Below the pieces are notes generated by a model. The model was given only the letters and a program-made list of their open reading frames with translations, was not told the DNA's origin and made no database searches. A stretch of DNA of 64,000 bases from Clostridia bacterium (lineage in GTDB: Bacteria; Bacillota; Clostridia; Oscillospirales; RGIG5554): contig JAFWAE010000009.1 in NCBI GenBank assembly GCA_017507855.1, positions 1-64,000 on the forward strand. The letters run 5' to 3'. The translations under genes were made by a program, and so were the position numbers. Numbering within the stretch: position 1 is the first letter of the stretch; each line of letters starts with the position of its first letter. Of this stretch, positions 1 through 64,000 are shown one piece after another.

Positions 1-126
1 AACAGGGAGCTCTTAACAGGGAGCTCTTAACAGGGAGCTCTTAACAGGGAGCTCTTAACAGGGAGCTCTTAACAGGGAGCTCTTAACAGGGAGCTCTTAA
101 CAGGGAGCTCTTAACAGGGAGCTCTT
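1..126. repeat. 14-bp tandem repeat, nine copies, at contig edge
   Basis: Nine head-to-tail copies of the unit AACAGGGAGCTCTT fill the first 126 bases, with no visible divergence between copies. The first copy begins exactly at base 1, so the array probably extends beyond the window. Each unit contains the palindrome GAGCTC, and GAGCTCTT is also found in the right arm of the terminator hairpin just downstream. There are no spacers, so it is not a CRISPR array. It may be a real low-complexity expansion of the terminator region or an artefact of assembly at a contig end. Confidence 0.9.
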
Positions 127-142
127 GACAAGCCGATAAGAT

Positions 143-176
143 AAAGAGCTCTCAGGCCGAGAGCTCTTTTTATTTT
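143..176 (+). terminator. Intrinsic terminator of an upstream gene
   Basis: A perfect 11-bp stem (AAAGAGCTCTC / GAGAGCTCTTT) with a 5-nt loop is followed by a T-rich run. It would end a plus-strand transcript entering from outside the window. The 128 bases from here to the esterase start contain no gene and no promoter that I can call with confidence. Confidence 0.75.
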
Positions 177-304
177 TTAAGACTTTTAAATTTCTGAGAA
201 AAAGAGACTCTTTACGCTTCTGTTTTTTTGCATTGGCTATCCTGCCGTGTTTTTCCGCAACACAATCTTAATCTTAACCTACGACTTCACAGGAGGGATC
301 CCCC

Positions 305-1708
305 ATGGAAAATCTGGAAAAATATCACCTTACGTCTGATAAGCTTGACGTGTCCCATTGGAACAGTATATGGAACTACTATATGTTCCCTCAAAATGAC
401 GGAACATTACAGTTCGGCATGGGTGTCAATGAGCTATATTGTCTGGGCTCTTACCTGGATCACGAAGACCTGGCCGATAAGGTGGTTTCCTTTGATATGA
501 GCCTGATTCTGCGTCCCGCGATGAATCTTTTGATCCGTACTCCCCGGGAAGCCAGCATTGGTCCGGGTAATCCCGGCTATATGCTTTATTTCTATGACGA
601 CGGTAACAAAATTACCGTGAAATTGTCCCGCTGGGACGACAACGGGGCGGAAAGCGCTGTGCTGGCCGAGCTTGTGGATCTGACGGAAATTATTGATCTT
701 TGGGATTACAACCATTACGAAATCGCCGTACTCAACGAAGGCGAAAACGTGCACTTTATGGTTGCCGTGAACGGGAAATCGGTGATCGACTGTGTGGACG
801 AAGCCCCCGGGGAAACCTATCAAAAACCCGGCAAATTCTTCTTTCAGGGTGGTCACAGTATAGTGCGCCTGCGCGGTACGGATAGTGACGTGCCCTCCGC
901 CATAGCTAAGCCCGTCAAAACGGGTGAGGTCAAAGGCGTGGGAATGTACGACGTCAGTGCCGTGGAGACTATTGATACCCGCATCATGTCTACCATCACT
1001 ACTCCTCGCTCCTTTGTGGCTTCCAATGGCTTTACCGTCAATTATCGCATCTATCTGCCCGCCCATTACGATCCGGCCAAGAAATATTCCCTGCAGATGC
1101 ACCTCCACGGCGGCGGTTTGCGCGGCAGTGACAATATGACCCAGCTGATGGGGGACTTCAACCAGTTGAATATGCTGGTGCAATATCAAAAGCAGGAAGA
1201 ATTTATCTTCATTGTGCCCGAGTGTCCTATCGACCGCTTCTGGGCAGATTCCCAAACCTATAACGCCGCCGAAGGCCAATACTATATTAACATCAGCGGA
1301 ACTGCGGAGAGCACCCAGGTTACGGCACTTATGGAGTTGCTGGGCAGCTTGGCAAAGGAATTCTCCGTGGACGAAAACCGTTTGTATCTGTCCGGCGCCT
1401 CTATGGGTGGATTTGCTTCTTATGATATTGTTAGCCGCTATCCTCAAACGTTTGCCGCGGCCTTTATCGGTTGTGCAGCGAGTGATTTGACGGTGGTGGA
1501 GGCTTTGGCCAAAACTCCCTTGTACATTGCTCACGGTGGGGCAGATGCAATCATTCCCGTGCAGAATTCCCGTAATATGGACGCGGCCTTTAAAGCCCTT
1601 GGCATCGACAACTATGTGTACGTGGAATATGAAGGACGCGGACACGACTTTACTACTATGCCCGATCTGCTTGCAGCTATGAAGTGGTTGCACAGCAAGA
1701 CTCGATAA
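305..1708 (+). CDS. Alpha/beta-hydrolase esterase with N-terminal beta-sandwich-like region
   Basis: A 467-residue protein. The C-terminal half (about residues 235-467) is an esterase of the PHB-depolymerase/CE1-like alpha/beta-hydrolase type. The nucleophile elbow GASMGG, an acidic residue in HGGADAIIP and the histidine in GRGHDF form a visible Ser-Asp-His triad, and HLHGGG looks like the oxyanion-hole strand. The first 200 or so residues have no family I can name; their length and strand-rich look suggest a concanavalin/LamG-like carbohydrate-binding sandwich (inference). There is no signal peptide, so it is predicted to be cytoplasmic. AGGAGG lies 8-9 bases before the ATG. It sits 24 bases before a sugar-binding lipoprotein gene on the same strand, so it probably removes acyl groups from imported glycans; the substrate is unknown. 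Confidence 0.8.
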   Translation: MENLEKYHLTSDKLDVSHWNSIWNYYMFPQNDGTLQFGMGVNELYCLGSYLDHEDLADKVVSFDMSLILRPAMNLLIRTPREASIGPGNPGYMLYFYDDGNKITVKLSRWDDNGAESAVLAELVDLTEIIDLWDYNHYEIAVLNEGENVHFMVAVNGKSVIDCVDEAPGETYQKPGKFFFQGGHSIVRLRGTDSDVPSAIAKPVKTGEVKGVGMYDVSAVETIDTRIMSTITTPRSFVASNGFTVNYRIYLPAHYDPAKKYSLQMHLHGGGLRGSDNMTQLMGDFNQLNMLVQYQKQEEFIFIVPECPIDRFWADSQTYNAAEGQYYINISGTAESTQVTALMELLGSLAKEFSVDENRLYLSGASMGGFASYDIVSRYPQTFAAAFIGCAASDLTVVEALAKTPLYIAHGGADAIIPVQNSRNMDAAFKALGIDNYVYVEYEGRGHDFTTMPDLLAAMKWLHSKTR

Positions 1709-1732
1709 AAACAAAAAAAGGAGATGCACACA

Positions 1733-3157
1733 ATGAAAAGATTTTTCGCAACCTTGCTTGTTTTTCTGATGGCCATTTCTATGGTGGCCTGCGGCGACAA
1801 GCCTGCCACCACCCCCTCAACGACCCCCTCAACGACCCCTGATGCTGACTCTTATCATGCCAAGTACGGTCTGCCCGACGTAGACTTCAGCGGCAAGACC
1901 CTGGAAATCATCGACGGAACAGGTTGGGCCAGTAAAGCCAGCCTGGAAGGCGATCATAATCAGATCGCCCGTTTCGAAATGTTCCAGCAGTTCGAGGAAG
2001 AAACCGGTGCTACAATTGTTGCTTCAGAGTCTTCCTACACAACTCTGATCACCGAAGCACAGTCTTATACGATGTCCGGTGATAAGTACGGTGATATTTG
2101 GCTGGATATGGGCTGGACTTTGGGTCAATTCTACACATCTGATCTTCTTAAGCCTATGAACGATTTGAAGTATTTGGATACCACCAAGGATTATTGGCAT
2201 CCCTCCATTCTGGAGACCTTCACCATAAACGGAAATCTATACGGTGTGAGTGGCGACATTGCACCCATTGACAATCTCTCTTTTATGCTTTTCTACAACA
2301 AGTCCGTCGCCGAGGAGCTGCAACTGCCTGACCTGTATCAGCTGGTGCGTGACGGCGATTGGACTTTCGATAAGTTTATCGAATACTGCGAAAAGGCCAT
2401 GAAAGACAACGGCGATAACGTCTGGACAGCTGAAGACCGTTACGGTTTAGGCGGACCTCCCAGCACGATTGAGCAGGAACTGTTCTATAGCATGGGCGGC
2501 TATTTTTATAACATTGATGAGAACGGAAAATACTATTGTGCTACCATTGATGCTCACAATACCAAAATCATTGATCTGATTACTGCTAACGTGCGCGATA
2601 ATCACCTTTCCTACGACCTGTCCGGCGGAGAAACCTGGGAAGTAAACACCAAGGAAATGTTCCCCACCGACCGCTTGCTTTTCTGTTGCTATGCCGCTTC
2701 CGGCCTAGAGTTGTGGAAAGAAATGACCAGCGATTTTGGTCTGTTGCCTATGCCTAAGCTGAACAAGGAACAGAAAGAGTACCGTAACGGCGGCACTCAG
2801 GCTGTTTTCACCTTCTTTATCGGTAAGAATGCTGATCAGTTGGATCTGACCGGCTACTTCCTGGAATTCTGCGGTGCTTACGCTGATGATGTACTGCAGA
2901 CCGTAAGCGATACCCATTACGAAACTCTGTTCCGTGATGAGGACTCCTTGGAGATGTTACATTTGGCTTTCGGCAATCCCTATTTTGAGCGTGTGACCGT
3001 TATGCTGGCCAACACCGCCGAATACAGCGTGCTGTTCAACACGGCTCAGGCTGCTTTTAACTATACGATGGCTACCCCCGGCGCATCTATCACTTCCCTC
3101 TACGAAGCTTCTATCGAAGCCGTCAATTTGAAACTGGCCGAGCTGTTCGGTTATTAA
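1733..3157 (+). CDS. Extracellular sugar-binding lipoprotein (ABC solute-binding family 1)
   Basis: A 474-residue secreted protein. It has a short basic N-terminus (MKRFF), a hydrophobic segment and a lipobox ending in MVAC, then a Thr/Pro/Ser linker containing a small repeat (TTPS). The rest looks like a family-1 solute-binding protein of the UgpB type: an early FEMFQQFEEETG segment and a middle NLSFMLFYNKSVAEEL segment, both typical of sugar-binding members. I chose the ATG at 1733 rather than the in-frame ATG at 1724 because GGAG then lies 9 bases upstream. It follows the esterase in an apparent operon. No permease or ATPase gene is nearby, so it must use transport components encoded elsewhere or have lost them. 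Confidence 0.88.
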   Translation: MKRFFATLLVFLMAISMVACGDKPATTPSTTPSTTPDADSYHAKYGLPDVDFSGKTLEIIDGTGWASKASLEGDHNQIARFEMFQQFEEETGATIVASESSYTTLITEAQSYTMSGDKYGDIWLDMGWTLGQFYTSDLLKPMNDLKYLDTTKDYWHPSILETFTINGNLYGVSGDIAPIDNLSFMLFYNKSVAEELQLPDLYQLVRDGDWTFDKFIEYCEKAMKDNGDNVWTAEDRYGLGGPPSTIEQELFYSMGGYFYNIDENGKYYCATIDAHNTKIIDLITANVRDNHLSYDLSGGETWEVNTKEMFPTDRLLFCCYAASGLELWKEMTSDFGLLPMPKLNKEQKEYRNGGTQAVFTFFIGKNADQLDLTGYFLEFCGAYADDVLQTVSDTHYETLFRDEDSLEMLHLAFGNPYFERVTVMLANTAEYSVLFNTAQAAFNYTMATPGASITSLYEASIEAVNLKLAELFGY

Positions 3158-3263
3158 AAAAATACTTTGCGGTATCTCTCTGATCGCTGTTGCCGGTTTG
3201 GGTCTGGTTGCCGCTTCCTTGGCTTCCAAGAAAACATCGCTCATTTCTAAAAGCCTGCATTGA
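3153..3263 (+). other. Short hydrophobic open frame without a standard start
   Basis: Directly overlapping the stop of the binding-protein gene, a different frame reads 36 codons like a small membrane or signal peptide: KKILCGISLIAV, then an Ala/Gly/Leu-rich stretch, then SLASKKTS. The only initiator in the right place is an ATT at 3153 next to a run of seven A. No ribosome binding site is evident. It could be the stump of a lost lipoprotein gene, a small membrane peptide made from a rare AUU start, or the product of a slip on the A-run. It may also be chance. Confidence 0.25.
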
Positions 3264-3320
3264 GCCTGTTATCCATAAGACAGACTTCTCTGTATGGCAA
3301 ACATAGTTCTCCTTATTCTA

Positions 3321-3356
3321 AGTAAAAAGAGCCTGCTTTCACAGGCTCTTTTTACT
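3321..3356 (+). terminator. Intrinsic terminator
   Basis: Perfect 15-bp arms (AGTAAAAAGAGCCTG and its complement) around the loop CTTTCA, with five T in the right arm. It closes the esterase/binding-protein transcript and, being symmetric, could act in both directions. Confidence 0.85.
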
Positions 3357-3387
3357 ATAAAATCCACATATACGGGAGTTTTGAAAG

Positions 3388-4740
3388 ATGAAAATCAAGT
3401 GTTTCTGCTTGGGGGTAGCTTTGGTTACTCTCCTCGGATTGGTCTCCTGCGGAGCCCCTGCCTCAAGTCATAGCTTTGATACGGTGGGTTACTACGCTTT
3501 TCGCGGGGTTTCCGCCGCTCAGGCTAAATTTTGGAAAGCCAGTGGGATCGACACCATCGAGCTGTTGGATATCGGGTGGATCTTCAAGCCCGGCGAGCCC
3601 TTGGATACGTACCGTCAGCAAATGAAGTCCGAAATTATGACGGCCAAGATACAGGGTCTGAAGGTGTACGTCATCTTTCTGACTAATTTAGAGCAGTACA
3701 AGGGTCCTGCCGACGTATCCCCCGACGGTTCCGGCACGGTCTTCAACCCCGCAGATGAGGGAAAGATGGCCGAGCGTCTGTCCTACATCGAAGAAAGCAT
3801 TAAAGTTTGGGACATAGCCGACGGATTCTCCCTTTTTGCCGGTGACCCCGGCGGTGTGAGCGGTCTGGCTACCCAGGGTGGATTGGAATATTATACCGAT
3901 ATGGTATTAGATGTTCACGAGCTGGTGAAAAAACACACCCCCAACGCAAAGTTTAATGCCAATATTTGGGCTGTTTCCCAGTACGTTCAGAAATATGCCA
4001 ATCCTTTTAGCGTAAACTTTTGGCTCTCCGAAGGAACTTTGGGGCGTCAGATGTTAGCTATGGAAAACTTTATCGGCCCCGAGATCGGTATTGAGATTCC
4101 CGGCCATGACTATTACCGTGCTTTGGCTCTGCGTCTGTACCATCAGTCAGGCAAGACACCCGAGGTCAAGTTCCCCTCCGCAGAGGACGTGAAGCTGGCC
4201 AAGAAAAATGGTGCCGACCGTATTTGGGCTTTCAGCCATTTTCTGCTCGACGAGTTGGATGACGGCGACAATGCCGGTTCTTCCCGTGTGGGTACGGAAA
4301 TGCCCAACCTCAACACTCGCTATATCAAAAAATATATCGACACTATGCGCGAGATCAAAATGACGGGTGCCATTGCGGGAAACGCCGGCATAAATAACGC
4401 CCTCAATGTTTACGCTTTTGCCCGCTTTGCCCACGATCCCACCCTTACCCCGGAAGACGTTCTTCGTGAGTATGCCTCCTTCTTGGTCAAGGATGACGGT
4501 GTGGATACCTTGACGGAGATCTTCAAGTTTCTGGAAAACGATTCCAATTGGCCGCAAAAGCTCCCCGAAACGGAACGTCTTCCCATGTTTGAGACCTCTA
4601 TCGAGAATGCCGAGAAAGCCTTGGAGGCCTTTGACACGCTGACCGCGCGCACTACTGCTGAACTTCTTCATCCCCTGCCTGAATCTCCCCGCACGATCTT
4701 GACCCGCGTGCGTCAGCGTATTGAAATGATGCTTCCTTAA
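3388..4740 (+). CDS. Lipoprotein, possible glycoside hydrolase, function unknown
   Basis: A 450-residue lipoprotein with the signal segment MKIKCFCLGVALVTLLGLVSC, whose lipobox ends in LVSC, so it should be anchored outside the membrane. The body alternates as in a TIM barrel. The segment LNVYAFARFAHDPTLTPEDV near residue 345 resembles the equivalent part of alpha-glucuronidase families such as GH67 (resemblance from memory, not a search). Catalytic acids cannot be assigned. GGAG lies about 10 bases before the ATG. It stands alone between two terminators, beside other sugar-use genes, which makes an extracellular glycan-processing role plausible. Family unassigned. Confidence 0.7.
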   Translation: MKIKCFCLGVALVTLLGLVSCGAPASSHSFDTVGYYAFRGVSAAQAKFWKASGIDTIELLDIGWIFKPGEPLDTYRQQMKSEIMTAKIQGLKVYVIFLTNLEQYKGPADVSPDGSGTVFNPADEGKMAERLSYIEESIKVWDIADGFSLFAGDPGGVSGLATQGGLEYYTDMVLDVHELVKKHTPNAKFNANIWAVSQYVQKYANPFSVNFWLSEGTLGRQMLAMENFIGPEIGIEIPGHDYYRALALRLYHQSGKTPEVKFPSAEDVKLAKKNGADRIWAFSHFLLDELDDGDNAGSSRVGTEMPNLNTRYIKKYIDTMREIKMTGAIAGNAGINNALNVYAFARFAHDPTLTPEDVLREYASFLVKDDGVDTLTEIFKFLENDSNWPQKLPETERLPMFETSIENAEKALEAFDTLTARTTAELLHPLPESPRTILTRVRQRIEMMLP

Positions 4741-4829
4741 TTTTTCATAAAGTGAAATGCTTTGTGAAGTGAACCATTATTATTAAAACCTATCTAATGC
4801 GACTTATTAGTTGCGTCTCTCCTTATAGT

Positions 4830-4861
4830 AAAAAGGACCTGCCACCACGCAGGTCCTTTTT
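4830..4861 (+). terminator. Intrinsic terminator
   Basis: Perfect 13-bp arms (AAAAAGGACCTGC / GCAGGTCCTTTTT) around CACCAC. It ends the lipoprotein transcript. Confidence 0.85.
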
Positions 4862-4929
4862 CCGTTAGAAAATGCTTGTAAACGTTGGTATAAAATGCTG
4901 ACAGCGACTTTCCATTAATTTTGATACAA

Positions 4930-4975
4930 AAAAACACTCCCAACAGATTTTAAAAATCTATTGGGAGTGTTTTTG
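4930..4975 (-). terminator. Terminator of the GH3-GH2 operon
   Basis: The stem AAAAACACTCCCAA / TTGGGAGTGTTTTT (with further pairing inside) lies 30 bases beyond the GH2 stop codon on the minus strand. It has T-runs on both sides and may also work from the plus strand. Confidence 0.8.
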
Positions 4976-5004
4976 TTTTGACGCTTCGAAAGAAGATCGC
5001 GCCA

Positions 5005-7188
5005 TTACATATTCAGCGTTTTTTTCTTGGGCGCGATGTGCTGGGGGCAGTTGTAAAGTAAAGTGTATTCCGACGAAGCGTCACCGGCCGCAAGAATGAT
5101 CTTGCATGTTTCCGCGTTTGAAATAACTGGCAAGCAATACCGTAGGGTTGGACCTGAAAAATTGGTGTTTGCCTCGATATACGGTACTTCCCAAGTCATA
5201 ATACGAACGGGATCTTCATTTCCAACCTGCACTAAAACAACGATTTCCATTGGATCTAACGGAGAGACGCCGTCGTTAAGCAAAAACAGGTCGAATTCCA
5301 GCATTTCCTCAGCGCGGTACCGTAATTTGCGATAACGAGCCGTTGCGGCAACCGGTCTGCAGGCTTTGGCTATTTCATAATAGGAGGGCTTTATGCTGTT
5401 TGGATAACAAATAACACTGTTGTTTGCGATGCAAGGCCACGGTTCATTGAAACACCAGTTTATGGCCATTGAGCAATGCGGTTTTTGGCGCCTTGCTTCT
5501 TCAAAAATAAAACGATAACCGACTTTTTGCAGAAATTGTCCCCGATTTACCAGCTGCTCCAATGAATTGCTTTCACCAAAATAACTTTGAATGGTATCTT
5601 TTGAACACCATGTTTGCCCTTTACCCCATGCATCAAATCCGTGGTGGGCACAGGTTACGTCGTTTGCAACCATGGGGAATAAATTTTTCAGATCCGTGAT
5701 TTGCTGTAGGCAATCCAAGTTTGAAAAAGCAGGTACGCCAAACTCTGTATAAGCAGTATTATTTGAATGCTGCATGACCTCCACGACTTCCTTGCCGTTA
5801 TGGTACACAAACAGATAACTTCCATGTCCCATCCCCATCAGAGGAGAGGTCGCCAGAAAAGGAATATTCGGTGTGCGCTCAAAAGTTATACTGTTAAGCA
5901 AACGAAGTGCTAAAGACTGATCGGTCATCCCGGACCAGGAGTTAAACAATTCATTTCCACCGCACCAAATAGCGTGGCAGGCGTGACCGGCAACTCGGTC
6001 TATAATGTCATTTGCTTCGCACTTCAATAATTCCATATAATGTTCGGTGGCATGGTAATTATTGCAAGCAAGGGGAAATTCTTGCCATACCAATATTCCC
6101 ATTTCATCACAAAGATCGAAGAAGGATTCTTTGTTTACGATTGCGCCGCCCCAACACCGCAGAATATTCATATTGGCATCTTTGACAAGTTGCAACTGCT
6201 CCCGATAACGCTGAGGTGTCAGTTCGGAATAAAAAATTTCGGGGCAGACCCAGTTTGAGCCCTTCGCAAAAATGGGGATGCCGTTTAAACAAAGTGTAAT
6301 AGGCGGACAACTGCGTGACTTGGGAAAATCGGGAAGACTCCATGTATTGGCGTTCATTTCCAGAGAAACGGTTTTGAAGCCGATCTTGCCACTAAACGTC
6401 TCCTCTGTATCTCCGCAAGGTACTGTCAGTTCCCAGGTGTACAAATTGGGAGCGCCGTATCCGTTGCACCACCAAAGCAGGGGAGAGGCAATTTCAAAGT
6501 TCTCTGAAGGAGAGACTCCCTCAAAGATTACCTTTCCGTCAGGATCAACAAAGCGCCATTTGACGTTTTCGTCAACGTTAACACGCAGAGAAAGCGCGGC
6601 AACATCACGCTTTGTGTTTAACGTATATGAAATGTTGGGCTTTATGTGTTCTGGCAAAGAAGAAGTTTCGATGTAAGCTTCTTCCCAAATTCCAAGCGGG
6701 ATTAAACGCGGATGAAAGTCCCAACCATAACTTACAGCAGGTTTGCAACATTGATTTTGTTCATCGCGTGTGTTGGGGGAGGGAAGGCCTACATTGCTTT
6801 TGGGAACCGGATGCACCACGATTTTTAAGGTAACGATTTTTCCAATGTATTCATTTAAATCCAAAATAACGGTGCGGTACATTCCTTCGTGAGAAAACTT
6901 TTTTGTTTCGTTTACGTAAATATCGTATTTATAGTCAATTCCTTTAGCAATAAAACGCAAATACGGTAAATCGGTGTTCCTTGCATCATACTCAGCCGAA
7001 TAGACCCAATATTTATCTTCCATCCAGCGATATTGCTCAAAGTTGGTTTCAAATCGGTAATCCGGCAAACCGTAAGCGGCTGCATAATCCAACTGTACAG
7101 AACCAGGAACCTTCGCAGCAAAAGTTTCTTTTGGCATAGAACTTTCGGTATCACAGTATCCAAGATTCCAAACTAAGCTTGTTTTCAT
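5005..7188 (-). CDS. Glycoside hydrolase family 2, beta-mannosidase-like
   Basis: A 727-residue enzyme of the GH2 clan. Residues 1-150 form the jelly-roll sugar-binding domain. The barrel carries RCWGGAIVN and FFDLCDEMGILVWQEFPLAC, typical of the beta-mannosidase branch. WCGGNELFNSW contains the Asn-Glu acid/base pair, and TEFGVPAF supplies the probable nucleophile Glu. It is somewhat shorter than most beta-mannosidases. No signal peptide is present, so it acts in the cytoplasm. It lies 25 bases after the GH3 gene and is co-transcribed with it; together they could trim a mannose- or xylose-containing oligosaccharide. The substrate within GH2 is an inference. Confidence 0.85.
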   Translation of the reverse strand: MKTSLVWNLGYCDTESSMPKETFAAKVPGSVQLDYAAAYGLPDYRFETNFEQYRWMEDKYWVYSAEYDARNTDLPYLRFIAKGIDYKYDIYVNETKKFSHEGMYRTVILDLNEYIGKIVTLKIVVHPVPKSNVGLPSPNTRDEQNQCCKPAVSYGWDFHPRLIPLGIWEEAYIETSSLPEHIKPNISYTLNTKRDVAALSLRVNVDENVKWRFVDPDGKVIFEGVSPSENFEIASPLLWWCNGYGAPNLYTWELTVPCGDTEETFSGKIGFKTVSLEMNANTWSLPDFPKSRSCPPITLCLNGIPIFAKGSNWVCPEIFYSELTPQRYREQLQLVKDANMNILRCWGGAIVNKESFFDLCDEMGILVWQEFPLACNNYHATEHYMELLKCEANDIIDRVAGHACHAIWCGGNELFNSWSGMTDQSLALRLLNSITFERTPNIPFLATSPLMGMGHGSYLFVYHNGKEVVEVMQHSNNTAYTEFGVPAFSNLDCLQQITDLKNLFPMVANDVTCAHHGFDAWGKGQTWCSKDTIQSYFGESNSLEQLVNRGQFLQKVGYRFIFEEARRQKPHCSMAINWCFNEPWPCIANNSVICYPNSIKPSYYEIAKACRPVAATARYRKLRYRAEEMLEFDLFLLNDGVSPLDPMEIVVLVQVGNEDPVRIMTWEVPYIEANTNFSGPTLRYCLPVISNAETCKIILAAGDASSEYTLLYNCPQHIAPKKKTLNM

Positions 7189-7213
7189 AAAAGATCCTTT
7201 CTGTATGGCCCTA

Positions 7214-9316
7214 TTATTTTAACGAAATTTTAAGGCACTTCGTTCCGGTAAGTTGGCAACTTAAAGAATCCGGCTGATGTCCTCCTACAAAAAGCCAAAT
7301 ACTTCCGTCTGCTTCAACTCGCTCACCGGTCTCCAGAACTGCTTTCAGCCAATATGAATCAATTTCTATTTCGGTGGAAACCTTTTTAAAGGGCTTGAGT
7401 GTAACAGCTTGTACTGAGCACAGCTGGTAATTGGGCGTTATAGTTCGGCTGTCGCTTATTTTAGTATAGACCTGTACCTTTTCAATTGTTTCAAATTTGC
7501 CTTTGTTGATTATATCAACACGGATCTTAACCGTTTTTGCGTCAGTAGATAACACGTTAAGATTTGCATATTCTATTTTACTGAATCCTAACCCAAAACC
7601 AAAAGGAAACAGAGGCTCCTCTTCGATATAACGGTACGTTCTCCCTTTCATAGAGTAGTTGGTTGTTTCAGGAAGAAAATTTTCTTGCTTATAGAATGTA
7701 ATTGGCAATCTTCCGGAAGGAGAAAATTTTCCGTTTAGCATTTCTGCAACGGCCAGTCCTCCTAAAGCTCCGGGATACCATCCTTGAATGATGGCCTTGG
7801 CATGAGAGTTGATTTTGTTTCCTAAATCAACCGAGCTTCCGCTTAGTACTACTACTACCAAATTTTTGCAAATGTCGCAAATCGCTTCAGCAAGACGGAT
7901 TTGTGTTTGAGGTAAACTGGTTAATTTTCTGTCACCGCCTGCGGCAAATTCATTCTCAAAATTTAATTCCTCTCCTTCAATATTACGGTCTAATCCAAGA
8001 CAAAGCACCGTAAGATCAGCTTCGCTAGCAGCTGCAAGCCCTTCGCTCCTTAAGTTTGTGAATCCACTCCCATCGCCCATTTTTTCTTTCCAGATCAGCG
8101 ATCCGTTTGCTACTGAAATTTTGGATTCATTAAAGGTTCGCCGCATACCTTCTGCCACCGTAATGTACTCCGAAGCACGGCCGTTATAATTCCCTTCCAG
8201 GGCAACAGTGGAATTTGCATTTGGACCTATAACGGCAATCCTTTTGTATTGTCCGTCTGCAATTGGCAAAAATTCATTTTCATTCTTAAGCAACACTAAC
8301 GATTGCTTGGCAGTTTCATAGTTCAAACGCTTGTGTTCTTCGCAATCTAATTTGCTGTAAGGAATATCCAAGTAGGGACGTTCTTTCTCAAATTCACCAA
8401 GCAAAGCTCTTACAGTATAAAGTCTTTCAACAGAGGCATCAATGTCGTCTTCGGTGATGAGATCTTCTTCATAAGCATCTATTAAATGAGCGTAAGCCTC
8501 TCCGCAGTTGAGGTTGCAGCCTTTTTGTAAGGCAATGGCAGCTGCTTCCTTCATAGTTTCAACGAAATGATGATGTTCACTGATATCTGCAATAGCGCCG
8601 CAATCCGAAACAAAATAGCCGTTGAACCCCCATTTCTCTTTCAATACATGCTCCATAAGATAATTGTGGGCACAACAAGGTTCACCGTTTGTGCGATTAT
8701 AAGCCCCCATGATTCCGATTACGCCTGCATTCACAGCATATTCAAAAGCGGGAAGATAAGTTTCCCAAAGATCCTTCATGCTTACTTGAGCATCAAAAGA
8801 ATGCCGCAAGTTTTCAGGCCCGGAATGTACAGCAAAATGTTTGGCGCAAGCAGCCGATTTAAGATATTGTCCTGTTCCTTGTAAACCTTTGATGTAAGAA
8901 ACGCCCATAATCGAAGTCAGGCAAGGGCATTCTCCGTAGGTTTCCTGACCTCTTCCCCAACGAGGATCCCTGAAAATATTGATATTCGGTGTCCAAAAAG
9001 TTAATCCTTTGTAGATATCATAATCATTAAATTCAACGCTTTTATTGTATTTGGCTCGCGCTTCGGTAGAAACAGCGTCGGCAACTTGGTAGATCAGATT
9101 CGGGTTAAAAGTTGCAGCCATGCCTATGGCTTGAGGAAAAACCGTAGCAATGCCTGCACGTGCAACGCCGTGGGCAGCTTCGTTCCACCAATTGTATTCT
9201 TTAATGCCAAGTCGTTCAATAGCAGGGGAGTTGAAAACCAATTGAGACATTTTTTCTTCAACCGTCATTTTGGAAACCAATTCTTTGGCTTTTTTTACAG
9301 CGTTTTCAAAATTCAT
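7214..9316 (-). CDS. Glycoside hydrolase family 3, beta-xylosidase/beta-glucosidase-like
   Basis: A 700-residue GH3 enzyme with the full architecture. The barrel domain has EAAHGVARAG, TFWTPNINIFRDPRWGRGQET and KHFAVHSGPE. The nucleophile Asp lies in GYFVSDCGAI. An alpha/beta sandwich domain includes IAVIGPNAN, and a fibronectin-III-like C-terminal region follows. The pattern MGAYNRTNGEPCCAH resembles bacterial and plant-type beta-xylosidases, but beta-glucosidase is possible. It has no signal peptide. AAAGGAG sits 7 bases before the ATG. It is the first gene of a two-gene operon with the GH2 enzyme, behind a good promoter and a leader of roughly 110 bases. Confidence 0.9.
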   Translation of the reverse strand: MNFENAVKKAKELVSKMTVEEKMSQLVFNSPAIERLGIKEYNWWNEAAHGVARAGIATVFPQAIGMAATFNPNLIYQVADAVSTEARAKYNKSVEFNDYDIYKGLTFWTPNINIFRDPRWGRGQETYGECPCLTSIMGVSYIKGLQGTGQYLKSAACAKHFAVHSGPENLRHSFDAQVSMKDLWETYLPAFEYAVNAGVIGIMGAYNRTNGEPCCAHNYLMEHVLKEKWGFNGYFVSDCGAIADISEHHHFVETMKEAAAIALQKGCNLNCGEAYAHLIDAYEEDLITEDDIDASVERLYTVRALLGEFEKERPYLDIPYSKLDCEEHKRLNYETAKQSLVLLKNENEFLPIADGQYKRIAVIGPNANSTVALEGNYNGRASEYITVAEGMRRTFNESKISVANGSLIWKEKMGDGSGFTNLRSEGLAAASEADLTVLCLGLDRNIEGEELNFENEFAAGGDRKLTSLPQTQIRLAEAICDICKNLVVVVLSGSSVDLGNKINSHAKAIIQGWYPGALGGLAVAEMLNGKFSPSGRLPITFYKQENFLPETTNYSMKGRTYRYIEEEPLFPFGFGLGFSKIEYANLNVLSTDAKTVKIRVDIINKGKFETIEKVQVYTKISDSRTITPNYQLCSVQAVTLKPFKKVSTEIEIDSYWLKAVLETGERVEADGSIWLFVGGHQPDSLSCQLTGTKCLKISLK

Positions 9317-9436
9317 GTTTTTTGCTCCTTTTATTAAAAACTATACTCTTACAGTGAAATCGTTATACATACTAATGAAGTACGAAACATATGTTGCGGA
9401 GGCCAATGTGTCCCATCAATACTTTTCACAAGCGTA

Positions 9437-9465
9437 ATTATATCACACACATGTAAATGTTTCAA
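9437..9465 (-). promoter_or_regulatory. Promoter of the GH3-GH2 operon
   Basis: On the minus strand, TTGAAA and TATAAT are separated by exactly 17 bases, a near-consensus housekeeping promoter. No clear operator was recognised in the leader. Confidence 0.75.
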
Positions 9466-9596
9466 TATACTTTTTCAATTGGTAATAAGATATCACAAAA
9501 ACTCTATTTCTTCAACGAGATTTAACAAAGTCGCAGGTTCAAGACCAAAAGGTAAGGAAAAGGTGTAATGGTGAAAGAAGTCGCTTTTTACAAAAA

Positions 9597-9628
9597 ACAA
9601 AAAAGCCCTTGAAAATCAAGGACTTTTC
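9597..9628 (-). terminator. Terminator-like hairpin closing the hairpin array
   Basis: On the minus strand, AAAAGTCCTTG / CAAGGGCTTTT (one mismatch) is followed by a T-rich run. It is the far end of the structured segment that begins at the tRNA-Arg terminator. Confidence 0.65.
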
Positions 9629-9670
9629 GTGTTAGGGTGCAAATGCAACTTTCCGTTTGCGCGAAGGCAA

Positions 9671-9803
9671 CATCATTGATGCGAAGCATCACATCGTTGG
9701 CGCAGCCACATCGTTTTGTGTCCGCAAGCGGAATGATGTTTTTGCTTTGCAAAAAATGATGTTGACCGCAAGCGGTCAAACGATGTTGTGTCCTTGCGGA
9801 CAC
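9671..9803. repeat. Array of six small hairpins separated by an ACATCRTT spacer
   Basis: Six short stems lie in about 130 bases: GATGC-GAA-GCATC, GGC-GCA-GCC, TCCGC-AA-GCGGA, TTTTTGC-TTT-GCAAAAA, GACCGC-AA-GCGGTC and GTGTCC-TTGC-GGACAC. They are separated by copies of ACATCATT/ACATCGTT. The three left copies point one way and the three right copies are inverted (AATGATGT/AACGATGT), so the whole segment is a loose large palindrome. It has no protein-coding logic. I recall similar hairpin strings in intergenic regions of other Clostridia, so this may be a non-autonomous repetitive element; that link is from memory. Confidence 0.75.
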
Positions 9804-9809
9804 AAACAC

Positions 9810-9847
9810 AAAAAGAAAGACACGATTTTCATCGTGTCTTTCTTTTT
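9810..9847 (-). terminator. Terminator of tRNA-Arg
   Basis: A perfect 17-bp stem (AAAAAGAAAGACACGAT and complement) with a 4-nt loop starts directly after the tRNA CCA end on the minus strand. Confidence 0.85.
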
Positions 9848-9921
9848 GGCACCCCCAACAGGAATCGAACCTGTAACTAACCCTTAGGAGGGGTTTATTA
9901 TATCCATTTAACTATGGGGGC
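9847..9921 (-). tRNA. tRNA-Arg (anticodon CCU)
   Basis: A 75-nt cloverleaf can be drawn. Acceptor GCCCCCA pairs with TGGGGGT, the D arm is GTTA/TAAT, and the anticodon stem AACCC/GGGTT encloses the loop CTCCTAA, giving anticodon CCT. The T arm ACAGG-TTCGATT-CCTGT follows, and CCA is encoded. It reads AGG codons. It has its own promoter and terminator. Confidence 0.95.
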
Positions 9922-9959
9922 GGGAAGTGGGCAAGACGTATTGAGCTTGCTCACGGGGT

Positions 9960-9989
9960 ATTATACTGTAAAACTTTCTTTTTTGTCAA
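9960..9989 (-). promoter_or_regulatory. Promoter of tRNA-Arg
   Basis: TTGACA and TATAAT on the minus strand with an 18-base spacer, about 40 bases before the tRNA. It overlaps the 3' end of ruvX. Confidence 0.8.
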
Positions 9990-10417
9990 GAGTTTGAGGA
10001 GCTTTTGCGGTGTTTTCGCTCCAAATAATCTTGCAGAATGATCTCGGCAGAAAGGGTATCTACCACGTTTTTGCGCTTTTGCCCGAAAGTGCGCGTGTCC
10101 TGCAGAAAATGATGGGCGGAAACGGTGGTCAGCCGTTCATCGTAAAGCTCAATGGGCAGGGAAGTGTGTTCCTTAAGCTGTTCGATAAAACGGGCGGTTT
10201 TTTGCGCTCGAAAGCCGGCGCTTCCGTCCATGTTCAGGGGATTTCCCACTACGATCAGTTCTACTTGATGCTGTGCGGCCTTTTGAGCCACCTTTTTAGC
10301 CGTTTCGGCAATACATTTTTCATGGACGGTCTCCAAGCCCGAGGCAAGCGTTTCACTTGCATCACAAACAGCCAATCCTGTGCGGCTGTCTCCAAAGTCT
10401 ACTCCCAAGATCCTCAT
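9986..10417 (-). CDS. ruvX: Putative pre-16S rRNA nuclease / Holliday junction resolvase RuvX (YqgF)
   Basis: A 143-residue protein of the YqgF family, which trims the 5' end of 16S rRNA and has been proposed as a Holliday junction resolvase. The RNase H-like fold is visible: GVDFGDSRTGLAV with the first catalytic Asp, VVGNPLNMDGS, and DERLTT with the acidic residue. I start it at the ATG at 10417 (MRILGVDFG), not the upstream 10435, because this ATG overlaps the TGA of the preceding gene in an ATGA junction, with GGAAGGGAG upstream. It is the last gene of the crp-rodA-csaB-ruvX operon. Confidence 0.92.
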   Translation of the reverse strand: MRILGVDFGDSRTGLAVCDASETLASGLETVHEKCIAETAKKVAQKAAQHQVELIVVGNPLNMDGSAGFRAQKTARFIEQLKEHTSLPIELYDERLTTVSAHHFLQDTRTFGQKRKNVVDTLSAEIILQDYLERKHRKSSSNS

Positions 10418-12609
10418 AAGCTTTCTCCCTTCCAAAGTGCTTTTGCGGTCAGCCTTGCATTTTGCTCGGCCCGTGCCCTTAACGCGGCAATGTCCTCTTT
10501 TCTTGAGCTATAGGTGCTCAGGATCTCATCCAGCAGTTTGTAAAAGCCTTTGGCATCCATTTGTTCAATACGAATATCGGCCGGAATCTGTAGCTCCTGC
10601 AAAAAGCCATCTACCTTGGGATCGTAACAAATGCCGCAAACGGGGACGTCACAAAGCAACCCAAGCACCAAGGCGTGAAGCCTCATGGCTACCACACCGC
10701 TGCTTTGGCAAATCAGCTCCGTCAATGCCTTGGCTGTGTCAGCCTTTTGAATGCGGGAGGGAACATGTAGCAGGGAAGAGACCTTACGGCTGATTTCCTC
10801 ATCCACAGCATCCTGCATGGTCACAAATACCAGCTGTAGGTCTCGATCGCCGGCTACTTGATCCAATACCCAAGCCGTTTTTTCGACAAAGTCGGGGTCG
10901 GTATCCTTCCATTCGCGTAAGGACACCACTAAGTATGACGCTGCAGGAGCCTCTTGAGACGGTTTTTTCGGAGAAAGCGTTAACACCTCGTCGGCGGTTA
11001 AAAACACCTTTTGAGAGGGGATTTGAAGGCTTTCAAGCAATTCTACGGAATGGCTGTCTCGCAGGGTGATCAAAGTGGCTCTGCTCAGGGTCTTGCGAAT
11101 GCGGCGTAAATTTTTGCCGTGCTTTATCGGGCCGATTCCATTGGCATACAATACGGTCTTTTTGCGAAAAAACTGTGCGAAAGACAATAAAAAATTATAA
11201 TACAGCAAAGATTTTGTGCTGGTTCCGTCCTGCAACAGACTACCACCGCCAAACACAAGCGCCCGACTTCGCAAAATGCTGTTCATCACCGAGAAGGGAG
11301 CAAATCGGTTTTTGGCAAACACTCTCAGCTCGTTTAAGATGTCGGCATATTGGGCGCGGTGACTCATCAACAGGGCAATGCGGCATTGCGGACGATGAGC
11401 GCGTAGGTTTTTGATGACCTGCTGAAACAGAATATCGTCCCCAAGGTTGCGGTGGCCGTAATATCCGCAAAGGACCAGGTCGTAACGGCCACGCTTCCTG
11501 GTAGAGATCACTCGATCGTATACCCATTGGGCATCCAGGGACATGGTGTCCACGGAATAATGCTTCGCAATGGCCTTTCCCATGTCCTCCAGGGCTTGTT
11601 TAGGAAGGGACGTGGCTTGATGGAAGGCCTCTTTTAAATCCTGTAAATAGGGTTGAGAAAGCCCACGGCAGGTAAAATTATGCGCGTTAAAGCTTGACAG
11701 CTTTTCAGGGGTAACCGCCCCGCCGAACCCCGCATTGCCGAACAGCACTGTGGGACAACGGCAGCAAATAGCCTCCAAAGCAGAACGGGCCACCCCAACG
11801 AAGGCATCGGCCGTGTGTAAAAAACGCTCCACGTCGGCTCGGTTTCCCACGCTGACAAAGGCGTTACGGCCAAGCCGTTCATTCAGCCCTGCGGCAACTT
11901 GCCGAAGCTCCTCCAGCTTGCTTCCGCCGCCCACCCAAATCAGCGTGGTGTCGGTATCGAAAATTTCCTCAAAATGATGGGCCAGATACATGGCGGGAAC
12001 ACAGGCATCTTCATCCAGGCGGCTGACGCCCACGACCAGTTTGGATTCGCGGGGAAGATGCAGTTCCTCCAGTAAGGAGAGATCCTTTTCTCCCTTGGAA
12101 AAACGCACCCCGTCGATCCCGTTTACCGTAACACGGATCTTAGATTCGGGACAACGGTATTCCTCCAGCAAGTACTGCTTTAGGTCCTCGCTGACCGCCA
12201 ATTGGTATTCCCCCCAATGGGTCAAAAAGCGCAGCAAAGGAGTTACCTCGTACCGCCCATGCACGGTTGTCACCAAAGGGTATTTTCCCAAGGGGTCTGC
12301 CAAGCGGCAGGCCAGGGCGGGAATACGGGCGTGAGCGTGAACCACATCGGGCTTCAGGCGCTTGAAAACACGGCGCAAAGCCAGGGCACAACGCAACAGG
12401 GTGGCGGGACTGTGTACGTCCAACGGGCATGAAATATGCTCGATCCCGCAAGCGGTAAGCTTATCTGCCAAAATTCCTCCCGCAGATACCACGCTGACAC
12501 GGTGTCCGGCACGTTGCAAAGCCAACGCCAACTCTACGATATGGGTTTCGGCTCCCCCCAGGCGCAGACTCATAGCCGCAAGCAAAATATGTTTGTTCGA
12601 CATTTTCAA
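10414..12609 (-). CDS. csaB: Fusion of a GT4 glycosyltransferase and polysaccharide pyruvyl transferase CsaB
   Basis: A 731-residue two-domain protein. Residues 1-370 form a GT-B glycosyltransferase of family 4: SLRLGGAETHIVELA at the start, DVVHAHARIPAL, VTTVHGRYE, VVGVSRLDED and WVGGGS. Residues 380-731 form a CsaB-type pyruvyl transferase: DLVLCGYYGHRNLGDDILF, ALVFGGGSLLQDGTS, YANGIGPI and GVVAMRLHALVLGLL. CsaB adds pyruvate ketals to the secondary cell-wall polymer that anchors SLH-domain proteins. Most CsaB proteins are single-domain, so the fusion suggests that sugar transfer and pyruvylation are coupled. I keep the TTG start at 12609 because AGGAGG lies 9 bases upstream; an ATG follows 6 bases later. 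Confidence 0.9.
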   Translation of the reverse strand: MKMSNKHILLAAMSLRLGGAETHIVELALALQRAGHRVSVVSAGGILADKLTACGIEHISCPLDVHSPATLLRCALALRRVFKRLKPDVVHAHARIPALACRLADPLGKYPLVTTVHGRYEVTPLLRFLTHWGEYQLAVSEDLKQYLLEEYRCPESKIRVTVNGIDGVRFSKGEKDLSLLEELHLPRESKLVVGVSRLDEDACVPAMYLAHHFEEIFDTDTTLIWVGGGSKLEELRQVAAGLNERLGRNAFVSVGNRADVERFLHTADAFVGVARSALEAICCRCPTVLFGNAGFGGAVTPEKLSSFNAHNFTCRGLSQPYLQDLKEAFHQATSLPKQALEDMGKAIAKHYSVDTMSLDAQWVYDRVISTRKRGRYDLVLCGYYGHRNLGDDILFQQVIKNLRAHRPQCRIALLMSHRAQYADILNELRVFAKNRFAPFSVMNSILRSRALVFGGGSLLQDGTSTKSLLYYNFLLSFAQFFRKKTVLYANGIGPIKHGKNLRRIRKTLSRATLITLRDSHSVELLESLQIPSQKVFLTADEVLTLSPKKPSQEAPAASYLVVSLREWKDTDPDFVEKTAWVLDQVAGDRDLQLVFVTMQDAVDEEISRKVSSLLHVPSRIQKADTAKALTELICQSSGVVAMRLHALVLGLLCDVPVCGICYDPKVDGFLQELQIPADIRIEQMDAKGFYKLLDEILSTYSSRKEDIAALRARAEQNARLTAKALWKGESL

Positions 12610-12623
12610 GGTTTGCGCCCTCC

Positions 12624-13781
12624 TTAACGAAATTCTTCTTCTCCTACGGTGTATTCGTAGAAATATTCATCCCGCCTGGCATTGACAGAGAGCACCACAC
12701 CTACGCCCAGAAAAACGCTGACGATGGAGGAGCCTCCGTAGCTGAAAAAGGGAAGGGTAATGCCGATAACGGGGAAAACGGCTAAACACATGGCAATGTT
12801 ACAAAGGATCTGAAAGGTCAGCATGCCGAAAATTCCGGCGCAAAGCAAGCGTCCCATCATATTTTTAGCCATAATGGCACTGTAGGCAATTTTTCCGCAG
12901 ATGAGCAGCAACAGCAAAATAATGGCTGCCGTTCCCACAAAACCAAGGTCCTCGCCTGCGGCGGCAAAGATAAAGTCGGTATGCTGGGCGAAAAGGGCTC
13001 CCTTTTGTACATGGGGCCCCTGCATATACCCATAGCCCGTGGTTCCTCCGGCGCCGATCATCATTTCGCTGAGCAGTGCTTGATATCCATAGCCGGAAGG
13101 GTCGCCCTGAGGGTAGAAGCCGTAAATAATACGCTGTTGCTGATAAGGCTTTAAAAAGTTCCACAAAACGGGAGCTGTAGCACCAACTACGGCAAAAGCG
13201 CCTAAAAAATAGAAAATATTTAAACCGGCCGCAAAAAGCATCGTTAATACGATAAACACAAAGACCAGGGCGGTTCCCAGGTCCCCCTGCAGGGCCACCA
13301 AGCCCATAATCACGCCGGCATGCACTCCGAGACCAAGTAGGCCGACAATGCTGTTTACCCGCTCCTTCAAGCGACTTAAATGACAGGCAAAGGTAAACAC
13401 AAAGGCGATCTTGACCATTTCAGACGGCTGAACGCCTAATTCAAAGCCACCCAATTTAAAGCGGATCCAGCTTTGGTTTCCCGTTTCCTCGCCGCCCGTC
13501 CCCATGATCAACGTAGCTCCCAACAGAGCCACGGAAACAGCCATGAAGATCCAAAACAGCTTTTTTAGACGGTCGTAGTCGATAAAAGCCATGATCAGGG
13601 CGCAAACCAGCCCCAAAAACAGGCCAATTCCCTGTACCAATACGTATTTGTTGCTGCCCGTGTAAGCCGTTGCACTGTGGATGATGACCATCCCATAGGC
13701 AGAAGCGGTCAGGCAAAGAAACAGCAAAATTTTATCCAAACGGGCCCAGTAAAGGGCCAAAGCTTCTTTCAAGGCTTTCAT
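12624..13781 (-). CDS. rodA: Peptidoglycan polymerase of the RodA/FtsW/SpoVE family
   Basis: A 385-residue polytopic membrane protein with about ten hydrophobic segments. Family signatures include SATAYTGSNKYVLVQ, FELGVQPSEMVKIAFV, LVALQGDLGTALVFVFIV, EDLGFVGTAAI and the C-terminal PFFSYGGSSIV. SEDS proteins polymerise lipid II together with a class B penicillin-binding protein. RodA (elongation) is favoured over FtsW because no division genes are nearby, but SpoVE cannot be excluded. The ATG overlaps the crp stop by ATGA, so translation is coupled to the regulator gene. Confidence 0.9.
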   Translation of the reverse strand: MKALKEALALYWARLDKILLFLCLTASAYGMVIIHSATAYTGSNKYVLVQGIGLFLGLVCALIMAFIDYDRLKKLFWIFMAVSVALLGATLIMGTGGEETGNQSWIRFKLGGFELGVQPSEMVKIAFVFTFACHLSRLKERVNSIVGLLGLGVHAGVIMGLVALQGDLGTALVFVFIVLTMLFAAGLNIFYFLGAFAVVGATAPVLWNFLKPYQQQRIIYGFYPQGDPSGYGYQALLSEMMIGAGGTTGYGYMQGPHVQKGALFAQHTDFIFAAAGEDLGFVGTAAIILLLLLICGKIAYSAIMAKNMMGRLLCAGIFGMLTFQILCNIAMCLAVFPVIGITLPFFSYGGSSIVSVFLGVGVVLSVNARRDEYFYEYTVGEEEFR

Positions 13782-14488
13782 GCTCTGTTCTCCGCAAAAA
13801 TAGTTTCAAGCTGCTCTTGTAGTGCCGTTTCGTTTAAGATCTTATAAGATCTGCCTGCCGTTTCAATCAGTCCGTCGCGGCACATTTGGGAAATCGTACG
13901 GGAAAGGGCTGAACGATTGGCCCCTAAAAAAACAGCCAGTGCCGTTTGATTATAAGGCAGGGTAAAGGTGTTGTGGCCAAATTGCTTTTTGCAATCCAGC
14001 AAAAAAGCCGTCATGCGGGCGCGCAGGCTTTTGATGGTCAGATAATGGACCTTTCTCGTCATTAACTGAAGCTTTTCGGCCAGCAGGCCTGTAAAATTTT
14101 TTCTTAACTGTACGTGTTCCGGGCATTGGTTGGAACAGCCTCCCATAAGCAGGTCATAGCGCAACAACAAAACGCGGGTTCCGGCCGCGGCCTTTAGACG
14201 GCAGGGCATCGGACGCTCTGTGGCGACCGTGGCTTCGCCGAAGACATCGCCGATCTCCACCCGCGCCAAAAGACGGACGTTTCCGCTTTTGTCCACTTCT
14301 TCATAAGCCATTTTTCCGGCCAAAAGAAGCCCGAAAAACGGATATGCTTCTCCTGGCTCTGCCAAAATGGTATCTTGCTCGTAGACCGGCATTTTCCCTT
14401 GCAGACAATGCACCAGTTTTTCTGCTTTTTCACCGCTGATGTTTTTGAAAAGGGGAGAAGCGGCCAAAAGGATCTTCTGTATCGGCAA
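13778..14488 (-). CDS. Crp/Fnr-family transcriptional regulator
   Basis: A 236-residue regulator from the TTG at 14488, chosen because AGGTGG lies 7 bases upstream; the longer open frame to 14563 runs through the promoter and operator. Residues 10-115 form the cyclic-nucleotide-binding-like beta roll (VEIGDVFGEATVATERPMP). The C-terminal winged helix has AVFLGANRSALSRTISQM. GGCSNQCPEH precedes the long dimer helix, as in several clostridial members, and the cysteines might sense redox state or a metal (inference). It is the first gene of an operon with rodA and csaB, so it may tune envelope synthesis or simply regulate itself through the palindrome at 14507-14520. Confidence 0.88.
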   Translation of the reverse strand: MPIQKILLAASPLFKNISGEKAEKLVHCLQGKMPVYEQDTILAEPGEAYPFFGLLLAGKMAYEEVDKSGNVRLLARVEIGDVFGEATVATERPMPCRLKAAAGTRVLLLRYDLLMGGCSNQCPEHVQLRKNFTGLLAEKLQLMTRKVHYLTIKSLRARMTAFLLDCKKQFGHNTFTLPYNQTALAVFLGANRSALSRTISQMCRDGLIETAGRSYKILNETALQEQLETIFAENRA

Positions 14489-14506
14489 ATTAAAACCACC
14501 TAAAAA

Positions 14507-14520
14507 GTTGCTACAGCAAC
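14507..14520. promoter_or_regulatory. Palindromic operator candidate in the crp leader
   Basis: The 14-base near-perfect palindrome GTTGCTACAGCAAC (6-bp arms) lies between the -10 box and the TTG start of the Crp/Fnr gene. Binding there would block the polymerase, so autorepression is the natural reading. It is not a classical CRP or FNR site. It could also form a small hairpin in the mRNA. Confidence 0.5.
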
Positions 14521-14534
14521 ATTGTTTTTTCTTT

Positions 14535-14563
14535 ATTATAGTATAATACCTTTGTAAAAGCAA
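14535..14563 (-). promoter_or_regulatory. Promoter of the crp-rodA-csaB-ruvX operon
   Basis: TTGCTT and TATAAT on the minus strand with a 17-base spacer, immediately upstream of the palindrome. Confidence 0.7.
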
Positions 14564-14592
14564 TAGGTTTGATCAAAATATTTACAATGAAC

Positions 14593-14637
14593 AAAAAAGC
14601 GAAAAATTACCCGTGATGGGCAAATTTTCGCTTTTTT
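14593..14637 (-). terminator. Terminator of the lysine operon
   Basis: The stem AAAAAAGCGAAAATTT / AATTTTTCGCTTTTTT with an inner loop lies 25 bases after the ACT-protein stop, with T-runs on both strands. Confidence 0.8.
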
Positions 14638-14661
14638 CGGTTTGGAGCAGTTCTTAGAGGA

Positions 14662-15150
14662 TCACGCCTGCACGAATTTATCGGTCAGCTCGCCGAACAC
14701 GCTCGTTAAAGCGGGGCGAATTCGCATAAAATCGTGGGAATTGATAATGCAGGTAATGCTGAACAGGGAGGTAGTGATCAGCACGGGTTCGGTTTCGTTA
14801 TCCAAGAAGAAGCGAAGGACTTTAGCCGCCACACCGGGCGTATCGCTCATTTTTTCGCCGAAAAACGTCAGCTTTACGTTTTGAGAGTTCATTTCGGTGC
14901 GCAGGTCTTGGCAGATATTTCGCATGGCAGAGGTGGTTTTCAGCACACCGGCCACTTCGGCATCATCCGCCGTAAAAGAAACGCGCACGCTTCTGTCCAT
15001 GGGGGCACTTTGAGAGATCATGTCTACGTTGACATCGTTTTCGGAAAGGCTTTCGAAGTACTTGGTGATAAATTCGCGTTGTGCGGCTTTAGCTGTCAGC
15101 GTCACCACAGTCACATCCATCAGGTAAGATACTCGGGTAATGGTTTCCAT
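14662..15150 (-). CDS. Free-standing ACT-domain protein similar to the aspartokinase regulatory region
   Basis: A 162-residue protein with two ACT-like halves, resembling only the C-terminal part of aspartokinase. TYPICAL elements are NVDMISQSAP, VRVSFTADDAEV, and SDTPGVAAKVLRFFLD followed by ITCIINSHDF, where aspartokinases bind lysine or threonine. The catalytic kinase domain is absent, and the gene has its own AAGGAGG and ATG. It is the last gene of the asd-dapA-dapB operon under the lysine riboswitch. It may act as a detached regulatory subunit for an aspartokinase encoded elsewhere, like the beta subunit made from B. subtilis lysC (inference). Confidence 0.82.
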   Translation of the reverse strand: METITRVSYLMDVTVVTLTAKAAQREFITKYFESLSENDVNVDMISQSAPMDRSVRVSFTADDAEVAGVLKTTSAMRNICQDLRTEMNSQNVKLTFFGEKMSDTPGVAAKVLRFFLDNETEPVLITTSLFSITCIINSHDFMRIRPALTSVFGELTDKFVQA

Positions 15151-15183
15151 GTTCTTGTTCCTCCTTGATCTGGGGAAGATCGT

Positions 15184-15954
15184 TTAAAAATTTGTTAAGG
15201 TCTCTTCGACCAATTGGTCCATGTTGTACATACCTGCCGGCTTGTCAGCAACGAAACAGGCCGCACGCAAAGCCCCTGCCGCAAATACGTTGCGACTTTG
15301 GGCGTTATGATGCAGGCTGATCGTTTCGTCCACCCCGGCGAAAAGCACCTCGTGGTCACCGACGATGGTACCGCCGCGAATGCTGGAAATGCCAATCTCG
15401 TGCTTGGAACGCGCCTGGTGAAGAGAATGGCGCTCGTACGTGTAGACAGGCTGTTGGGAAAGGGAAGAGGCTGCCGCATCTGCCAGCATTAAAGCCGTGC
15501 CGCTGGGCGCGTCTACCTTTTGGTTATGGTGCCGTTCAATGACCTCAATGTCATAATCATCCCCCAATACGGCGGCACAGCGCTTCACCAAATGGCTTAC
15601 TACCGCCACGCCAAGGGACATATTGGCACTGAAAAAGACGGGAACCGAGGCCGCCGCTTTTTTCAGCAGTTCCCGTTGCTCGGGTGAATGGCCGGTAGTG
15701 GCTATCACTGCGGGGACATTGTAGGAAACGGCAAATTTTAAGGTAGACATTAAACTGGAGGGTCTGGAAAAATCCACAATCACATCCGGCTTTTCGCGGC
15801 ATTCTTCAATCGTGGTAAAAACGGGAAAAGCAGCAGTGTTTTCCGAGAAAAGGTCAACCCCGGCCACAATGCGAAACTGCTCGTTTTGACGGCATAATTC
15901 CGTAATGACACGGCCCATTTTGCCGTTGCAACCCACCAAAAGGATGTTTAACAT
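15184..15954 (-). CDS. dapB: 4-hydroxy-tetrahydrodipicolinate reductase
   Basis: A 256-residue NAD(P)H-dependent enzyme that reduces the DapA product to tetrahydrodipicolinate on the way to diaminopimelate and lysine. The Rossmann start is LLVGCNGKMGRVI. The catalytic signature IEVIERHHNQKVDAPSGTAL carries the active-site histidines and lysine. Length matches the family. It lies 33 bases downstream of dapA in the riboswitch-controlled operon. Confidence 0.96.
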   Translation of the reverse strand: MLNILLVGCNGKMGRVITELCRQNEQFRIVAGVDLFSENTAAFPVFTTIEECREKPDVIVDFSRPSSLMSTLKFAVSYNVPAVIATTGHSPEQRELLKKAAASVPVFFSANMSLGVAVVSHLVKRCAAVLGDDYDIEVIERHHNQKVDAPSGTALMLADAAASSLSQQPVYTYERHSLHQARSKHEIGISSIRGGTIVGDHEVLFAGVDETISLHHNAQSRNVFAAGALRAACFVADKPAGMYNMDQLVEETLTNF

Positions 15955-15987
15955 AGCGGTACCTTGTTCCTTCCTGTGGCTTGCCCT

Positions 15988-16872
15988 TTACAGCAAGCCG
16001 AATTCTTTCATGCTTTGTGCAAGCTTTTCACGATTGGCCGCAGTCATTTCCACCAAAGGCAAGCGGGGAATACCTACGTTCATCCCCAACAGATTCATGG
16101 CCGCTTTTACGGGAATGGGATTTACCTCTGAAAAAAGATTGGCGATCAAAGCAGACATTTGCACCTGTAAGGCGGCGGCTTCGGCGATTTTTCCGTCAAA
16201 CCAAAGCTTGCAAAGCTTAACCATGGCGGCTGGGCAAAGATTGGCTGCCACGGAAATAACGCCCTTAGCTCCCAGAGAAAGCATGGGAACGGTCAGCTCA
16301 TCACTGCCGCTGTAAACAAAATATTCTTTGCCTGCACGATGCATGGTCTCAGCCACGGAAGCCATATTCCCGTTGGCCTCCTTCAAACCAATGATGTTGG
16401 GATGAGCTGCCAAGCGTGCATTGGTGGCGGGAAGAATATTCAGCCCCGTTCGGGAGGGAACATTATAGGTGATCAACGGCAGATCCACGCGGTCTGCAAT
16501 GTAAGTGTAGTGGGCCACCAGGCCGTCCTGCGTGGTCTTGTTATAATAGGGGGTGACCACAAGCAGGGCATCCGCCCCGGCTTGCTTGGCAAACAAAGAC
16601 ATCTCCAGGGCTGATTGGGTGCAATTGCTTCCCGTGCCCGCAATGACGGGTACGCGACCGTTGGTTTTTTCAATAATAAAACGAATAACCTGCTTTTTTT
16701 CCTCCGTGCTCATGGTGGCGGTTTCCGCCGTGGTCCCGCAGGCAACGATGGCTTGCGTGCCGTTTTCCAACTGCCATTCTACAAGCTCGGCAATTTTATT
16801 AAAATCAATCCCGCTGTCTGTAAAAGGGGTGATCAATGCCACGGCACTGCCTGTAAACACAGGTGTCTTCAT
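15988..16872 (-). CDS. dapA: 4-hydroxy-tetrahydrodipicolinate synthase
   Basis: A 294-residue class I aldolase-type barrel that condenses pyruvate with aspartate semialdehyde. ACGTTAETATMS near residue 45 carries the Thr-Thr pair, YNVPSRTG supplies the catalytic tyrosine, and IIGLKEANGNM contains the Schiff-base lysine. AGGAGG lies 8 bases before the ATG. It sits between asd and dapB in the lysine operon. Confidence 0.96.
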   Translation of the reverse strand: MKTPVFTGSAVALITPFTDSGIDFNKIAELVEWQLENGTQAIVACGTTAETATMSTEEKKQVIRFIIEKTNGRVPVIAGTGSNCTQSALEMSLFAKQAGADALLVVTPYYNKTTQDGLVAHYTYIADRVDLPLITYNVPSRTGLNILPATNARLAAHPNIIGLKEANGNMASVAETMHRAGKEYFVYSGSDELTVPMLSLGAKGVISVAANLCPAAMVKLCKLWFDGKIAEAAALQVQMSALIANLFSEVNPIPVKAAMNLLGMNVGIPRLPLVEMTAANREKLAQSMKEFGLL

Positions 16873-16911
16873 ATAGGGTTCCTCCTGTAAAAAATTAAGG
16901 GGTAGAGGCTT

Positions 16912-17910
16912 TTATTTGTTGTCCTGCTCGATCAGCTTGCGGGCGATCTGCACGGCATTGGCGGCGGCACCCTTGCGGATGTTGTCTGCTACGACCCACA
17001 TGTTGATACCGGATTCCACGCTGTCGTCGCGGCGCAAACGGCCGATAAAGACTTCGTCGTGCCCGGTGGCGTTAATGGCCATGGGGTAGAGCAGCTTGTC
17101 TGGATCGTCTTGCAACACCACACCGGGAGCAGAGGCCAACAGTTGGCGCAGTTCCTTCATGTCGAAGGGCTTTTCAAATTCCACGTTGATGGATTCCGAA
17201 TGGCTGTTGAAAACGGGGACACGCACTGTGGTAGCCGTTACACGCATATCGGGGGTATGCAGGATCTTGCGGGTCTCCTGAATCATTTTCAATTCTTCTT
17301 TGGTATAGCCGCTTTCGGTAAACACGTCAATATGAGGCAGGCAGTTGTTAAAAATGGGGTAGGGGAACTTGGCGGGAGCTTCTCCCTTGATGCCGTTTTC
17401 CAGATCTGCCCAACCTGCCTGACCGGCACCGGACACCGCCTGGTAGGTGGAATACACCACGCGCTTGATGCCGTAACGATCCAAAAGGGGCTTCAAAGCT
17501 ACCATGGCCTGAATAGTGGAGCAGTTGGGGTTGGCAATAATGCCCTTATTCCAAGCGATATCCTCGGGGTTTACCTCCGGAACGACCAGGGGCACCTGGG
17601 GATCCATGCGCCAGCAAGAGGAATTATCGATTACGATACAACCTTTGGAAGCGGCAATGGGGGCAAATTTTTCACTGGTGGAACCGCCGGCAGAAAACAG
17701 GGCAATATCAATACCGCGGTCAAAGCTGTCCTCGCGAAGCTCTTCCACCGTATACTTTTTGCCCATAAAATCCAGCGTTTTTCCTGCAGAGCGGGCAGAC
17801 GCAAAGAGGAAATATTCGGAAGCAGGCAATTGATATTCTTCCAGCACCTTTAAAAAGGTGCGGCCCACCATACCGGTAGCGCCTACAACGGCAATTCTGT
17901 AAGTTTTCAT
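16912..17910 (-). CDS. asd: Aspartate-semialdehyde dehydrogenase
   Basis: A 332-residue NADPH enzyme reducing aspartyl phosphate to aspartate semialdehyde, the branch point to lysine, threonine and methionine. The nucleotide loop is VVGATGMVGRTF; the catalytic cysteine lies in IANPNCSTIQAM. GGAGG sits 9 bases before the ATG. It is the first gene after the lysine riboswitch, so this branch-point enzyme is controlled by lysine although it also feeds the separately encoded hom-thrC genes. Confidence 0.96.
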   Translation of the reverse strand: MKTYRIAVVGATGMVGRTFLKVLEEYQLPASEYFLFASARSAGKTLDFMGKKYTVEELREDSFDRGIDIALFSAGGSTSEKFAPIAASKGCIVIDNSSCWRMDPQVPLVVPEVNPEDIAWNKGIIANPNCSTIQAMVALKPLLDRYGIKRVVYSTYQAVSGAGQAGWADLENGIKGEAPAKFPYPIFNNCLPHIDVFTESGYTKEELKMIQETRKILHTPDMRVTATTVRVPVFNSHSESINVEFEKPFDMKELRQLLASAPGVVLQDDPDKLLYPMAINATGHDEVFIGRLRRDDSVESGINMWVVADNIRKGAAANAVQIARKLIEQDNK

Positions 17911-17967
17911 GTTTAATAACCTCCGTTACATAATTAACAAATTGATCTTCATTGGCTTTGGTGGCGT

Positions 17968-17990
17968 AAAAAAACCGGCTTTACAGCCGG
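17968..17990 (-). terminator. Riboswitch-controlled terminator before asd
   Basis: CCGGCTGTAAAGCCGG followed by seven T on the minus strand, about 60 bases before asd. It lies just after the aptamer and is probably formed when lysine is bound. Confidence 0.85.
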
Positions 17991-18035
17991 CCACCAATAC
18001 TACGAAGCTCAGCCATAGAGAGCCCCGTCTGTATT

Positions 18036-18231
18036 GATAGCCCTCCATCATATGAGAAAAAGACCTACGGGGCAGGTCGGTTTCAAATATATGATGACAA
18101 TCGGACAATTGTTCATACGCCCGATCAGGAAATACAGCCTCCGTACTGCATCCTTCGGCAAAAGCCCCTTTCTCCGCGTTCACTGATTTCGGAAATCTCC
18201 GACGGATACTCTTGACATTTGCGCCTCTATC
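18036..18231 (-). promoter_or_regulatory. Lysine riboswitch (L box)
   Basis: On the minus strand the conserved core elements appear in order: GATAGAGGCGC at the 5' side, AAGAGTATC, then AAAGGGGC with TTTTGCCGAAGG, and finally GGAGGGCTATC closing the P1 helix. CATCATAT/ATATGATG with an inner GACCT/AGGTC stem forms one extended arm. The segment sits between a consensus promoter and a terminator, directly ahead of asd-dapA-dapB. The arrangement fits transcription termination when lysine is abundant. The AATAC/GTATT pairing between aptamer and terminator may belong to the alternative fold. Confidence 0.93.
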
Positions 18232-18243
18232 CAATATATTATT

Positions 18244-18272
18244 ATCATACACATTTTTTGTGTCCTTGTCAA
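18244..18272 (-). promoter_or_regulatory. Promoter of the lysine operon
   Basis: Minus-strand TTGACA and TATGAT with a 17-base spacer, just before the riboswitch. The queA gene starts in the opposite direction 34 bases away; its own promoter is less clear. Confidence 0.85.
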
Positions 18273-18305
18273 CCCATTATTTACTATAAAACGGAGAAAA
18301 CATGC

Positions 18306-19331
18306 ATGAAATTGTCTGATTTTCAGTACGAATTGCCTCAAGAGTTGATTGCCCAATCCCCTTTAAAGCAAAGGGACGCCTCTCGACTTTTAGCGGTAGA
18401 CCGTCAAAATCACCGCTTTGAGCACCGTCATTTTTACGATCTTCCCGCTTATTTGCGCCCGGGTGACTGTCTGGTCATCAACACCTCCAAGGTGCTTCCC
18501 GCCAGGTTGTATGGGAAAAACCCCAAGCACACCACGCCCATTGAAGTGGTGCTGCTGAAAAATGTGGAGGCAAACATTTGGGAAATGCTGGTTCGCCCCG
18601 GAAAACGGGTGCCGGTGGGGGATACGGTAGTTTTGGGAGATGGAAAGCTGGAAGCCAAAATCCTAAGCATCGGCGAAGGAGGCGTGCGAGTGGCCGAACT
18701 TGCCTACAAGGGCGAATTTTACTCCCTGCTGGACGAGATCGGCCAAATGCCTTTGCCTCCTTACATTACTCGGCGTTTAGAGGAAAAGGACCGTTATCAA
18801 ACGGTATATGCCAAGCAACCGGGTTCTGCCGCCGCCCCTACTGCCGGGTTGCATTTTACTCCCGAACTGCTGGATCTTTTATCTCGCCAAGGCGTTCAGA
18901 TTGCTCACGTGACCCTTCACGTGGGTCTTGGGACCTTCCGTCCCGTGAAGGTGGAGGAGATCAGTGAGCATAAAATGCACTGCGAAAGTTATTTTGTGGA
19001 TGAAAAGGATGCCGATCTGATCAATCGCACGCGTCAAAACGGCGGCCGTGTCATAGCGGTGGGAACCACCAGCATCCGCACTTTGGAAAGTGCTGCGGAT
19101 GAAAATGGGATGATTCGGGCCGGCGGAGGGGAAACGGAGATCTTTATTTATCCCGGCTATCGCTTCAAGGCGGTAGACGGATTGATCACCAACTTTCATC
19201 TGCCCGGCAGCACGTTGCTGATGCTGATCTCTGCCTTTTACGACAGAGAGAAGATCTTGGCCCTGTATAGGGAAGCGATCAAGGAGCAATACCGCTTTTT
19301 CAGCTTTGGGGATGCCATGTTGCTTTTGTGA
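18306..19331 (+). CDS. queA: S-adenosylmethionine:tRNA ribosyltransferase-isomerase
   Basis: A 341-residue enzyme that transfers the ribosyl part of SAM onto preQ1 in tRNA to form epoxyqueuosine. Recognisable blocks are FQYELPQELIAQSPL, DCLVINTSKVLPARL, AAPTAGLHFTPELL, HVTLHVGLGTFRPV and ITNFHLPGSTLLML. I start at the ATG at 18306 (GGAG 9 bases upstream) rather than 18219, because the longer frame overlaps the divergent lysine promoter. It is followed by tgt, its pathway partner. Confidence 0.96.
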   Translation: MKLSDFQYELPQELIAQSPLKQRDASRLLAVDRQNHRFEHRHFYDLPAYLRPGDCLVINTSKVLPARLYGKNPKHTTPIEVVLLKNVEANIWEMLVRPGKRVPVGDTVVLGDGKLEAKILSIGEGGVRVAELAYKGEFYSLLDEIGQMPLPPYITRRLEEKDRYQTVYAKQPGSAAAPTAGLHFTPELLDLLSRQGVQIAHVTLHVGLGTFRPVKVEEISEHKMHCESYFVDEKDADLINRTRQNGGRVIAVGTTSIRTLESAADENGMIRAGGGETEIFIYPGYRFKAVDGLITNFHLPGSTLLMLISAFYDREKILALYREAIKEQYRFFSFGDAMLLL

Positions 19332-19356
19332 TTTGCGAGAGGAGAAAAAACGTATC

Positions 19357-20499
19357 ATGTTTGAAATTTTGCTTCGGGAAGGGCGGGCACGTCGCGGACG
19401 GATGACCACTGTGCACGGCGTGATCGAAACCCCTGTTTTTATGAATGTGGCCACGGTGGCTGCCATTAAAGGTGGTGGCTCTACCGCAGATTTGGAAGAA
19501 GTTGGGTGCCAGGTAGCCTTGGCCAACACTTATCATTTGCATTTGCGCCCCACGGATCAGGTGATCCATCAACTGGGAGGCATTCACCGCTTTTTTAGCT
19601 GGCAGCGCCCCGTATTGACTGACAGCGGCGGTTTTCAGGTCTTTTCGCTTTCCTCTCTGCGCAAAATCGATGACAGCGGCGTGACCTTTGCCTCTCACAT
19701 CGACGGACACCGTATTTTTATGGGGCCTGAGGAAAGCATGCAGATCCAATCCCATTTGGCCTCTACCATTGCCATGGCCTTTGACGAATGTATTGAAAAT
19801 CCGGCTCCGAAAGAGGTTTCCGCCGCGTCTTGCCGACGTACTGCCGCCTGGGCTTTGCGCTGCAAAGAGGAGATGGTGCGCCTGCGTTCCTTGCCCGATA
19901 CCATCAATCCGGATCAACTCCTTTTCGGCATTGGCCAAGGAAGTACTTATGAAGATCTTCGAATTGAAAACATGCAGCAACTGGCACAGTTGGATCTGGA
20001 CGGCTACGCCATCGGAGGCCTGGCTGTGGGCGAGAGCACCGAGGATATGTACCGCATTATTGATGCGGTAGAGCCTCATATGCCCGTTACTAAGCCGCGC
20101 TACCTAATGGGGGTTGGTACGCCCGACAACATTTTAAACGCCGTGCGTATGGGGGTGGACTTTTTCGACTGCGTTATGCCCACCAGAAACGCCCGTCACG
20201 GTCATTTGTATACGGCCGAAGGGGTCATCAACCTAAACAACGCCTGCTATATCACAGATCCACGGCCCATTGACGAGGGATGCCCCTGTCCGGCCTGCCG
20301 CCGTTATTCCAGGGCGTACATCCGCCATCTGCTGAAAGCGGGAGAGGTGCTCGGCTTGCGTTTGGCCGTGCTTCACAACCTGTATTTTTACAATAACCTG
20401 ATGCAAAAGATCCGCGACGCCCTGGACGCGGGGTGCTTTGAGGCCTTTTACAAAGAAAACGTGGGCAGATGGACCCGGCGGATTTCCGGGGAAAAGTGA
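19357..20499 (+). CDS. tgt: tRNA-guanine transglycosylase
   Basis: A 380-residue enzyme that exchanges guanine-34 for preQ1 in tRNAs with GUN anticodons. LANTYHLHLRPTDQ, VLTDSGGFQVFSL (catalytic Asp) and DCVMPTRNARHG (second Asp) are clear. The C-terminal zinc site starts CPCPAC and ends at a histidine about 30 residues later. I chose the ATG at 19357, 15 bases after GAGAGGAG; the frame open to 19306 overlaps queA. The start region (VATVAAIKGG) differs slightly from the usual GTQATVKG form. Confidence 0.96.
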   Translation: MFEILLREGRARRGRMTTVHGVIETPVFMNVATVAAIKGGGSTADLEEVGCQVALANTYHLHLRPTDQVIHQLGGIHRFFSWQRPVLTDSGGFQVFSLSSLRKIDDSGVTFASHIDGHRIFMGPEESMQIQSHLASTIAMAFDECIENPAPKEVSAASCRRTAAWALRCKEEMVRLRSLPDTINPDQLLFGIGQGSTYEDLRIENMQQLAQLDLDGYAIGGLAVGESTEDMYRIIDAVEPHMPVTKPRYLMGVGTPDNILNAVRMGVDFFDCVMPTRNARHGHLYTAEGVINLNNACYITDPRPIDEGCPCPACRRYSRAYIRHLLKAGEVLGLRLAVLHNLYFYNNLMQKIRDALDAGCFEAFYKENVGRWTRRISGEK

Positions 20500-20535
20500 A
20501 CGCATTGTTAATTTCTTATCCGTTCTGGAAAAACA

Positions 20536-20564
20536 TTGACTTTTTTTTGAAAAAGCTATATAAT
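20536..20564 (+). promoter_or_regulatory. Promoter of the MBL-cwlD-radA run
   Basis: TTGACT and TATAAT with a 17-base spacer, 42 bases before the metallo-beta-lactamase-fold gene. Confidence 0.75.
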
Positions 20565-20605
20565 AACCGAAATTATAGTCATTATAAACAAAGGGAAAAT
20601 TCTCG

Positions 20606-21238
20606 ATGAACGTAAAACTTTTTGCCCACGGTCCTTTGCGCACCAACACATATCTGTTGGAAAGCGGCGGGGAATACGCGGTGATCGATCCGGGGCAGCG
20701 CAACCAACCGCTTTTTGACTTTCTTCGCAAGCAGGGCGTACAACTGAAATGGATTCTTGTCACTCACGGGCATTTTGATCACATGACGGATGCCGTTCCG
20801 TTGCGGAGTGAATTTGGCGGTCGCATTGTGATCCACCATGCGGATGCCGCCGCTTTGACAGACGACCGGGTGAGTATGTTTGACAGGGTGTCCAACCGCC
20901 CGGCTCTTCACGGCCTGCCTGACATGACTGTTTCCGGCGGGGAAGAGCTGAGCCTGGGTGAGGAGCGCATACGTGTGATGCATACGCCCGGCCACACTCG
21001 CGGTGGCGTTTGTTTTATTTGGCAAGACGTGGTCTTTTCCGGGGATACGCTGTTTTACCGCAATGTAGGCAGGGTTGATTTTGATGGGGGAGATGCCCAA
21101 CAGCTATTGGCTTCCATTCAAACTCTTTACGACCTTCCGGGGGACTACCGAATCCTTCCGGGACACGAAGAACCCACGACCATGCAGGAAGAACGTGAAT
21201 ATAATCCCTATACCAACGGCTACTACTCTTTGGTGTAA
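20606..21238 (+). CDS. Metallo-beta-lactamase-fold hydrolase (glyoxalase II-like)
   Basis: A 210-residue cytoplasmic hydrolase. VTHGHFDHMTDA provides the HxHxDH metal site, MHTPGHTRGGVCF the next histidine, SGDTLF the bridging Asp, and LPGHEEPT the last histidine. The overall form matches small clostridial glyoxalase II-like proteins (YqgX type). The true substrate cannot be told. It heads a plus-strand run with a membrane protein and cwlD. Confidence 0.88.
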   Translation: MNVKLFAHGPLRTNTYLLESGGEYAVIDPGQRNQPLFDFLRKQGVQLKWILVTHGHFDHMTDAVPLRSEFGGRIVIHHADAAALTDDRVSMFDRVSNRPALHGLPDMTVSGGEELSLGEERIRVMHTPGHTRGGVCFIWQDVVFSGDTLFYRNVGRVDFDGGDAQQLLASIQTLYDLPGDYRILPGHEEPTTMQEEREYNPYTNGYYSLV

Positions 21239-21255
21239 GGCAAAGGAGAGCAAGT

Positions 21256-21870
21256 ATGAAACACTATTTAAAATTTGTTCCGCGTCTTTGTATGTATCAC
21301 CTTTTGGGGATCATTTTCGGCGCAATGATGCTCATTCCAACCTCGGTGATGAGTGAGGTCCTTTTTGCGGGGGCCAGCCTGATTGCCGTGTTTTTGTATT
21401 TATTTCTTCATTTCGGCCTGTATTACGATTGTGGCGCCAAAGACAGAAGCCGCATCGCCTCGGGAGTTATTCGCAAGAATTATGCACGCTCGCTGTTGCC
21501 GTATGCTATGGCTCAGTGCTTGGTTATCTTAGCTACCGTGGCCTTTTACATTGCTTTTTTGAGCAGTACGGAATTCAGGGAGGCTATTGCTGCGCTGGAC
21601 TATAACTCCACCCTGTCTCCCGCGGATCTGCAGACCATGGGGCGGGAAGTAGTTGTTACTACCTCCATGGGAAAACTGGGAATTTTGTCCAATGGGGTTC
21701 TGCGCATTTTGCAAATGCCCTATCTGGGCCTTTTACAGACTTTGTTTTTAAACAATCCCTTCCGTTTCCTGATCGTTTTGTTACCTATGCCCATCGTGTC
21801 TGTATGTGCTTATTCGCTAGGCATTAACGACACCCACTTTATGGATCTGTTCAGAAAAAAAGAAGCATAA
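21256..21870 (+). CDS. Membrane protein of unknown function
   Basis: A 204-residue protein with four or five hydrophobic stretches, including VLFAGASLIAVFLYLFLHFG, YAMAQCLVILATVAFYIAFL and FLIVLLPMPIVSVCAYSLGI. I do not recognise a family. AAAGGAG is well placed before the ATG, and the gene lies 17 bases after the MBL hydrolase and 79 bases before cwlD, so it is probably expressed with them. Confidence 0.75.
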   Translation: MKHYLKFVPRLCMYHLLGIIFGAMMLIPTSVMSEVLFAGASLIAVFLYLFLHFGLYYDCGAKDRSRIASGVIRKNYARSLLPYAMAQCLVILATVAFYIAFLSSTEFREAIAALDYNSTLSPADLQTMGREVVVTTSMGKLGILSNGVLRILQMPYLGLLQTLFLNNPFRFLIVLLPMPIVSVCAYSLGINDTHFMDLFRKKEA

Positions 21871-21894
21871 AACTCGGCAAAAGCTGAAACTTGT

Positions 21895-21944
21895 ATCACC
21901 GGTTCATAGTTATGAAGATCCTTTCATACACTGGAACCGGTGAT
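21895..21944 (+). promoter_or_regulatory. Hairpin covering the cwlD ribosome binding site
   Basis: Perfect 11-bp arms (ATCACCGGTTC / GAACCGGTGAT) enclose a second stem, TATGAA/TTCATA. The right arm contains GGTGAT, the best match to the 16S tail, ending 5 bases before the cwlD ATG. There is no T-run, so it is not an intrinsic terminator. When folded it should hide the start site. Confidence 0.6.
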
Positions 21945-21949
21945 GTACT

Positions 21950-22645
21950 ATGAAAAAAGAAATCGCTTTTGCATTGAAAACCGTTGTCGTTTGTCTTCTT
22001 TTTGCTTTGCTTCTGCTGATCTTGGGAGGATTTTTTTCCAGAGAGGGCCGTTTCGTTTTTGCTCATAACCCCGTGATCGTTTTAGATGCGGGGCACGGTG
22101 GCCCCGACGGAGGTGCGTCCTCTGCTTCGGGCGTACAAGAAAAAGATGTGGCCTTGGCTATTGCGTTGCAGTTACGTAACATGCTTGAAACGGCAGGAAT
22201 ACAGGCAATCATGACCCGTAGCACGGACCAAGCTTTGTGCAAGGAAAATTTCAACAAAGCTGAAGATATCAAAAACAGATTTTCTTATATGGAAAACTAT
22301 CCGAATGCTGTTTTTGTCAGCATTCATCTGAATTCATTCACCCAATCGCAGTACAAAGGGGCACAGGTCTTTTATGGTCAGGGAAACGAAAAATCCTGTC
22401 AAATAGCCGAATCTATTACGCGGGCCATCGTCTCCCGCCTTCAGCCGGACAACAAGAGGGCTGTTCAGGCGGCAGGTTCCAACATCTATTTATTGCATTA
22501 TGCCAAATCGCCTGCAGTTTTGATTGAATGCGGCTTTTTAAGCAACCCGGACGAAGCCCGTCTTTTAGCTACGCAGGAGTATCAAAAGAAGATGGCTTTG
22601 GCTATTTTTGAAGGTTTAATGAATTATTACAGCACAGAACAATAA
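21950..22645 (+). CDS. cwlD: N-acetylmuramoyl-L-alanine amidase, CwlD-like
   Basis: A 231-residue Amidase_3 enzyme with a single N-terminal membrane segment (about residues 8-30). The zinc-binding pattern is complete: VLDAGHGGPDGG, EKDVALAIALQL, FVSIHLNSF and the catalytic VLIECGFLSNPDEA. CwlD makes muramic-delta-lactam in spore cortex peptidoglycan and is needed for germination; the length and anchor fit it better than a general lytic amidase. The ribosome binding site lies in a strong hairpin, suggesting translational control. Whether it acts in sporulation here is inferred from family and from ytvI nearby. Confidence 0.88.
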   Translation: MKKEIAFALKTVVVCLLFALLLLILGGFFSREGRFVFAHNPVIVLDAGHGGPDGGASSASGVQEKDVALAIALQLRNMLETAGIQAIMTRSTDQALCKENFNKAEDIKNRFSYMENYPNAVFVSIHLNSFTQSQYKGAQVFYGQGNEKSCQIAESITRAIVSRLQPDNKRAVQAAGSNIYLLHYAKSPAVLIECGFLSNPDEARLLATQEYQKKMALAIFEGLMNYYSTEQ

Positions 22646-22668
22646 ATGAAAAGGGGAAGTAGAGTAGC

Positions 22669-24027
22669 ATGAAGGAACGCGAAAAAACCTGTTTCGTATG
22701 CACGGAATGCGGGGGAGAAAGCTCTAAATGGTATGGAAAATGCCCCGCCTGCGGAGCATGGAATACATTGCAAGAGGAACGGCGTTTTACCGGCTCTGCT
22801 TCCGCCAAAAACACCAAATATGCCTCTGAACCCGCAGCCACAGCTACCTCTATCGCCAATTTGGAATTGCCGGTGGTGGAAAGGACCTCAACGGGGAGTA
22901 ACGAGCTGGACAGGGTTCTTGGCGGGGGATTGGTGCGAGGCTCCGTGGTGCTCCTCAGCGGCGAGCCCGGTATCGGCAAATCCACCATTTTGCTACAAAT
23001 CTGCAATACCTTAGCGACTTCTTCCAAGGTGCTTTACGTTTCCGGTGAAGAATCTCCCGGTCAATTGAAACTGCGCGCTAAAAGATTGGGCGTGGAGCCT
23101 GAGCAACTTTTGGTCATGACTTCTACCGATATTGCCGAGGTGGATAGGGAAATTGAGGACAAGGCCCCCGGCGTGGTGATCGTGGACTCCATCCAAACTA
23201 TGTATGACACCACCTTAACTTCCGCAGCAGGTAGCGTTTCTCAGGTTCGCGAATGCACGTTGAATTTGATCCGCATAGCCAAAACAGCCGGGATTAGCGT
23301 GATCATTGTAGGTCATATCAACAAAGAAGGCGCTGTGGCCGGTCCTAAGGTGCTGGAGCATATGGTGGATGCAGTACTTTATTTTGAAGGAGAGAAGCAG
23401 CATACTTACCGCATCATACGCGCCATTAAAAACCGCTTCGGTCCCACCAACGAATTAGGTGTGTTTGAAATGACGGACAGCGGTCTGGAGGAGGTCACCA
23501 ATCCTTCTCAGATGCTCCTTTCTGGACGCCCGAAAAACATTTCCGGAAACTGTGCGGTGTGCGTTATTGAGGGAACTCGTCCCATTGTGGCGGAAATTCA
23601 AGCACTGGTGACCCCCTCTGTTTTTGCCGCACCGCGCCGCATGGCAAACGGCATTGACTATAACCGCCTAACCCTGCTTCTTGCCGTGCTGGAAAAGCGA
23701 TTGGGGCTACGCTTATCCACCCAAGACGTGTACGTGAACGTAGTGGGGGGCTTAAGATTGGAAGAGCCGGCGGTAGACCTGGCTGTAGTTTTAGCCGTGG
23801 TTTCCGGCTATAAGGATAAACCAATCAGTGACACGCTGATCGCATTTGGCGAGATCGGCCTGGCCGGCGAATGCAGAACGGTCAGCCAGGCAGAGCGGCG
23901 GATTAAGGAGGCTGAAAAATTGGGCTTTACCTCAGTTATGCTCCCTGCACGCAGCCAGATCAAGGGCGGGGTACAGGCTGAATTGCTGAAGATCAAAAGT
24001 ATTTTTGATGCGTTAGATCTGTTTTGA
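22669..24027 (+). CDS. radA: DNA repair protein RadA (Sms)
   Basis: A 452-residue RecA-like helicase that extends branches during homologous recombination. The N-terminal zinc finger is CTECGGESSKWYGKCPACGAW. Walker A is GEPGIGKST, Walker B sits in VVIVDSIQTM, and the RadA-specific KNRFG motif follows. The C-terminal Lon-like domain has PAVDLAVVLAVVSG. It is encoded 23 bases after cwlD. Its 3' end overlaps a small convergent gene by 35 bases. Confidence 0.96.
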   Translation: MKEREKTCFVCTECGGESSKWYGKCPACGAWNTLQEERRFTGSASAKNTKYASEPAATATSIANLELPVVERTSTGSNELDRVLGGGLVRGSVVLLSGEPGIGKSTILLQICNTLATSSKVLYVSGEESPGQLKLRAKRLGVEPEQLLVMTSTDIAEVDREIEDKAPGVVIVDSIQTMYDTTLTSAAGSVSQVRECTLNLIRIAKTAGISVIIVGHINKEGAVAGPKVLEHMVDAVLYFEGEKQHTYRIIRAIKNRFGPTNELGVFEMTDSGLEEVTNPSQMLLSGRPKNISGNCAVCVIEGTRPIVAEIQALVTPSVFAAPRRMANGIDYNRLTLLLAVLEKRLGLRLSTQDVYVNVVGGLRLEEPAVDLAVVLAVVSGYKDKPISDTLIAFGEIGLAGECRTVSQAERRIKEAEKLGFTSVMLPARSQIKGGVQAELLKIKSIFDALDLF

Positions 24028-24178
24028 TCGGCTCGGCGGTCGAAACTTTTTTCATTTGACTTCTGTACAGACAAACGCCGTCATCGGAAAGACTTTGCAT
24101 TTCCACCTGTGTGTCACAACGCTCGCAATAACCGTTTTTTTGAAATTCACATTCTTCGTCGCAACGAACTATATTCAT
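23993..24178 (-). CDS. Small cysteine-rich protein
   Basis: A 61-residue protein whose first half carries five cysteines: RCDEECEFQKNGYCERCDT and then DDGVCLY. This CxxxC, YC and GxC layout resembles a small clostridial family I recall from similar short proteins, probably binding a metal. GAGGTG lies 9 bases before the ATG. The last 20 or so residues run across the radA end and show no pattern. Function unknown. Confidence 0.6.
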   Translation of the reverse strand: MNIVRCDEECEFQKNGYCERCDTQVEMQSLSDDGVCLYRSQMKKVSTAEPIKTDLTHQKYF

Positions 24179-24844
24179 TGCTCAAAACACCTCGTCGGAG
24201 AATTTTGTTGATAGTTTTCTGCAAAAATCTAAATTTCATACCCTAAACGCGGGGAAGAGAGGTTTTTCTTCCCCGCATAAATTTTAAAAATTTTAAAAGC
24301 ATAATAAATGTTATGTATTAAAAATAAAGCTTTTTAACGCAAATTCGCTTAAGGGTTCCTTGAGCCCCAATTGTTATTGCCAAAACCAAAACAGCCTTCT
24401 TTAATTAAACGGCTTTCTTGTTTTCTGATTTTACTTTGATTTGAGTGATTCAATGAATTCTTTTTTTCTTTTATTACGTTGAGTTGAATTACAAAATCAA
24501 TCTATCTTCTACGGAATTTTATTTTATAATTTTTCGACCTATAATCGATTCCTTGTTTATTGGCGTTTATTGTTATAGCTTTTATCCTGTACCGTTCTTT
24601 CTGAGCTTTCATTTTTAATGCTATGATCGCGTCGGTTTACGCACGAAATCCTTGGCGCCGGTTTCGGTTTTGGTTTTCTTTGAAAGCTTGTTTTTAAATG
24701 TCTTTTTATACCCTCTATTAAAATCAGGCGTTTTATAATAACTTTTTTGCACGATCTCTCCCAAGCCAGTGCACACAAGCTTTTTAAAACATTCTCTTAT
24801 CCATTCTCTTTCATGCCCCCATGCGTTTGAACAAATGTTCTGCA
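24179..24844. other. AT-rich intergenic region without a supported gene
   Basis: About 670 bases, much more AT-rich than the surroundings. It holds one strong hairpin at 24249-24276 (GCGGGGAAGA / TCTTCCCCGC) without a clear T-run on either side. Open frames here are short, start inside the next terminator or with poor initiators, and have lysine/threonine-rich sequence typical of translated AT-rich DNA. I see no tRNA, known RNA or mobile-element remnant. Confidence 0.5.
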
Positions 24845-24845
24845 T

Positions 24846-24891
24846 AAAAAGGAGATCCTCTGGCAATTTGAATGCCCGAGGATCTTTTTTG
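24846..24891. terminator. Bidirectional terminator-like hairpin
   Basis: AGATCCTC / GAGGATCT with an inner GGCA/TGCC stem. T6 follows on the plus strand and CCTTTTT on the minus strand. It probably ends the ytvI-mreB-membrane protein transcript. Confidence 0.7.
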
Positions 24892-24899
24892 TTATTTCT

Positions 24900-25301
24900 T
24901 TATTTCGTGCGTCTTGCTTTAACCAAACCGTTTTTTCTGGCAAATACATACAGCAAAACGGATGCAACCGCCATATACACACCCAAAGCCAAATACACTG
25001 CACCGAACCAAATATCGCGTACACCGAGCATTTCGGCATGGTAGATCAGGCACGTAATTCCTGACCCGACAGTAAACAACGATACGATAACCGCAAAGAA
25101 AAAGCTGATTCCGTTGGGTTTCAAGCAGAAAAAGGCGGCAATAATCAAGCTTGGGAACATTCTTGTCAGCAGATCGATGTAAGTTCCGTTTCCAAACGTA
25201 CCGTCCAGGGTGATCAGATCTGTCAAAAACGCTGCTGCGTACAAAACAGCCGAAATTCCATAGACCCATTGCAGGGTCTTTTTCTTACTCTGCACTGTCA
25301 T
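24900..25301 (-). CDS. Small membrane protein of unknown function
   Basis: A 133-residue protein with four predicted membrane segments, including VYGISAVLYAAAFLTDLITL, FPSLIIAAFFCL, FFFAVIVSLFTVGSGITCLIY and AVYLALGVYMAVASVLLYVF, and a basic tail. I start it at the ATG at 25301, which overlaps the mreB end by 17 bases, because upstream codons read the mreB sequence in another frame. No strong ribosome binding site is visible, so translation is probably coupled to mreB. I do not recognise the family. Confidence 0.6.
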   Translation of the reverse strand: MTVQSKKKTLQWVYGISAVLYAAAFLTDLITLDGTFGNGTYIDLLTRMFPSLIIAAFFCLKPNGISFFFAVIVSLFTVGSGITCLIYHAEMLGVRDIWFGAVYLALGVYMAVASVLLYVFARKNGLVKARRTK

Positions 25302-26286
25302 CGTCCAACAGATCCAAAGATTCCAGACATTTTCCGGTGCCCAAAGCAACACAGGAAATAGCTTCGTTGGCAACGTACACGCGAATTCCCGTGCGTTGAG
25401 CCACCAGACGGTCGAAACCGTACAGCAAGCTACCGCCGCCGGTCATAACGATGCCGTTGGCAATAATATCACTGACCAATTCGGGGGGCGTGTTTTCCAG
25501 CACGTTGTGAATGGTGTCACAAACCAAAGAGGTCGTTTCTTCCAAAGCTTCCTGGATCTCTGTGTCACAAATAACTACAGATTTGGGCAATCCCTCTACC
25601 AAGCAGCGACCCTTGATTTCCATGGTGCAGCTCTCTTCCCTGGGAATGGCGCCACCCAAATTCATTTTGATCTCCTCGGCAGTACGCTCACCGATCAAAA
25701 TATTGTGCTTGCGGCGGATGTATTTAATGATGGCGTCATCAAATTTATCGCCGGCAATTTTAACCGATCTGGAAAGAACGATATTGGACAGAGACAGCAC
25801 CGCAATATCCGTTGTGCCGCCGCCAATATCCACGACCATGATACCGCTGGGTTTGGTAATATCCAAACCGGCGCCGATAGCCGCCGCCTTGGGCTCTTCA
25901 ATGATCCAGATCTTTGCCGCACCCGCAATCTTGGCGGCATCCTTCACCGCTCGTCTTTCCACCTCGGTCACACCGCTGGGAATGCAAATGACTACACGGG
26001 GCTTAAAGCTGGCTGCGGTTTTACAGGCCTTGTGAATGTAATATTTCAGCATTTCAGAGGTAGCATCGATATTGGATATAACGCCGTCCTTGAGCGGGCG
26101 GATCACGGCGATATTTCCCGGGGTACGCCCCAGCATTCGCTTGGCCTCTTCTCCGATTTTGAGGATCTTTTGGTTTTCCTTTTCAATGGCAACGACGGAG
26201 GGCTCGTTAAATACGATCCCCTTACCACGCACGAATACAACCGTAGAGGCGGTGCCAAGGTCAATGCCGATGTCCTTTCTAAACAT
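25285..26286 (-). CDS. mreB: Actin-like rod-shape protein MreB/Mbl
   Basis: A 333-residue bacterial actin that forms membrane-bound filaments guiding side-wall synthesis. DIGIDLGTASTVVFVRGKG gives the phosphate-1 loop, VVDIGGGTTDIAVLS the phosphate-2 loop and IVMTGGGSLLYGFDRLV the adenosine motif. AGGAG precedes the ATG. It is not linked to mreCD here, which is more typical of mbl or mreBH paralogues. It lies 28 bases after ytvI. Confidence 0.93.
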   Translation of the reverse strand: MFRKDIGIDLGTASTVVFVRGKGIVFNEPSVVAIEKENQKILKIGEEAKRMLGRTPGNIAVIRPLKDGVISNIDATSEMLKYYIHKACKTAASFKPRVVICIPSGVTEVERRAVKDAAKIAGAAKIWIIEEPKAAAIGAGLDITKPSGIMVVDIGGGTTDIAVLSLSNIVLSRSVKIAGDKFDDAIIKYIRRKHNILIGERTAEEIKMNLGGAIPREESCTMEIKGRCLVEGLPKSVVICDTEIQEALEETTSLVCDTIHNVLENTPPELVSDIIANGIVMTGGGSLLYGFDRLVAQRTGIRVYVANEAISCVALGTGKCLESLDLLDDDSAE

Positions 26287-26314
26287 CTCGGTTCTCTCCT
26301 ATCTGTAACAGTTT

Positions 26315-27403
26315 TTACATTTCTTTTTCGTTTTTGAGAACAGGCTTCCAAAGTTGCAGGGTCCCTAAATCCTGCAGATATTTTAAAAACATGACAAGCA
26401 TGGGAAGTAAAAACAAGCCAACAGCGCCAAAAATCTTCAAGCCGGCATACATACTGATCAGCGTAATCAGCGGGTGCAAACCGATATGTTTGCCCACAAT
26501 GCGCGGTTCCACGATCTGGCGAACGATCAAAATGATCACATATGAGATTAAAAGGCCGATGCCTAAGGCGTAATTTCCAATGATCAGTTCCACGACAGCC
26601 CAGGGGATCAAAGCGGTCCCCACTCCCAGCACGGGCATTAAATCAATTACGGAAATGATCAATGCCAACGTGACTGCGTAATCAATATTCAAAATCAGCA
26701 AGGCTAAAGAAAGCTCGATAAAGGTCAAGGTCATCAAGGTGAAATAGGCTTTGGCTAAATGCAACACGGTCTTCCCTGTTTGCTTGCTTAAGCGGTCGGT
26801 GACCGCGCGCCACTTTTCAGGCAATTGAGCTACGATAAAACGGTTGATGCCTTCAAATTCAAGCATAAAATAAAAGCAAGACACCACAAACACGATGATA
26901 AATACGCTGACCGAAGGCAAAGCAGAAGCCACGGCAGCGATCAGGCTGACCACCGCAGAAGACAAAGTCAACAGCATATCCGGCGTGCGAGAGAAAAATC
27001 CGTCAAGGAACTCCACCGCTTTTGCCTGAATCTCCGGAAAATCGTCAAACCAGGCCACAATGGTTGCTGTGAGCGTGTTAATGCGTTGTTGCACATCGGA
27101 AACGGAAATGTTTTTGGCAAAATTGGTGATCTCCGCCACGATACGCGACGCCAACATTCCCAATACAGCGATCACAGCCCCCAAAAACAGCAAGATGACC
27201 GCGATAGAGATCACCTTTCCGTTTATGCGAAGCTTTTTCATTAAGAATTTCACGGCAGGGTGCAAAAGGGCCGCCAATGCCCACGCCAATAAAAAGGGAG
27301 CCACCCAACCAAGCATATACTTAAAAAGCACATAGGCTGCCAAAGCGCCCACCGCTATATATCCCACGGTAATGAAAAAAACGATATGCTTGCGAAGATT
27401 CAT
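26315..27403 (-). CDS. ytvI: AI-2E-family membrane protein, YtvI-like
   Basis: A 362-residue polytopic protein of the AI-2 exporter/UPF0118 superfamily, with seven or eight hydrophobic segments. Features include LGWVAPFLLAWALAALLHPA near the start, the large loop around IVAWFDDFPEIQ, and the C-terminal signatures DLMPVLGVG and VEPRIVGKHIGLHPL. In Firmicutes the sporulation protein YtvI belongs here, which fits a spore-former. It may equally be a general transporter of the superfamily. It is first in an operon with mreB. Confidence 0.82.
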   Translation of the reverse strand: MNLRKHIVFFITVGYIAVGALAAYVLFKYMLGWVAPFLLAWALAALLHPAVKFLMKKLRINGKVISIAVILLFLGAVIAVLGMLASRIVAEITNFAKNISVSDVQQRINTLTATIVAWFDDFPEIQAKAVEFLDGFFSRTPDMLLTLSSAVVSLIAAVASALPSVSVFIIVFVVSCFYFMLEFEGINRFIVAQLPEKWRAVTDRLSKQTGKTVLHLAKAYFTLMTLTFIELSLALLILNIDYAVTLALIISVIDLMPVLGVGTALIPWAVVELIIGNYALGIGLLISYVIILIVRQIVEPRIVGKHIGLHPLITLISMYAGLKIFGAVGLFLLPMLVMFLKYLQDLGTLQLWKPVLKNEKEM

Positions 27404-27466
27404 TTTTCCTTTTCTTGCTTGGACGGCAAGATTCTCCTTTTGAAAAAATTCCCCCTTTATTTAATT

Positions 27467-27495
27467 ATTATATAATTATGTTGTGTAAAACGCAA
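27467..27495 (-). promoter_or_regulatory. Promoter of the ytvI-mreB operon
   Basis: Minus-strand TTGCGT and TATAAT, 17-base spacer, in a divergent region shared with pheB. Confidence 0.65.
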
Positions 27496-27538
27496 GACTT
27501 TACATAAAAAATATTTATGTTTTTTCTATCTTATTTCC

Positions 27539-27567
27539 TTGATTTTTTACTTTATTTGTGGTATACT
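27539..27567 (+). promoter_or_regulatory. Promoter of the pheB-hom-thrC operon
   Basis: TTGATT and TATACT with a 17-base spacer, 55 bases before the pheB ATG. No riboswitch or T-box leader is visible. Confidence 0.75.
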
Positions 27568-27622
27568 CTTTGAAAAGTACACAATTGTTTTTCGTACGAG
27601 GACAAAAACGGAGGCGAAAATC

Positions 27623-28063
27623 ATGAATGAACAGCAATATTACATTGTTGACGAAGCTGTTCTTCCCGACATTTTTGTAAAGGTCGTGGAAGCAAAACGG
27701 CTTCTTTCTTTGGGCATAGAAAAAACTGCAGACAGGGCGGCAAAAGCCGTTGGCATCTCCCGTTCAGCCTATTATAAATACAAAAACCGCGTTTTTCCTT
27801 TTTACGAAAAGTTTTCCGACAAGATCTTGACCGTCTCCGCTTTGTTAGAAGACAAAGCCGGGATACTTTCCAGCTGCTTGGCGGTGTTTGCCGCCAACGG
27901 TGCCAATATTTTAACACTGAACCAAAGTATTCCCACCGACGGATGTGCCCCTGTTTCCATTTCCTTCAGAACGGCCCACATGGCTGTTACGGTGGATGAA
28001 CTGATTGAAAAATTGCGAAGCTGCGACGGCGTCTATGCGGTTACGGTTTTAGCCAGTGAATAA
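27623..28063 (+). CDS. pheB: ACT-domain protein PheB
   Basis: A 146-residue protein. The N-terminal part (VKVVEAKRLLSLGIEK and VGISRSAYYKYKNRVFPF) is a helical segment characteristic of PheB; residues 70-146 form an ACT domain (SALLEDKAGILSSCLAVFAANGANILTLNQSIP). PheB proteins commonly stand before homoserine dehydrogenase in Firmicutes and are thought to sense an amino acid. GGAGG lies 8 bases before the ATG at 27623; the longer open frame runs into the promoter. Part of the threonine operon. Confidence 0.88.
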   Translation: MNEQQYYIVDEAVLPDIFVKVVEAKRLLSLGIEKTADRAAKAVGISRSAYYKYKNRVFPFYEKFSDKILTVSALLEDKAGILSSCLAVFAANGANILTLNQSIPTDGCAPVSISFRTAHMAVTVDELIEKLRSCDGVYAVTVLASE

Positions 28064-28094
28064 AAAATTACATTCTTGAAAGGATTGAATTGAT

Positions 28095-29327
28095 ATGCGT
28101 TCCATTGCTGTTATCGGCTACGGCGTTGTAGGTTCCGGTGTGGTGGAAGTGATCTACAACAACGCGGAAGTGATCGAAAGAAAGCTTGGAGAAAAGATCG
28201 AGGTCAAATATATTCTTGATCTTCGCGATTTTCCCGACAGTCCTTATGCCACAAAATTCATCAAGGACTTCAATATTATCCTCAACGATCCCGAGGTATC
28301 GGTGGTTGCGGAAATGATCACCAACGCCAAAGTGGCCTACGAATACACTAAGCAGGCACTGTCTGCCGGAAAAAGCGTTGTTACCTCCAGCAAGGCTGTG
28401 GTGGCCCAATACGGCGCAGAACTGCTGGCCCTGGCCCGCGAACACAATGCAGCCTATTTATTTGAAGCCAGCGTGGGTGGCGGCATTCCCATTATCCGTC
28501 CCATGCATCAATGCTTGGCCGCCAACGAGATCGACGAAGTGGAAGGCATTTTAAATGGCACAACCAACTATATCCTGACAAAAATGTTCCGCGAAAAGTT
28601 AAGCTTTGAGGATGCTTTGGGTCAAGCTCAGGCCAACGGCTATGCCGAGCTGAATCCTGCGGCTGACGTGGAAGGCTTGGATACCTGCCGCAAGATCTGC
28701 ATTTTGGCTTCCCTGGCGTTCGGCAGACATGTCTATCCCGACCGCGTTCACACCGAAGGCATCACCAGTATGTCTTTGCAGGATATGGACAACCTCAACC
28801 AAGCGGATATGACGGTCAAACTTTTGGGACGCGCTTACCGTAAGGGAGATCAGCTGTTCGCCATGGTATGTCCCTGCGCCATCTCTCACGACCATCCCCT
28901 GGCGAACGTAGAGGATGTGTTCAACGCCATTTTGGTAAAAGGAAATGCTACGGGTGACGTCATGTTTTACGGCAAAGGCGCCGGTAAATTACCCACTGCC
29001 AGTGCCGTAGTAGCCGATATTATTGACGTATGCAAAAACGGTGACCGGAGCAAGGACATTTCCTGGAAAGCTGTGGACGTGGAATTTGTCAGCGATTATC
29101 AGCTCGAAAAGACTGCCTTCTATCTGCGTACCGAAGTGACCGACCGCCGCAAAGCGTTGAATTACGCCAAAAAACTGTTTGGAAACGTACGTGTGTTTGA
29201 CGGCGCCGAAAATGAGCTTTGCTTCATTACCGAAACGGCCCTGGAAAACCAACTGGCAGGAAAATTGGAAGCCTTTTCTCAAAGTGCCGAAGTGTCTGCC
29301 GTTAAAAACAAGATTCGTGTCCTGTAA
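28095..29327 (+). CDS. hom: Homoserine dehydrogenase
   Basis: A 410-residue enzyme reducing aspartate semialdehyde to homoserine. The Rossmann loop is VIGYGVVGSGVVEV. The middle carries LFEASVGGGIPIIRP, EGILNGTTNYIL and the catalytic QANGYAELNPAADVEGLD. The C-terminal 70 residues form an ACT-like domain, so threonine feedback is likely. Its substrate comes from Asd of the lysine operon. Followed 17 bases later by thrC. Confidence 0.95.
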   Translation: MRSIAVIGYGVVGSGVVEVIYNNAEVIERKLGEKIEVKYILDLRDFPDSPYATKFIKDFNIILNDPEVSVVAEMITNAKVAYEYTKQALSAGKSVVTSSKAVVAQYGAELLALAREHNAAYLFEASVGGGIPIIRPMHQCLAANEIDEVEGILNGTTNYILTKMFREKLSFEDALGQAQANGYAELNPAADVEGLDTCRKICILASLAFGRHVYPDRVHTEGITSMSLQDMDNLNQADMTVKLLGRAYRKGDQLFAMVCPCAISHDHPLANVEDVFNAILVKGNATGDVMFYGKGAGKLPTASAVVADIIDVCKNGDRSKDISWKAVDVEFVSDYQLEKTAFYLRTEVTDRRKALNYAKKLFGNVRVFDGAENELCFITETALENQLAGKLEAFSQSAEVSAVKNKIRVL

Positions 29328-29344
29328 GGAGTGTTACTGTTATT

Positions 29345-30837
29345 ATGAATTATATCAGCACCCGCGGCGGAGAGGCTCCCTGCCCTTCCGCGTATGCCAT
29401 TAAGCAAGGCATCGCTAACGACGGAGGGCTTTTTGTCCCCGTCTCTATGCCCCGCTTGAGTGGTGACGACATTCAAAAGCTGGCCGCAATGGATTACCGC
29501 GCCCGCGCCGCTTTTATTTTAAGCCGATTTTTGACGGACTATACTTATGAGGAGCTGTTGCTTTGCGCCAATCAGGCGTACGGTGAGCGCTTCGATACCC
29601 CCGCAGCGGCTCCCCTGCACGCCCTTCAAAACAATTGCTACTGCTTGGAGCTTTGGCACGGCCCCACCTGCGCTTTTAAGGATATGGCTTTGCAGATCAT
29701 GCCCCGCCTGCTTCCCCTGGCTTTGGAAAAAGCGGCGAAAAGCGTACTGCCGTCATTTTGGTAGCTACCTCCGGCGATACCGGAAAAGCCGCCTTGGAGG
29801 GCTTTAAGGACGTTCCCCATACCAAGATCCAGGTGTTTTTCCCTTCCGACGGCGTCAGCAATATGCAAAAGCTGCAAATGATCACCCAAGAAGGCGAAAA
29901 CGTGGGTGTTTGCGGCATTTACGGTAATTTTGACAACGCCCAAAGCGGTGTAAAAGCCATTTTCTCTGATGAAAAATACGCGCAGACACTGAATGAAAAC
30001 GGCTATTACCTGTCCAGTGCCAATTCTATCAACTGGGGGCGTTTGGTTCCTCAAATCGTATACTATTTCTCAGCCTACTGCGATCTGCTAAACCACAAGG
30101 CCATTGCATTGGGCGATAAGATCGATTTTTGCGTTCCCACCGGCAACTTCGGCGATATTTTGGCCGGTTTCTACGCCAAACAAATGGGATTGCCCGTAAA
30201 TAAATTGGTCTGCGCCTCCAACAGCAACAACGTGCTGACCGATTTTATCCGCGACGGTGTATACGACCGCAACCGTCAATTCTACACCACCGTTTCTCCT
30301 TCTATGGACATTTTGATCTCCAGCAATATTGAACGCCTGGTTTTCAATTTGACCGACGGTGACGCCCAAAAGGTCAGTGGCTATATGGCTTCCCTGTCCA
30401 AGGACGGCCGCTATGAGTTGGACGACGATGTAAAAGCCAAGCTGGCCGAGCATTTCGAGGCCTTTTGGTGCACGGAAGAAGAGACCAAAGAAACCATCCG
30501 CCGCATCTATGAAGAACAGCATTACCTGATCGACCCCCATACCGCCGTGGCCTTCCATGCCGCCGAAGCTTATGCTGAACGCAGCGGTTCCTCTGCCCCC
30601 ATGGTCGTGCTGTCCACGGCCAGCCCTTACAAATTTGCTTCGGCTGTTTGTGAAGCCTTACATTGCCCCGTCGCAGAAAACGAAGCGGATTGCATCCTGC
30701 AGTTGCAGCAGCACAGCGGCGTTCCCGCACCTGCTTCCCTGACTGACGTGCTGACCAAGACCGTGCGCCATAAAGACACCTGTGCGCCTGCTGATATGCA
30801 GAATACCGTAAGCCGCTTTTTGGGAATCCATGCATAA
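29345..30837 (+). pseudogene. thrC: Threonine synthase, interrupted by a -1 frameshift
   Basis: Two overlapping frames together encode about 497 residues of threonine synthase, which turns phosphohomoserine into threonine. The first (29345-29764) has MNYISTRGGEAPCPSAYAIK and the PLP lysine in HGPTCAFKDMALQ. The second, readable from about 29740, has the phosphate loop VATSGDTGKAALEGFKDV and runs to the normal end. One G added in GCGGCG at 29732-29737 gives AGEKRTAVILVATSG, exactly what the family needs. A single-base deletion is therefore clear. It is either a sequencing or assembly error or a real mutation; in the latter case neither half would work, since the PLP lysine and phosphate loop are separated. 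Confidence 0.9.
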
Positions 30838-30855
30838 AAAAGGGGGGATTGACCC

Positions 30856-31545
30856 TTGGCACTGTTTGCATTGGGAGATTTGCATCTTTCCCTTTCCTGC
30901 AATAAGCCCATGGATATTTTCGGAGGCCGTTGGCTGGACCATGTGTCTCAAATAGAAAAAAACTGGTTAGCCTGTGTCAACGCCGAGGATACGGTAGTCC
31001 TTTGCGGTGATACGTCCTGGGGGATGGATCTGAACGAAGCGCTGGAGGATTTTCGCTTTTTGCAAAATCTGCCGGGGCGCAAGATCATTTTAAAGGGCAA
31101 TCACGACTATTGGTGGAACACGTTGACCAAGCTCAACGCTTTTACAGCCGAGCACGGCCTTACCTCCCTGCATTTTCTGCACAACAATACTTATACCTAT
31201 AAGGATTATTCCATTTGCGGAACCCGCGGATGGCTGTTTGAGGAAGCTGCTAAGGAAGCGGATTTTAAGATCATTGCACGTGAGGCGTTGCGCTTAAACG
31301 CTTCTCTTTCCGCCGCACCCGCAGAAAATCAAAAATTGGTTTTTTTGCATTATCCCCCTGCATTTGCCAACTCTAAAGCCATTGAGATCATAAAGGTCAT
31401 GAAGGAACACGGCGTTACAGTCTGTTGCTACGGCCATTTGCACGGAGTCTCATCGTCGCTTTTACAGCATAATGCGGACGGCATCTCTTTTCATCTGGTT
31501 GCAGGAGATCACATCGCCTTTGATCCGCTGAAATTAGCCGAATAA
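30856..31545 (+). CDS. Metallophosphoesterase
   Basis: A 229-residue calcineurin-like phosphoesterase. The metal motifs are GDLHLS, CGDTSWG, KGNHDYWW and CYGHLHG. It starts at TTG (MALFALGDLHLS), 8 bases after a GGGGGG purine run. The short length and lack of a signal peptide point to a cytoplasmic enzyme with an unknown phosphate-ester substrate. It follows thrC by 18 bases and ends the operon before a strong terminator. Confidence 0.88.
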   Translation: MALFALGDLHLSLSCNKPMDIFGGRWLDHVSQIEKNWLACVNAEDTVVLCGDTSWGMDLNEALEDFRFLQNLPGRKIILKGNHDYWWNTLTKLNAFTAEHGLTSLHFLHNNTYTYKDYSICGTRGWLFEEAAKEADFKIIAREALRLNASLSAAPAENQKLVFLHYPPAFANSKAIEIIKVMKEHGVTVCCYGHLHGVSSSLLQHNADGISFHLVAGDHIAFDPLKLAE

Positions 31546-31546
31546 C

Positions 31547-31580
31547 AAAGAGCTCATCTGCTTTACAGATGAGCTCTTTT
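31547..31580. terminator. Bidirectional terminator between convergent operons
   Basis: Perfect 14-bp arms (AAAGAGCTCATCTG and complement) around CTTTA, with T-runs on both strands. It serves the phosphoesterase from the left and the GNAT gene from the right. Confidence 0.85.
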
Positions 31581-31603
31581 ATTTTGTTTCTGTGCGCTTC
31601 AAT

Positions 31604-32821
31604 TCAAAAATGTTCTTCTATCCAGCACTTTTTTCTATAAAAGACTTTTTTCAAATTTTCAACGTTACCGTTGATTTTAACGTCAGAAAACATTTCAAGC
31701 GAGTCAAGCGGGGTTCTTCCCAAAATGCCCGCGGAAAAGGATCTGATATCCATTTCAATATCGGGCTCTCCGCCACGTTCTACTGAGGTTGTTTCACCAA
31801 ATTTGACAGTAAAGCAACCGGTATTCCACGGGCAGTAGGGATCATTCGTAATTCCGATCGTCACAGTACCGCTTCCTCGGTATTCCGCAATCTTTAATAC
31901 TTCTTCAACGTCTACGACTCTGGATAAACCATCGTTTGAAATTTTAACACTTGCATGTCTTTTTCCAAAGCCCGAGCAGGAGTCGATTATGGGCGAAATA
32001 TCCACGTCAGCCGGCAGGTGTATATAAACCTTATCCGAATAAGACTTTTGCGTGGAAAAATAAGAAAGAAGACCTCTCAAGCCGGAAAAAGATTTAAAAT
32101 ACACTCTGCTTACGATAAAATCAGAGGGTCTGTCTTCATGTTCCTTCATCGTATACATCATGAATCCGTCGGCCACCCCGTTCACGTAGCTGACAAATAT
32201 TTTCTTGCCGCTCGTGTATGCCCTGTTTTCCAAAAAGAATTTATCCCAGAAGTCTTTATCTCGAACGACAGACATATTTCGTTGTTCCGAAAATTCTTTA
32301 TAAATATCCGCGATCTCTTGTTTCATTTTAGCGGAATCGTCAAAGGCAACGAATTTTGCACCGCTAAAGCCCTTGAATGCAGAAATGGGAATCTCCCATA
32401 CCGTACTTTCACAGCTTACCTCGTACCCGTACTGTCTGTAATAGTTTTGCTCAAAAGGATACAGGTGCGAAAACAGTATGTTTTTTTCCTTCATCAACTT
32501 GAAGGCTTTCTTGAAAATTTCTTTGACGGCTCCTCTGTTTGGTTGATTAAAATCGGACACAACGCCTCCGACACCGTGCATGGTGAGCTGCTGATGATCA
32601 AAGTTTACTGTATAAGCCGTAAAGCCTGCCGCTGCCCAAAGTCTGCCGTCGGCAAACGCGCCAAGCCTGAAAAAATCGGGCGAAACGGTTTCATTAAAGT
32701 TTTTGACAAACTCTGCCTTATCATCCAATCCGCTCAAAGCTACGCGGAATAGCGTTGCGTTGATTGCTTGGTATTCAAAACAGCTTTCAGCATCGTTAAA
32801 TTCTCTTATTTCATAGCACAT
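31604..32821 (-). CDS. GNAT acetyltransferase of the Eis type
   Basis: A 405-residue protein with the three-part Eis layout. An N-terminal acyltransferase domain has LTMHGVGGVVSDFNQPNRGAV, the acetyl-CoA loop, and LYPFEQNYYRQYGYE. A second GNAT-like fold occupies the middle. A C-terminal SCP2-like domain ends with GRTPLDSLEMF. Eis proteins acetylate amines such as aminoglycosides or lysines; the target here is unknown. Its DNA is visibly more AT-rich and uses different codons from recN upstream, suggesting recent acquisition at the end of the dxs-recN operon. GGAG lies 10 bases before the ATG. Confidence 0.85.
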   Translation of the reverse strand: MCYEIREFNDAESCFEYQAINATLFRVALSGLDDKAEFVKNFNETVSPDFFRLGAFADGRLWAAAGFTAYTVNFDHQQLTMHGVGGVVSDFNQPNRGAVKEIFKKAFKLMKEKNILFSHLYPFEQNYYRQYGYEVSCESTVWEIPISAFKGFSGAKFVAFDDSAKMKQEIADIYKEFSEQRNMSVVRDKDFWDKFFLENRAYTSGKKIFVSYVNGVADGFMMYTMKEHEDRPSDFIVSRVYFKSFSGLRGLLSYFSTQKSYSDKVYIHLPADVDISPIIDSCSGFGKRHASVKISNDGLSRVVDVEEVLKIAEYRGSGTVTIGITNDPYCPWNTGCFTVKFGETTSVERGGEPDIEMDIRSFSAGILGRTPLDSLEMFSDVKINGNVENLKKVFYRKKCWIEEHF

Positions 32822-32856
32822 ATTTTAACTTCTCCATTTGTCAGCAAAAAAATCTC

Positions 32857-34515
32857 TTATTCATCCAGCATCTCGGTCACCGCGGCACGCGCGGAATCGG
32901 TAATCTCCTCGCCGCTGATCATTCTGGCCAACTCTGAAATACGCGCTTGGCGGTCCAGCTCTGTAACACCGGTAAAAACACGCCCGTCCCGTTCGGTTTT
33001 GGAAATCAACAAATGTGTGTCGGCCTTGGCCCCGACCTGCGCCTGGTGTGTCACACAGAAAACCTGCTTGGCCTTAGAGACCTCCTTTAGTTTAACGGCA
33101 ATTTTCTGAGCTGCACGCCCTGAAACCCCTGTATCTACCTCGTCAAAAATCAGCGTTTGCACACCTTCGCGGTCTGCGATGACATTTTTCAAAGCCAGCA
33201 TCAGGCGGGACAGCTCGCCTCCCGAGGCGATCTTGGATAAGGGCTTCAAAGGCTCGCCGGGGTTGGTGGATACTGTAAATTCCACTTGATCCATGCCCAT
33301 TTCCCCCGGATCCGTTAAAACAAAAGCCGTTTGAAATTGCACCTTCTGCATATCCAAAAAAGCCAATTCTTCCATAATGCGGCGATCCATAATGGCCGCG
33401 GCTTCACGACGTTTTTGCGAAAGAGCCTCTCCACATTGAACCAACTGACCGAAAACTTCTTTTTTCTTCGCTCCCAACAGCTCCAGCTTCCGATCCGAAA
33501 AAGAAATATCGTCCAACTCGTTGCGGCAGCGCTCGCCGTAGGCAAGGATCTCCTCCACCGTTTCTCCGTATTTGCGCTTCAACTGACCGATCAGCTGTAA
33601 ACGCCCTTCGATCCGATCTAAAGAGGCCGTGTCTCCTTCTCCCGCTTCCTCCGCCAGATCGGACAGCTGACGTTCACAGTCATTGAGGGCATACGCGATC
33701 TCCTGCAAGGCCAAAGCAAGCTCCTTGGCCGCCGGGAGTGTGTCTGAGAGGCTGTTTAAAGCCCTTTTGGCTCGGTCTACGCGTTCCTCGGCATCCGACC
33801 CTTCTCCTCCGAAAAGAGCCGTTTGAGCGGCCTCTACGGCCTTGGTGATCTTTTCGGCGTTCACAAGCAAACTGCGCGAATCCTGCAGCTGCTCCTCTTC
33901 GCCTTTCTCCAGGCCTGCCGAATCGATCTCCTTCAGTTGATACTCCAGCATTTCAATACGGCGCTGTTTTTCCTTTTCGTCCATAGTCAAACGCCGCTCC
34001 TGCGCGCATAGATCCATATAGCGGTCATACGCTTCCCCGTAGGCCTCCCGCAGAGAGAGCACCTGGGCATAATCGTCCACAAACTGCAAATGCATTTCGT
34101 TTTGCAGCAATAGATGGCTGCTGTGCTGGCCGTGGATATCCACCAGCAAACGGCCGCACTCCCGTAACATGGCTGAGGTCGCCGCAACACCGTTGACCCT
34201 TGCCGAGCTTCTTCCGTCAGCGCGCACTTCCTTCTGTAACAACAGCTCTCCGTTTTCAACGTCAATGCCCAGGGAAAGAATTTTTTGAACGACCGCCTCG
34301 GAAAGGTCGGTAAACAAAGCCGACACGGAGGCTGCTGCGGCACCGGTACGTACCATCTCTCTGGACGCCTTTTCCCCCAAAATGAGGTTGATAGAGTCGA
34401 TCAGAATGGATTTGCCTGCACCGGTCTCGCCGGTCAGCACCGTAAATCCGCGGTCAAAATCAATATCCGCTTGCTGAATGACAGCCACATTTTCAATATG
34501 CAGATTTCTCAGCAC
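32857..34515 (-). CDS. recN: DNA repair protein RecN
   Basis: A 552-residue SMC-like ATPase that gathers broken DNA ends. Walker A is GETGAGKSILIDSI near the start, followed by two long coiled-coil arms, then the signature ASGGELSRLMLALK and Walker B LIFDEVDTG. I start at GTG 34515 (LRNLHIENVAV) with AAAGGGGG upstream; the frame open to 34542 would overlap that site. It follows argR by 30 bases, the standard Firmicute order. Confidence 0.95.
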   Translation of the reverse strand: MLRNLHIENVAVIQQADIDFDRGFTVLTGETGAGKSILIDSINLILGEKASREMVRTGAAAASVSALFTDLSEAVVQKILSLGIDVENGELLLQKEVRADGRSSARVNGVAATSAMLRECGRLLVDIHGQHSSHLLLQNEMHLQFVDDYAQVLSLREAYGEAYDRYMDLCAQERRLTMDEKEKQRRIEMLEYQLKEIDSAGLEKGEEEQLQDSRSLLVNAEKITKAVEAAQTALFGGEGSDAEERVDRAKRALNSLSDTLPAAKELALALQEIAYALNDCERQLSDLAEEAGEGDTASLDRIEGRLQLIGQLKRKYGETVEEILAYGERCRNELDDISFSDRKLELLGAKKKEVFGQLVQCGEALSQKRREAAAIMDRRIMEELAFLDMQKVQFQTAFVLTDPGEMGMDQVEFTVSTNPGEPLKPLSKIASGGELSRLMLALKNVIADREGVQTLIFDEVDTGVSGRAAQKIAVKLKEVSKAKQVFCVTHQAQVGAKADTHLLISKTERDGRVFTGVTELDRQARISELARMISGEEITDSARAAVTEMLDE

Positions 34516-34545
34516 AGCCCTTGCGCCCCCTTTCAACGTCAAGCC

Positions 34546-35004
34546 TTACTTGCGCTTGATCCACTTTTTCAGCTCTTCCAAAAACGATTCCGCCTCCGCT
34601 TCGGTACGGAGCACGGCAAAAATGGTATCATCTCCGGCCAAAGTGCCCACCACCGAACCTTGCTGAAAGGCATCAATGGAGGAAGCCGCCGCATTTGCCA
34701 TACCGGCGTAGGTTTTGATCACCACTAAATTGCCTGCGGCCTCGGCTGAGATCATGGTTTCCGAAAGAATGAAGCCGTATTTGGCGTTTTTGTTTTTGGC
34801 TTCCTCGGTTTCGGGGATGGTATATTTGGAAACGCCGTGAGAGGTGGGCTGCTTGACCAGACGAAGCTCGCGGATATCCCTGGAAACCGTAGCCTGGGTC
34901 ACAGAAAAGCCTTCTTGCTGCAATAGCTCCAGCAATTTTTCCTGAGTTGTCACCTCGTGTTTACGGATCAACTCAATAATTTTTGTATGTCTGGGTAACT
35001 TCAT
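34546..35004 (-). CDS. argR: Arginine repressor ArgR/AhrC
   Basis: A 152-residue hexameric regulator. The N-terminal winged helix has EKLLELLQQEGFSVTQATVSRDIRELRL. The C-terminal arginine-binding and oligomerisation domain has SIDAFQQGSVVGTLAGDDTIF. It senses arginine and should control the argGHCJBDF operon about 28 kb away in this window. The ATG overlaps the nadK stop by ATGA. Confidence 0.96.
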   Translation of the reverse strand: MKLPRHTKIIELIRKHEVTTQEKLLELLQQEGFSVTQATVSRDIRELRLVKQPTSHGVSKYTIPETEEAKNKNAKYGFILSETMISAEAAGNLVVIKTYAGMANAAASSIDAFQQGSVVGTLAGDDTIFAVLRTEAEAESFLEELKKWIKRK

Positions 35005-35876
35005 ACCTCTTCTCCTTTCTCGCGGCCATGCATTTTTTTATTCAAAAGTCCGATAAAGTGGTATTCCGACATTTTAACGATCTCCAGCGTACAGGTTGAG
35101 AGACGCACGCACACCTTATCCTGCGGCAACAGTTTGAAGGCCTCTGCCCCGTCCACCGTTACGTACGCTTCTCTTTCCTCTTCCGATTCGTTGACGATTT
35201 CCAGCACAGAGTCTTGAGGTAGAATCACCGCGCGACTGCCAAGGGAAAACGGACAAATGGGGGTCAGGCCAATCATCTGCACGGAAGGATCCACAAATGG
35301 CCCGCCGGCAGACAGCGAATAGGCTGTAGATCCGGTAGGGGTAAAAGCGATCAGGCCGTCGGCACGGAAGTCTCCCAAGAAAACGCCGTTACACCAAGCG
35401 GAAAGGTCGATGATTTTGGAAAGGATTCCTTTGGTGATGACTGCATCGTTCAAGCCCGTAGCATGATAGATCGGATGCCCGTTTCTCACCACGTTGACAT
35501 CCAGCAAAGCGCGTTTTTCAATGCGGTAATCCGCCTTTGCCAAGCGTTGAAGTTGGTCTATTTCCTCGGGCTCCAATGAAGTCAAATATCCCAAGCGTCC
35601 TAAATTAATGCCCAAAATCGGGACCTGCGCTTTTGCAGCCGCCGGCGCACAACGAAGCATACTTCCGTCCCCACCTAACACCAGCAACAGCTTACTTTTT
35701 TCCAATGCTCTTTCCAGCTTTTCCAAAACCAGTAAGGAATTGGGCTGGAGAGCCTCAAAGGCGCTTTGGTTGTCTAAAAAGATGGTCCGGCAAAAAGAAG
35801 ACAGGATCTCCACGGCTTTTTTTGTTATTTTAAAATCAGGGTCCTTGTGGGAACCTACGTGTACACAAACCGTCAT
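35001..35876 (-). CDS. nadK: NAD kinase
   Basis: A 291-residue enzyme making NADP from NAD and ATP or polyphosphate. VLGGDGSMLR carries the GGDG motif, GINLGRLGYLT the second conserved block, and FTPTGSTAYSLSAGGPFVDP the substrate site. It overlaps both tlyA and argR by 4 bases (ATGA), so the block is translationally coupled. Confidence 0.95.
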   Translation of the reverse strand: MTVCVHVGSHKDPDFKITKKAVEILSSFCRTIFLDNQSAFEALQPNSLLVLEKLERALEKSKLLLVLGGDGSMLRCAPAAAKAQVPILGINLGRLGYLTSLEPEEIDQLQRLAKADYRIEKRALLDVNVVRNGHPIYHATGLNDAVITKGILSKIIDLSAWCNGVFLGDFRADGLIAFTPTGSTAYSLSAGGPFVDPSVQMIGLTPICPFSLGSRAVILPQDSVLEIVNESEEEREAYVTVDGAEAFKLLPQDKVCVRLSTCTLEIVKMSEYHFIGLLNKKMHGREKGEEV

Positions 35877-36673
35877 AGACGAGCCTCCTTTTTAAAATGA
35901 TCAAAGGTTTCCTCAACCAATGTCTCACAATCTATTTGCGGGTATGAACCACCGTCTTTTGTCAACCAAATCCAATATTCAATATTCCCGTCTCCGCCTT
36001 TTAAGGGCGAAAACGTCATACCGCGCACTGTCAACGGCAGATTTTCAGCCGCTTGGACTATTCCTTGCAGAACTTTGACGTGTACAGTTTTCGACTTTAC
36101 AACCCCGTGAGACGACAAATGTTGCCTTCCCGCTTCAAACTGGGGTTTGATCAACGCCAGCGCCATACCGTTTTCCGGCAAAAGGCGGTAGATCACGGGA
36201 AAAATTCGAGTCAAAGAAATGAAGGAAACATCCACAGAGATCCTCGTAACACCAAAAACCTGTTGCGCATCCAATACACGCGCATCCGTGTTTTCCATAG
36301 AAACAACCCGCTCATCCTCCAGCAAAGAAGGCGCCAGCTGACCGTTTCCCACATCCAAGGCGTACACCTTCGCGGCACCGTGCTGCAACCAACAATCCGT
36401 AAATCCGCCCGTAGAAGCACCGATATCCAGCACGGTAGCCCCTTGAGCATTGACCTGAAAAAAGTCCAAAGCCTTTTCCAGCTTAAATCCGCCACGACCA
36501 ACGTAGCGTTCGTAAATATCGTGAATTTGAATATCCTCTTCTCCGGTTACGGAAAAAGAGGGTTTTGTAACTGTAATGCCATTTACCTTTACGCACTCTT
36601 GCAAGATCAAAATACGGGCACGCTCTCGGCTTTTGCACAAACCATTTTGCGCCAAATAAGCATCAATGCGCAT
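35873..36673 (-). CDS. tlyA: TlyA-family rRNA 2'-O-methyltransferase
   Basis: A 266-residue protein. Residues 1-60 form an S4 RNA-binding domain (MRIDAYLAQNGLCKSRERAR). The rest is a FtsJ/RrmJ-like methyltransferase with the SAM site VLDIGASTGGFTDCWLQHGA and the following DVGNGQL. Members methylate 16S and 23S rRNA, and some act as hemolysins. I start at 36673, overlapping dxs by 11 bases; the open frame to 36754 reads dxs sequence. Confidence 0.93.
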   Translation of the reverse strand: MRIDAYLAQNGLCKSRERARILILQECVKVNGITVTKPSFSVTGEEDIQIHDIYERYVGRGGFKLEKALDFFQVNAQGATVLDIGASTGGFTDCWLQHGAAKVYALDVGNGQLAPSLLEDERVVSMENTDARVLDAQQVFGVTRISVDVSFISLTRIFPVIYRLLPENGMALALIKPQFEAGRQHLSSHGVVKSKTVHVKVLQGIVQAAENLPLTVRGMTFSPLKGGDGNIEYWIWLTKDGGSYPQIDCETLVEETFDHFKKEARL

Positions 36674-38486
36674 TTTCCACGATCTCCTTTGCTTTTTGGG
36701 CAATTTTTTCAGCCGAGAAGCCGCAAAGCTCCCAAAGCTCTGCCACACTACCATGGGGAACGAAGCCGTCTTCTATGGCAGTAACGTGTATGGGCCGTTT
36801 CAAAGCCGCTTGCAAAGCCTGTGCCACACCACCCGCATAATTTCCTTCCTCCACGAAAAAGCAAGGAACGCCGTGCGGCAGCCACCCGGAGATGGTCCCT
36901 GCATCCAAAGGAATCAAGCGATTGATTTTAACCACGGCGCTGGGAAAGGAAAGCTTCTTCCTGGCTGCTTCCACTTCGTTGATAATCGTCCCGTAAGTCA
37001 AAAAAACGATGCGGGGATCCTCATCTCCCCAAAAAGACACCGTGTCAGCCATGCCATCCTGCTGATAGGCCCCCTGAGAACCCCGGGGATAACGAACGGC
37101 GCTTAAAAGCGGGGCTTGTCTGCACAGTTCAAGGGCCGTTTCCAGCTCCTTATAGGAAGCAGGTGCGTAGAGCGTACAATGGGGCACGGAAGAAAGCATT
37201 GCCACGTCAAATACTCCGTGGTGTGTAGCACCGTCGCTTCCCACTAGACCGGCTCTGTCAATGCACAGCGTTAGCGGACAGCCTTGCAGGGCCACATCGT
37301 GCAGGATCTGGTCGTAGCTGCGCTGTAAAAAGGTAGAATATACCGCAAAATAAGGGTGTGCCCCGCCCTTTGCCAAGGCCGCTCCAAACGTAACGGCGTG
37401 TTCCTCGGCGATGCCCACATCAAAGAAACGTTCCGGAAAGCGGGCGGCAAATTCACTCAGTCCCGTGCCGTCTGTCATGGCGGCAGTGATGGCCACCAGG
37501 CCGGAATCGCGTTCTCCCTGTTTGCAAAGCCATTGACCCGCGCGAAAAGAAAAATCCTCCTTGGAAGGTGACGGAGACACGCTGTGATAGCGTTGCGGAG
37601 CCTCTTCGGCCTCTTGCATTCCCTTTCCCTTTACAGTAAGAATGTGCAACAAAACGGGTTTGTTCAACCTTTTGGCGTGCTCCATAAGCACGCACATTTC
37701 TTGAATATTGTGCCCATTGCAAGGTCCCAAATAGGTAAAGCCAAGCTCGGAAAAAAGAGAGCTTTTTCCGTACACCCACCTTTTTAAGCCGTTTTTAAAG
37801 GATTTGATCCCCTTATACAAGGAGTTGCCTACCTTGGGTATCTTCAGCAGGAACTGTTCCGTGGCACGCTTAGCTTGCAGATATCCCTTTTTTCCGCGCA
37901 GTTTTGCCAGGCTTTTGGCCAAAGCCCCCACATTTTGAGAAATAGACATCTCGTTATCGTTAAGCACTACGATCAGCCGTTCGCCGCTTCTTCCGGCATT
38001 GTTCAGCCCTTCAAAGGCCAAACCGCCTCCCAAAGCTCCGTCGCCGATCACAGCCACCGAGGTGCCTTCTTGCCCCTGCAACCGCTTTGCCACGGCAATC
38101 CCCAACGCCGCAGAAACAGACGTGCTGCTGTGCCCCGTTCCAAACGCGTCGTAAAGGGTCTTACTCGGTTCCGGGAAGCCGGATAACCCTCCCATCCTCC
38201 GAAGGGAGGAAAACTCGCTGTAGCGCCCTGTTAAAAGCTTGTGGGCATAGGTCTGATGCCCCACATCAAAAACAAGAGAATCCTCCGGCATTTGAAAAAC
38301 CTTATGCAAGGCAATGGTGCATTCCACCATGCCTAAATTGGAAGCCAAATGGCCTCCGTTGCACAAGGTCGTTTCTATAATTTTTCCGCGGATCTCCGTT
38401 GCCAGCTTTTGCAATGCAGCGTCATTCCAAGAACGAAAGTCCTTCGGAGAATGAATGCTTTCAAGCAAGGGATACGTTTGTTTCAA
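36663..38486 (-). CDS. dxs: 1-deoxy-D-xylulose-5-phosphate synthase
   Basis: A 607-residue thiamine-diphosphate enzyme that starts the MEP isoprenoid pathway from pyruvate and glyceraldehyde 3-phosphate. VFDVGHQTYAHKLLTGR, GTGHSSTSVSAALGIA and the ThDP/Mg site VIGDGALGGGLAFEGLNNAG are present, as is DRAGLVGSDGATHHGVFD in the second half. I prefer the TTG at 38486, 7 bases after AGGTG, over the TTG at 38492, which would abut it. It follows oapA directly. Confidence 0.95.
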   Translation of the reverse strand: MKQTYPLLESIHSPKDFRSWNDAALQKLATEIRGKIIETTLCNGGHLASNLGMVECTIALHKVFQMPEDSLVFDVGHQTYAHKLLTGRYSEFSSLRRMGGLSGFPEPSKTLYDAFGTGHSSTSVSAALGIAVAKRLQGQEGTSVAVIGDGALGGGLAFEGLNNAGRSGERLIVVLNDNEMSISQNVGALAKSLAKLRGKKGYLQAKRATEQFLLKIPKVGNSLYKGIKSFKNGLKRWVYGKSSLFSELGFTYLGPCNGHNIQEMCVLMEHAKRLNKPVLLHILTVKGKGMQEAEEAPQRYHSVSPSPSKEDFSFRAGQWLCKQGERDSGLVAITAAMTDGTGLSEFAARFPERFFDVGIAEEHAVTFGAALAKGGAHPYFAVYSTFLQRSYDQILHDVALQGCPLTLCIDRAGLVGSDGATHHGVFDVAMLSSVPHCTLYAPASYKELETALELCRQAPLLSAVRYPRGSQGAYQQDGMADTVSFWGDEDPRIVFLTYGTIINEVEAARKKLSFPSAVVKINRLIPLDAGTISGWLPHGVPCFFVEEGNYAGGVAQALQAALKRPIHVTAIEDGFVPHGSVAELWELCGFSAEKIAQKAKEIVENAH

Positions 38487-38492
38487 GGGCAA

Positions 38493-39092
38493 TCACCTGC
38501 TTTTTTTGGAAAATGAGAAAAACTCCAGAATTTTGGCCACAGTCAAGAGCATGGCGTTGGCCTTGCGAACTCCCAAAAATTTTCCCGCAGCCTTTCCTCC
38601 CACTGTTACAGAAGAAATGACAGCTGTAAAAAGGGCGGAATACCACAGCATTCCCTTTTGGATTCCCGCCTCCTGCAAAATTCCCATTAAAATGGCCGCA
38701 GCCGCCGTGCCACTGATTACACCCGCAATATCTCCTACCACGTCGTTGCAAAAATTAGCCACTTTTTCCGAATTTTGGATCAGCCAAAGGGCCTTTTTAG
38801 CGCCGGGCAGCTTGCGGGAAGCCATGGCGTGAAAAACGGTGGGATCCGCCGAAACTACGGCCATGCCCAACGTATCAAACAGCACGTTCAGCATAATCAC
38901 CAACAACAAAACCAGCAAAGAAAAGAAGGTGTTTAGCTCGGAGATCAAGTTTTCGGAAATCAGCGAAATCACCACAGAGATCAAAAAGGTACATATCAGT
39001 ATTTTGACGACCCAGGAGGTCTCGCCGTTTCGTTTATTCTTTTTATTGGCGGAAGGGCGGATATCCTTTTCCTCGCCTTTTTTATCTACCAA
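38493..39092 (-). CDS. oapA: OLE-associated membrane protein OapA (putative)
   Basis: A 199-residue membrane protein with an N-terminal charged region, two hydrophobic segments (VKILICTFLISVVISLISE and FFSLLVLLLVIMLNVLFDTL), a soluble stretch (ADPTVFHAMASRKLPGAKKAL) and a C-terminal hydrophobic segment (VISGTAAAAILMGIL). It resembles the DUF21/CNNM-type Mg2+ transporter core. In Bacillus halodurans the protein OapA, which binds OLE RNA, has this character and lies between OLE and dxs, exactly as here. The start is the TTG at 39092, 8 bases after GGAGG. The assignment rests on position and topology rather than a search. Confidence 0.78.
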   Translation of the reverse strand: MVDKKGEEKDIRPSANKKNKRNGETSWVVKILICTFLISVVISLISENLISELNTFFSLLVLLLVIMLNVLFDTLGMAVVSADPTVFHAMASRKLPGAKKALWLIQNSEKVANFCNDVVGDIAGVISGTAAAAILMGILQEAGIQKGMLWYSALFTAVISSVTVGGKAAGKFLGVRKANAMLLTVAKILEFFSFSKKSR

Positions 39093-39124
39093 CTCAGTTA
39101 CCTCCAAAATAAAAAAAGAAAATG

Positions 39125-39713
39125 GTGGCCGCTCCATAAGTAAACCTTGCGCCTTAGGTCAAGTAGGGTTTCCCCGTTATCTACTCCTCGTCGCCGCAGA
39201 AGCGGTTCCCCTTTAAAGATAACGGCGGAGCGTCTCCGCATCCGCGACTTGATTGCCACTTAGTACGCACCGCAATCCTTATGGTGCATCAGCCTAGGAG
39301 TTTTCCCCACAGTACAATCCTTTTCTTAGCCTATTTCGCAGAAACGGTTTCAACGGACGATAGCGTTTTGAGCCGCGGCCGCAACTTAAACGCGTGATTC
39401 CGTATCCTCCGCACCCGCTACAAGGCAGGCTACTCTGCTCACAGCGCCAAAATGCACCGCAAAGCAGGTTTAATCTCGTCCCGTAGCCGCCCTCACCGCC
39501 TAAGCGTGTCTTGTTAAGGCCACAAAGCCGAGTCTCCTGGCGAATGGGACGGATTTCGCATGCCATTGCAAAACGCCCATTTCGCTTTTTCTTTCAGCAC
39601 CCACCAGAAACTGGCATTTCAAGCAAGCACAAAAAGTTTCATCGATATGCCCTTGTGCGGATTTTTAGCCCCGCCTTCGGAATAGGTTGTACTGACTAGG
39701 ATACTGTGCCACC
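39125..39713 (-). ncRNA. ole: OLE RNA (ornate, large, extremophilic) candidate
   Basis: About 590 bases without a credible gene lie between a consensus promoter and oapA. They are GC-rich and full of paired segments. CCGTTATCT/AGATAACGG (39174-39182 with 39217-39225) encloses CCGC-TTCT-GCGG. CAGTACAA (39310-39317) is perfectly complementary to TTGTACTG (39687-39694) some 370 bases away, tying the two ends together. Length, strand and position next to oapA and dxs match known OLE RNAs, one of the largest structured bacterial RNAs, linked to membrane protein OapA and to Mg2+ and alcohol stress. The ends are estimated from the promoter and the oapA ribosome binding site. I could not check the consensus. 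Confidence 0.82.
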
Positions 39714-39719
39714 ATCTCA

Positions 39720-39748
39720 AGTATACCATAGCTTTTATGCATTTTCAA
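39720..39748 (-). promoter_or_regulatory. Promoter of the OLE-oapA-dxs-recN transcript
   Basis: Minus-strand TTGAAA and TATACT with a 17-base spacer; the RNA would begin near 39713. Confidence 0.8.
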
Positions 39749-39778
39749 GCGAATTTTGTATATTTTTTCTTTTTTATA

Positions 39779-39833
39779 AAAAAACAGCAAGCAGAGTTTG
39801 TGGAGGATTCTCCATATCTGCTTGCCGTTTTTT
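39779..39833 (-). terminator. Terminator of the heat-shock operon
   Basis: On the minus strand AAAAAACGGCAAGCAGA / TCTGCTTGCTGTTTTTT with a loop of about 20 bases. It overlaps the stop codon of the B12-activation-like gene. Confidence 0.75.
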
Positions 39834-40536
39834 ACATATCGCAGTTCACAGCTCCATAAGGGGTACCCACAAAGGTCGCACGGCGATTTGGACAATCCTG
39901 CCTGGGACAGTAGCTACAGTTTTCATAATGCTCTTTTCCATGAAAGAGAATGCCTGAAACACTTTTAATGGGAAACATCAAGAAGCTGTCGCTTAGGCGG
40001 ACACCCACCGTTTCTTCGGGATTCTCTACCAGTTTAAAAAGCATAGGCTGTTCGGAAATGGGCCACACCGGCAGGGATCCCGGATTCAAATGCGAAAGCG
40101 CACTTTCTTCTACACCTGCATCCTCGGCAATGGCAGCGATCACCTTTTTCTGTACGGCAGCCAGCGCTTGCAGCTGAATACATTCCAGCCAAAAGTCCGC
40201 CAACGGATCTCCAAAGGTATCCATTTCATCCAGCTCTTTTCCGCAGGTAGCCACATAAGGATATACAACCTGCGTTCCTTGAAACTGGTCGTCCATCAAG
40301 GCGCAGGAAACCGGTTGTTCACCCAATTTTGCTACCTTTTCTCCCCCCGCATCAAAAATAACGGGAAGCTTGGACATGACCGCTTTGGGAAGAGCGATTT
40401 TTTCTGCCTGATCTGCAAAATCCAAAATCTCCTCTTCCAGTTCGTCGCCCTCTTCTATATGGGCGCTTTGCAAAAGGAGTTTGCGATCGACCGTAAAATC
40501 TGTTATACGAATGATTTCAGATGTATTCGTCGTCAT
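39832..40536 (-). CDS. Cobalamin-dependent methionine synthase activation-domain-like protein
   Basis: A 234-residue protein resembling the reactivation domain of MetH, the part that binds SAM to remethylate oxidised B12. SHLNPGSLPVWPISEQ and GVRLSDSFLMFPIKSVSG match that fold. The C-terminus adds a cysteine motif, CSYCPRQDCPNRRA, which could hold a metal cluster. The gene codes for no other MetH domain. Its ATG overlaps the dnaJ stop (TAATG), making it the last gene of the heat-shock operon. In clostridia such stand-alone activators are usually tied to corrinoid proteins; a link to heat shock is unexplained. Confidence 0.82.
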   Translation of the reverse strand: MTTNTSEIIRITDFTVDRKLLLQSAHIEEGDELEEEILDFADQAEKIALPKAVMSKLPVIFDAGGEKVAKLGEQPVSCALMDDQFQGTQVVYPYVATCGKELDEMDTFGDPLADFWLECIQLQALAAVQKKVIAAIAEDAGVEESALSHLNPGSLPVWPISEQPMLFKLVENPEETVGVRLSDSFLMFPIKSVSGILFHGKEHYENCSYCPRQDCPNRRATFVGTPYGAVNCDM

Positions 40537-41687
40537 TACTTTTTCCCCTTCTTATCCTTCAAACGGTCAAAAAAGCTTTTGTTGTTTTTAAACTGTGCAT
40601 CCCCGCAGGTTTCCGCGAATTCACGAAGCAGGCTTTTTTGTTTTTCGTTCAAGTTGGTTGGGACTTCCACATGAACCGTAAAGACCAGTTCTCCGCGGCC
40701 GCCACCGTTGATATTGGGAATTCCCTTCCCTTTCATAGAAAAGCTTGTGCCCGTTTGAGTGCCCTCGGGCAAGGAAAAGCTGTAAGGCGTTTCCAGCGTA
40801 GGAATTTCGATCTTGGCGCCTAAAGCTGCATCTACGATGCGTACGGGAATGTCGCAGTAAATGGAGGTGCCTCTTCGTTCGAAAATCGGGTGGGGACGCA
40901 TGGAAATGGTAATAAACAAATCTCCGGGAGCTCCTCCGCGGCGCCCGGCGCTACCTTGCCCGCGTACGGAAACGGTCTGGCCGTCATCAATACCTGCCGG
41001 AATAGAAATATCCAAAGTTTTGGAGGCACGCACCTGGCCCGCCCCTTTACAGCGCGAGCAGGGCGTTTTAATAATTTTACCCGTACCCTGGCAACGATCA
41101 CAGGCTTTGGTCGTAGAAAACGTGCCAAAAGCCGTTCTTTGCTGCTGCTGAATACGGCCGCGGCCTCCGCAAACGGGACAGGTTTCCGCAGAAGTTCCCG
41201 CCGCACAGCCGCTACCGGAGCATTCACTACAGCTTTCTACCCGTTGATACGTTACGCTCTTCTTGCAACCGAAAGCCGCTTCTTCAAAGGAAAGCACCAA
41301 CCGCATGTGGATATCCTCACCGTTTACGGGTGCATTGGAATTTCTGCGCTGGCTTCCCCCGCCAAAAAAGTTTTCTAAAATATCGTCAAACCCGCCAAAT
41401 CCGCCGAAGCCGCTGAAGCCACCAAAGCCCCCGCCTTGGCCGGCGTTGAAATTGGGATCCACTCCCGCAAAGCCAAACTGATCGTAACGGGCTCTTTTTT
41501 CACTGTCGCTGAGAACCTCGTAGGCCTCGGAAGCTTCCTTAAATTTTTCTTCGGCGGTTTTATCGCCGGGGTTCATATCGGGATGGTATTTTTTGGCAAG
41601 CTGGCGGTAGGCGCGCTTGATGGCGTCCCCATCGGCAGACTTGTCCACTCCTAATACCTCATAATAATCGCGTTTTTCCTGAGCCAT
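40536..41687 (-). CDS. dnaJ: Chaperone protein DnaJ
   Basis: A 383-residue type I DnaJ. The J domain carries [11 protein letters not shown], followed by a Gly/Phe-rich linker. Four zinc-binding repeats follow ([33 protein letters not shown]), then the substrate-binding C-terminal domains. It stimulates DnaK. I use the ATG at 41687; a GTG lies three codons upstream. Confidence 0.97.
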
Positions 41688-41781
41688 TATATTCACCCAT
41701 TATCAAAAAATACGCCACGTGGGACAGAGATCAACTCTGCCCCACCGTAGTCATCGTTGTGAATTTTGCGTTTTCGGAAAC

Positions 41782-43599
<1,818 letters not shown>

Positions 43600-43657
43600 T
43601 CATTCCTCCGTAAATTAGTTCAAAATATTTGAAACAAGCAAAAGCTGTTTGTTTTCG

Positions 43658-44158
43658 TTAATTTGCTACCTTGACCATAGCCGCGCGGAGCAGCCGTTCC
43701 TCACAGCGGTACCCCTTGGCCAAAACCTCTACCACAACCTGTTCTCCCAAGCTTTCGTCTTCTACGTGCATAACTGCGTGGTGAACGGAAGGATCAAAGG
43801 GGATGCCGGTTTCAGCAATCTCGGTGATCTTCAGCTGATCAAAAACGGTTTTGAGCTGCTTTTGAATCAGCAAAACGCCCTCCAAGAACGCCTTATCCGT
43901 ACATTCAGCCATTAAAGCGCGATCAAAATTATCTGCCACTGCCAGCATGGTCTTGGCCGCCTCGCAAATTCCTGCTGCGTAAAGGCCTTCCTTTTCCTTG
44001 GCACTGCGCTTGCGGAAATTATCGTATTCCGCCAGCAGGCGTAGATAGCGGTCGTTCTGCTCTTCCAGGCGCGCCTTCAATTCCTCGGCGACGGAAGCAG
44101 ATTCTGAAACGGCCTCGGCTTGCTGCACCTCAGGCGTTTCTTGTTCTTTTTTACTCAT
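43658..44158 (-). CDS. grpE: Nucleotide exchange factor GrpE
   Basis: A 166-residue protein releasing ADP from DnaK. A long N-terminal coiled coil (LKARLEEQNDRYLRLLAEYDNFRKRS) precedes the beta wing with the family signature ending in FDPSVHHAV. Fits between hrcA and dnaK in the standard operon. Confidence 0.96.
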   Translation of the reverse strand: MSKKEQETPEVQQAEAVSESASVAEELKARLEEQNDRYLRLLAEYDNFRKRSAKEKEGLYAAGICEAAKTMLAVADNFDRALMAECTDKAFLEGVLLIQKQLKTVFDQLKITEIAETGIPFDPSVHHAVMHVEDESLGEQVVVEVLAKGYRCEERLLRAAMVKVAN

Positions 44159-44190
44159 GTTCCTATGTCCCTCTCTTTATTTTTTCGGGG

Positions 44191-45300
44191 TTATAAAAGA
44201 TCATCTACAGCCGCTGTCAACCGACGAATGCGACTTAGGAGAATATCCTCACGGCTCTCCTCCACGCTTCGGTGAAGCAGACGGCTGATATTTTTGGCAA
44301 AATACGCGCTGTGAGCGATGACACGACTATAGTCCAACCGCGTAGGCCCAATGATGCCAAAGGTTCCCATAAACCCATCCTCGGTAACGTAGGAAGTAAT
44401 AACCGAGGAAACACATTCCAGCTCCTCCAGCGGGTTTTCCGAACCGATATACACGCTGATACTGTTTTCGGGAACAGCAGAAAGCAGAGTGCGCCCTTTT
44501 TGGGGATCCTGAAAGGCGGAAGCGATATCGCGAATGGTTTTTGGTGCATTTAATTCGGGCTTGGACAAAAGGTGAAGCACCCCGGCCGTATGCACACGGT
44601 CTTCGGAAAAAGCGGCAATGCAACGGTACACGGCGCGAAGTACGGGCGGGCTGACGGAGGCGTATTCCCCCATGGCACCTTCCAGCTTCAGGACGTCTGC
44701 CAGGGTCAGTTTTTCCACGTTCTTTCCAACCAAGCCCCTGTTAAGCACGGTAAACAGGCGTTGCAGAAGCTCGGTCTCCAGCAAAATATCAAAACGGCAA
44801 CGACGGCTTTGCAGCAGCCCCGCGTCCGTCAACACCATCAACAAGAAAGAATGGGAATCGATCCGCAACAGATCAAGGCGGCGGATTTGCATATTGCGCA
44901 TTTGCGGCGTGACCGTCACAGTCATAAGCCCCAGCGCTTCGCTGACAACCTCACCCGCTTGCTCTACCAAGCGGTCCGGCTCAGAAAGCCGGCTTTGCAT
45001 AATGCTGTTGATAGCCTGCATTTCGCCAACAGACAAGCGATATTTTGTGAGCAAATGATTGACATAATACCTGTACCCTGCCTGTGACGGTACGCGCCCT
45101 GCCGAAATATGAGGTTGCAAAAGAAGCCCCATGGCTTCCAGCTCGGCCATCTCGTTACGTACAGTAGCGGAAGAAACCCCCAACTTGGAAGTCCCAAGCA
45201 GGGTTTTGGAGCCGATCGGCTCTCCCGTTTGGATATAGGCATCGGTGATGATCTTTAAAATAGCCGCCTGACGTGTTGTCAGCATTGCGGGATAGGCCAT
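44191..45300 (-). CDS. hrcA: Heat-inducible transcription repressor HrcA
   Basis: A 369-residue repressor of class I heat-shock genes. The N-terminal winged helix has LTTRQAAILKIITDAYIQTGEPIGS and SSATVRNEMAELE; the rest is the GAF-like and dimer domain with GLLQPHISAGRVPS. It binds the CIRCE palindrome at 45319-45345 and is kept active by GroEL. First gene of the operon. Confidence 0.96.
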   Translation of the reverse strand: MAYPAMLTTRQAAILKIITDAYIQTGEPIGSKTLLGTSKLGVSSATVRNEMAELEAMGLLLQPHISAGRVPSQAGYRYYVNHLLTKYRLSVGEMQAINSIMQSRLSEPDRLVEQAGEVVSEALGLMTVTVTPQMRNMQIRRLDLLRIDSHSFLLMVLTDAGLLQSRRCRFDILLETELLQRLFTVLNRGLVGKNVEKLTLADVLKLEGAMGEYASVSPPVLRAVYRCIAAFSEDRVHTAGVLHLLSKPELNAPKTIRDIASAFQDPQKGRTLLSAVPENSISVYIGSENPLEELECVSSVITSYVTEDGFMGTFGIIGPTRLDYSRVIAHSAYFAKNISRLLHRSVEESREDILLSRIRRLTAAVDDLL

Positions 45301-45318
45301 TTTACCCTCTCCCTTCGT

Positions 45319-45345
45319 TTAGCACTCTTTATTGTCGAGTGCTAA
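45319..45345. promoter_or_regulatory. CIRCE operator
   Basis: An exact 9-9-9 inverted repeat, TTAGCACTC-N9-GAGTGCTAA, located just after the -10 box of the hrcA promoter. It matches the HrcA-binding consensus with no mismatches. Confidence 0.98.
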
Positions 45346-45352
45346 CATCTTT

Positions 45353-45381
45353 AATTTACCACTAAATTCCCTTCTTGTCAA
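45353..45381 (-). promoter_or_regulatory. Promoter of the hrcA-grpE-dnaK-dnaJ operon
   Basis: Minus-strand TTGACA and TAAATT with a 17-base spacer, immediately upstream of CIRCE. Confidence 0.8.
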
Positions 45382-45443
45382 TAGTTTTTTGAACTTTTTC
45401 AAAATTGTTCACAATCCATTCATATTTCTCCTTTTCAATAAAA

Positions 45444-45477
45444 AAAGAACGAGGGCATTTGGCCTTCGTTCTTTCTT
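45444..45477 (-). terminator. Terminator of the vanW-family gene
   Basis: AAAGAACGAAGGC / GCCCTCGTTCTTT with one mismatch, followed by T on the minus strand. It lies 10 bases beyond the vanW stop codon. Confidence 0.8.
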
Positions 45478-45486
45478 TTACGATCT

Positions 45487-47121
45487 TTAAGAAGCGCTCT
45501 TTTTTGTACCCACAGTCACGATCTTGGACAGGGGCTTGTATACCGTGGTGTTCACCTGGCGTTTTTCTACTTCATTTCCTTGGGCATCGGTCACGACCAG
45601 ATACACCTTGGTGGTATTTCCGTCGCGCCCGTTCTGGGTCACACGGGAGGTCCCCTCTGCGTATTTATCGCTGTACTTGGTGACAGTGGAATACTTGACC
45701 ACCTTTGACGTGGTGGTGGACAGCGAATAGGTGTAGTCGTTGGTTTTAATTCCCAAAATCTGGCAATGGAGAGTATCCTCCTCTCCCCAGCAAAGGATCA
45801 TAACGGGAGTTTCGCGGTTGTTCTTGAAACGAAAATCAATAGATCCCCAGTAAACGGTGGCATCATGTCCAAAGGGCGAGTAAGGCACCCAGCAGGCATG
45901 ATTTTTCCGTTCTACGATCTCCAGATCAGCCAAAAGCACCGCAGGATAGATGGTGGAAGAAACGTGGCAAATACCGCCGCCCACGCCGTCTACCAATTCC
46001 CCGCCGGTCAAAATAGCACCGTCGCGGAAGCCGGCTGCATAGGTGCGCTTGCCTACCACCTTATTGTAGGAAAATTCTTCGCCCGGCAAAAGAATCGTGC
46101 CGTGGATCTTGCTTGCAGCCAATTCTACGTTATGGGTGCGGTTGGGATCTTTTCGATCCAGTTCCGTGTAATAATCGGAAAGGATATCTTTAAATTCGGG
46201 AGGCAACAGATCGGCCTGAGTGACCTCCGCAGGGACGGACAGGAAACTTCCTTCCACCGAGGCGCCGTACTCAGCCTTGGCTACTGCATCCTTTAAGGTT
46301 TGAACGTCCAGTCTCCACCCTTCTTTTTCCGGGACCTTAAACACGTCCTCTCCTTTTTTGCCGTAGCAAGCGTTTACAGGGGCTTGATACGCCAATGCTT
46401 CAATTTCTTCAAACGGAAGCTCGGCAGGCTCTGTTTTGGTCACCACCGCTTCAATATCGTCAAAGCGGAAGGTACGGATCTCCTCGTTCACACGGCGAAG
46501 CAGATCGGATTCATCCAACTCACGACCGTAAGTTCCCTTGACCAGGGTCACTTTTTTAGAGGCCGCTTCGTAAGTGGATTCCACCACACGGCGGGAAAAG
46601 CGCGTGGCAATATTTCGGATCTCGTGGGCGATTACACCCTCGTCGTATGTAAAATCTCCTTGGATTTGCACCCCCTCCTTGCGAAGGCGGAAGACCTCCC
46701 TCACACGATCCAAAAACTCCCCTTGGCGGTTATAACTGCAGATGGCTTCCACAATATGATCCAGGGAATAAGCCTCTTCGTACAGCGCAGGAGTGATCTG
46801 ATAGGTCTCCCCGTCAGCACTGATGTGCACGATCCCGCCGCCGATATGCTCGTCCAGGATACGCTCCACCCGAGCTTGTACCTGCTGTTTGTTAAAACCG
46901 GAAAAATCCTCTCCGGCCCAGGACACCCCTTGATATACCAAAGGATCCTGAACTAAGTTCTTACAGTAGAAATAAGCTCCAACAGCTGCGGCGATCAACA
47001 AAACAAGGAAAATGACCAACGCAATGACCCAACGGCCACCCTTGCGCTTGTTTTTTGCTGCTTGTTCGCGCAATTCGGCAGGGGTCATCTCGTCTATTTC
47101 CGTCAGCGTTTTCTTTTTCAT
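45487..47121 (-). CDS. VanW-family cell-wall protein
   Basis: A 544-residue membrane-anchored protein. A basic cytoplasmic start is followed by a membrane helix (GRWVIALVIFLVLLIAAAVG). Next come two copies of a peptidoglycan-binding-like repeat (residues about 60-300) and then the VanW domain with LPGEEFSYNKVVGKRT, GGGICHVSSTIYPAVL and HDATVYWGSIDFRF. A C-terminal G5-like tail ends the protein. The role of VanW is unknown; it was first met in VanB-type glycopeptide-resistance clusters. No van genes are here, so resistance should not be inferred. It has its own promoter and AAAGGAG. Confidence 0.9.
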   Translation of the reverse strand: MKKKTLTEIDEMTPAELREQAAKNKRKGGRWVIALVIFLVLLIAAAVGAYFYCKNLVQDPLVYQGVSWAGEDFSGFNKQQVQARVERILDEHIGGGIVHISADGETYQITPALYEEAYSLDHIVEAICSYNRQGEFLDRVREVFRLRKEGVQIQGDFTYDEGVIAHEIRNIATRFSRRVVESTYEAASKKVTLVKGTYGRELDESDLLRRVNEEIRTFRFDDIEAVVTKTEPAELPFEEIEALAYQAPVNACYGKKGEDVFKVPEKEGWRLDVQTLKDAVAKAEYGASVEGSFLSVPAEVTQADLLPPEFKDILSDYYTELDRKDPNRTHNVELAASKIHGTILLPGEEFSYNKVVGKRTYAAGFRDGAILTGGELVDGVGGGICHVSSTIYPAVLLADLEIVERKNHACWVPYSPFGHDATVYWGSIDFRFKNNRETPVMILCWGEEDTLHCQILGIKTNDYTYSLSTTTSKVVKYSTVTKYSDKYAEGTSRVTQNGRDGNTTKVYLVVTDAQGNEVEKRQVNTTVYKPLSKIVTVGTKKSAS

Positions 47122-47150
47122 GCCCGCTCTCCTTTCAGGATTCTGTTTTC

Positions 47151-47178
47151 ATTATAGCAGATCGGCAGAACTTGTCAA
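47151..47178 (-). promoter_or_regulatory. Promoter of the vanW-family gene
   Basis: Minus-strand TTGACA and TATAAT with a 16-base spacer, overlapping the 3' end of the RNase M5-like gene. Confidence 0.8.
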
Positions 47179-47774
47179 GTTCTGTCTTGTTTTTTTGCGA
47201 AGAAGGAATAAAATTCCTCCGACGTCATAATCACGTTCACCGCGTCAAGCAACGCATTGGCCGTTAAATAAGGGGGAAGGCCCGCCTGCTGACAAAAGCT
47301 TTTTCGCAAAGCAGCGGAATTCTCGCGGCCGTTCAGGCCAACCTCGTAAAGATCCTGCTTGGAGATCATGCGCCCGGAAGTTCCCTGTTTTTCACCGATG
47401 CCCGCTCGAAGTAATGCCGCACGCAGCACCTCCCCGTCCAGGCCCTCCACACCCAGGATCCCTTCGGCAGAATCCTGTTTTTTTCGACTTTCGCGGCCTT
47501 GAATACGCGGCACGTAAACCTGAGTCACATGCTCTTTTCCCACCACGGAAGCCACGTAGGCGCGGATCCTTTGCCCTGCCCGGTCGCTGTCGGTCACAAC
47601 AACCAGTCCCCGCTCCTCTGCCGCCGCAGTCAGATATCGCCTTAATTGGGGATTGCTGAAAATGCGAAAGCCGTCTGTGGTTAGAATAGGAGCCTCCACG
47701 ACTGTTTGCAAACGCTGTTTGTCATATTTCCCTTCACACAAGATCAACGCCTTTGTATATAACTTGTCAGGCAT
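47175..47774 (-). CDS. Ribonuclease M5-like Toprim protein (DUF4093)
   Basis: A 199-residue protein. Residues 1-100 are a Toprim domain: ALILCEGKYDKQRL contains the catalytic Glu and VVVTDSDRAGQRIR the DxD motif. RNase M5 uses this site to mature 5S rRNA. The C-terminal half matches the DUF4093 extension seen in that family, with a KQDLYEVGLNG segment. True RNase M5 usually sits near ksgA or tatD, which are absent here. It overlaps holA by 8 bases. Confidence 0.8.
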   Translation of the reverse strand: MPDKLYTKALILCEGKYDKQRLQTVVEAPILTTDGFRIFSNPQLRRYLTAAAEERGLVVVTDSDRAGQRIRAYVASVVGKEHVTQVYVPRIQGRESRKKQDSAEGILGVEGLDGEVLRAALLRAGIGEKQGTSGRMISKQDLYEVGLNGRENSAALRKSFCQQAGLPPYLTANALLDAVNVIMTSEEFYSFFAKKQDRT

Positions 47775-48780
47775 ACAGCATTTCTCCGGTCATATGCACC
47801 AGCAATTCCTTGGTGCCTATGGGTGCACTCTTGGAAAGCTTATCCGTCTGTTCCAGTACGGCAAAGCATTTTTCATAGTATTCCAAGCTTTTTGACCTGG
47901 CAATTCCAACAGTTTTGTCTGCCCGATAGCGGATGCCAAGCTTTGTGCCAATGTCCTGAACACTCATTCCGGCCTGAGAATAGACCTTGGCCAAATAAAG
48001 ATCCTGAATACGCTTGGCTACCGCCGCCACCAACATCACGTTTTCCACTTTTTGTTCCAGCAAGCGGTATAAAATGGAAAATGCCTCCGCCTTTTGTTGG
48101 CGTACCACCGCATCCGTAAATTGATATACTTCCGTTTCGAAAGTGGGGTTAACGGCCAGTTTTGCTTCCGCCAAGGTGATTTTTCCGTCTTTGGCCAAAG
48201 CGATGGCCTTGGCAACCTCGTTTTTCAGCATAAACAGGTCGCTGTCACAGCTTTCAATAATGTAATCCAACGCCTCGCGAGTGATCTGGCGGTTGGCAGC
48301 CATAACGTCTCGTAGGAGCACCTTTTCCACGTCTGTGCGGTCGGTGGAGTCGGCCTGGAAGACCACACCGAATTTTTCCACCATTTTGCGCACCGTATCC
48401 GCCTTATCCTCGCGTCGCGTTTTTTTCGGCTCTGTGCGGGTATAGTAAAAAGCTACCGTCACGTCTTCGGGCATATCTGAGAGAATGCGCACCAAGCCCT
48501 CGTCCACTTCCTTGGAAGAATCGATGCCGCAATGGTCAAACAACACAAAGCGCGGCTCGGGCATGAGCGAAATGCATTGCACGGCGGCAGACACCGTCGG
48601 CAGATCCGTAATACTTTCCTCATCAAAGCAGGAAAAACCCGGACTTTGGCGGCTGCCCACCGTTTTTTTGATCAACAATTCCAAATATCTGGAAAGCACA
48701 TAGCTTTCCGCACCATGAAAGAAATACATTCCGCTGAAGCGCTCCTGCTTCATATGCTCGCGCATTTGTTTTTCGGTCAC
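47767..48780 (-). CDS. holA: DNA polymerase III subunit delta
   Basis: A 337-residue clamp-loader subunit that opens the beta clamp. FHGAESYVLSRYLELL near the start and the degenerate AAA+ core (REALDYIIESCDSDLFMLKNEVAKA) fit HolA. The C-terminal collar helices end in PIGTKELLVHMTGEML. It starts at GTG 48780 after GGGGGAG. Neighbours are of unknown function except the RNase M5-like gene. Confidence 0.9.
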   Translation of the reverse strand: MTEKQMREHMKQERFSGMYFFHGAESYVLSRYLELLIKKTVGSRQSPGFSCFDEESITDLPTVSAAVQCISLMPEPRFVLFDHCGIDSSKEVDEGLVRILSDMPEDVTVAFYYTRTEPKKTRREDKADTVRKMVEKFGVVFQADSTDRTDVEKVLLRDVMAANRQITREALDYIIESCDSDLFMLKNEVAKAIALAKDGKITLAEAKLAVNPTFETEVYQFTDAVVRQQKAEAFSILYRLLEQKVENVMLVAAVAKRIQDLYLAKVYSQAGMSVQDIGTKLGIRYRADKTVGIARSKSLEYYEKCFAVLEQTDKLSKSAPIGTKELLVHMTGEMLYA

Positions 48781-48814
48781 AGCAAAATCTCCCCCTTTTT
48801 CGGCACACGCCGGA

Positions 48815-49312
48815 TCATCTGAAAAAGCGCTTTAATTTCACGTAAAGAAATGCAAAGATCTTGGTTAAAGCCAAATCGTAAACCGCAAACACAGCCAACG
48901 CCGGCAAGGCATACCAAAGCTCCGGCTTCGGCAAAGAGCCCCCTAGCCATCTTAAACCGGCATAAACCAAAGCCGCTTCGCTTGCAAAAAATATCCCTTT
49001 CAGTAAAACGGACAAGCGGGGTCCGGTCTTTTCTGCATACCATTTGATCAGCGAATACAGGCCGAAAAAGGCCGCGTACTCCCCTGCGATCCAACGGCTG
49101 GGCAAAAGGAGGAGGGCCAAAACAGCGGTGGCAACGTACGTAGACCAGGCCGCGGACGGCCCGGCAAACATCAACACCGCGCCCACCGCAATACCGGCAG
49201 CTGCGGCCGCTGTCATATCCAATACCTCCAGCAAGGTGCCGCCAAACATACATACAAGGCTGACAGCTGTTGCCATGCCGCAAAACGCAACCTTAAAAGA
49301 CGGTCTTTTCAT
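48815..49312 (-). CDS. Integral membrane protein of unknown function
   Basis: A 165-residue protein with five hydrophobic segments, such as VAFCGMATAVSLVCMFGGTL and AAAAAGIAVGAVLMF, and a basic C-terminus. I start at the ATG 49312 because AAGGGA lies upstream and residues before it are not membrane-like. The layout recalls small substrate-binding ECF components, but no specific motif allows that call. It lies between a J-domain gene and holA. Confidence 0.7.
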   Translation of the reverse strand: MKRPSFKVAFCGMATAVSLVCMFGGTLLEVLDMTAAAAAGIAVGAVLMFAGPSAAWSTYVATAVLALLLLPSRWIAGEYAAFFGLYSLIKWYAEKTGPRLSVLLKGIFFASEAALVYAGLRWLGGSLPKPELWYALPALAVFAVYDLALTKIFAFLYVKLKRFFR

Positions 49313-49325
49313 AGACACGTTTCCC

Positions 49326-49916
49326 TTAGCAACAGCTGATGAGGTCTCCGCCGCAGCATTCACACATGCAATCGGCACACATCAGCCCCGTGCAAATATC
49401 ACAGGAAGAACAGCTGTCTCCCCCTGCACTGCTTCCCTTTCTGTAAGGGGAGTATTGGTGCGTCCGTTCGTGCAGATCTTGGGAAGCCCTTTGAAATTCT
49501 CTATTGGAGGGATCCATACGACAGGCGTTTTGATAGGCACGGGAGGCATCGTCATACCAGCCCTTTCCCTCGCACACACAACCTTTCAGATAATACCATT
49601 CCGCCGTGCGCGAAGCCGAATCGACAGAATCCAGCACAACCTCCGCTTCGGAATATCGACCTGCCGTTACCAAATTTTGGGCCCGTTCAAACCAGGATGC
49701 ACTCCCCTTCCAGTTCTGGCCGCCGTTTTGAGAAGCAGAAAAAATGATGGCATCATAAGCCTCGTTGATCTGCTCCATTTTTTCGGCAGCAAAACCCGTC
49801 AGCGCCTCTCCCACCAGGCCCTGAGGGTTGTATTTACGCGCCAACGCCCGATAGGCCGCCTTGACCTCTTCGGGAGTTGCCTGGGGAGAAACGCCAAGTA
49901 CTTCATAAGGATTCAT
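49326..49916 (-). CDS. J-domain-like protein with altered HPD motif and Cys-rich tail
   Basis: A 196-residue protein. Residues 1-65 form a J domain (MNPYEVLGVSPQATPEEVKAAYRALA), but the HPD tripeptide that activates Hsp70 is replaced by NPQ in RKYNPQG. TPR-like helices occupy about 75-150. The tail is cysteine-rich: SCSSCDICTGLMCADCMCE and then CCGGDLISCC, a pattern seen in related clostridial J-proteins. Without HPD it probably does not stimulate DnaK. The cysteines could bind zinc. It overlaps the DUF5685 gene by 14 bases. Confidence 0.82.
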   Translation of the reverse strand: MNPYEVLGVSPQATPEEVKAAYRALARKYNPQGLVGEALTGFAAEKMEQINEAYDAIIFSASQNGGQNWKGSASWFERAQNLVTAGRYSEAEVVLDSVDSASRTAEWYYLKGCVCEGKGWYDDASRAYQNACRMDPSNREFQRASQDLHERTHQYSPYRKGSSAGGDSCSSCDICTGLMCADCMCECCGGDLISCC

Positions 49917-50778
49917 GAATACGATCCTTTCTTTTTATAATGTGAGAAGGATGCCCGCCTTCCAGCAAAAACTTTTGCATACGCGGCAATCCCTGTAAAG
50001 CCAAATTTTCAAAAATAGGCTGCAAAGGTGATTCGGGCAACTCTGCCACGGCCCGATTGATCTCCATCAGGGAGGCATTTAAGGAGAATTCCGCCCTTTG
50101 GCGTGCCTGAGGATCGCCCTTCAACGGGTTGTAAGCGCCATTTTGAGTATCCTCCTGCAGGTCCTCCCAGGCATCGGCAATGTAGATCCAACGCCCAACA
50201 TGATAAGCCAAGCGATCTGCCGCTTCATGGGGAGGCATTCCCTCGGATGCCACCCACTGAACCAATTCCGCAAAAGGCGATGCCGCTACGTCCAAAGAGG
50301 TTTCTCCCGCCTGCTCTGCGGCGTGCAGGCGCTCAAGCGCCTGTCGGATCTTCTCTTCGCTTCCCTTTAAAGTTCCGTGTTTGGCCACGCGTCTTTTTAT
50401 ACCCGCTGTAATGGGCAGCAACAAGCAGGCGCGCAGGCGTTTTTTCAAGCTTCCGCAGTCTTCGGCATCATCCTTCAACTGATAATGAGCCAAAAGCAAC
50501 GAGGCGCAAGCAGATGCCTCCAACTGTGTTTGGGACACACAAATGTTCACCTTTTTGAAGGGATTCAGTGGGCAACGGCAATTGCAGGCCTTGAACTCCT
50601 CCCCTGCACGGAGCATACGCAGAGCCCCCAGAAACACAAAATCATACTGCAATGTCCATCTGGCCAAGGGCCCTCCCACACGCTTCAACGCCTGGCACAT
50701 TCCGCAATAAAGGCTGTGATAGCGGGCATAGTCTTTATAGGTCATTTCCGGTTTATATAACCTGATGTAGCCGAACAA
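49903..50778 (-). CDS. DUF5685 family protein
   Basis: A 291-residue protein starting with TTG after AAAGGAGG. The beginning, MFGYIRLYKPEMTYKDYARY, and YCGMCQALKRVGG are the family marks. Further cysteines (ACNCRCP, ICVSQ) and the helical segment GRWIYIADAWEDLQEDTQNG, rich in acidic residues, suggest a metal-binding helical fold related to squalene-synthase-like folds (speculative). Function unknown. It lies just after the ABC transporter and overlaps the J-protein gene, as is common for this pair in clostridia. Confidence 0.85.
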   Translation of the reverse strand: MFGYIRLYKPEMTYKDYARYHSLYCGMCQALKRVGGPLARWTLQYDFVFLGALRMLRAGEEFKACNCRCPLNPFKKVNICVSQTQLEASACASLLLAHYQLKDDAEDCGSLKKRLRACLLLPITAGIKRRVAKHGTLKGSEEKIRQALERLHAAEQAGETSLDVAASPFAELVQWVASEGMPPHEAADRLAYHVGRWIYIADAWEDLQEDTQNGAYNPLKGDPQARQRAEFSLNASLMEINRAVAELPESPLQPIFENLALQGLPRMQKFLLEGGHPSHIIKRKDRIHESL

Positions 50779-50792
50779 GGGCCTTCCTCCTT

Positions 50793-52829
50793 TTAGCGGG
50801 GGCCTGCCGAATTAAAACGAGGATCACGCTTCTCAAACGGCGGATTCTCACCGAGAGGAGGGGGTCCGGGACGGCGTTTACTGCCGTCAGGTGGCAAGGG
50901 ATTCCCGTTTTCCTCCTCACGGGTGGTTTCCAAATATCTGCGGGCCTGGGTATTAAACAGCTCGGCGTATTTGCCGTTTTTGGCCATGAGGGTGTGGTGA
51001 TCGCCTAATTCCACCACCTGTCCTTCCTCCAAAACCACGATTTTGGAGGCCAGCGTAGCACTGGACAGACGGTGAGAAACAAAAATGGTCAGTTTATCAC
51101 GGCTCAAATGCTCAAACTGATTAAAGATCTCCTGCTCGGCCATAGGATCCAGCGAGGCTGTGGGTTCGTCCAGGATCATAATGTCGGAATCACGGAAAAA
51201 GGCACGTGCCACGGCGATCTTTTGCCACTGGCCGATGGAAAGTTCGGTTCCCGTTTCCTCAAAAGTGCGCATCAAAGGCGTCTCGTATCCCTGTTTCAGC
51301 CCGCTGATAAACTCGTCGGCCGCGCTTTGCTCGGCGGCTTTTTCGACGGCCCGACTGTCATCCGAACGGCTGTGCTGACCAAAAGCAATATTCTCGCCCA
51401 CGGTAAAAGCATATTTCCCGAAATCCTGAAAAATGATACCAAAGACTTCGTACAGATCCTCGGGCTTGTATTCGCGGATATCGTGCCCGTCAAACAGAAT
51501 CGTCCCCTCGGTGGGATCGTAGAGGCGCGTCAGCAGTTTCAGCAGAGTGGTCTTCCCTGCGCCGTTCAAGCCCACGAGCACCACCGTTTCTCCCGCCTCC
51601 AAACGCAGATCAATATGGCGGAGCACATATTTGCTGCTGTTGGGATATTTAAAAGAAACGTCACAAAACTCAATGGTGTGACCCACGTGCCTGATTACGG
51701 GGCGAGGCTCCTCCAATACGGAAACAATGCGGGTCGGTTCCTCCATAAAGGCCAACATATTGTCAATATACAGGGTTCCCTCGTAAATTCCTGCTGACGT
51801 GGTGATCAAAGACGACACGTTGTTGGAGATGGAAAAAAGAGCGTTGGAATACAGGGAATAATCACCCACGGTAAAGCGGCCGTCAAACACTTTTTTTGCA
51901 ATATAAAGGAAAACGCTGCCGCTGGTCACCGAATTGAGCAGGGCCAGCACCATCCCCCAAACTCCTTCACGGACGATCAACTGACGAAGGCCGCGGTAAT
52001 ACTCCTTAAATACCGTCACATAGCGACCGATAAACAGATCGGCCAAATCGAACAGCTTGATCTCCTTGACCAGATCCTTGTTGACCAACAAATTGCTGAA
52101 ATATTCCATTTTACGGCGTTCCTTAGAACGGCGGCGAATATAGCGAAACATTTTGCCGCGGTATTTGTAAGTGATCACGGCCGAAGGAATGGCTGTGAGG
52201 ATCACCGCCAAGGTAGCCCAGGGAGACACTACGTTAAGAATAGCAATAAAACCAACCAAGCTAATAATCAGGGACACCATATTAAAGCTGGCGCTGAGCA
52301 CCTCCAACGGCCGTGCGCTGGCTTCGCGGTTGGCGTTTTCCAGCCGGGAATAGAACTCGGGGAGGTCAAAATTGGCAAGGTCCACCGTTTTGGCCTTATT
52401 CATGATCTTCAGCTTAATGGTGTTGACCAAAAGCTGATTGGCAATATGGTTGACCATACGATGCAGAGAGTTGAAAAAGATAACTAAAAATTGAAAGCCG
52501 ATCTGCAAGATCAACAGGCCGCCAAGTTCCCAAAAGGAAGCCAGTGTCCCGGCGGCGGCGCTGGCCAAACCGTCCAGCAAGAGCTTGGCAATATAAGCGC
52601 TGATAACCCCTTGCAGGCCGTTAAACACCGCCATAAAAGTCATCATCAGCAAGATCCAAGGCTTGGTCTCCCATACAAGTTTGTAAATATAAGCCAAGCG
52701 ACGCCAGGTATCCTTGGCTCTTCCCAACAAAACCTTGATCAGTTTTCCGGGCTCTTTAGGCAAGGCCTCGCGCTGGCCGTTGTCACGCCCCATAGGTCCC
52801 GGACCCATGGGCATAAATCCAAATCCCAT
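50793..52829 (-). CDS. ABC exporter, fused permease and ATPase
   Basis: A 678-residue half-transporter. A Met/Gly/Pro-rich start precedes six membrane helices (about residues 60-340). The ATPase has Walker A VGLNGAGKTTLLKLL, the signature ELSIGQWQKIAVARAFFRD (LSIGQ instead of LSGGQ), Walker B IMILDEPTASLD and the H-loop VSHRL. The C-terminal tail is proline-rich. Substrate unknown; the family exports lipids, peptides or drugs. I use ATG 52829, 8 bases after GGAG. The next gene downstream is 14 bases away, so it leads the DUF5685-holA-RNase M5 run. Confidence 0.9.
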   Translation of the reverse strand: MGFGFMPMGPGPMGRDNGQREALPKEPGKLIKVLLGRAKDTWRRLAYIYKLVWETKPWILLMMTFMAVFNGLQGVISAYIAKLLLDGLASAAAGTLASFWELGGLLILQIGFQFLVIFFNSLHRMVNHIANQLLVNTIKLKIMNKAKTVDLANFDLPEFYSRLENANREASARPLEVLSASFNMVSLIISLVGFIAILNVVSPWATLAVILTAIPSAVITYKYRGKMFRYIRRRSKERRKMEYFSNLLVNKDLVKEIKLFDLADLFIGRYVTVFKEYYRGLRQLIVREGVWGMVLALLNSVTSGSVFLYIAKKVFDGRFTVGDYSLYSNALFSISNNVSSLITTSAGIYEGTLYIDNMLAFMEEPTRIVSVLEEPRPVIRHVGHTIEFCDVSFKYPNSSKYVLRHIDLRLEAGETVVLVGLNGAGKTTLLKLLTRLYDPTEGTILFDGHDIREYKPEDLYEVFGIIFQDFGKYAFTVGENIAFGQHSRSDDSRAVEKAAEQSAADEFISGLKQGYETPLMRTFEETGTELSIGQWQKIAVARAFFRDSDIMILDEPTASLDPMAEQEIFNQFEHLSRDKLTIFVSHRLSSATLASKIVVLEEGQVVELGDHHTLMAKNGKYAELFNTQARRYLETTREEENGNPLPPDGSKRRPGPPPLGENPPFEKRDPRFNSAGPR

Positions 52830-52865
52830 ACACACTTCTCCAATATGCTTAAACTCGTACTTATA

Positions 52866-52894
52866 ATTTTATATGATTTGAAGAAAAAACTCAA
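52866..52894 (-). promoter_or_regulatory. Promoter of the ABC transporter operon
   Basis: Minus-strand TTGAGT and TAAAAT with a 17-base spacer, 36 bases before the transporter start. Confidence 0.65.
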
Positions 52895-52933
52895 GTTTTC
52901 ACAAAAAAGTTAACAATTTGTTCTTTTTATCAT

Positions 52934-53785
52934 TCAGCCATTTCGAGGCGCAAAAAAAGGATGCCCTGGCCCTCTCTTATAAGCTAACGGTGTACAGCTG
53001 TAATGTTTAAAAAACAGGCGGTCAAAATAACTAACATCCTTATACCCAACTGCCGAGGCTGCGTCCGCCACGTTTTTTCCGCGAAGCAACCAAAGGCCGG
53101 CTATTTCCATGCGCCGATGAATGACGTATTGCAAGGGGCTTTTCCCCATTTTCTTTTTAAAATCGCGGTAAAAGGAGGCTTGGGAACGGCAACAAAGCTG
53201 GGCCATTTTTTCAACCGTCCATTTTTCCTCGATATGCTGCTCCAGATAAGTCAAAAACGAAGAAAACTCTTCCTCCAGAAAAGTAATGGGCGAGCTGATA
53301 GGCTCCGCATGGGAAAAGATCTGACTCACAATATCCGTCAAAAGCCTCTGCTGCTCCAATTTGAAATAAAGCTCAGCGTGAAAATCCCCCTCTGCAGGAG
53401 GCTCTGCCTGCAACATGCGGCGGATCTTTTCGCCGATTTTTACCGTTTTTTCACCGGTTATGATCACCGGAGATAAAAACAAACTACTGATCTCCGTTCC
53501 CATATAAAAAGCATTAAACTGAAACCACGTTCCGGTATAATGAACCGGATTGATCCAATGGCAATGTACATGTGCACCGATCATGATTAAGGCGGGAGCC
53601 TGTACCTTGACCAACGGCTCTTGTTTACCCACCTCCACATAGCCACTTTGAATAAACACCACAGAATTACAAGGACAGGTATCCGGCCACAAAAAAACCC
53701 CCGGGCTTCTTTCAATGTGCTCCTCACCCATAAACCACGACAGTTTCAAGCTATTAAACCATGTTTCGTCAGACCAAATTTCCAT
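52934..53785 (-). CDS. AraC-family transcriptional regulator
   Basis: A 283-residue regulator. The N-terminal half is a cupin-like sensor domain (FLWPDTCPCNSVVFIQSGYVEV). The C-terminal 100 residues form the double helix-turn-helix: QLCCRSQASFYRDFKKKMGKSPLQYVI and the second helix ending in DVSYFDRLFFKHYSCTP. Such members often sense a sugar. The neighbouring genes (ABC exporter downstream, gpsA upstream) do not show the target clearly. Confidence 0.88.
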   Translation of the reverse strand: MEIWSDETWFNSLKLSWFMGEEHIERSPGVFLWPDTCPCNSVVFIQSGYVEVGKQEPLVKVQAPALIMIGAHVHCHWINPVHYTGTWFQFNAFYMGTEISSLFLSPVIITGEKTVKIGEKIRRMLQAEPPAEGDFHAELYFKLEQQRLLTDIVSQIFSHAEPISSPITFLEEEFSSFLTYLEQHIEEKWTVEKMAQLCCRSQASFYRDFKKKMGKSPLQYVIHRRMEIAGLWLLRGKNVADAASAVGYKDVSYFDRLFFKHYSCTPLAYKRGPGHPFFAPRNG

Positions 53786-53813
53786 TGTCAGTCCCCGTTT
53801 TTCATTTGTTTTT

Positions 53814-53860
53814 GAAAAAAAGGCTTCCGAAGAAAAGACTTTTTCTTCGGAAGCAACTTT
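53814..53860 (-). terminator. Terminator of gpsA
   Basis: A perfect 14-bp stem (GCTTCCGAAGAAAA and complement) followed by seven T on the minus strand, right after the gpsA stop. Confidence 0.85.
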
Positions 53861-54816
53861 TAAAATTCGTCCTTAATGGCTCTCCCGAATAGTTCATCCA
53901 AAGCATCCTTGGGCTTTTTTCCCTCAAACAGCACTTCGCAAACCGTTCGGCAGATAGGCATTTCCACACCATAAAACTTTCCCAAATGCTGTAAGGCAAC
54001 CGCGGTAGAGACTCCTTCGGCTAATTTATCAAATTTTTCGCCGCGGACAAACATTTCGCCGAAACGGCGATTATGACTGTGAGGCGAGAATACGGTGGCT
54101 TCATAATCCCCCAAATGGGCCAGCCCGTAAGCCGACATTTCATTGCCACCCATGGCTTTGATCAGCATGGCGATCTCACGGGTTCCGCGGGCCATCAGTG
54201 CCCCCTTCAGCGAGGTCAGCTGTGCCCCGTCCAGCATACCTGCTGCAATGCCTACTACATTTTTTGTGGCTGCGCCCACTTCCGTCCCGATCAGATCGGT
54301 GCCATAGTAAAAGCGGATCAATTTACTGGAAAATTCCGAGACCAGGCGCACCTTCAACTCATCATCCAGTGAATCGATCACCATGCAACTGGGATGCCCT
54401 TGGGTAAATTCCTGCACATGGCCGGGCCCTACCCAATCAGCCACAGGAACCCCCGGCAGCTCTCGGTTAATGATCTGTGTTAAGCGGCAACCCGTTTCCT
54501 CCTCCAGGCCCTTCATGCAAAGTACAATGGCCTTACCGGACCAATCGAAAGCGGCCAGTCTTTTGGCAAAACCGCGAAGTGCCTGCGAACTGATGGAAAT
54601 AACGACGATCTGGGCCGTATTGACAGCCAAGGACAGATCATCGGTGATCTTCACATCCTGTTCAAAGGAGATCAGATCATTGCGGCGATTGCGAGCCAAC
54701 ACCTCAAAAGCAGGATCTCCAGCAGGCCCCCAAACCGTCATCTCGTGACCGATCTTATGCAAATACCAAGCCAAAAAAGAACCCCATCGGCCGCAGCCGA
54801 GCAACGTTACTTTCAT
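53860..54816 (-). CDS. gpsA: Glycerol-3-phosphate dehydrogenase [NAD(P)+]
   Basis: A 318-residue enzyme reducing dihydroxyacetone phosphate for phospholipid synthesis. The nucleotide loop is LLGCGRWGSFLAWYL. SSQALRGFAKRL, VGPGHVQEFTQGHPS and the catalytic lysine region AATKNVVGIAAGMLDG follow. It ends with ELFGRAIKDEF. The ATG at 54816 is preceded by AAAGGG at a rather long 12-base spacing. It stands apart from its usual neighbours der and plsY. Confidence 0.93.
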   Translation of the reverse strand: MKVTLLGCGRWGSFLAWYLHKIGHEMTVWGPAGDPAFEVLARNRRNDLISFEQDVKITDDLSLAVNTAQIVVISISSQALRGFAKRLAAFDWSGKAIVLCMKGLEEETGCRLTQIINRELPGVPVADWVGPGHVQEFTQGHPSCMVIDSLDDELKVRLVSEFSSKLIRFYYGTDLIGTEVGAATKNVVGIAAGMLDGAQLTSLKGALMARGTREIAMLIKAMGGNEMSAYGLAHLGDYEATVFSPHSHNRRFGEMFVRGEKFDKLAEGVSTAVALQHLGKFYGVEMPICRTVCEVLFEGKKPKDALDELFGRAIKDEF

Positions 54817-54840
54817 ATTACAAACGCGCCCTTTCAAAGA

Positions 54841-54876
54841 AAATAGGAACGAATCAGAAAATCCGTTCCTATTTTA
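54841..54876. terminator. Terminator of the arginine operon
   Basis: AAATAGGAACG / CGTTCCTATTT (11 bp) with a 12-nt loop and T-runs on both sides, 35 bases beyond the argF stop and ahead of gpsA. Confidence 0.75.
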
Positions 54877-54911
54877 CCATTCTTCTTACAAAAAAGCAAG
54901 AGTTATTTTTA

Positions 54912-55814
54912 TTATGCCATCAATTTTACCATAACGGCTTTTTGGGCATGCAGACGGTTTTCGGCCTCGTCGAAAATTTCGGCGGCATGGGCCTCAAATA
55001 CGTCGGCGGCAATTTCTTCTCCGCGGTGAGCAGGCAAGCAATGCTGGACCATTGCATCCTTTTTGGTGTAAGACATCAGCTTACCATCCACGATCCAACC
55101 GGCAAAATCGCGGCGCCGCTGCTCGGCCTCGCCCTCCATGCCCATGCTGGCCCACACATCGGTGAACACCACGTCGGCATCCTTGGTAGCCTCAAAGCGA
55201 TCCTCCGTCATCAGGAAATCCTTGCCGGAGGCAAAATCCAGCACCTGCTGATGGGGTTTATATGCCCCGGGAGTGGCTACAGACACAGACATTCCTGCCA
55301 ACAAGCCGCCCACGATCAGGCTGTTGGCCATGTTGTTTCCGTCGCCGATATAGCACATTTTCAAGCCCTCCAGCTTGCCCTTGTGCTCGCGGATCGTCAT
55401 CAGGTCCGCCAAAACCTGGCAGGGATGGCAATAGTCCGTCAAACCGTTGATAATGGGAATATTGCAGTAACGCGCCAGCTTTTCCACGTCGCTTTGAGCG
55501 TACGTGCGGATCATAATGCCGTCCAAATAACGGTCCAGCACGCGAGCCGTATCTTCAATGGGCTCGCCACGGCCGATCTGCAGATCGTTGGAGGAAAGGA
55601 ACAAAGCCGTGCCTCCCAACTGATACATACCCGTTTCAAACGAAACGCGAGTGCGGGTGGAGGACTTTTGGAAGATCATCCCCAAGGTTTTTCCGGCCAG
55701 ATGGGGGTGAGGAATGCCGTTTTTCTTTTCATACTTCAACTGATCTGCCAGATTCAGAACCTCAATCAATTCCTGAGAAGACAGATCCTGCATGGCTAAA
55801 AGGTCGGTAAACAT
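54912..55814 (-). CDS. argF: Ornithine carbamoyltransferase
   Basis: A 300-residue enzyme joining carbamoyl phosphate to ornithine. The phosphate loop FQKSSTRTRVSFE, the DYCHPCQVLADL helix and the catalytic cysteine in HCLPAHRGEEI are all present. It is the last gene of the operon and lies 3 bases after argD. No carbamoyl-phosphate synthase gene (carAB) is linked, so that substrate comes from elsewhere in the genome. Confidence 0.96.
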   Translation of the reverse strand: MFTDLLAMQDLSSQELIEVLNLADQLKYEKKNGIPHPHLAGKTLGMIFQKSSTRTRVSFETGMYQLGGTALFLSSNDLQIGRGEPIEDTARVLDRYLDGIMIRTYAQSDVEKLARYCNIPIINGLTDYCHPCQVLADLMTIREHKGKLEGLKMCYIGDGNNMANSLIVGGLLAGMSVSVATPGAYKPHQQVLDFASGKDFLMTEDRFEATKDADVVFTDVWASMGMEGEAEQRRRDFAGWIVDGKLMSYTKKDAMVQHCLPAHRGEEIAADVFEAHAAEIFDEAENRLHAQKAVMVKLMA

Positions 55815-55817
55815 GGA

Positions 55818-57035
55818 TTATTTCTCCTTTTCTTCCGTTTGTTCGCTTTCGGCAGCGGCCTCTTCCAAAGCCAAACGCAAAGCTCGCAGGCCCTGGTCGA
55901 TCTCATCCATAGTAATAACAAGAGGGGGAAGCATACGAACCGTGTTATTTCCGGCCGTCAGAATCACCAATCCCTTTTGGAGACAAAGCTCGGCCACACG
56001 GCGGGCCTTTACAGCTCCGTCCAGTACAATGCCTCGCATCAGACCGGCACCGCGAACGGCTTTCATGCAAGGAAGACGCCAGGTCTTTATCTCACAATGC
56101 ATATATTCGCCCTTCATTTTTACTTCGTCAAGCAAGGACTCGTCCAGCTGCTCCATAACACTGCAGGCGGCAGCGCAGCACACGGGATTGCCGCCGAAGG
56201 TGGATCCGTGATCTCCGCGCCCCAATACGTCTTTGGTCTGTTGCGAACAAAGAACGGCACCGATGGGCAATCCTCCGCCCAAACCTTTGGCCAAGGTGAC
56301 CAATTGGGGCTCGATGGGAAGCGCGTGGCTGGCAAGGAAAGTACCTGTGCGCCCCACACCGGTTTGTACCTCGTCGGCAATAATCAGCACGTCCCGTTCG
56401 CGGCACATTTTTTCCACTTCAAACAGATAGCGGGTATCCAGGGGATAAACGCCCCCTTCTCCCTGTACGGGCTCCAACATAACAGCACAAACGTCGTTGC
56501 TTTGCAGCGCCTCCTTTAAAGCGGGGGCATGCCCTACGGGCACGGTGCGAAATCCTTCGGTAAAAGGCATGAAAAACTGATGAAAATGATCCTGCCCCGT
56601 AGCTGCCAAAGTGGTGACCGTTCTTCCGTGGAAGGAATTGGTCAAGGTCACGATCACGTTGCGTCCTTCGCCGTAGCGGTCAAAACTGTACTTTCGGGCG
56701 ATCTTGATAGCCGCTTCATTGGCTTCGGCACCGGAATTGCAGAAAAAGACCCCTGCGTAACCGCTTTTTTCACAAAGAAGCTTGGCCGCTTCGCCCACCC
56801 GAGGGGTGTAATACAAATTGGAGGTGTGGCAAAGTTGCTGGGCCTGCTCTGCAATGGCCTGTGCATGGGCGGTATTTCCGTAACCCAAAGAAGAAACACC
56901 GATACCGGAGGTAAAGTCCACATAGGCTTTTCCTTCCGTATCGTATAATGTAGCCCCTGCTCCGCGAACAAATTCTACAGGGAATCTGGCGTAGGTATTC
57001 AGCGTATAAGTGTCACAAAGACGATCTGTCTGCAT
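55818..57035 (-). CDS. argD: Acetylornithine aminotransferase
   Basis: A 405-residue PLP enzyme converting N-acetylglutamate semialdehyde to N-acetylornithine. FCNSGAEANEAAIKIAR, SFHGRTVTTLAATGQ, IIADEVQTGVGRTG and the PLP lysine in TLAKGLGGGLPIG are clear. I start at ATG 57035, 9 bases after AAAGGA. It overlaps no gene but abuts argB. Confidence 0.96.
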   Translation of the reverse strand: MQTDRLCDTYTLNTYARFPVEFVRGAGATLYDTEGKAYVDFTSGIGVSSLGYGNTAHAQAIAEQAQQLCHTSNLYYTPRVGEAAKLLCEKSGYAGVFFCNSGAEANEAAIKIARKYSFDRYGEGRNVIVTLTNSFHGRTVTTLAATGQDHFHQFFMPFTEGFRTVPVGHAPALKEALQSNDVCAVMLEPVQGEGGVYPLDTRYLFEVEKMCRERDVLIIADEVQTGVGRTGTFLASHALPIEPQLVTLAKGLGGGLPIGAVLCSQQTKDVLGRGDHGSTFGGNPVCCAAACSVMEQLDESLLDEVKMKGEYMHCEIKTWRLPCMKAVRGAGLMRGIVLDGAVKARRVAELCLQKGLVILTAGNNTVRMLPPLVITMDEIDQGLRALRLALEEAAAESEQTEEKEK

Positions 57036-57040
57036 CAAGA

Positions 57041-57922
57041 TCAATCCTTTCTGATCATAGTTCCGATGCCCTCATCGGAAAGCATTTCAATTAAGATGGA
57101 ATGGGAAATGCGACCGTCGATAATATGGGCTTTCCCTTTGCCGCTGTTAACGTATTTGACGCAGCATTCCAGCTTGGGCAGCATGCCGCCTTCAATGATC
57201 TTATCCTCCCGAAGGCGTGCCACCTCGGAAGCTCTGATCTCGGAGATCAGCGTGTTTTCGTCGTGTGCGTCCTTCAAAACGCCCTTGGTATCCGTCAGCA
57301 GGATCAGTTTTTCGGCATTCAGAGCAATGGCGATCTCGGCTGCAGCGGTGTCCGCATTCACGTTGTACACTTGGCCGCCCCCGTCGATCCCTTGGGCCAC
57401 GGTAGCCACCACGGGAATGTAGCCGTTGCTTAAAGCCATTTGAATGGGGCCGGCATCCACGTGAACCACTTCACCCACCTGACCGTACTCGGTCCCATCA
57501 GCCTCTACCAGCTTCTTCGCCTGCAGGATTCCGCCATCAATACCGCAAAAACCCAATGCGCGTCCTTTCATATTTTGTAAACGGCATACCAATTCCTTGT
57601 TGATATTGCCCGCCAGCACCATTTGCACGATACCGATGGTCTCATCATCCGTATAACGAAGACCGTTAACAAAATGGGTCTGCTTGCCTACACGCTGTAA
57701 CATATTGCTAATCTCGGGACCACCGCCGTGCACCAGCACCACGTGAATTCCCACCAAAGAAAGCAGGACCATGTCGGAAAGGACGGCCTCTTTCAAGCCT
57801 TCGCGGATCATGGCGTTTCCGCCGTATTTGACTACAATGGTCTTTCCGTAAAAATTTTGGATATAGGGCAGAGCCTGGATCAAAATCTGTGCTCTGTCAA
57901 AATCGGATACCCCGGTACTCAT
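57041..57922 (-). CDS. argB: Acetylglutamate kinase
   Basis: A 293-residue kinase. The conserved pieces are VVKYGGNAM, VVLVHGGGPEIS and ILLTDTKGVL. In the family an N-terminal helix makes the enzyme hexameric and arginine-sensitive; residues 1-25 here (FDRAQILIQALPYIQNF) fit that helix, so arginine feedback is likely. It lies 12 bases after argJ. Confidence 0.96.
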   Translation of the reverse strand: MSTGVSDFDRAQILIQALPYIQNFYGKTIVVKYGGNAMIREGLKEAVLSDMVLLSLVGIHVVLVHGGGPEISNMLQRVGKQTHFVNGLRYTDDETIGIVQMVLAGNINKELVCRLQNMKGRALGFCGIDGGILQAKKLVEADGTEYGQVGEVVHVDAGPIQMALSNGYIPVVATVAQGIDGGGQVYNVNADTAAAEIAIALNAEKLILLTDTKGVLKDAHDENTLISEIRASEVARLREDKIIEGGMLPKLECCVKYVNSGKGKAHIIDGRISHSILIEMLSDEGIGTMIRKD

Positions 57923-57934
57923 GCAATCGTCTCC

Positions 57935-59167
57935 TCAAGTTCTGTAGTCGCCGTTGATCTTTACGTAATCGTAAGTTAAGTCGCATCCCCAGGCAGTGGC
58001 TTCCCCTGCACCGTCATGCATATCCACCAGGATCTCCACACTGTCACAGGTCAGCACCTGTTTGGCAATTTCCTCGGAAAAGTCGATGCCGCGGCCGTTT
58101 TCGCAAACGTCTACCTTTCCTGCTTGCGAGGCAAAGGACACCGAGATCTTTTCTACATCTGCCTGCACACCGGCGTAGCCCAATGCACAAAGCACACGTC
58201 CCCAGTTGGCATCGGCCCCAAACATGGCGGCCTTGGTCAGGGAGGAAGAGATCACACTTTTGGCTAACACCTTGGCATCCTGCACGTTGCGAGCCCCCTT
58301 GACCGTGCAGGTCAGCAGCTTGGTAGCTCCTTCCCCGTCGGCTGCGATCATACGGCTAAGGGCCGTACAAAGGGTCTTCAAGGCCGTGCAAAACACGTCA
58401 AAATCCGCATTTTCACAGATAATGGTCTCGTTTGCCGCCAAACCGTTGGCCATCACGCTGACCATGTCGTTGGTGCTGGTATCCCCATCCACACTGATCA
58501 TATTAAACGTGTCGTCCACCGTGCGGCGCAAGGCCAGCTGCAGCATTTCGGAGGAAACGGCCGCATCTGTGGTCAAGAAGACCAACATGGTGGCCATGTT
58601 GGGATGAATCATGCCGCTTCCCTTACAGATACCGCCCATACGGCAGGTCTTTCCTGCCAACTCAAAGCTGACTGCCAGCTCTTTTTTCTTTACATCCGTG
58701 GTCATAATGGCTTGTGCGGCCATATCACTTCCCTCGTAAGAAAGGGAAGATACAAGGTTCTCCATCCCGTTACGGATGGGTTCCATGGGCAGGGGCTGTC
58801 CAATCACCCCCGTGGAAGCCACGATCACTTCACCGGCCCCGATCCCCATGTGTTTTTCCACCAGGGTGCACATTTCCAGGGCCTTTTCTTCCCCGTCGGC
58901 ATTGCAGGTATTGGCGTTACCGCTATTGCAGATCATGGCTTGCGCCGTTCCGTTTTTCAGATTTTTCTTGGTCACGGCAATGGGCGCGCCCTTGACCAAA
59001 TTTTGCGTATATACCGCAGCGGCGGTGGCCGAAACGTCGGAAACGATCAAAGCCAGGTCCGCCTTCGTGCGGTTACGGCGGATGCCGCAGTGCACACCGG
59101 AGGCTTTAAAGCCTGCCGGAGCACAAACGCCACCGTCGATCCATTCGATTTGTTGCATGTTTTTCAT
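57935..59167 (-). CDS. argJ: Bifunctional ornithine acetyltransferase / N-acetylglutamate synthase
   Basis: A 410-residue protein that moves the acetyl group from acetylornithine to glutamate, closing the acetyl cycle. It self-cleaves before the Thr in HPNMATMLVFLTTDA into alpha and beta chains, and this site is intact. FKASGVHCGIRRNRTKADLALI at the start and MIAADGEGATKL in the beta chain are typical. Its presence explains why no argE or argA is needed. A second ATG at 59158 is also well placed and could be the true start. Confidence 0.95.
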   Translation of the reverse strand: MKNMQQIEWIDGGVCAPAGFKASGVHCGIRRNRTKADLALIVSDVSATAAAVYTQNLVKGAPIAVTKKNLKNGTAQAMICNSGNANTCNADGEEKALEMCTLVEKHMGIGAGEVIVASTGVIGQPLPMEPIRNGMENLVSSLSYEGSDMAAQAIMTTDVKKKELAVSFELAGKTCRMGGICKGSGMIHPNMATMLVFLTTDAAVSSEMLQLALRRTVDDTFNMISVDGDTSTNDMVSVMANGLAANETIICENADFDVFCTALKTLCTALSRMIAADGEGATKLLTCTVKGARNVQDAKVLAKSVISSSLTKAAMFGADANWGRVLCALGYAGVQADVEKISVSFASQAGKVDVCENGRGIDFSEEIAKQVLTCDSVEILVDMHDGAGEATAWGCDLTYDYVKINGDYRT

Positions 59168-59184
59168 TCCTCTTTTCTCCCCTT

Positions 59185-60219
59185 TTAAAAGGCCGGGGGA
59201 ATCATCATCAAGCCACAGGTCTGCTTCAGGCCGAAGCGGATGTTCATATTTTGCACCGCCTGACCCGCAGCGCCTTTGACCATATTATCGATGGTACTGA
59301 CCACAATCAGCTTGCCTGCGTGCTCGTCTGCATGAAGGGAGATGTCACAGTAATTGGAGCAGCGCACATCGTGGAGATTGGCGGTCTTTCCCAAGGGAAG
59401 CAGACGCACGAAAGGCATGTTTTCGTACATCTTTTGGTAAGCGTTGTAGACCTGTTCCAAGGTCACTCCCTCGCAAAGATCGGCGTACACGGTAGAAATA
59501 ATACCGCGGTTGACGGGTAACAGATGGGGGACGAAGGTCACCCTGGCCGCTTTCCCCGCCAAAATGCTCAGCGTTTGCTCGATCTCGGGCGTATGACGGT
59601 GAGCGGCTATCTTATAAGGGCCGAAACCCTCGTTCAATTCGGCGTAATGAGTGTTTTGGGTCAATTTTCTTCCTGCCCCGGTGACGCCGCTTTTACTGTC
59701 GATGACGATCCTGTCCGCCGATACCAGACCGTTACACAGCGCCGGTGCAAGGCCCAAGGCCACTGAGGTAGGATAGCATCCGGGATTGGCAATAATATCC
59801 GTTGCGGCGATCTTGTCTGCAAACAGCTCGCTCAAGCCGTACACGGCACGGCTGAGAAGGGCCTCCTCGGGAGCGGTCTTTCCATACCAGGTCTCGTACA
59901 CCTGAGGATCCTCCAAGCGGAAATCGGCTCCCAGGTCGATGAGTACGGTGCCGTTTTGCACACATTTACGGGCAATGTCTTCGGAAATTCCCGCGGGAAC
60001 AGCCGCAAACACTACGTCACATTTTTGGATGACTTCGTCGGCATCTCCCAAAATAAGGTCTGCAATGCCGCGCAAAGAGGGATAGATATCCGAGAGCGTC
60101 TGCCCTTCAAAGGACACGGAACTGACAGCGGTCAGCTCTGCTTCGGGGTGGGTCAGCAAAATGCGGACCAATTCCACGCCGGCATAACCGGTCGCGCCGA
60201 TAATACCTGCCTTGATCAC
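59185..60219 (-). CDS. argC: N-acetyl-gamma-glutamyl-phosphate reductase
   Basis: A 344-residue NADPH enzyme. It starts with IKAGIIGATGYAGVELVRIL, and the catalytic cysteine lies in ANPGCYPTSVALGLAP. HRHTPEIEQTL and FVPHLLPVNRGI follow. The GTG start at 60219, 6 bases after a purine-rich AAGGAAGG, overlaps the argH stop in GTGA. The open frame to 60321 reads argH sequence and is not used. Confidence 0.96.
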   Translation of the reverse strand: MIKAGIIGATGYAGVELVRILLTHPEAELTAVSSVSFEGQTLSDIYPSLRGIADLILGDADEVIQKCDVVFAAVPAGISEDIARKCVQNGTVLIDLGADFRLEDPQVYETWYGKTAPEEALLSRAVYGLSELFADKIAATDIIANPGCYPTSVALGLAPALCNGLVSADRIVIDSKSGVTGAGRKLTQNTHYAELNEGFGPYKIAAHRHTPEIEQTLSILAGKAARVTFVPHLLPVNRGIISTVYADLCEGVTLEQVYNAYQKMYENMPFVRLLPLGKTANLHDVRCSNYCDISLHADEHAGKLIVVSTIDNMVKGAAGQAVQNMNIRFGLKQTCGLMMIPPAF

Positions 60220-61604
60220 AAAGTTTCCTTCCTTTCTTCCAGAAACGCACGTAAGATCTCGATCTGTTTCTGTGTGCTCTCGGGGGCGGGACCGCCTTCC
60301 GAGCGCCGCTCGTTCACACAAACGGCGGGGTCGATGGCCTGATAGATATCTTCATCAAACAAGGGGCTGGCCATCCTGTACTGATCCAAAGTCAAATGCT
60401 CCAGGTCTGTTCCCTTTTCGCCGCAAAGGCGGATCAAGCCACCCACCACGCGATAGGCATCGCGAAACGGAAGGCCTTTTCTGACCAGGTAATCGGCGCA
60501 ATCGGTGGCATTTAAATGCCCCGCGCTGACGGAAGCGCGCATCCGTTCTTCCCGGACGCGACAAGTGTCCAGCATGGCGGTAAACACCTCAAGGCTGATT
60601 TTGACCGTATCCACCGCATCGAAAATGGCTTCTTTGTCCTCCTGCATATCCTTGTTGTAAGCCAAGGGCAGGCCCTTCATCACCGTCAGCAGAGCCATCA
60701 GGTCGCCGTATACACGCCCCGTTTTTCCGCGCACCAGCTCGGCTACATCGGGGTTCTTTTTCTGAGGCATGATGGAAGAGCCGGTAGCATAAGCATCGTC
60801 CAGCTCCAAAAAGCCGAACTCACTGCTACACCAAAGAATGATCTCCTCCGAAAAACGGCTCAAGTGCATCATGATCAGGGAAATGTCGGAGGCCAGCTCG
60901 ATCACAAAATCGCGATCCGAAACAGAGTCCATGCTGTTGGCCGTCACAGCAGAAAAGCCCAGAAGCTGCGCCGTGCGCTTGCGGTCAATGGGATAGGTGG
61001 TACCGCAAAGGGCGCCTGCCCCCAGGGGCATTTCATCCATTCTTTCCAGGCAATCCTCCAAGCGGGTCACATCACGCCGAAACATTTGGGCATATGCCAA
61101 TAAATAATGAGCCAACGTAGTGGGTTGGGCCCTTTGAAGGTGGGTATAGCCAGGCATGATCGTGCGCAAATGCTGAGACGCTTTGTTCACCAGCACCTGT
61201 TCCAGCTTTAACACCAAACCTCGAATCTCCACGATCTGACCGCGCAGATACAGGCGGATGTCCAAAGCCACCTGGTCATTTCGGCTGCGGGCGGTATGCA
61301 GGCGTTTGCCTGCATCCCCCAGCCTTTGCGTCAACAGTGTTTCGATATTCATGTGAATATCCTCGGCATCTGCCGTCAGTTCCACCGTTCCGTTTTCAAT
61401 TTCCTTCAAAAGGTGAGAAAGCTCCGCACAAAGAGCAATGGCTTCCTCGGTGCTGATGATCCCGCATTCCCCCAACATAGTAGCGTGGGCAATGCTGCCC
61501 TCGATATCCTCGCGGTACATACGCCCGTCGAAAGAAATGGAGGAATTGAAATCATTGACACGGTCGTCTACATCTTTGGAGAAGCGTCCTCCCCACAGTT
61601 TCAT
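60216..61604 (-). CDS. argH: Argininosuccinate lyase
   Basis: A 462-residue enzyme splitting argininosuccinate into arginine and fumarate. The start KLWGGRFSKDVDDRVNDFNSS is diagnostic. TARSRNDQVALD, PGYTHLQRAQP and the flexible signature loop SSIMPQKKNPDVAEL contain the catalytic Ser and Lys. I use ATG 61604 after AAAGGA; the open frame to 61751 overlaps argG. It lies 13 bases after argG. Confidence 0.97.
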   Translation of the reverse strand: MKLWGGRFSKDVDDRVNDFNSSISFDGRMYREDIEGSIAHATMLGECGIISTEEAIALCAELSHLLKEIENGTVELTADAEDIHMNIETLLTQRLGDAGKRLHTARSRNDQVALDIRLYLRGQIVEIRGLVLKLEQVLVNKASQHLRTIMPGYTHLQRAQPTTLAHYLLAYAQMFRRDVTRLEDCLERMDEMPLGAGALCGTTYPIDRKRTAQLLGFSAVTANSMDSVSDRDFVIELASDISLIMMHLSRFSEEIILWCSSEFGFLELDDAYATGSSIMPQKKNPDVAELVRGKTGRVYGDLMALLTVMKGLPLAYNKDMQEDKEAIFDAVDTVKISLEVFTAMLDTCRVREERMRASVSAGHLNATDCADYLVRKGLPFRDAYRVVGGLIRLCGEKGTDLEHLTLDQYRMASPLFDEDIYQAIDPAVCVNERRSEGGPAPESTQKQIEILRAFLEERKETL

Positions 61605-61617
61605 GCTAAGCTTCCTT

Positions 61618-62844
61618 TCAGTGCTGATTCTTTTCTTTCTTTGCCTTCTGCATGGCGGCCACCTTGATAGGCAGGCCAAACAGGTTGATAAAGCCCTCGG
61701 CGTCGCTTTGATCGTACACCTCGTCCTCGCTGAAGGTGGCGATTTCTTCATCGTACAAGGAATCAGGAGAGGTCAAAGAGGAGAGGATGATGTTGCCCTT
61801 GTACAGTTTCAGTTTCACTTCGCCGTTTACGGTCTGCTGAGTGCTGTCGGAAAAAGCGGTCAAAGCTTCGCGCAGAGGAGTATACCACTGGCCGTAATAG
61901 ACCAGCTCGGCAAAGCGGATGGCCAACTGTTGCTTCTGATGCAGGGTGTCGCGATCCAGCGTCAAAGTCTCCAGAGCGTCGTGAGCAGCATACAGGATGG
62001 AGCCGCCGGGAGTTTCGTACACGCCGCGGCTCTTCATGCCGACCAGACGGTTTTCCACCATATCCACCAAACCGATACCGTTGCGGCCACCGATCTCATT
62101 CAGCTTTTCAATGATCTGCACGCCGCTCATGCGAACGCCGTCCAAAGCCACGGGAATACCCTTTTCGAAGGTCAAAGTAACCATTTCGGCCTTATCGGGA
62201 GCGGCTTGGGGAGAAACGCCCAATTCTAGAATCTCGTCGTACTTAGGCTCGTTGGCGGGATCCTCCAGGTCCAGGCCCTCGTGGGACAGATGCCAAAGGT
62301 TTTTATCCTTGGAGTAGCTGGTTTCGCGGGTAATGTTCAAGGGAATGTTATGGGCCTCGGCATAGTCGATCTCTTCGTCACGGCTCTTCAGGTCCCACAC
62401 ACGCCAGGGGGCGATGATGGTCATTTCGGGAGCAAAGGCCTTGATGGTCAGCTCAAAACGGACCTGGTCGTTTCCTTTTCCGGTGCAGCCGTGGGCAATG
62501 GCATCTGCCCCTTCGGCCTTGGCAATTTCCACAATGCGCTTGGCAATAATGGGACGGGCAAAGCTGGTGCCCAGCAGATACTGCCCTTCGTACTTAGCAC
62601 CCATCTGCAGGGTGGGGAAAATAAATTCATTCACAAATTCGTCGCGCAGGTCTTCGATGTACAACTTGGAAGCACCGGTCTTCTTAGCCTTTTCCTCCAA
62701 GCCGGACAGCTCTTTGCCCTGACCCACGTCAGCGGCCACGGCGATCACTTCACAGCCTTCGTAATGCTCTTTCAGCCACGGAATGATGATGGAGGTGTCC
62801 AAACCACCCGAATAGGCCAGAACGATTTTTTTGATCTGCTTCAT
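61618..62844 (-). CDS. argG: Argininosuccinate synthase
   Basis: A 408-residue ATP-dependent enzyme joining citrulline and aspartate. The N-type ATP loop is [17 protein letters not shown]. The substrate segments [15 protein letters not shown] and [18 protein letters not shown] match the family. First gene of the arginine operon, with GGGAG 8 bases before the ATG. Confidence 0.97.
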
Positions 62845-62876
62845 ATAAAAAACTCCCTTTTGATTTATTGTTGAAT

Positions 62877-62905
62877 ATTATACATCCATTCAATTAAAAA
62901 TGCAA
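62877..62905 (-). promoter_or_regulatory. Promoter of the arginine operon with possible ArgR half-sites
   Basis: Minus-strand TTGCAT and TATAAT with a 17-base spacer. TGAAT at 62872-62876 and ATTCA at 62888-62892 flank the -10 box, and the AT-rich segment between them resembles degenerate ARG boxes. Further AT-rich palindromic sequence lies at about 63010-63041. Binding by the ArgR encoded at 34546-35004 is an inference. Confidence 0.65.
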
Positions 62906-63049
62906 TACCTTGCGCCAAATTTCTTTAATTTATTAAAAAGATTGTGTATACGCACAAAGCAAAACGGGGAGTTCATTCTTTTTTGTGCAGTTTTCAATCC
63001 GTTTTTATACATAAATATACATTTTCAATATAATATTTATTCCTTTTGA

Positions 63050-63088
63050 AAGAAAAAGACCCGGCGGTCTTTACGAACCGCCGGATCA
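63050..63088 (-). terminator. Terminator of the alpha-mannosidase-like gene
   Basis: A GC-rich 8-bp core (CCGGCGGT / ACCGCCGG) extended at the base and followed by GTCTTTTTC on the minus strand, directly after the stop codon. Confidence 0.85.
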
Positions 63089-63091
63089 ATG

Positions 63092-64000
63092 CTATGCCAA
63101 ATGAATGCGCCAGGTGGCGATTTTCCAGGGAGCCAGGGACATGTCAAGGCGATTGCCGTCGGCCGAGACTGCAACGGCGTTTTCCTCACAAAGATCGCAG
63201 GCTTGCGCGGCAACGATAGGCCCGGAAAAGACCAGGCTTCCGCTCTGAGACTCAGCGCTGTTATTGTATACGCGTACTACCAGGGTATTCTTTTCCCCGT
63301 CATCGGGGCGTTTGATAATGGAATGGCAAAGACCTTCCCCGCCCTCCAACCGCATAAGCGAATAAGAGGCAGGCACAAAATCGGCGTGAGGCACGGAAAG
63401 AGTCTCCACCCCGCTTAACAGACAATCGCGCATGCGCTTAAGGGAAGCATCGCTGATCTGCGCCGTCAACGGCACGATCTTCAGCAAAAATTCATGTTTG
63501 CCCTGCAATTGACCGTCTGTCTCCCCGTTGGTCATCACGGTTTGACGGAAGCAACGAAGCAAAGTGGCGTACAAAGTACCGTCCTTATCCTTGGAAGAAG
63601 CGGCCTCGTGGACGCCGTAAGCAAATACCAAAGCCACACCGTTTCCATCTTGGTCCCGTTTTCCGAGAATACCGTCAGTGGCCTTATCTGCCACCCCCAC
63701 CTCGTTCCAGTCGAAGGTCTCCTCCGGCGCACCGCAGGGACGGCTAACCGTACAAAAGCTTTGGCCGCAGAACCATTCACCTCCGGCGATCCCCGTGGGC
63801 AAAACCATGCGAAGACGATGGTCCTTGGCGGTGTTGTCCACTGTCAAGCGGACCGTGGGCTCCGCACACCCCGCATCCAACTCCACCCGTGCCGTAATGC
63901 GCAGGGCCACGGTATCTTCACTGCGGCGGATATGGTGCATTTTGTAAGTATGATATTCCATTTGAGCGGGAATCTGCAAGGTCTTGGTGATGGTGAAAAC
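63092..64000 (-). CDS. Alpha-mannosidase (GH38-like), C-terminal part, runs off the window
   Basis: About 303 residues are visible; the 5' end lies beyond base 64000. The segment LTVDNTAKDHRLRMVLPTGI followed by a beta-rich region (LLSGVETLSVPHADFVP, SYSLMRLEGGEGLCHSIIK, LVVRVYNNSAESQSG) matches the C-terminal beta-sandwich of GH38 alpha-mannosidases. The catalytic N-terminal barrel is not in view. With the GH2 enzyme at the other end of the window it suggests use of mannose-containing glycans. The stop is followed by a clear terminator. Confidence 0.75.
   Translation of the reverse strand, partial: VFTITKTLQIPAQMEYHTYKMHHIRRSEDTVALRITARVELDAGCAEPTVRLTVDNTAKDHRLRMVLPTGIAGGEWFCGQSFCTVSRPCGAPEETFDWNEVGVADKATDGILGKRDQDGNGVALVFAYGVHEAASSKDKDGTLYATLLRCFRQTVMTNGETDGQLQGKHEFLLKIVPLTAQISDASLKRMRDCLLSGVETLSVPHADFVPASYSLMRLEGGEGLCHSIIKRPDDGEKNTLVVRVYNNSAESQSGSLVFSGPIVAAQACDLCEENAVAVSADGNRLDMSLAPWKIATWRIHLA

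What the first reader, a model, noticed from the sequence alone, without database searches (positions are those of the whole stretch)
9597..9847. Six-hairpin array with inverted ACATCRTT spacers between two terminators
Between the tRNA-Arg terminator and a second terminator-like stem lie six short stems of different sequence, each bordered by ACATCATT or ACATCGTT. The spacers point one way on the left and the other on the right, so spacing is conserved while the stems vary. That is unusual for a gene, a CRISPR array or a simple repeat. It may be a non-autonomous element, a site for a REP-type transposase, a recombination target, or a small RNA with multiple loops.
Basis: partly seen in the sequence, partly recalled or inferred. 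Interest (0 to 1): 0.75.

Follow-up and report, generated by a model that had tools for sequence, protein, structure and literature searches.

The report
Hairpin-array mobile cassettes beside tRNA genes
A string of tiny DNA hairpins beside a tRNA gene turns out to be one copy of a large, apparently undescribed family of mobile gene cassettes in gut bacteria that insert next to transcription terminators and are tied to a mysterious four-helix protein related to one used by diversity-generating elements.

Summary
Window 9652-9806 carries six short stems of different sequence with ACATCRTT linkers (three forward, three inverted), directly behind the tRNA-Arg(CCT) terminator. It is not single: six more array loci lie in this genome, and 80 of 295 genomes of the order match the two-linker pattern (some matches lack hairpins). 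Relatives show a recurrent element: tRNA or other gene, terminator, hairpin array, promoter, gene. In several copies that gene is PF05635 (23S rRNA intervening-sequence protein), whose fold matches Avd of diversity-generating retroelements. Of 91 PF05635 loci, 81 have hairpins or repeats upstream (41 of 109 control ORFs); 43 of 86 follow a same-strand tRNA. Over all classes the linker follows the PF05635 tree. An unoccupied tRNA-Trp terminator, alternative elements at one tRNA, and duplicated terminators indicate site-specific insertion, but no empty site with both flanks intact was found. Loops are mostly GNA/GNNA closed by C-G, a very stable DNA type. Reverse transcriptase and Y1 transposase are not required. 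The window copy lacks the protein gene, and this 86%-complete genome shows no cognate one. How DNA is cut and joined is unknown. Ten searches of open papers found no description.

The parts
9847..9921 (-). tRNA-Arg(CCT), the gene beside which the element sits
   Evidence: ARAGORN; Rfam tRNA match
9809..9848 (-). Terminator of tRNA-Arg, perfect 18-bp arms, symmetric (A-run and T-run), abutting the tRNA 3' end
   Evidence: I1; same arrangement at tRNA-Arg(CCT) in L118 and L199
9652..9806 (.). Hairpin array: six stems, linkers forward on the left and inverted on the right
9652..9669 (+). Outer end CCGTTTGCGCG...GCAAC, shared with other copies (CCGTTTGCGCGWAGCGCA); its stem is degenerate here
9670..9677 (+). 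Linker ACATCATT
9678..9690 (+). Hairpin GATGCGAAGCATC, loop GAA
   Evidence: same unit in other genomes
9691..9698 (+). Linker ACATCGTT
9699..9707 (+). Hairpin GGCGCAGCC, loop GCA
9708..9715 (+). Linker ACATCGTT
9720..9731 (+). Central hairpin TCCGCAAGCGGA, loop GCAA
9732..9739 (-). Inverted linker
9740..9755 (-). Hairpin TTTTGC/GCAAAA
9755..9762 (-). Inverted linker
9762..9779 (-). Hairpin TTGACCGC/GCGGTCAA
   Evidence: I18
9779..9786 (-). Inverted linker
9786..9805 (-). Hairpin TTGTGTCC/GGACACAA; loop GCAA on the minus strand
   Evidence: I16
9599..9632 (-). Second terminator-like stem at the distal end; no sequence copy of the tRNA-proximal terminator

Best explanation
The feature is the hairpin-array module of a mobile gene cassette. 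Shown by comparison: elements of this family recur directly behind intrinsic terminators, often of tRNA genes; the fuller ones consist of an array of hairpins with a family-specific linker, usually in two inverted halves, then a promoter and one or more genes; one recurrent first gene encodes a PF05635 (IVP/Avd-like) four-helix-bundle protein; different families occupy the same tRNA site in related species; some copies are bounded by a duplicated terminator. Inferred: the array acts as folded DNA. Each linker-plus-hairpin unit is a directional binding site for the cognate PF05635 protein, which brings the two inverted halves together and docks them on the palindromic terminator hairpin, where the cassette is joined by an enzyme not yet identified. 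The window copy is a non-autonomous or decayed member at tRNA-Arg(CCT): array and both terminators remain, but there is no PF05635 gene and no recognisable cassette promoter.
For: Copies: 7 array loci in the own genome; 80 of 295 order genomes match the pattern, reversed control 13 of 295. PF05635 co-occurrence: 22 of 24 pattern-positive genomes against 28 of 74 others (p 2.3e-6); 20 of 20 against 30 of 78 after dropping four genomes (p 1.4e-7); 18 of 18 against 32 of 80 keeping only genomes whose match was seen listed (p 8.8e-7). Upstream hairpins or repeats in 81 of 91 PF05635 loci against 41 of 109 control ORFs (p 1.7e-14). tRNA: same-strand tRNA ends within 500 nt upstream in 43 of 86 (one gene is in the set twice), opposite strand 0 of 86, downstream 3 of 91. 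Linker class over all classes follows the protein tree: 16 changes for 14 classes on 54 labelled rows; with the unlabelled rows as a group 25 against a shuffled mean of 51.9, 0 of 200 as low. Insertion: G201 has the tRNA-Trp terminator without an array where G033 has array plus PF05635; a second copy of that terminator lies beyond the cassette in G033; tRNA-Leu carries two different elements in G003 and G064; tandem cassettes at tRNA-Ser in the own genome. DNA fold: of 255 units, 193 form a 3-4 base loop; on the linker strand 109 are GNA/GNNA and 1 is TNNC; closing pair C-G in 170 of 209; such loops are extraordinarily stable in DNA (PMC4686876, passages). The protein model matches 2rld, 2gsc and DGR Avd 4dwl.
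Against: No site with both flanks contiguous and the element absent was found: in G201 the flanking gene is inverted relative to the tRNA and the sequence beyond the terminator differs. The window's own linker class, ACATCRTT, is not significantly clustered on the PF05635 tree taken alone: 4 changes, shuffled mean 4.9, 39 of 500 as low; it falls in two places, and two rows with such linkers by eye (L267, L277) were left unlabelled by the counting rule. Linker classes were defined after reading the arrays. Linker and protein are linked on one element, so their shared tree can reflect co-inheritance without binding. The own genome's three PF05635 genes are of other classes or unlabelled, so no cognate protein for the window array is seen (genome 86% complete); by hand count of the loci fetched only 5 of the 20 array genomes have a PF05635 gene beside ACATCRTT linkers. 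The window's two terminators are not copies of each other. 10 of 91 PF05635 loci have neither hairpins nor repeats upstream; not every array has an evident terminator or tRNA (28 of 51 and 17 of 51). The predicted optimum of the + strand pairs the two halves with each other rather than forming six hairpins. No cutting or joining enzyme was identified. RNA is not excluded: tetraloops are GNRA 36 against GNYA 20, and stem mismatches lean to G-T (18) over A-C (7).
Confidence: 0.7

Rival explanations
1. The array works at the RNA level: a structured non-coding RNA or 3' UTR made by read-through past the tRNA terminator, bound by the PF05635 protein as RNA, as in 23S rRNA intervening sequences.
For: Strong RNA folding; loops are on one strand relative to the linker; GNRA 36 against GNYA 20 tetraloops; G-T 18 against A-C 7; PF05635 relatives are encoded inside rRNA (PMC4990558, start of abstract and passages).
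Against: Three-base GNA loops are the commonest class (66 of 193 hairpins), which suits DNA; only 18 of 1084 stem pairs are G-T (34 are other mismatches); inverted halves put the favoured hairpins on both strands; arrays often lie behind terminators; no Rfam family reached its gathering score in 9300-10100 except the tRNA.
Confidence: 0.2
2. REP/REPIN elements moved by a Y1 (RAYT) transposase.
For: Short hairpins, inverted pairs, many intergenic copies; REP hairpins also carry a short 5' guide foot (PMC6006769, passages). Co-occurrence with Y1_Tnp p 0.038 before dropping genomes.
Against: No Y1_Tnp in this genome or in array-bearing genomes such as G041 (98% complete), G058 (99%) and G017 (100%); co-occurrence p 0.27 and 0.31 in the stricter sets; no GTAG/GTGG foot; one linker shared across families.
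Confidence: 0.05
3. Satellites of ordinary integrative elements: an integrase supplied in trans inserts them at tRNA 3' ends, and PF05635 is cargo or an accessory factor.
For: tRNA 3' sides and gene 3' ends as sites; terminator-containing direct repeats. That guaA, rumA and tRNA 3' ends are integrase hotspots is recalled knowledge.
Against: Twenty different tRNA species are used over all linker classes, whereas one integrase normally has one site (recalled); the duplicated stretch in the cases read is the target's own terminator, not a fixed core; integrase presence was not surveyed.
Confidence: 0.2
4. Host-selected insulator or terminator clusters, inherited vertically.
For: 28 of 51 arrays have a terminator-like stem within 90 nt of an end against 6 of 124 random positions.
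Against: Unoccupied and differently occupied sites in one genus, tandem copies, patchy distribution, PF05635 linkage.
Confidence: 0.05

Closest known systems
23S rRNA intervening sequences (IVS) with the S23p/IVP open reading frame
   Same: Same protein family (PF05635); a structured selfish element; an early proposal that the ORF is needed for mobility is quoted in PMC4990558 (passage).
   Different: The elements read here lie behind tRNA and other genes, not in 23S rRNA; they have a multi-hairpin array with family-specific linkers, a promoter and cargo genes.
Diversity-generating retroelements (Avd; target hairpin/cruciform)
   Same: PF05635 resembles Avd (PMC10053308, passage; structural match 4dwl); DGR targets need a DNA hairpin of variable stem sequence with loop GRNA (PMC3240598, passages).
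   Different: No reverse transcriptase in the own genome and no association with one; many hairpins on the element rather than one at the target.
REP/REPIN/BIME with RAYT transposase
   Same: Oriented short hairpins in inverted pairs, many intergenic copies.
   Different: Linker-spaced arrays of several stems, ACATCRTT-type linkers, shared across families, no Y1 transposase needed.
tRNA-associated integrative elements
   Same: Insertion at the 3' side of tRNA genes; direct repeats at the ends of some copies; cargo.
   Different: About 0.2-1.3 kb where bounds could be seen, twenty tRNA species used, repeats contain the target's terminator, no integrase noticed in the cassettes read here (not surveyed).

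Membership tests
REP/REPIN (RAYT) | GTAG/GTGG tetranucleotide 5' of the hairpin foot | tested here: not met
   Linker before each stem is ACATCRTT; definition from PMC6006769, passages
REP/REPIN (RAYT) | Y1 transposase gene in the genome | tested here: not met
   0 matches in the own genome, 86% complete
REP/REPIN (RAYT) | Hairpins in inverted pairs | tested here: met
   (one-direction arrays also occur)
Diversity-generating retroelement | Reverse transcriptase | tested here: not met
   No RVT_1 in the own genome; absent from G003, G014, G041 and G046, which have 4-7 PF05635 matches each
Diversity-generating retroelement | Avd-fold protein | tested here: met
   In relatives, not in the window: model matches 4dwl, TM 0.84 by target, rmsd 2.0, E 0.13, 9% identity
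Diversity-generating retroelement | Template and variable repeats | not tested
   -
23S rRNA IVS | PF05635 protein on the element | tested here: not met
   Met in relatives; none of the own genome's three PF05635 genes is on the window contig
23S rRNA IVS | Insertion inside 23S rRNA | tested here: not met
   Window copy lies behind tRNA-Arg; 43 of 86 PF05635 loci follow a tRNA
This family (as defined here) | ACATCRTT-linked hairpins in inverted halves behind a terminator | tested here: met
tRNA-integrating element | Direct repeat of the tRNA/terminator end at the far side | tested here: not met
   Not in the window; seen in G033, L257, L248, L204 and own-genome C53
tRNA-integrating element | Integrase gene | not tested
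   No genome-wide survey made
CRISPR array | Identical repeats with unique spacers in one direction | tested here: not met
   The conserved part is a short linker, the variable part is palindromic, and direction flips at the centre; cas genes were not searched for

The most novel reading that the evidence does not exclude
PF05635/Avd-like proteins are the specificity factors of a widespread class of mobile cassettes that move as folded single-stranded DNA: each protein lineage reads its own linker-hairpin code, targets the hairpin of a terminator, and needs neither reverse transcriptase nor a dedicated recombinase. The rRNA intervening sequences and DGR Avd would be offshoots of the same machine.
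Probability: 0.3. Interest if true: 0.95.

Novelty: categorically new. Interest (0 to 1): 0.85.

Why it matters
PF05635 is an old orphan family: structures exist (2rld, 2gsc), links to rRNA intervening sequences and to DGR Avd are published, but its function is given as unknown (PMC4990558, passage). Linking most of the examined genes of this family in one bacterial order to hairpin or repeat arrays with lineage-specific linkers, and half of them to tRNA genes, makes its role directly testable. It also explains a class of intergenic hairpin strings in gut Clostridia as mobile cassettes that carry other genes (a GIY-YIG/DUF4357 protein by Pfam; acetyltransferase- and MazG-like proteins by my reading).

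Tried and rejected
REP/RAYT: rejected as the main account. Reverse-transcriptase dependence: no association. Rfam: no family above its gathering score in 9300-10100 but the tRNA. CRISPR: anatomy is wrong. Viral vehicle: a viral-contig scan with one PF05635 protein found no relative; two unannotated human-faecal phage-labelled records encode one; the one I read has an array of another linker class (L397). Literature: ten searches of the open PMC library gave no description of these arrays or of the PF05635-array link; one search was wasted by a wrong year limit. A 2008 survey of stem-loop families in 40 genomes (PMC2267715, abstract and passages) includes two Clostridium species; the passages seen describe nothing like this. 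Subscription papers and preprints are not held, so 'not in print' is not claimed.

A clean empty site with both flanks was sought at tRNA-Leu, tRNA-Cys and tRNA-Trp: unoccupied and alternative sites were found at Leu and Trp, but flanks were rearranged; the tRNA-Cys relatives were not read in detail.

Rows dropped: 50 loci were left out by hand because their matches looked like tandem or coding repeats without varying hairpins (several are Clostridia or Bacilli). Four genomes (G042, G047, G079, G080) were dropped for the strict test because their listed matches had no hairpin or (G047) were not listed; that was uneven, since G056 and G086 were kept though their matches were not listed either. 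One search repeats the test without those two. All versions are given. One search used all loci. Short PF05635 fragments listed were not all fetched; L208 and L228 are the same gene.

Full report
OBSERVATION. The six-hairpin array is real. It occupies 9652-9806, between the tRNA-Arg(CCT) terminator (9809-9848; tRNA 9847-9921 on the minus strand) and a second terminator-like stem (about 9599-9632). The linker ACATCRTT is not rare in the window as a word (8 against 4.17 expected), but six of the eight copies fall in 117 nt in the order three forward, three inverted. The two-linker pattern occurs 17 times in the genome and never in the reversed control. The predicted optimum fold of the + strand pairs the two halves, linkers included, into one long imperfect palindrome rather than six hairpins; the minus-strand folds are mixed.

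COPIES IN THE GENOME. Seven array loci are found: two on contig C50 (the window copy and 118.8 kb), and one each on C33, C34, C41, C42 and C53. Two polarities exist: forward-then-inverted (window, C50:118.8k) and inverted-then-forward (C33, C42, C53). C41 also carries a second array with another linker (GATGAAATC) in the same intergenic region.

RELATIVES. In the order, 80 of 295 genomes match (reversed control 13 of 295); some listed matches enclose no hairpin. By reading, those with varying stems are in records titled Clostridia, Clostridiales, Oscillospiraceae, Ruminococcaceae, Ruminococcus, Eubacterium or Faecalibacterium prausnitzii (L146), many from ruminant gut, plus three contigs of one unclassified MAG. 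Matches in other taxa are tandem repeats with near-identical interiors; a lax test called five of them hairpins (L064, L072, L075, L110, L161). The window genome itself is unnamed; that it belongs to Clostridia is inferred.

ANATOMY. Reading about forty arrays with flanks showed a recurrent plan: gene (often a tRNA), intrinsic terminator, array, promoter facing away, gene. It is not universal: L105, L124 and L097, for example, show no evident tRNA or terminator at the array end. Of 51 arrays with enough flank, 28 have a terminator-like stem within 90 nt of an end, against 6 of 124 random positions, and 17 have a tRNA gene within 220 nt (copies with and without the protein gene together).

THE PROTEIN. 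In L197, L203 and L208 the next gene encodes PF05635, the 23S rRNA intervening-sequence protein (E 1e-25 to 1e-28). The own genome has three such genes; two have hairpin arrays of other linkers upstream and the third (L218) lies behind a repeat-rich palindrome and counts as 'neither'. PF05635 is matched in 50 of 98 order genomes, 47 over the curated cut-off. I examined 96 loci (93, three; one gene is present twice). Hairpin density peaks in the 300 nt upstream (1.30-1.87 per 100 nt, shuffles 0.37-0.52). Of 91 distinct upstream regions, 69 have three or more perfect hairpins (controls 37 of 109), 64 have a 7-mer repeated four or more times (controls 11 of 109), and 81 have either (controls 41 of 109; p 1.7e-14). 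Controls are mechanical ORFs of 120 codons or more in the same loci; some are spurious or lie near other arrays. Ten loci have neither feature.

CO-OCCURRENCE. Genomes with the ACATCRTT pattern carry PF05635 in 22 of 24 cases against 28 of 74 others (p 2.3e-6). After dropping four genomes it is 20 of 20 against 30 of 78 (p 1.4e-7); keeping only genomes whose match was seen listed, 18 of 18 against 32 of 80 (p 8.8e-7). The same three tests give p 0.038, 0.27 and 0.31 for Y1 transposase, and 0.61, 0.58 and 0.45 for reverse transcriptase.

LINKER CODE. Linkers are constant within an array and differ between families: ACATCRTT, ATATCAT, ATTTCAY, ATATAAC, ACTTCAC, CATCAC, AATTCA, ATATCGM, GCTAAAT and others. 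On a tree of 90 PF05635 proteins (quick method, few columns, many open forks) 54 rows could be labelled with classes that I had defined after reading the arrays; 14 classes need 16 changes. With the unlabelled rows as a fifteenth group the tree needs 25 changes, shuffled mean 51.9, none of 200 as low. Not every class is clustered by itself: ACATCRTT, the window's class, needs 4 changes against a shuffled mean of 4.9 (39 of 500 as low), and CATCAC 2 against 2.0. ACATCRTT rows fall in two places; by eye L197 and L203 belong to forward-then-inverted arrays and L208 and L233 to inverted-then-forward ones, and L267 and L277, next to the former, have such linkers but missed the counting threshold. 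Clades mix genomes of different families. This is what a protein that reads its own array would give, but physical linkage on one element gives it too.

TARGET. In 43 of 86 PF05635 loci a tRNA gene on the same strand ends within 500 nt upstream; none on the opposite strand; 3 of 91 have a tRNA within 500 nt downstream. Twenty tRNA species are used. Others sit at the 3' end of protein genes: guaA in the own genome (L217) and a 23S rRNA methyltransferase-like gene in L275 and L300, both named by my reading of the sequence.

INSERTION. (a) tRNA-Trp in one genus: G033 has array and PF05635; G201, with matching stretches of 834 bp at 95.6% and 116 bp at 96.6%, has the same terminator without array; G219 has an array of another class (G082 the start of the same), and a second tRNA-Trp copy in G108 a third class; G068, G181 and G052 show a plain terminator in the 330 nt read. 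(b) In G033 a second copy of the terminator stands beyond the PF05635 gene and an acetyltransferase-like gene (my reading); it matches the G201 terminator over 40 nt at 95%, loop included, whereas the tRNA-proximal copy has another loop. So the distal copy looks like the original. (c) tRNA-Leu(TAA): G003 and G064 share sequence up to the tRNA 3' end and then carry different terminators, arrays and cargo; G027 has no array there, in a rearranged setting. (d) Twenty-eight loci show some direct or inverted repeat between the two sides of the protein gene; in L257, L248, L277, L285, L281 and L300 a direct one is, by my reading, a tRNA-end, terminator or gene-end stretch; many others are pieces of array. 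(e) Own genome C53: tRNA-Ser, terminator, array, 180-codon ORF, terminator copy, second array: tandem cassettes. (f) L204: the tRNA-Gln terminator recurs over 39 nt at 95% identity about 1.2 kb on, beyond array and cargo ORFs, none of which I recognised as PF05635. No site with both flanks intact and the element absent was found.

DNA OR RNA. Of 255 distinct units, 193 have a stem with a 3-4 base loop and 62 do not; on the strand that reads ACATCRTT, 109 loops are GNA or GNNA and 1 is the reverse. In a looser pairing count of 209 units the closing pair is C-G in 170, and of 1084 pairs 1025 are Watson-Crick, 18 G-T, 7 A-C and 34 other. Across linker classes 179 of 356 array hairpins have such loops in either direction, against 73 of 562 elsewhere in the same loci. 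GNA and GNNA loops with G-C stems form exceptionally stable DNA mini-hairpins (PMC4686876, passages), and DGR targets need a DNA hairpin whose stem sequence may vary and whose loop is GRNA (PMC3240598, passages). I therefore favour DNA. Against this, GNRA exceeds GNYA 36 to 20 and G-T exceeds A-C 18 to 7, which leaves RNA open.

PROTEIN FOLD. AlphaFold2 of the L197 protein gives four helices at mean pLDDT 95. Foldseek: 2rld (S23 family) TM up to 0.95 by target; 2gsc up to 0.88; DGR Avd 4dwl 0.84 at rmsd 2.0, though with E 0.13 and 9% identity. Sequence profiles reach 2rld and 2gsc but not Avd. PMC10053308 (passage) states that PF05635 resembles Avd.

OTHER PHYLA. Of 27 plasmid records with a PF05635 relative I read five. 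Those of Treponema, Bernardetia, Euhalothece and Chlorohelix have short tandem repeats upstream and not linker-spaced hairpins; Monoglobus (itself a clostridium) has a weaker repeat. Repeats upstream may be general and hairpins one form of them; this rests on five records.

THE WINDOW COPY. It has the terminator, six hairpins, the conserved outer end CCGTTTGCGCG, and a second terminator, but its outermost stem is degenerate, the promoter stretch seen in other copies is absent, the next gene (a GH3-like hydrolase by my reading) has no known link to the family, and no terminator duplication is found. None of the genome's PF05635 genes is on its contig or labelled with its linker. I read it as a non-autonomous or decayed cassette.

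VERDICT. A real member of what appears to be an undescribed family of terminator-associated, hairpin-array cassettes linked to PF05635. That the family is mobile and protein-linked is well supported; how it moves is inference. Confidence was lowered slightly (0.72 to 0.70) on checking, because the window's own linker class does not cluster on the tree by itself and the optimum fold is not six hairpins.

Noticed in passing
L218 (G000:C13), about 1260, 2390 and 3005: A PF05635 gene with an acetyltransferase-like gene, then a deaminase-like gene (my reading), separated by three copies of GATATCTAAATCGGTGCAA-type sequence: a possible second type of cassette array in the own genome.
   Followed up: no
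G000:C41:12190-12360 (L010): A second hairpin array with GATGAAATC linkers in the same intergenic region as an ACATCATT array, about 2.5 kb from a PF05635 gene.
   Followed up: partly
L393, L395, L396, L398: PF05635 genes in Spirochaetota, Bacteroidota, Cyanobacteriota and Chloroflexota are preceded by short tandem repeats, for example (TTAGTGA)n in L395.
   Followed up: partly
L203 and L281 upstream of the tRNA-side terminator; also L204: Blocks with an inverted tRNA T-arm and, in L203 and L281, a shared stretch GACCGAGCCCGCAGGCGAGAA before a tRNA 3' end, in different genomes: perhaps another small palindromic element inside tRNA genes.
   Followed up: no
G027 against G003 (L315, L251); G201 against G033 (L392, L391): The tRNA segment is inverted relative to its neighbouring gene between related species at both sites examined.
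   Followed up: no
window 9529-9540: AGTCGCAGGTTC, 83% complementary to 9867-9878 inside tRNA-Arg; possibly a tRNA remnant beside the array.
   Followed up: no
G046:C78 (L314) against L251: A copy of the tRNA-Leu cassette in G046 keeps the array but lacks about 340 bp of the PF05635 gene region, showing how protein-less arrays can arise.
   Followed up: partly

Follow-up and report, generated by a model that had tools for sequence, protein, structure and literature searches.

OLE RNA and its protein partner OapA at the head of a dxs gene block in an Oscillospirales genome

What RNA lies ahead of dxs in this 64,000-nt stretch of clostridial DNA (the window), and what might it do for its host? 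The earlier note, made from the letters of the window, had proposed an OLE RNA followed by its partner gene oapA. OLE RNA is a large, membrane-bound bacterial noncoding RNA, among the largest without an established chemistry. To our knowledge, a chemical function or activity, if there is one, has been established for no OLE RNA; proposals extend from a ribozyme at one extreme to a membrane-spanning RNA at the other. Known members number 8,585 non-redundant sequences (PMC12286853). We hold it nearly certain that the window encodes an OLE RNA together with OapA (Table 1). The RNA falls within this already known class rather than founding a new one.

Table 1. Positions of the features discussed, with the basis for each assignment
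Feature	Position	Strand	Basis
ole, full-length OLE RNA	39109..39728	(-)	RF01071, 435.8 bits, model 1-616 of 616; 31-sequence comparison
P1 stem, 5' arm	39708..39715	(-)	pairs with 39122-39129; covariation in 31 sequences
P1 stem, 3' arm	39122..39129	(-)	pairs with 39708-39715; covariation in 31 sequences
9-bp stem of 3' module, 5' arm	39217..39225	(-)	pairs with 39174-39182; read from sequence
9-bp stem of 3' module, 3' arm	39174..39182	(-)	read from sequence
Likely promoter of ole	39720..39748	(-)	TTGAAA-17-TATACT, TG before second hexamer; position also used in relatives
Intrinsic terminator of upstream dnaK operon	39775..39835	(-)	-29.2 kcal/mol, z -8.3, then U run
oapA	38493..39092	(-)	TTG start, 199 aa, CNNM-domain membrane protein; PF01595, 33.4 bits; family alignment
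dxs	36663..38492	(-)	TIGR00204, 584.5 bits; start from ORF list, may be further in
tlyA	35873..36754	(-)	TIGR00478, 212.3 bits; ORF start probably too early, overlaps dxs
nadK	35001..35876	(-)	PF20143, PF01513
argR	34546..35004	(-)	TIGR01529, 135.4 bits
recN	32857..34542	(-)	TIGR00634, 516.1 bits
OapB candidate	G000:C11:198681-198986		between map and infA, other contig; profile match to OapB
OapC/YbxF candidate	L008:1441-1734		directly before rpsL; solved YbxF (PDB 4lck), E 1e-12

Identity and architecture of the RNA

The Rfam covariance model for OLE, RF01071, matches the minus strand end to end (E = 1.2e-124; gathering score, 50 bits). The matched span measures 620 nt, compared with about 600 nt expected of the class, and the RNA proper probably occupies about 39122–39715, a segment whose fold reaches z = -2.7 relative to shuffles. 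The interval proposed earlier does contain an OLE RNA, but ole alone covers only the matched span, and that interval also takes in oapA and the promoter. A single OLE copy was found in the source genome, and no further Rfam family matched at E ≤ 1 within 36000–44500.

Elsewhere in the window, a lysine riboswitch (RF00168; 18030–18237, minus strand; 92.9 bits) directly precedes asd-like (16912–17910) and dapA-like (15988–16872) genes, named from sequence reading, and represents ordinary lysine-biosynthesis control. A tRNA gene (RF00005; 9850–9921, minus strand; 62.7 bits) with the anticodon loop CUCCUAA probably carries the anticodon CCU (Arg).

Both ends of the RNA are joined by stem P1, in which AUGGUGGC pairs perfectly with GCCACCAU over 8 bp; this is the long-range match singled out in the earlier note. 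The probability that the two ends of a shuffled sequence match in this way is 1.6%, and covariation in the aligned sequences, rather than the rarity of the match, is the decisive evidence for the stem: 220 of 248 cells are paired across the 31 sequences (mean 162 and maximum 186 in 1,000 shuffles), with pairs alternating among GC, AU, UA, and GU. The 9-bp stem noticed in the 3' module is likewise present, formed by CCGUUAUCU and AGAUAACGG on direct reading of the sequence.

The loops through which OLE RNAs dimerize appear to be largely kept. Cryo-EM structures place the dimer contacts at L4, L5/L6, and L9.3 (PMC12286853, PMC12265935); here L4 (CUAAAAAU) and L6 (CAAUGGCAUG) are unchanged, and L9.3 retains its GGCC palindrome. 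L5 reads GCCA, four bases in place of the usual GCCCA, with GCC still able to pair with GGC; one relative, L024, also has an L5 shorter by one base. J4a/5 (AUCGAUGAA), part of a kink turn proposed as the OapC site (PMC9723947, PMC12286853), is unchanged. These helix and loop names are putative, having been put on Rfam positions by order.

The RNA is nevertheless divergent: the optional hairpin at model positions 423–434 is absent, the P7 loop carries a 14-nt insertion, and 11 of 211 near-invariant columns (at least 95% conserved across the OLE RNAs of 30 relatives) depart from the consensus, the highest count among the 31 sequences (median 2), in a family represented by a single genome in the comparison; the changes may or may not be neutral. 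Lineage-specific changes also include a G-to-A change just inside P1 and an altered base before GUGCG. Given the changed columns, some contacts of this RNA may differ. It is unlikely, in our estimate, that the shorter L5 kissing loop, these two base changes, the lost hairpin, and the dnaK operon upstream together mark an altered dimer or protein interface; if they did, the OLE particle of the source lineage would be built or regulated differently.

The same divergence, the missing optional hairpin, and the small genome could also describe a nonfunctional OLE copy, still recognizable and drifting in a reduced genome. We consider such decay highly improbable: the other 200 near-invariant columns are intact, P1 is paired perfectly, a promoter is present, the oapA frame is open with every invariant residue, likely OapB and OapC genes are retained, and no replacement MpfA was detected. 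The sole member of its family in a comparison is, moreover, expected to look more divergent.

OapA and the organization of the locus

The 199-aa protein encoded after ole is, on sequence grounds, OapA, because it combines a CNNM domain (above the Pfam cut-off) with the residues of the family and a position right after ole. Its TTG start at 39092 is preceded by GGAGG. In an alignment of 23 proteins—this one and 22 relatives, collected by similarity or as neighbors of OLE RNAs—all invariant residues are present (F72, D73, G76, C115, D117, G120, D121, S127, G128, T163, G166, and K171), and length, position, and phylogenetic profile are those of the OapA family; the window protein differs in being only 31–39% identical to the aligned relatives. 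MpfA/CorC Mg2+ exporters have the CNNM domain in common with OapA, which lacks CBS and CorC_HlyC domains. The earlier note had set two outcomes against its own proposal, a missing covariance-model match and a protein unrelated to OapA; the match proved to be full-length and the protein to be OapA. A search of IMG/VR returned no OapA relatives and hence no sign of phage carriage.

Among the 30 relatives' loci, oapA lies directly downstream of ole in 29, and the remaining locus stops at a contig end. The block expected behind oapA was borne out, with dxs, tlyA, nadK, argR, and recN each identified by a domain or TIGR match. This order, starting from ole, is whole, or can be traced to the end of the available stretch, in most of 24 relatives. 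The exceptions are L066 and L080 (no dxs detected after oapA), L075 (no tlyA), L071 and L083 (no downstream match of any kind), L002, L003, and L005 (no argR match), and L004, where ole sits elsewhere. PMC12265935 mentions ArgR as a possible partner of OLE, citing unpublished results from the Breaker laboratory.

L004 was initially a candidate for oapA without ole; this was rejected, as its whole genome (G147, about 0.9 Mb) carries OLE at another place. The two genes are thus apart in G147, and in G001, G025, and G028 each sits on a separate contig, so linkage of ole and oapA is not obligatory. The longest (784 nt) and lowest-scoring (304 bits) OLE RNA of the survey, at G028:C5:182997-183780, is among these. 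In a further genome, G005, two OapA homologues (G005:C41:15707-16273 and G005:C94:6632-7174) accompany one OLE match, which may reflect contamination, strain mixture, or duplication.

The earlier note had also assigned ole its own promoter with 17-base spacing. Support for this element comes from the comparison with relatives and not from the promoter scan, which by itself was not significant (1 site found, 2.3 expected by chance): of the 31 loci, 19 have a promoter-like site matching at least 9 of 12 positions immediately upstream of ole, compared with only 7 of 186 control windows, which favors a promoter here. Upstream, at 39832–45300 on the minus strand, lies an hrcA-grpE-dnaK-dnaJ operon whose strong terminator immediately precedes the ole promoter. 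Its last gene (39832–40536) encodes a 234-aa protein whose match to the B12-dependent methionine synthase activation domain (PF02965, barely over the cut-off) is confined to the end of that domain. None of the 24 relatives checked has hrcA-grpE-dnaK-dnaJ beside ole.

With ole directly between a promoter and oapA, and no terminator found from that promoter to oapA, the RNA could be read as a long structured 5' leader that acts mainly in cis on oapA-dxs. We give this very little credence: even the genomes that keep ole and oapA apart (G001, G025, G028, and G147) always carry both, and the OLE RNA of Halalkalibacterium halodurans is abundant, processed at its 3' end, and equipped with trans-acting partners (PMC11332333, PMC12265935). 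Abundance of OLE and a single transcript with the downstream genes are known for H. halodurans only (PMC12265935); by analogy with that species, the free-standing OLE RNA favored here would be abundant in the source organism as well.

Partner genes and the distribution of MpfA

The source genome (1.55 Mb; 86% complete) offers candidates for both further protein partners. OapB is absent from the window, as the earlier note had said, and the candidate on another contig was located by reading the gap between map and infA and then backed by a profile. Taken alone, its sequence matches solved OapB (PDB 7k9b) over residues 4–82 at E = 5.5e-4, and archaeal L14e proteins score slightly higher over a shorter stretch; when 14 relatives within the order are combined in a profile, 7k9b is matched at E = 2.1e-14 (next best, 9e-4). 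This gene likely encodes OapB, a small KOW-type protein that would bind the RNA at P12.2/P13. The Pfam KOW model misses it in the source genome and finds two genes only: L24, beside the uL14 gene, and a 189-aa open frame whose length suits NusG. The gene before rpsL is likely OapC/YbxF, an L7Ae-family kink-turn protein; it scores 70 bits with PRK13602, below the cut-off of 113, and its YlxQ-type paralogue adjoins nusA.

Across the order, OLE RNA and OapA coincide in their distribution. A scan of contigs with a single OapA sequence had yielded 4 loci only, L004 among them, and a survey of 147 whole genomes was used instead. OLE RNA occurs in 57 of these and OapA in exactly the same 57; OapB relatives are found in 51 of the 57 versus 51 of the other 90. 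MpfA-type proteins (PF03471 over its cut-off) show the opposite pattern, occurring in 8 of 57 OLE-positive versus 81 of 90 OLE-negative genomes (Fisher P = 2.7e-21), a correlation in which relatedness of the genomes is only partly controlled. Within families the contrast persists (stratified z = -6.9, with 7 OLE-negative, MpfA-lacking genomes having no family assignment), and in families f7, f13, f16, f17, and f19 some genomes carry OLE and others MpfA. Fernando and Breaker (2024) described near-complete OLE–OapA co-occurrence, partial co-occurrence with OapB/OapC, and anticorrelation with MpfA (PMC11332333); our survey agrees with theirs and adds little beyond it.

An MpfA-type protein accompanies OLE/OapA in G034, G040, G045, G083, G109, G110, G123, and G137; five of these eight genomes belong to one family, f12. 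They would be useful for asking whether the two systems work side by side.

A CNNM domain and the anticorrelation with MpfA might suggest that OapA transports metal on its own, as a CNNM-type protein, and merely happens to neighbor the RNA. We assign this a close to negligible probability: a protein acting independently would not be expected to occur in all the OLE-bearing genomes among the 147 and in none of the others, and OapA of H. halodurans binds OLE RNA (reported in PMC12265935).

Type, proposed working, and significance

The RNA is of the full-length type, because it aligns through P7, P8, and P9 and the genome has OapB and OapC candidates. With the full-length OLE RNAs of Halalkalibacterium halodurans and Clostridium acetobutylicum it shares the whole model, P1, and helices matching P4–P9, and with those of its relatives the placement of oapA and the gene cluster behind it; the hairpin, P7 insertion, L5, and near-invariant changes described above set it apart. 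OLE variants 1 (TANB77) and 2 (RF39) likewise come from small genomes of uncultured lineages (PMC11332333). However, P7–P9 are shortened in variant 1, and variant 2 has lost P7 and P8, whereas the hairpins at these positions align in full here; most of the lineages with these variants, moreover, largely lack OapB and OapC (PMC11332333).

How the particle would work is drawn by analogy with members studied in other species. OLE RNA would dimerize through its conserved loops, OapA would hold it at the membrane, and the RNA would bind OapB and OapC; the resulting particle would aid in coping with stress, notably in Mg2+ balance. No MpfA was detected in the source genome, nor any other CNNM protein or CorC_HlyC domain, and because the assembly is 86% complete this absence is not certain. 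On this gene content, the best-fitting role for the OLE–OapA particle is to do at least some of what MpfA does elsewhere in Mg2+ homeostasis, a proposal to which we give roughly even chances.

By itself, the locus leaves existing knowledge unchanged. It contributes one more natural sequence, a divergent one, from a family without any other genome in the comparison. The survey indicates that OLE/OapA and MpfA substitute for each other even among genera within a single family, and this exchange within families would make the proposed swap between an RNA–protein particle and an Mg2+ exporter testable in related species.
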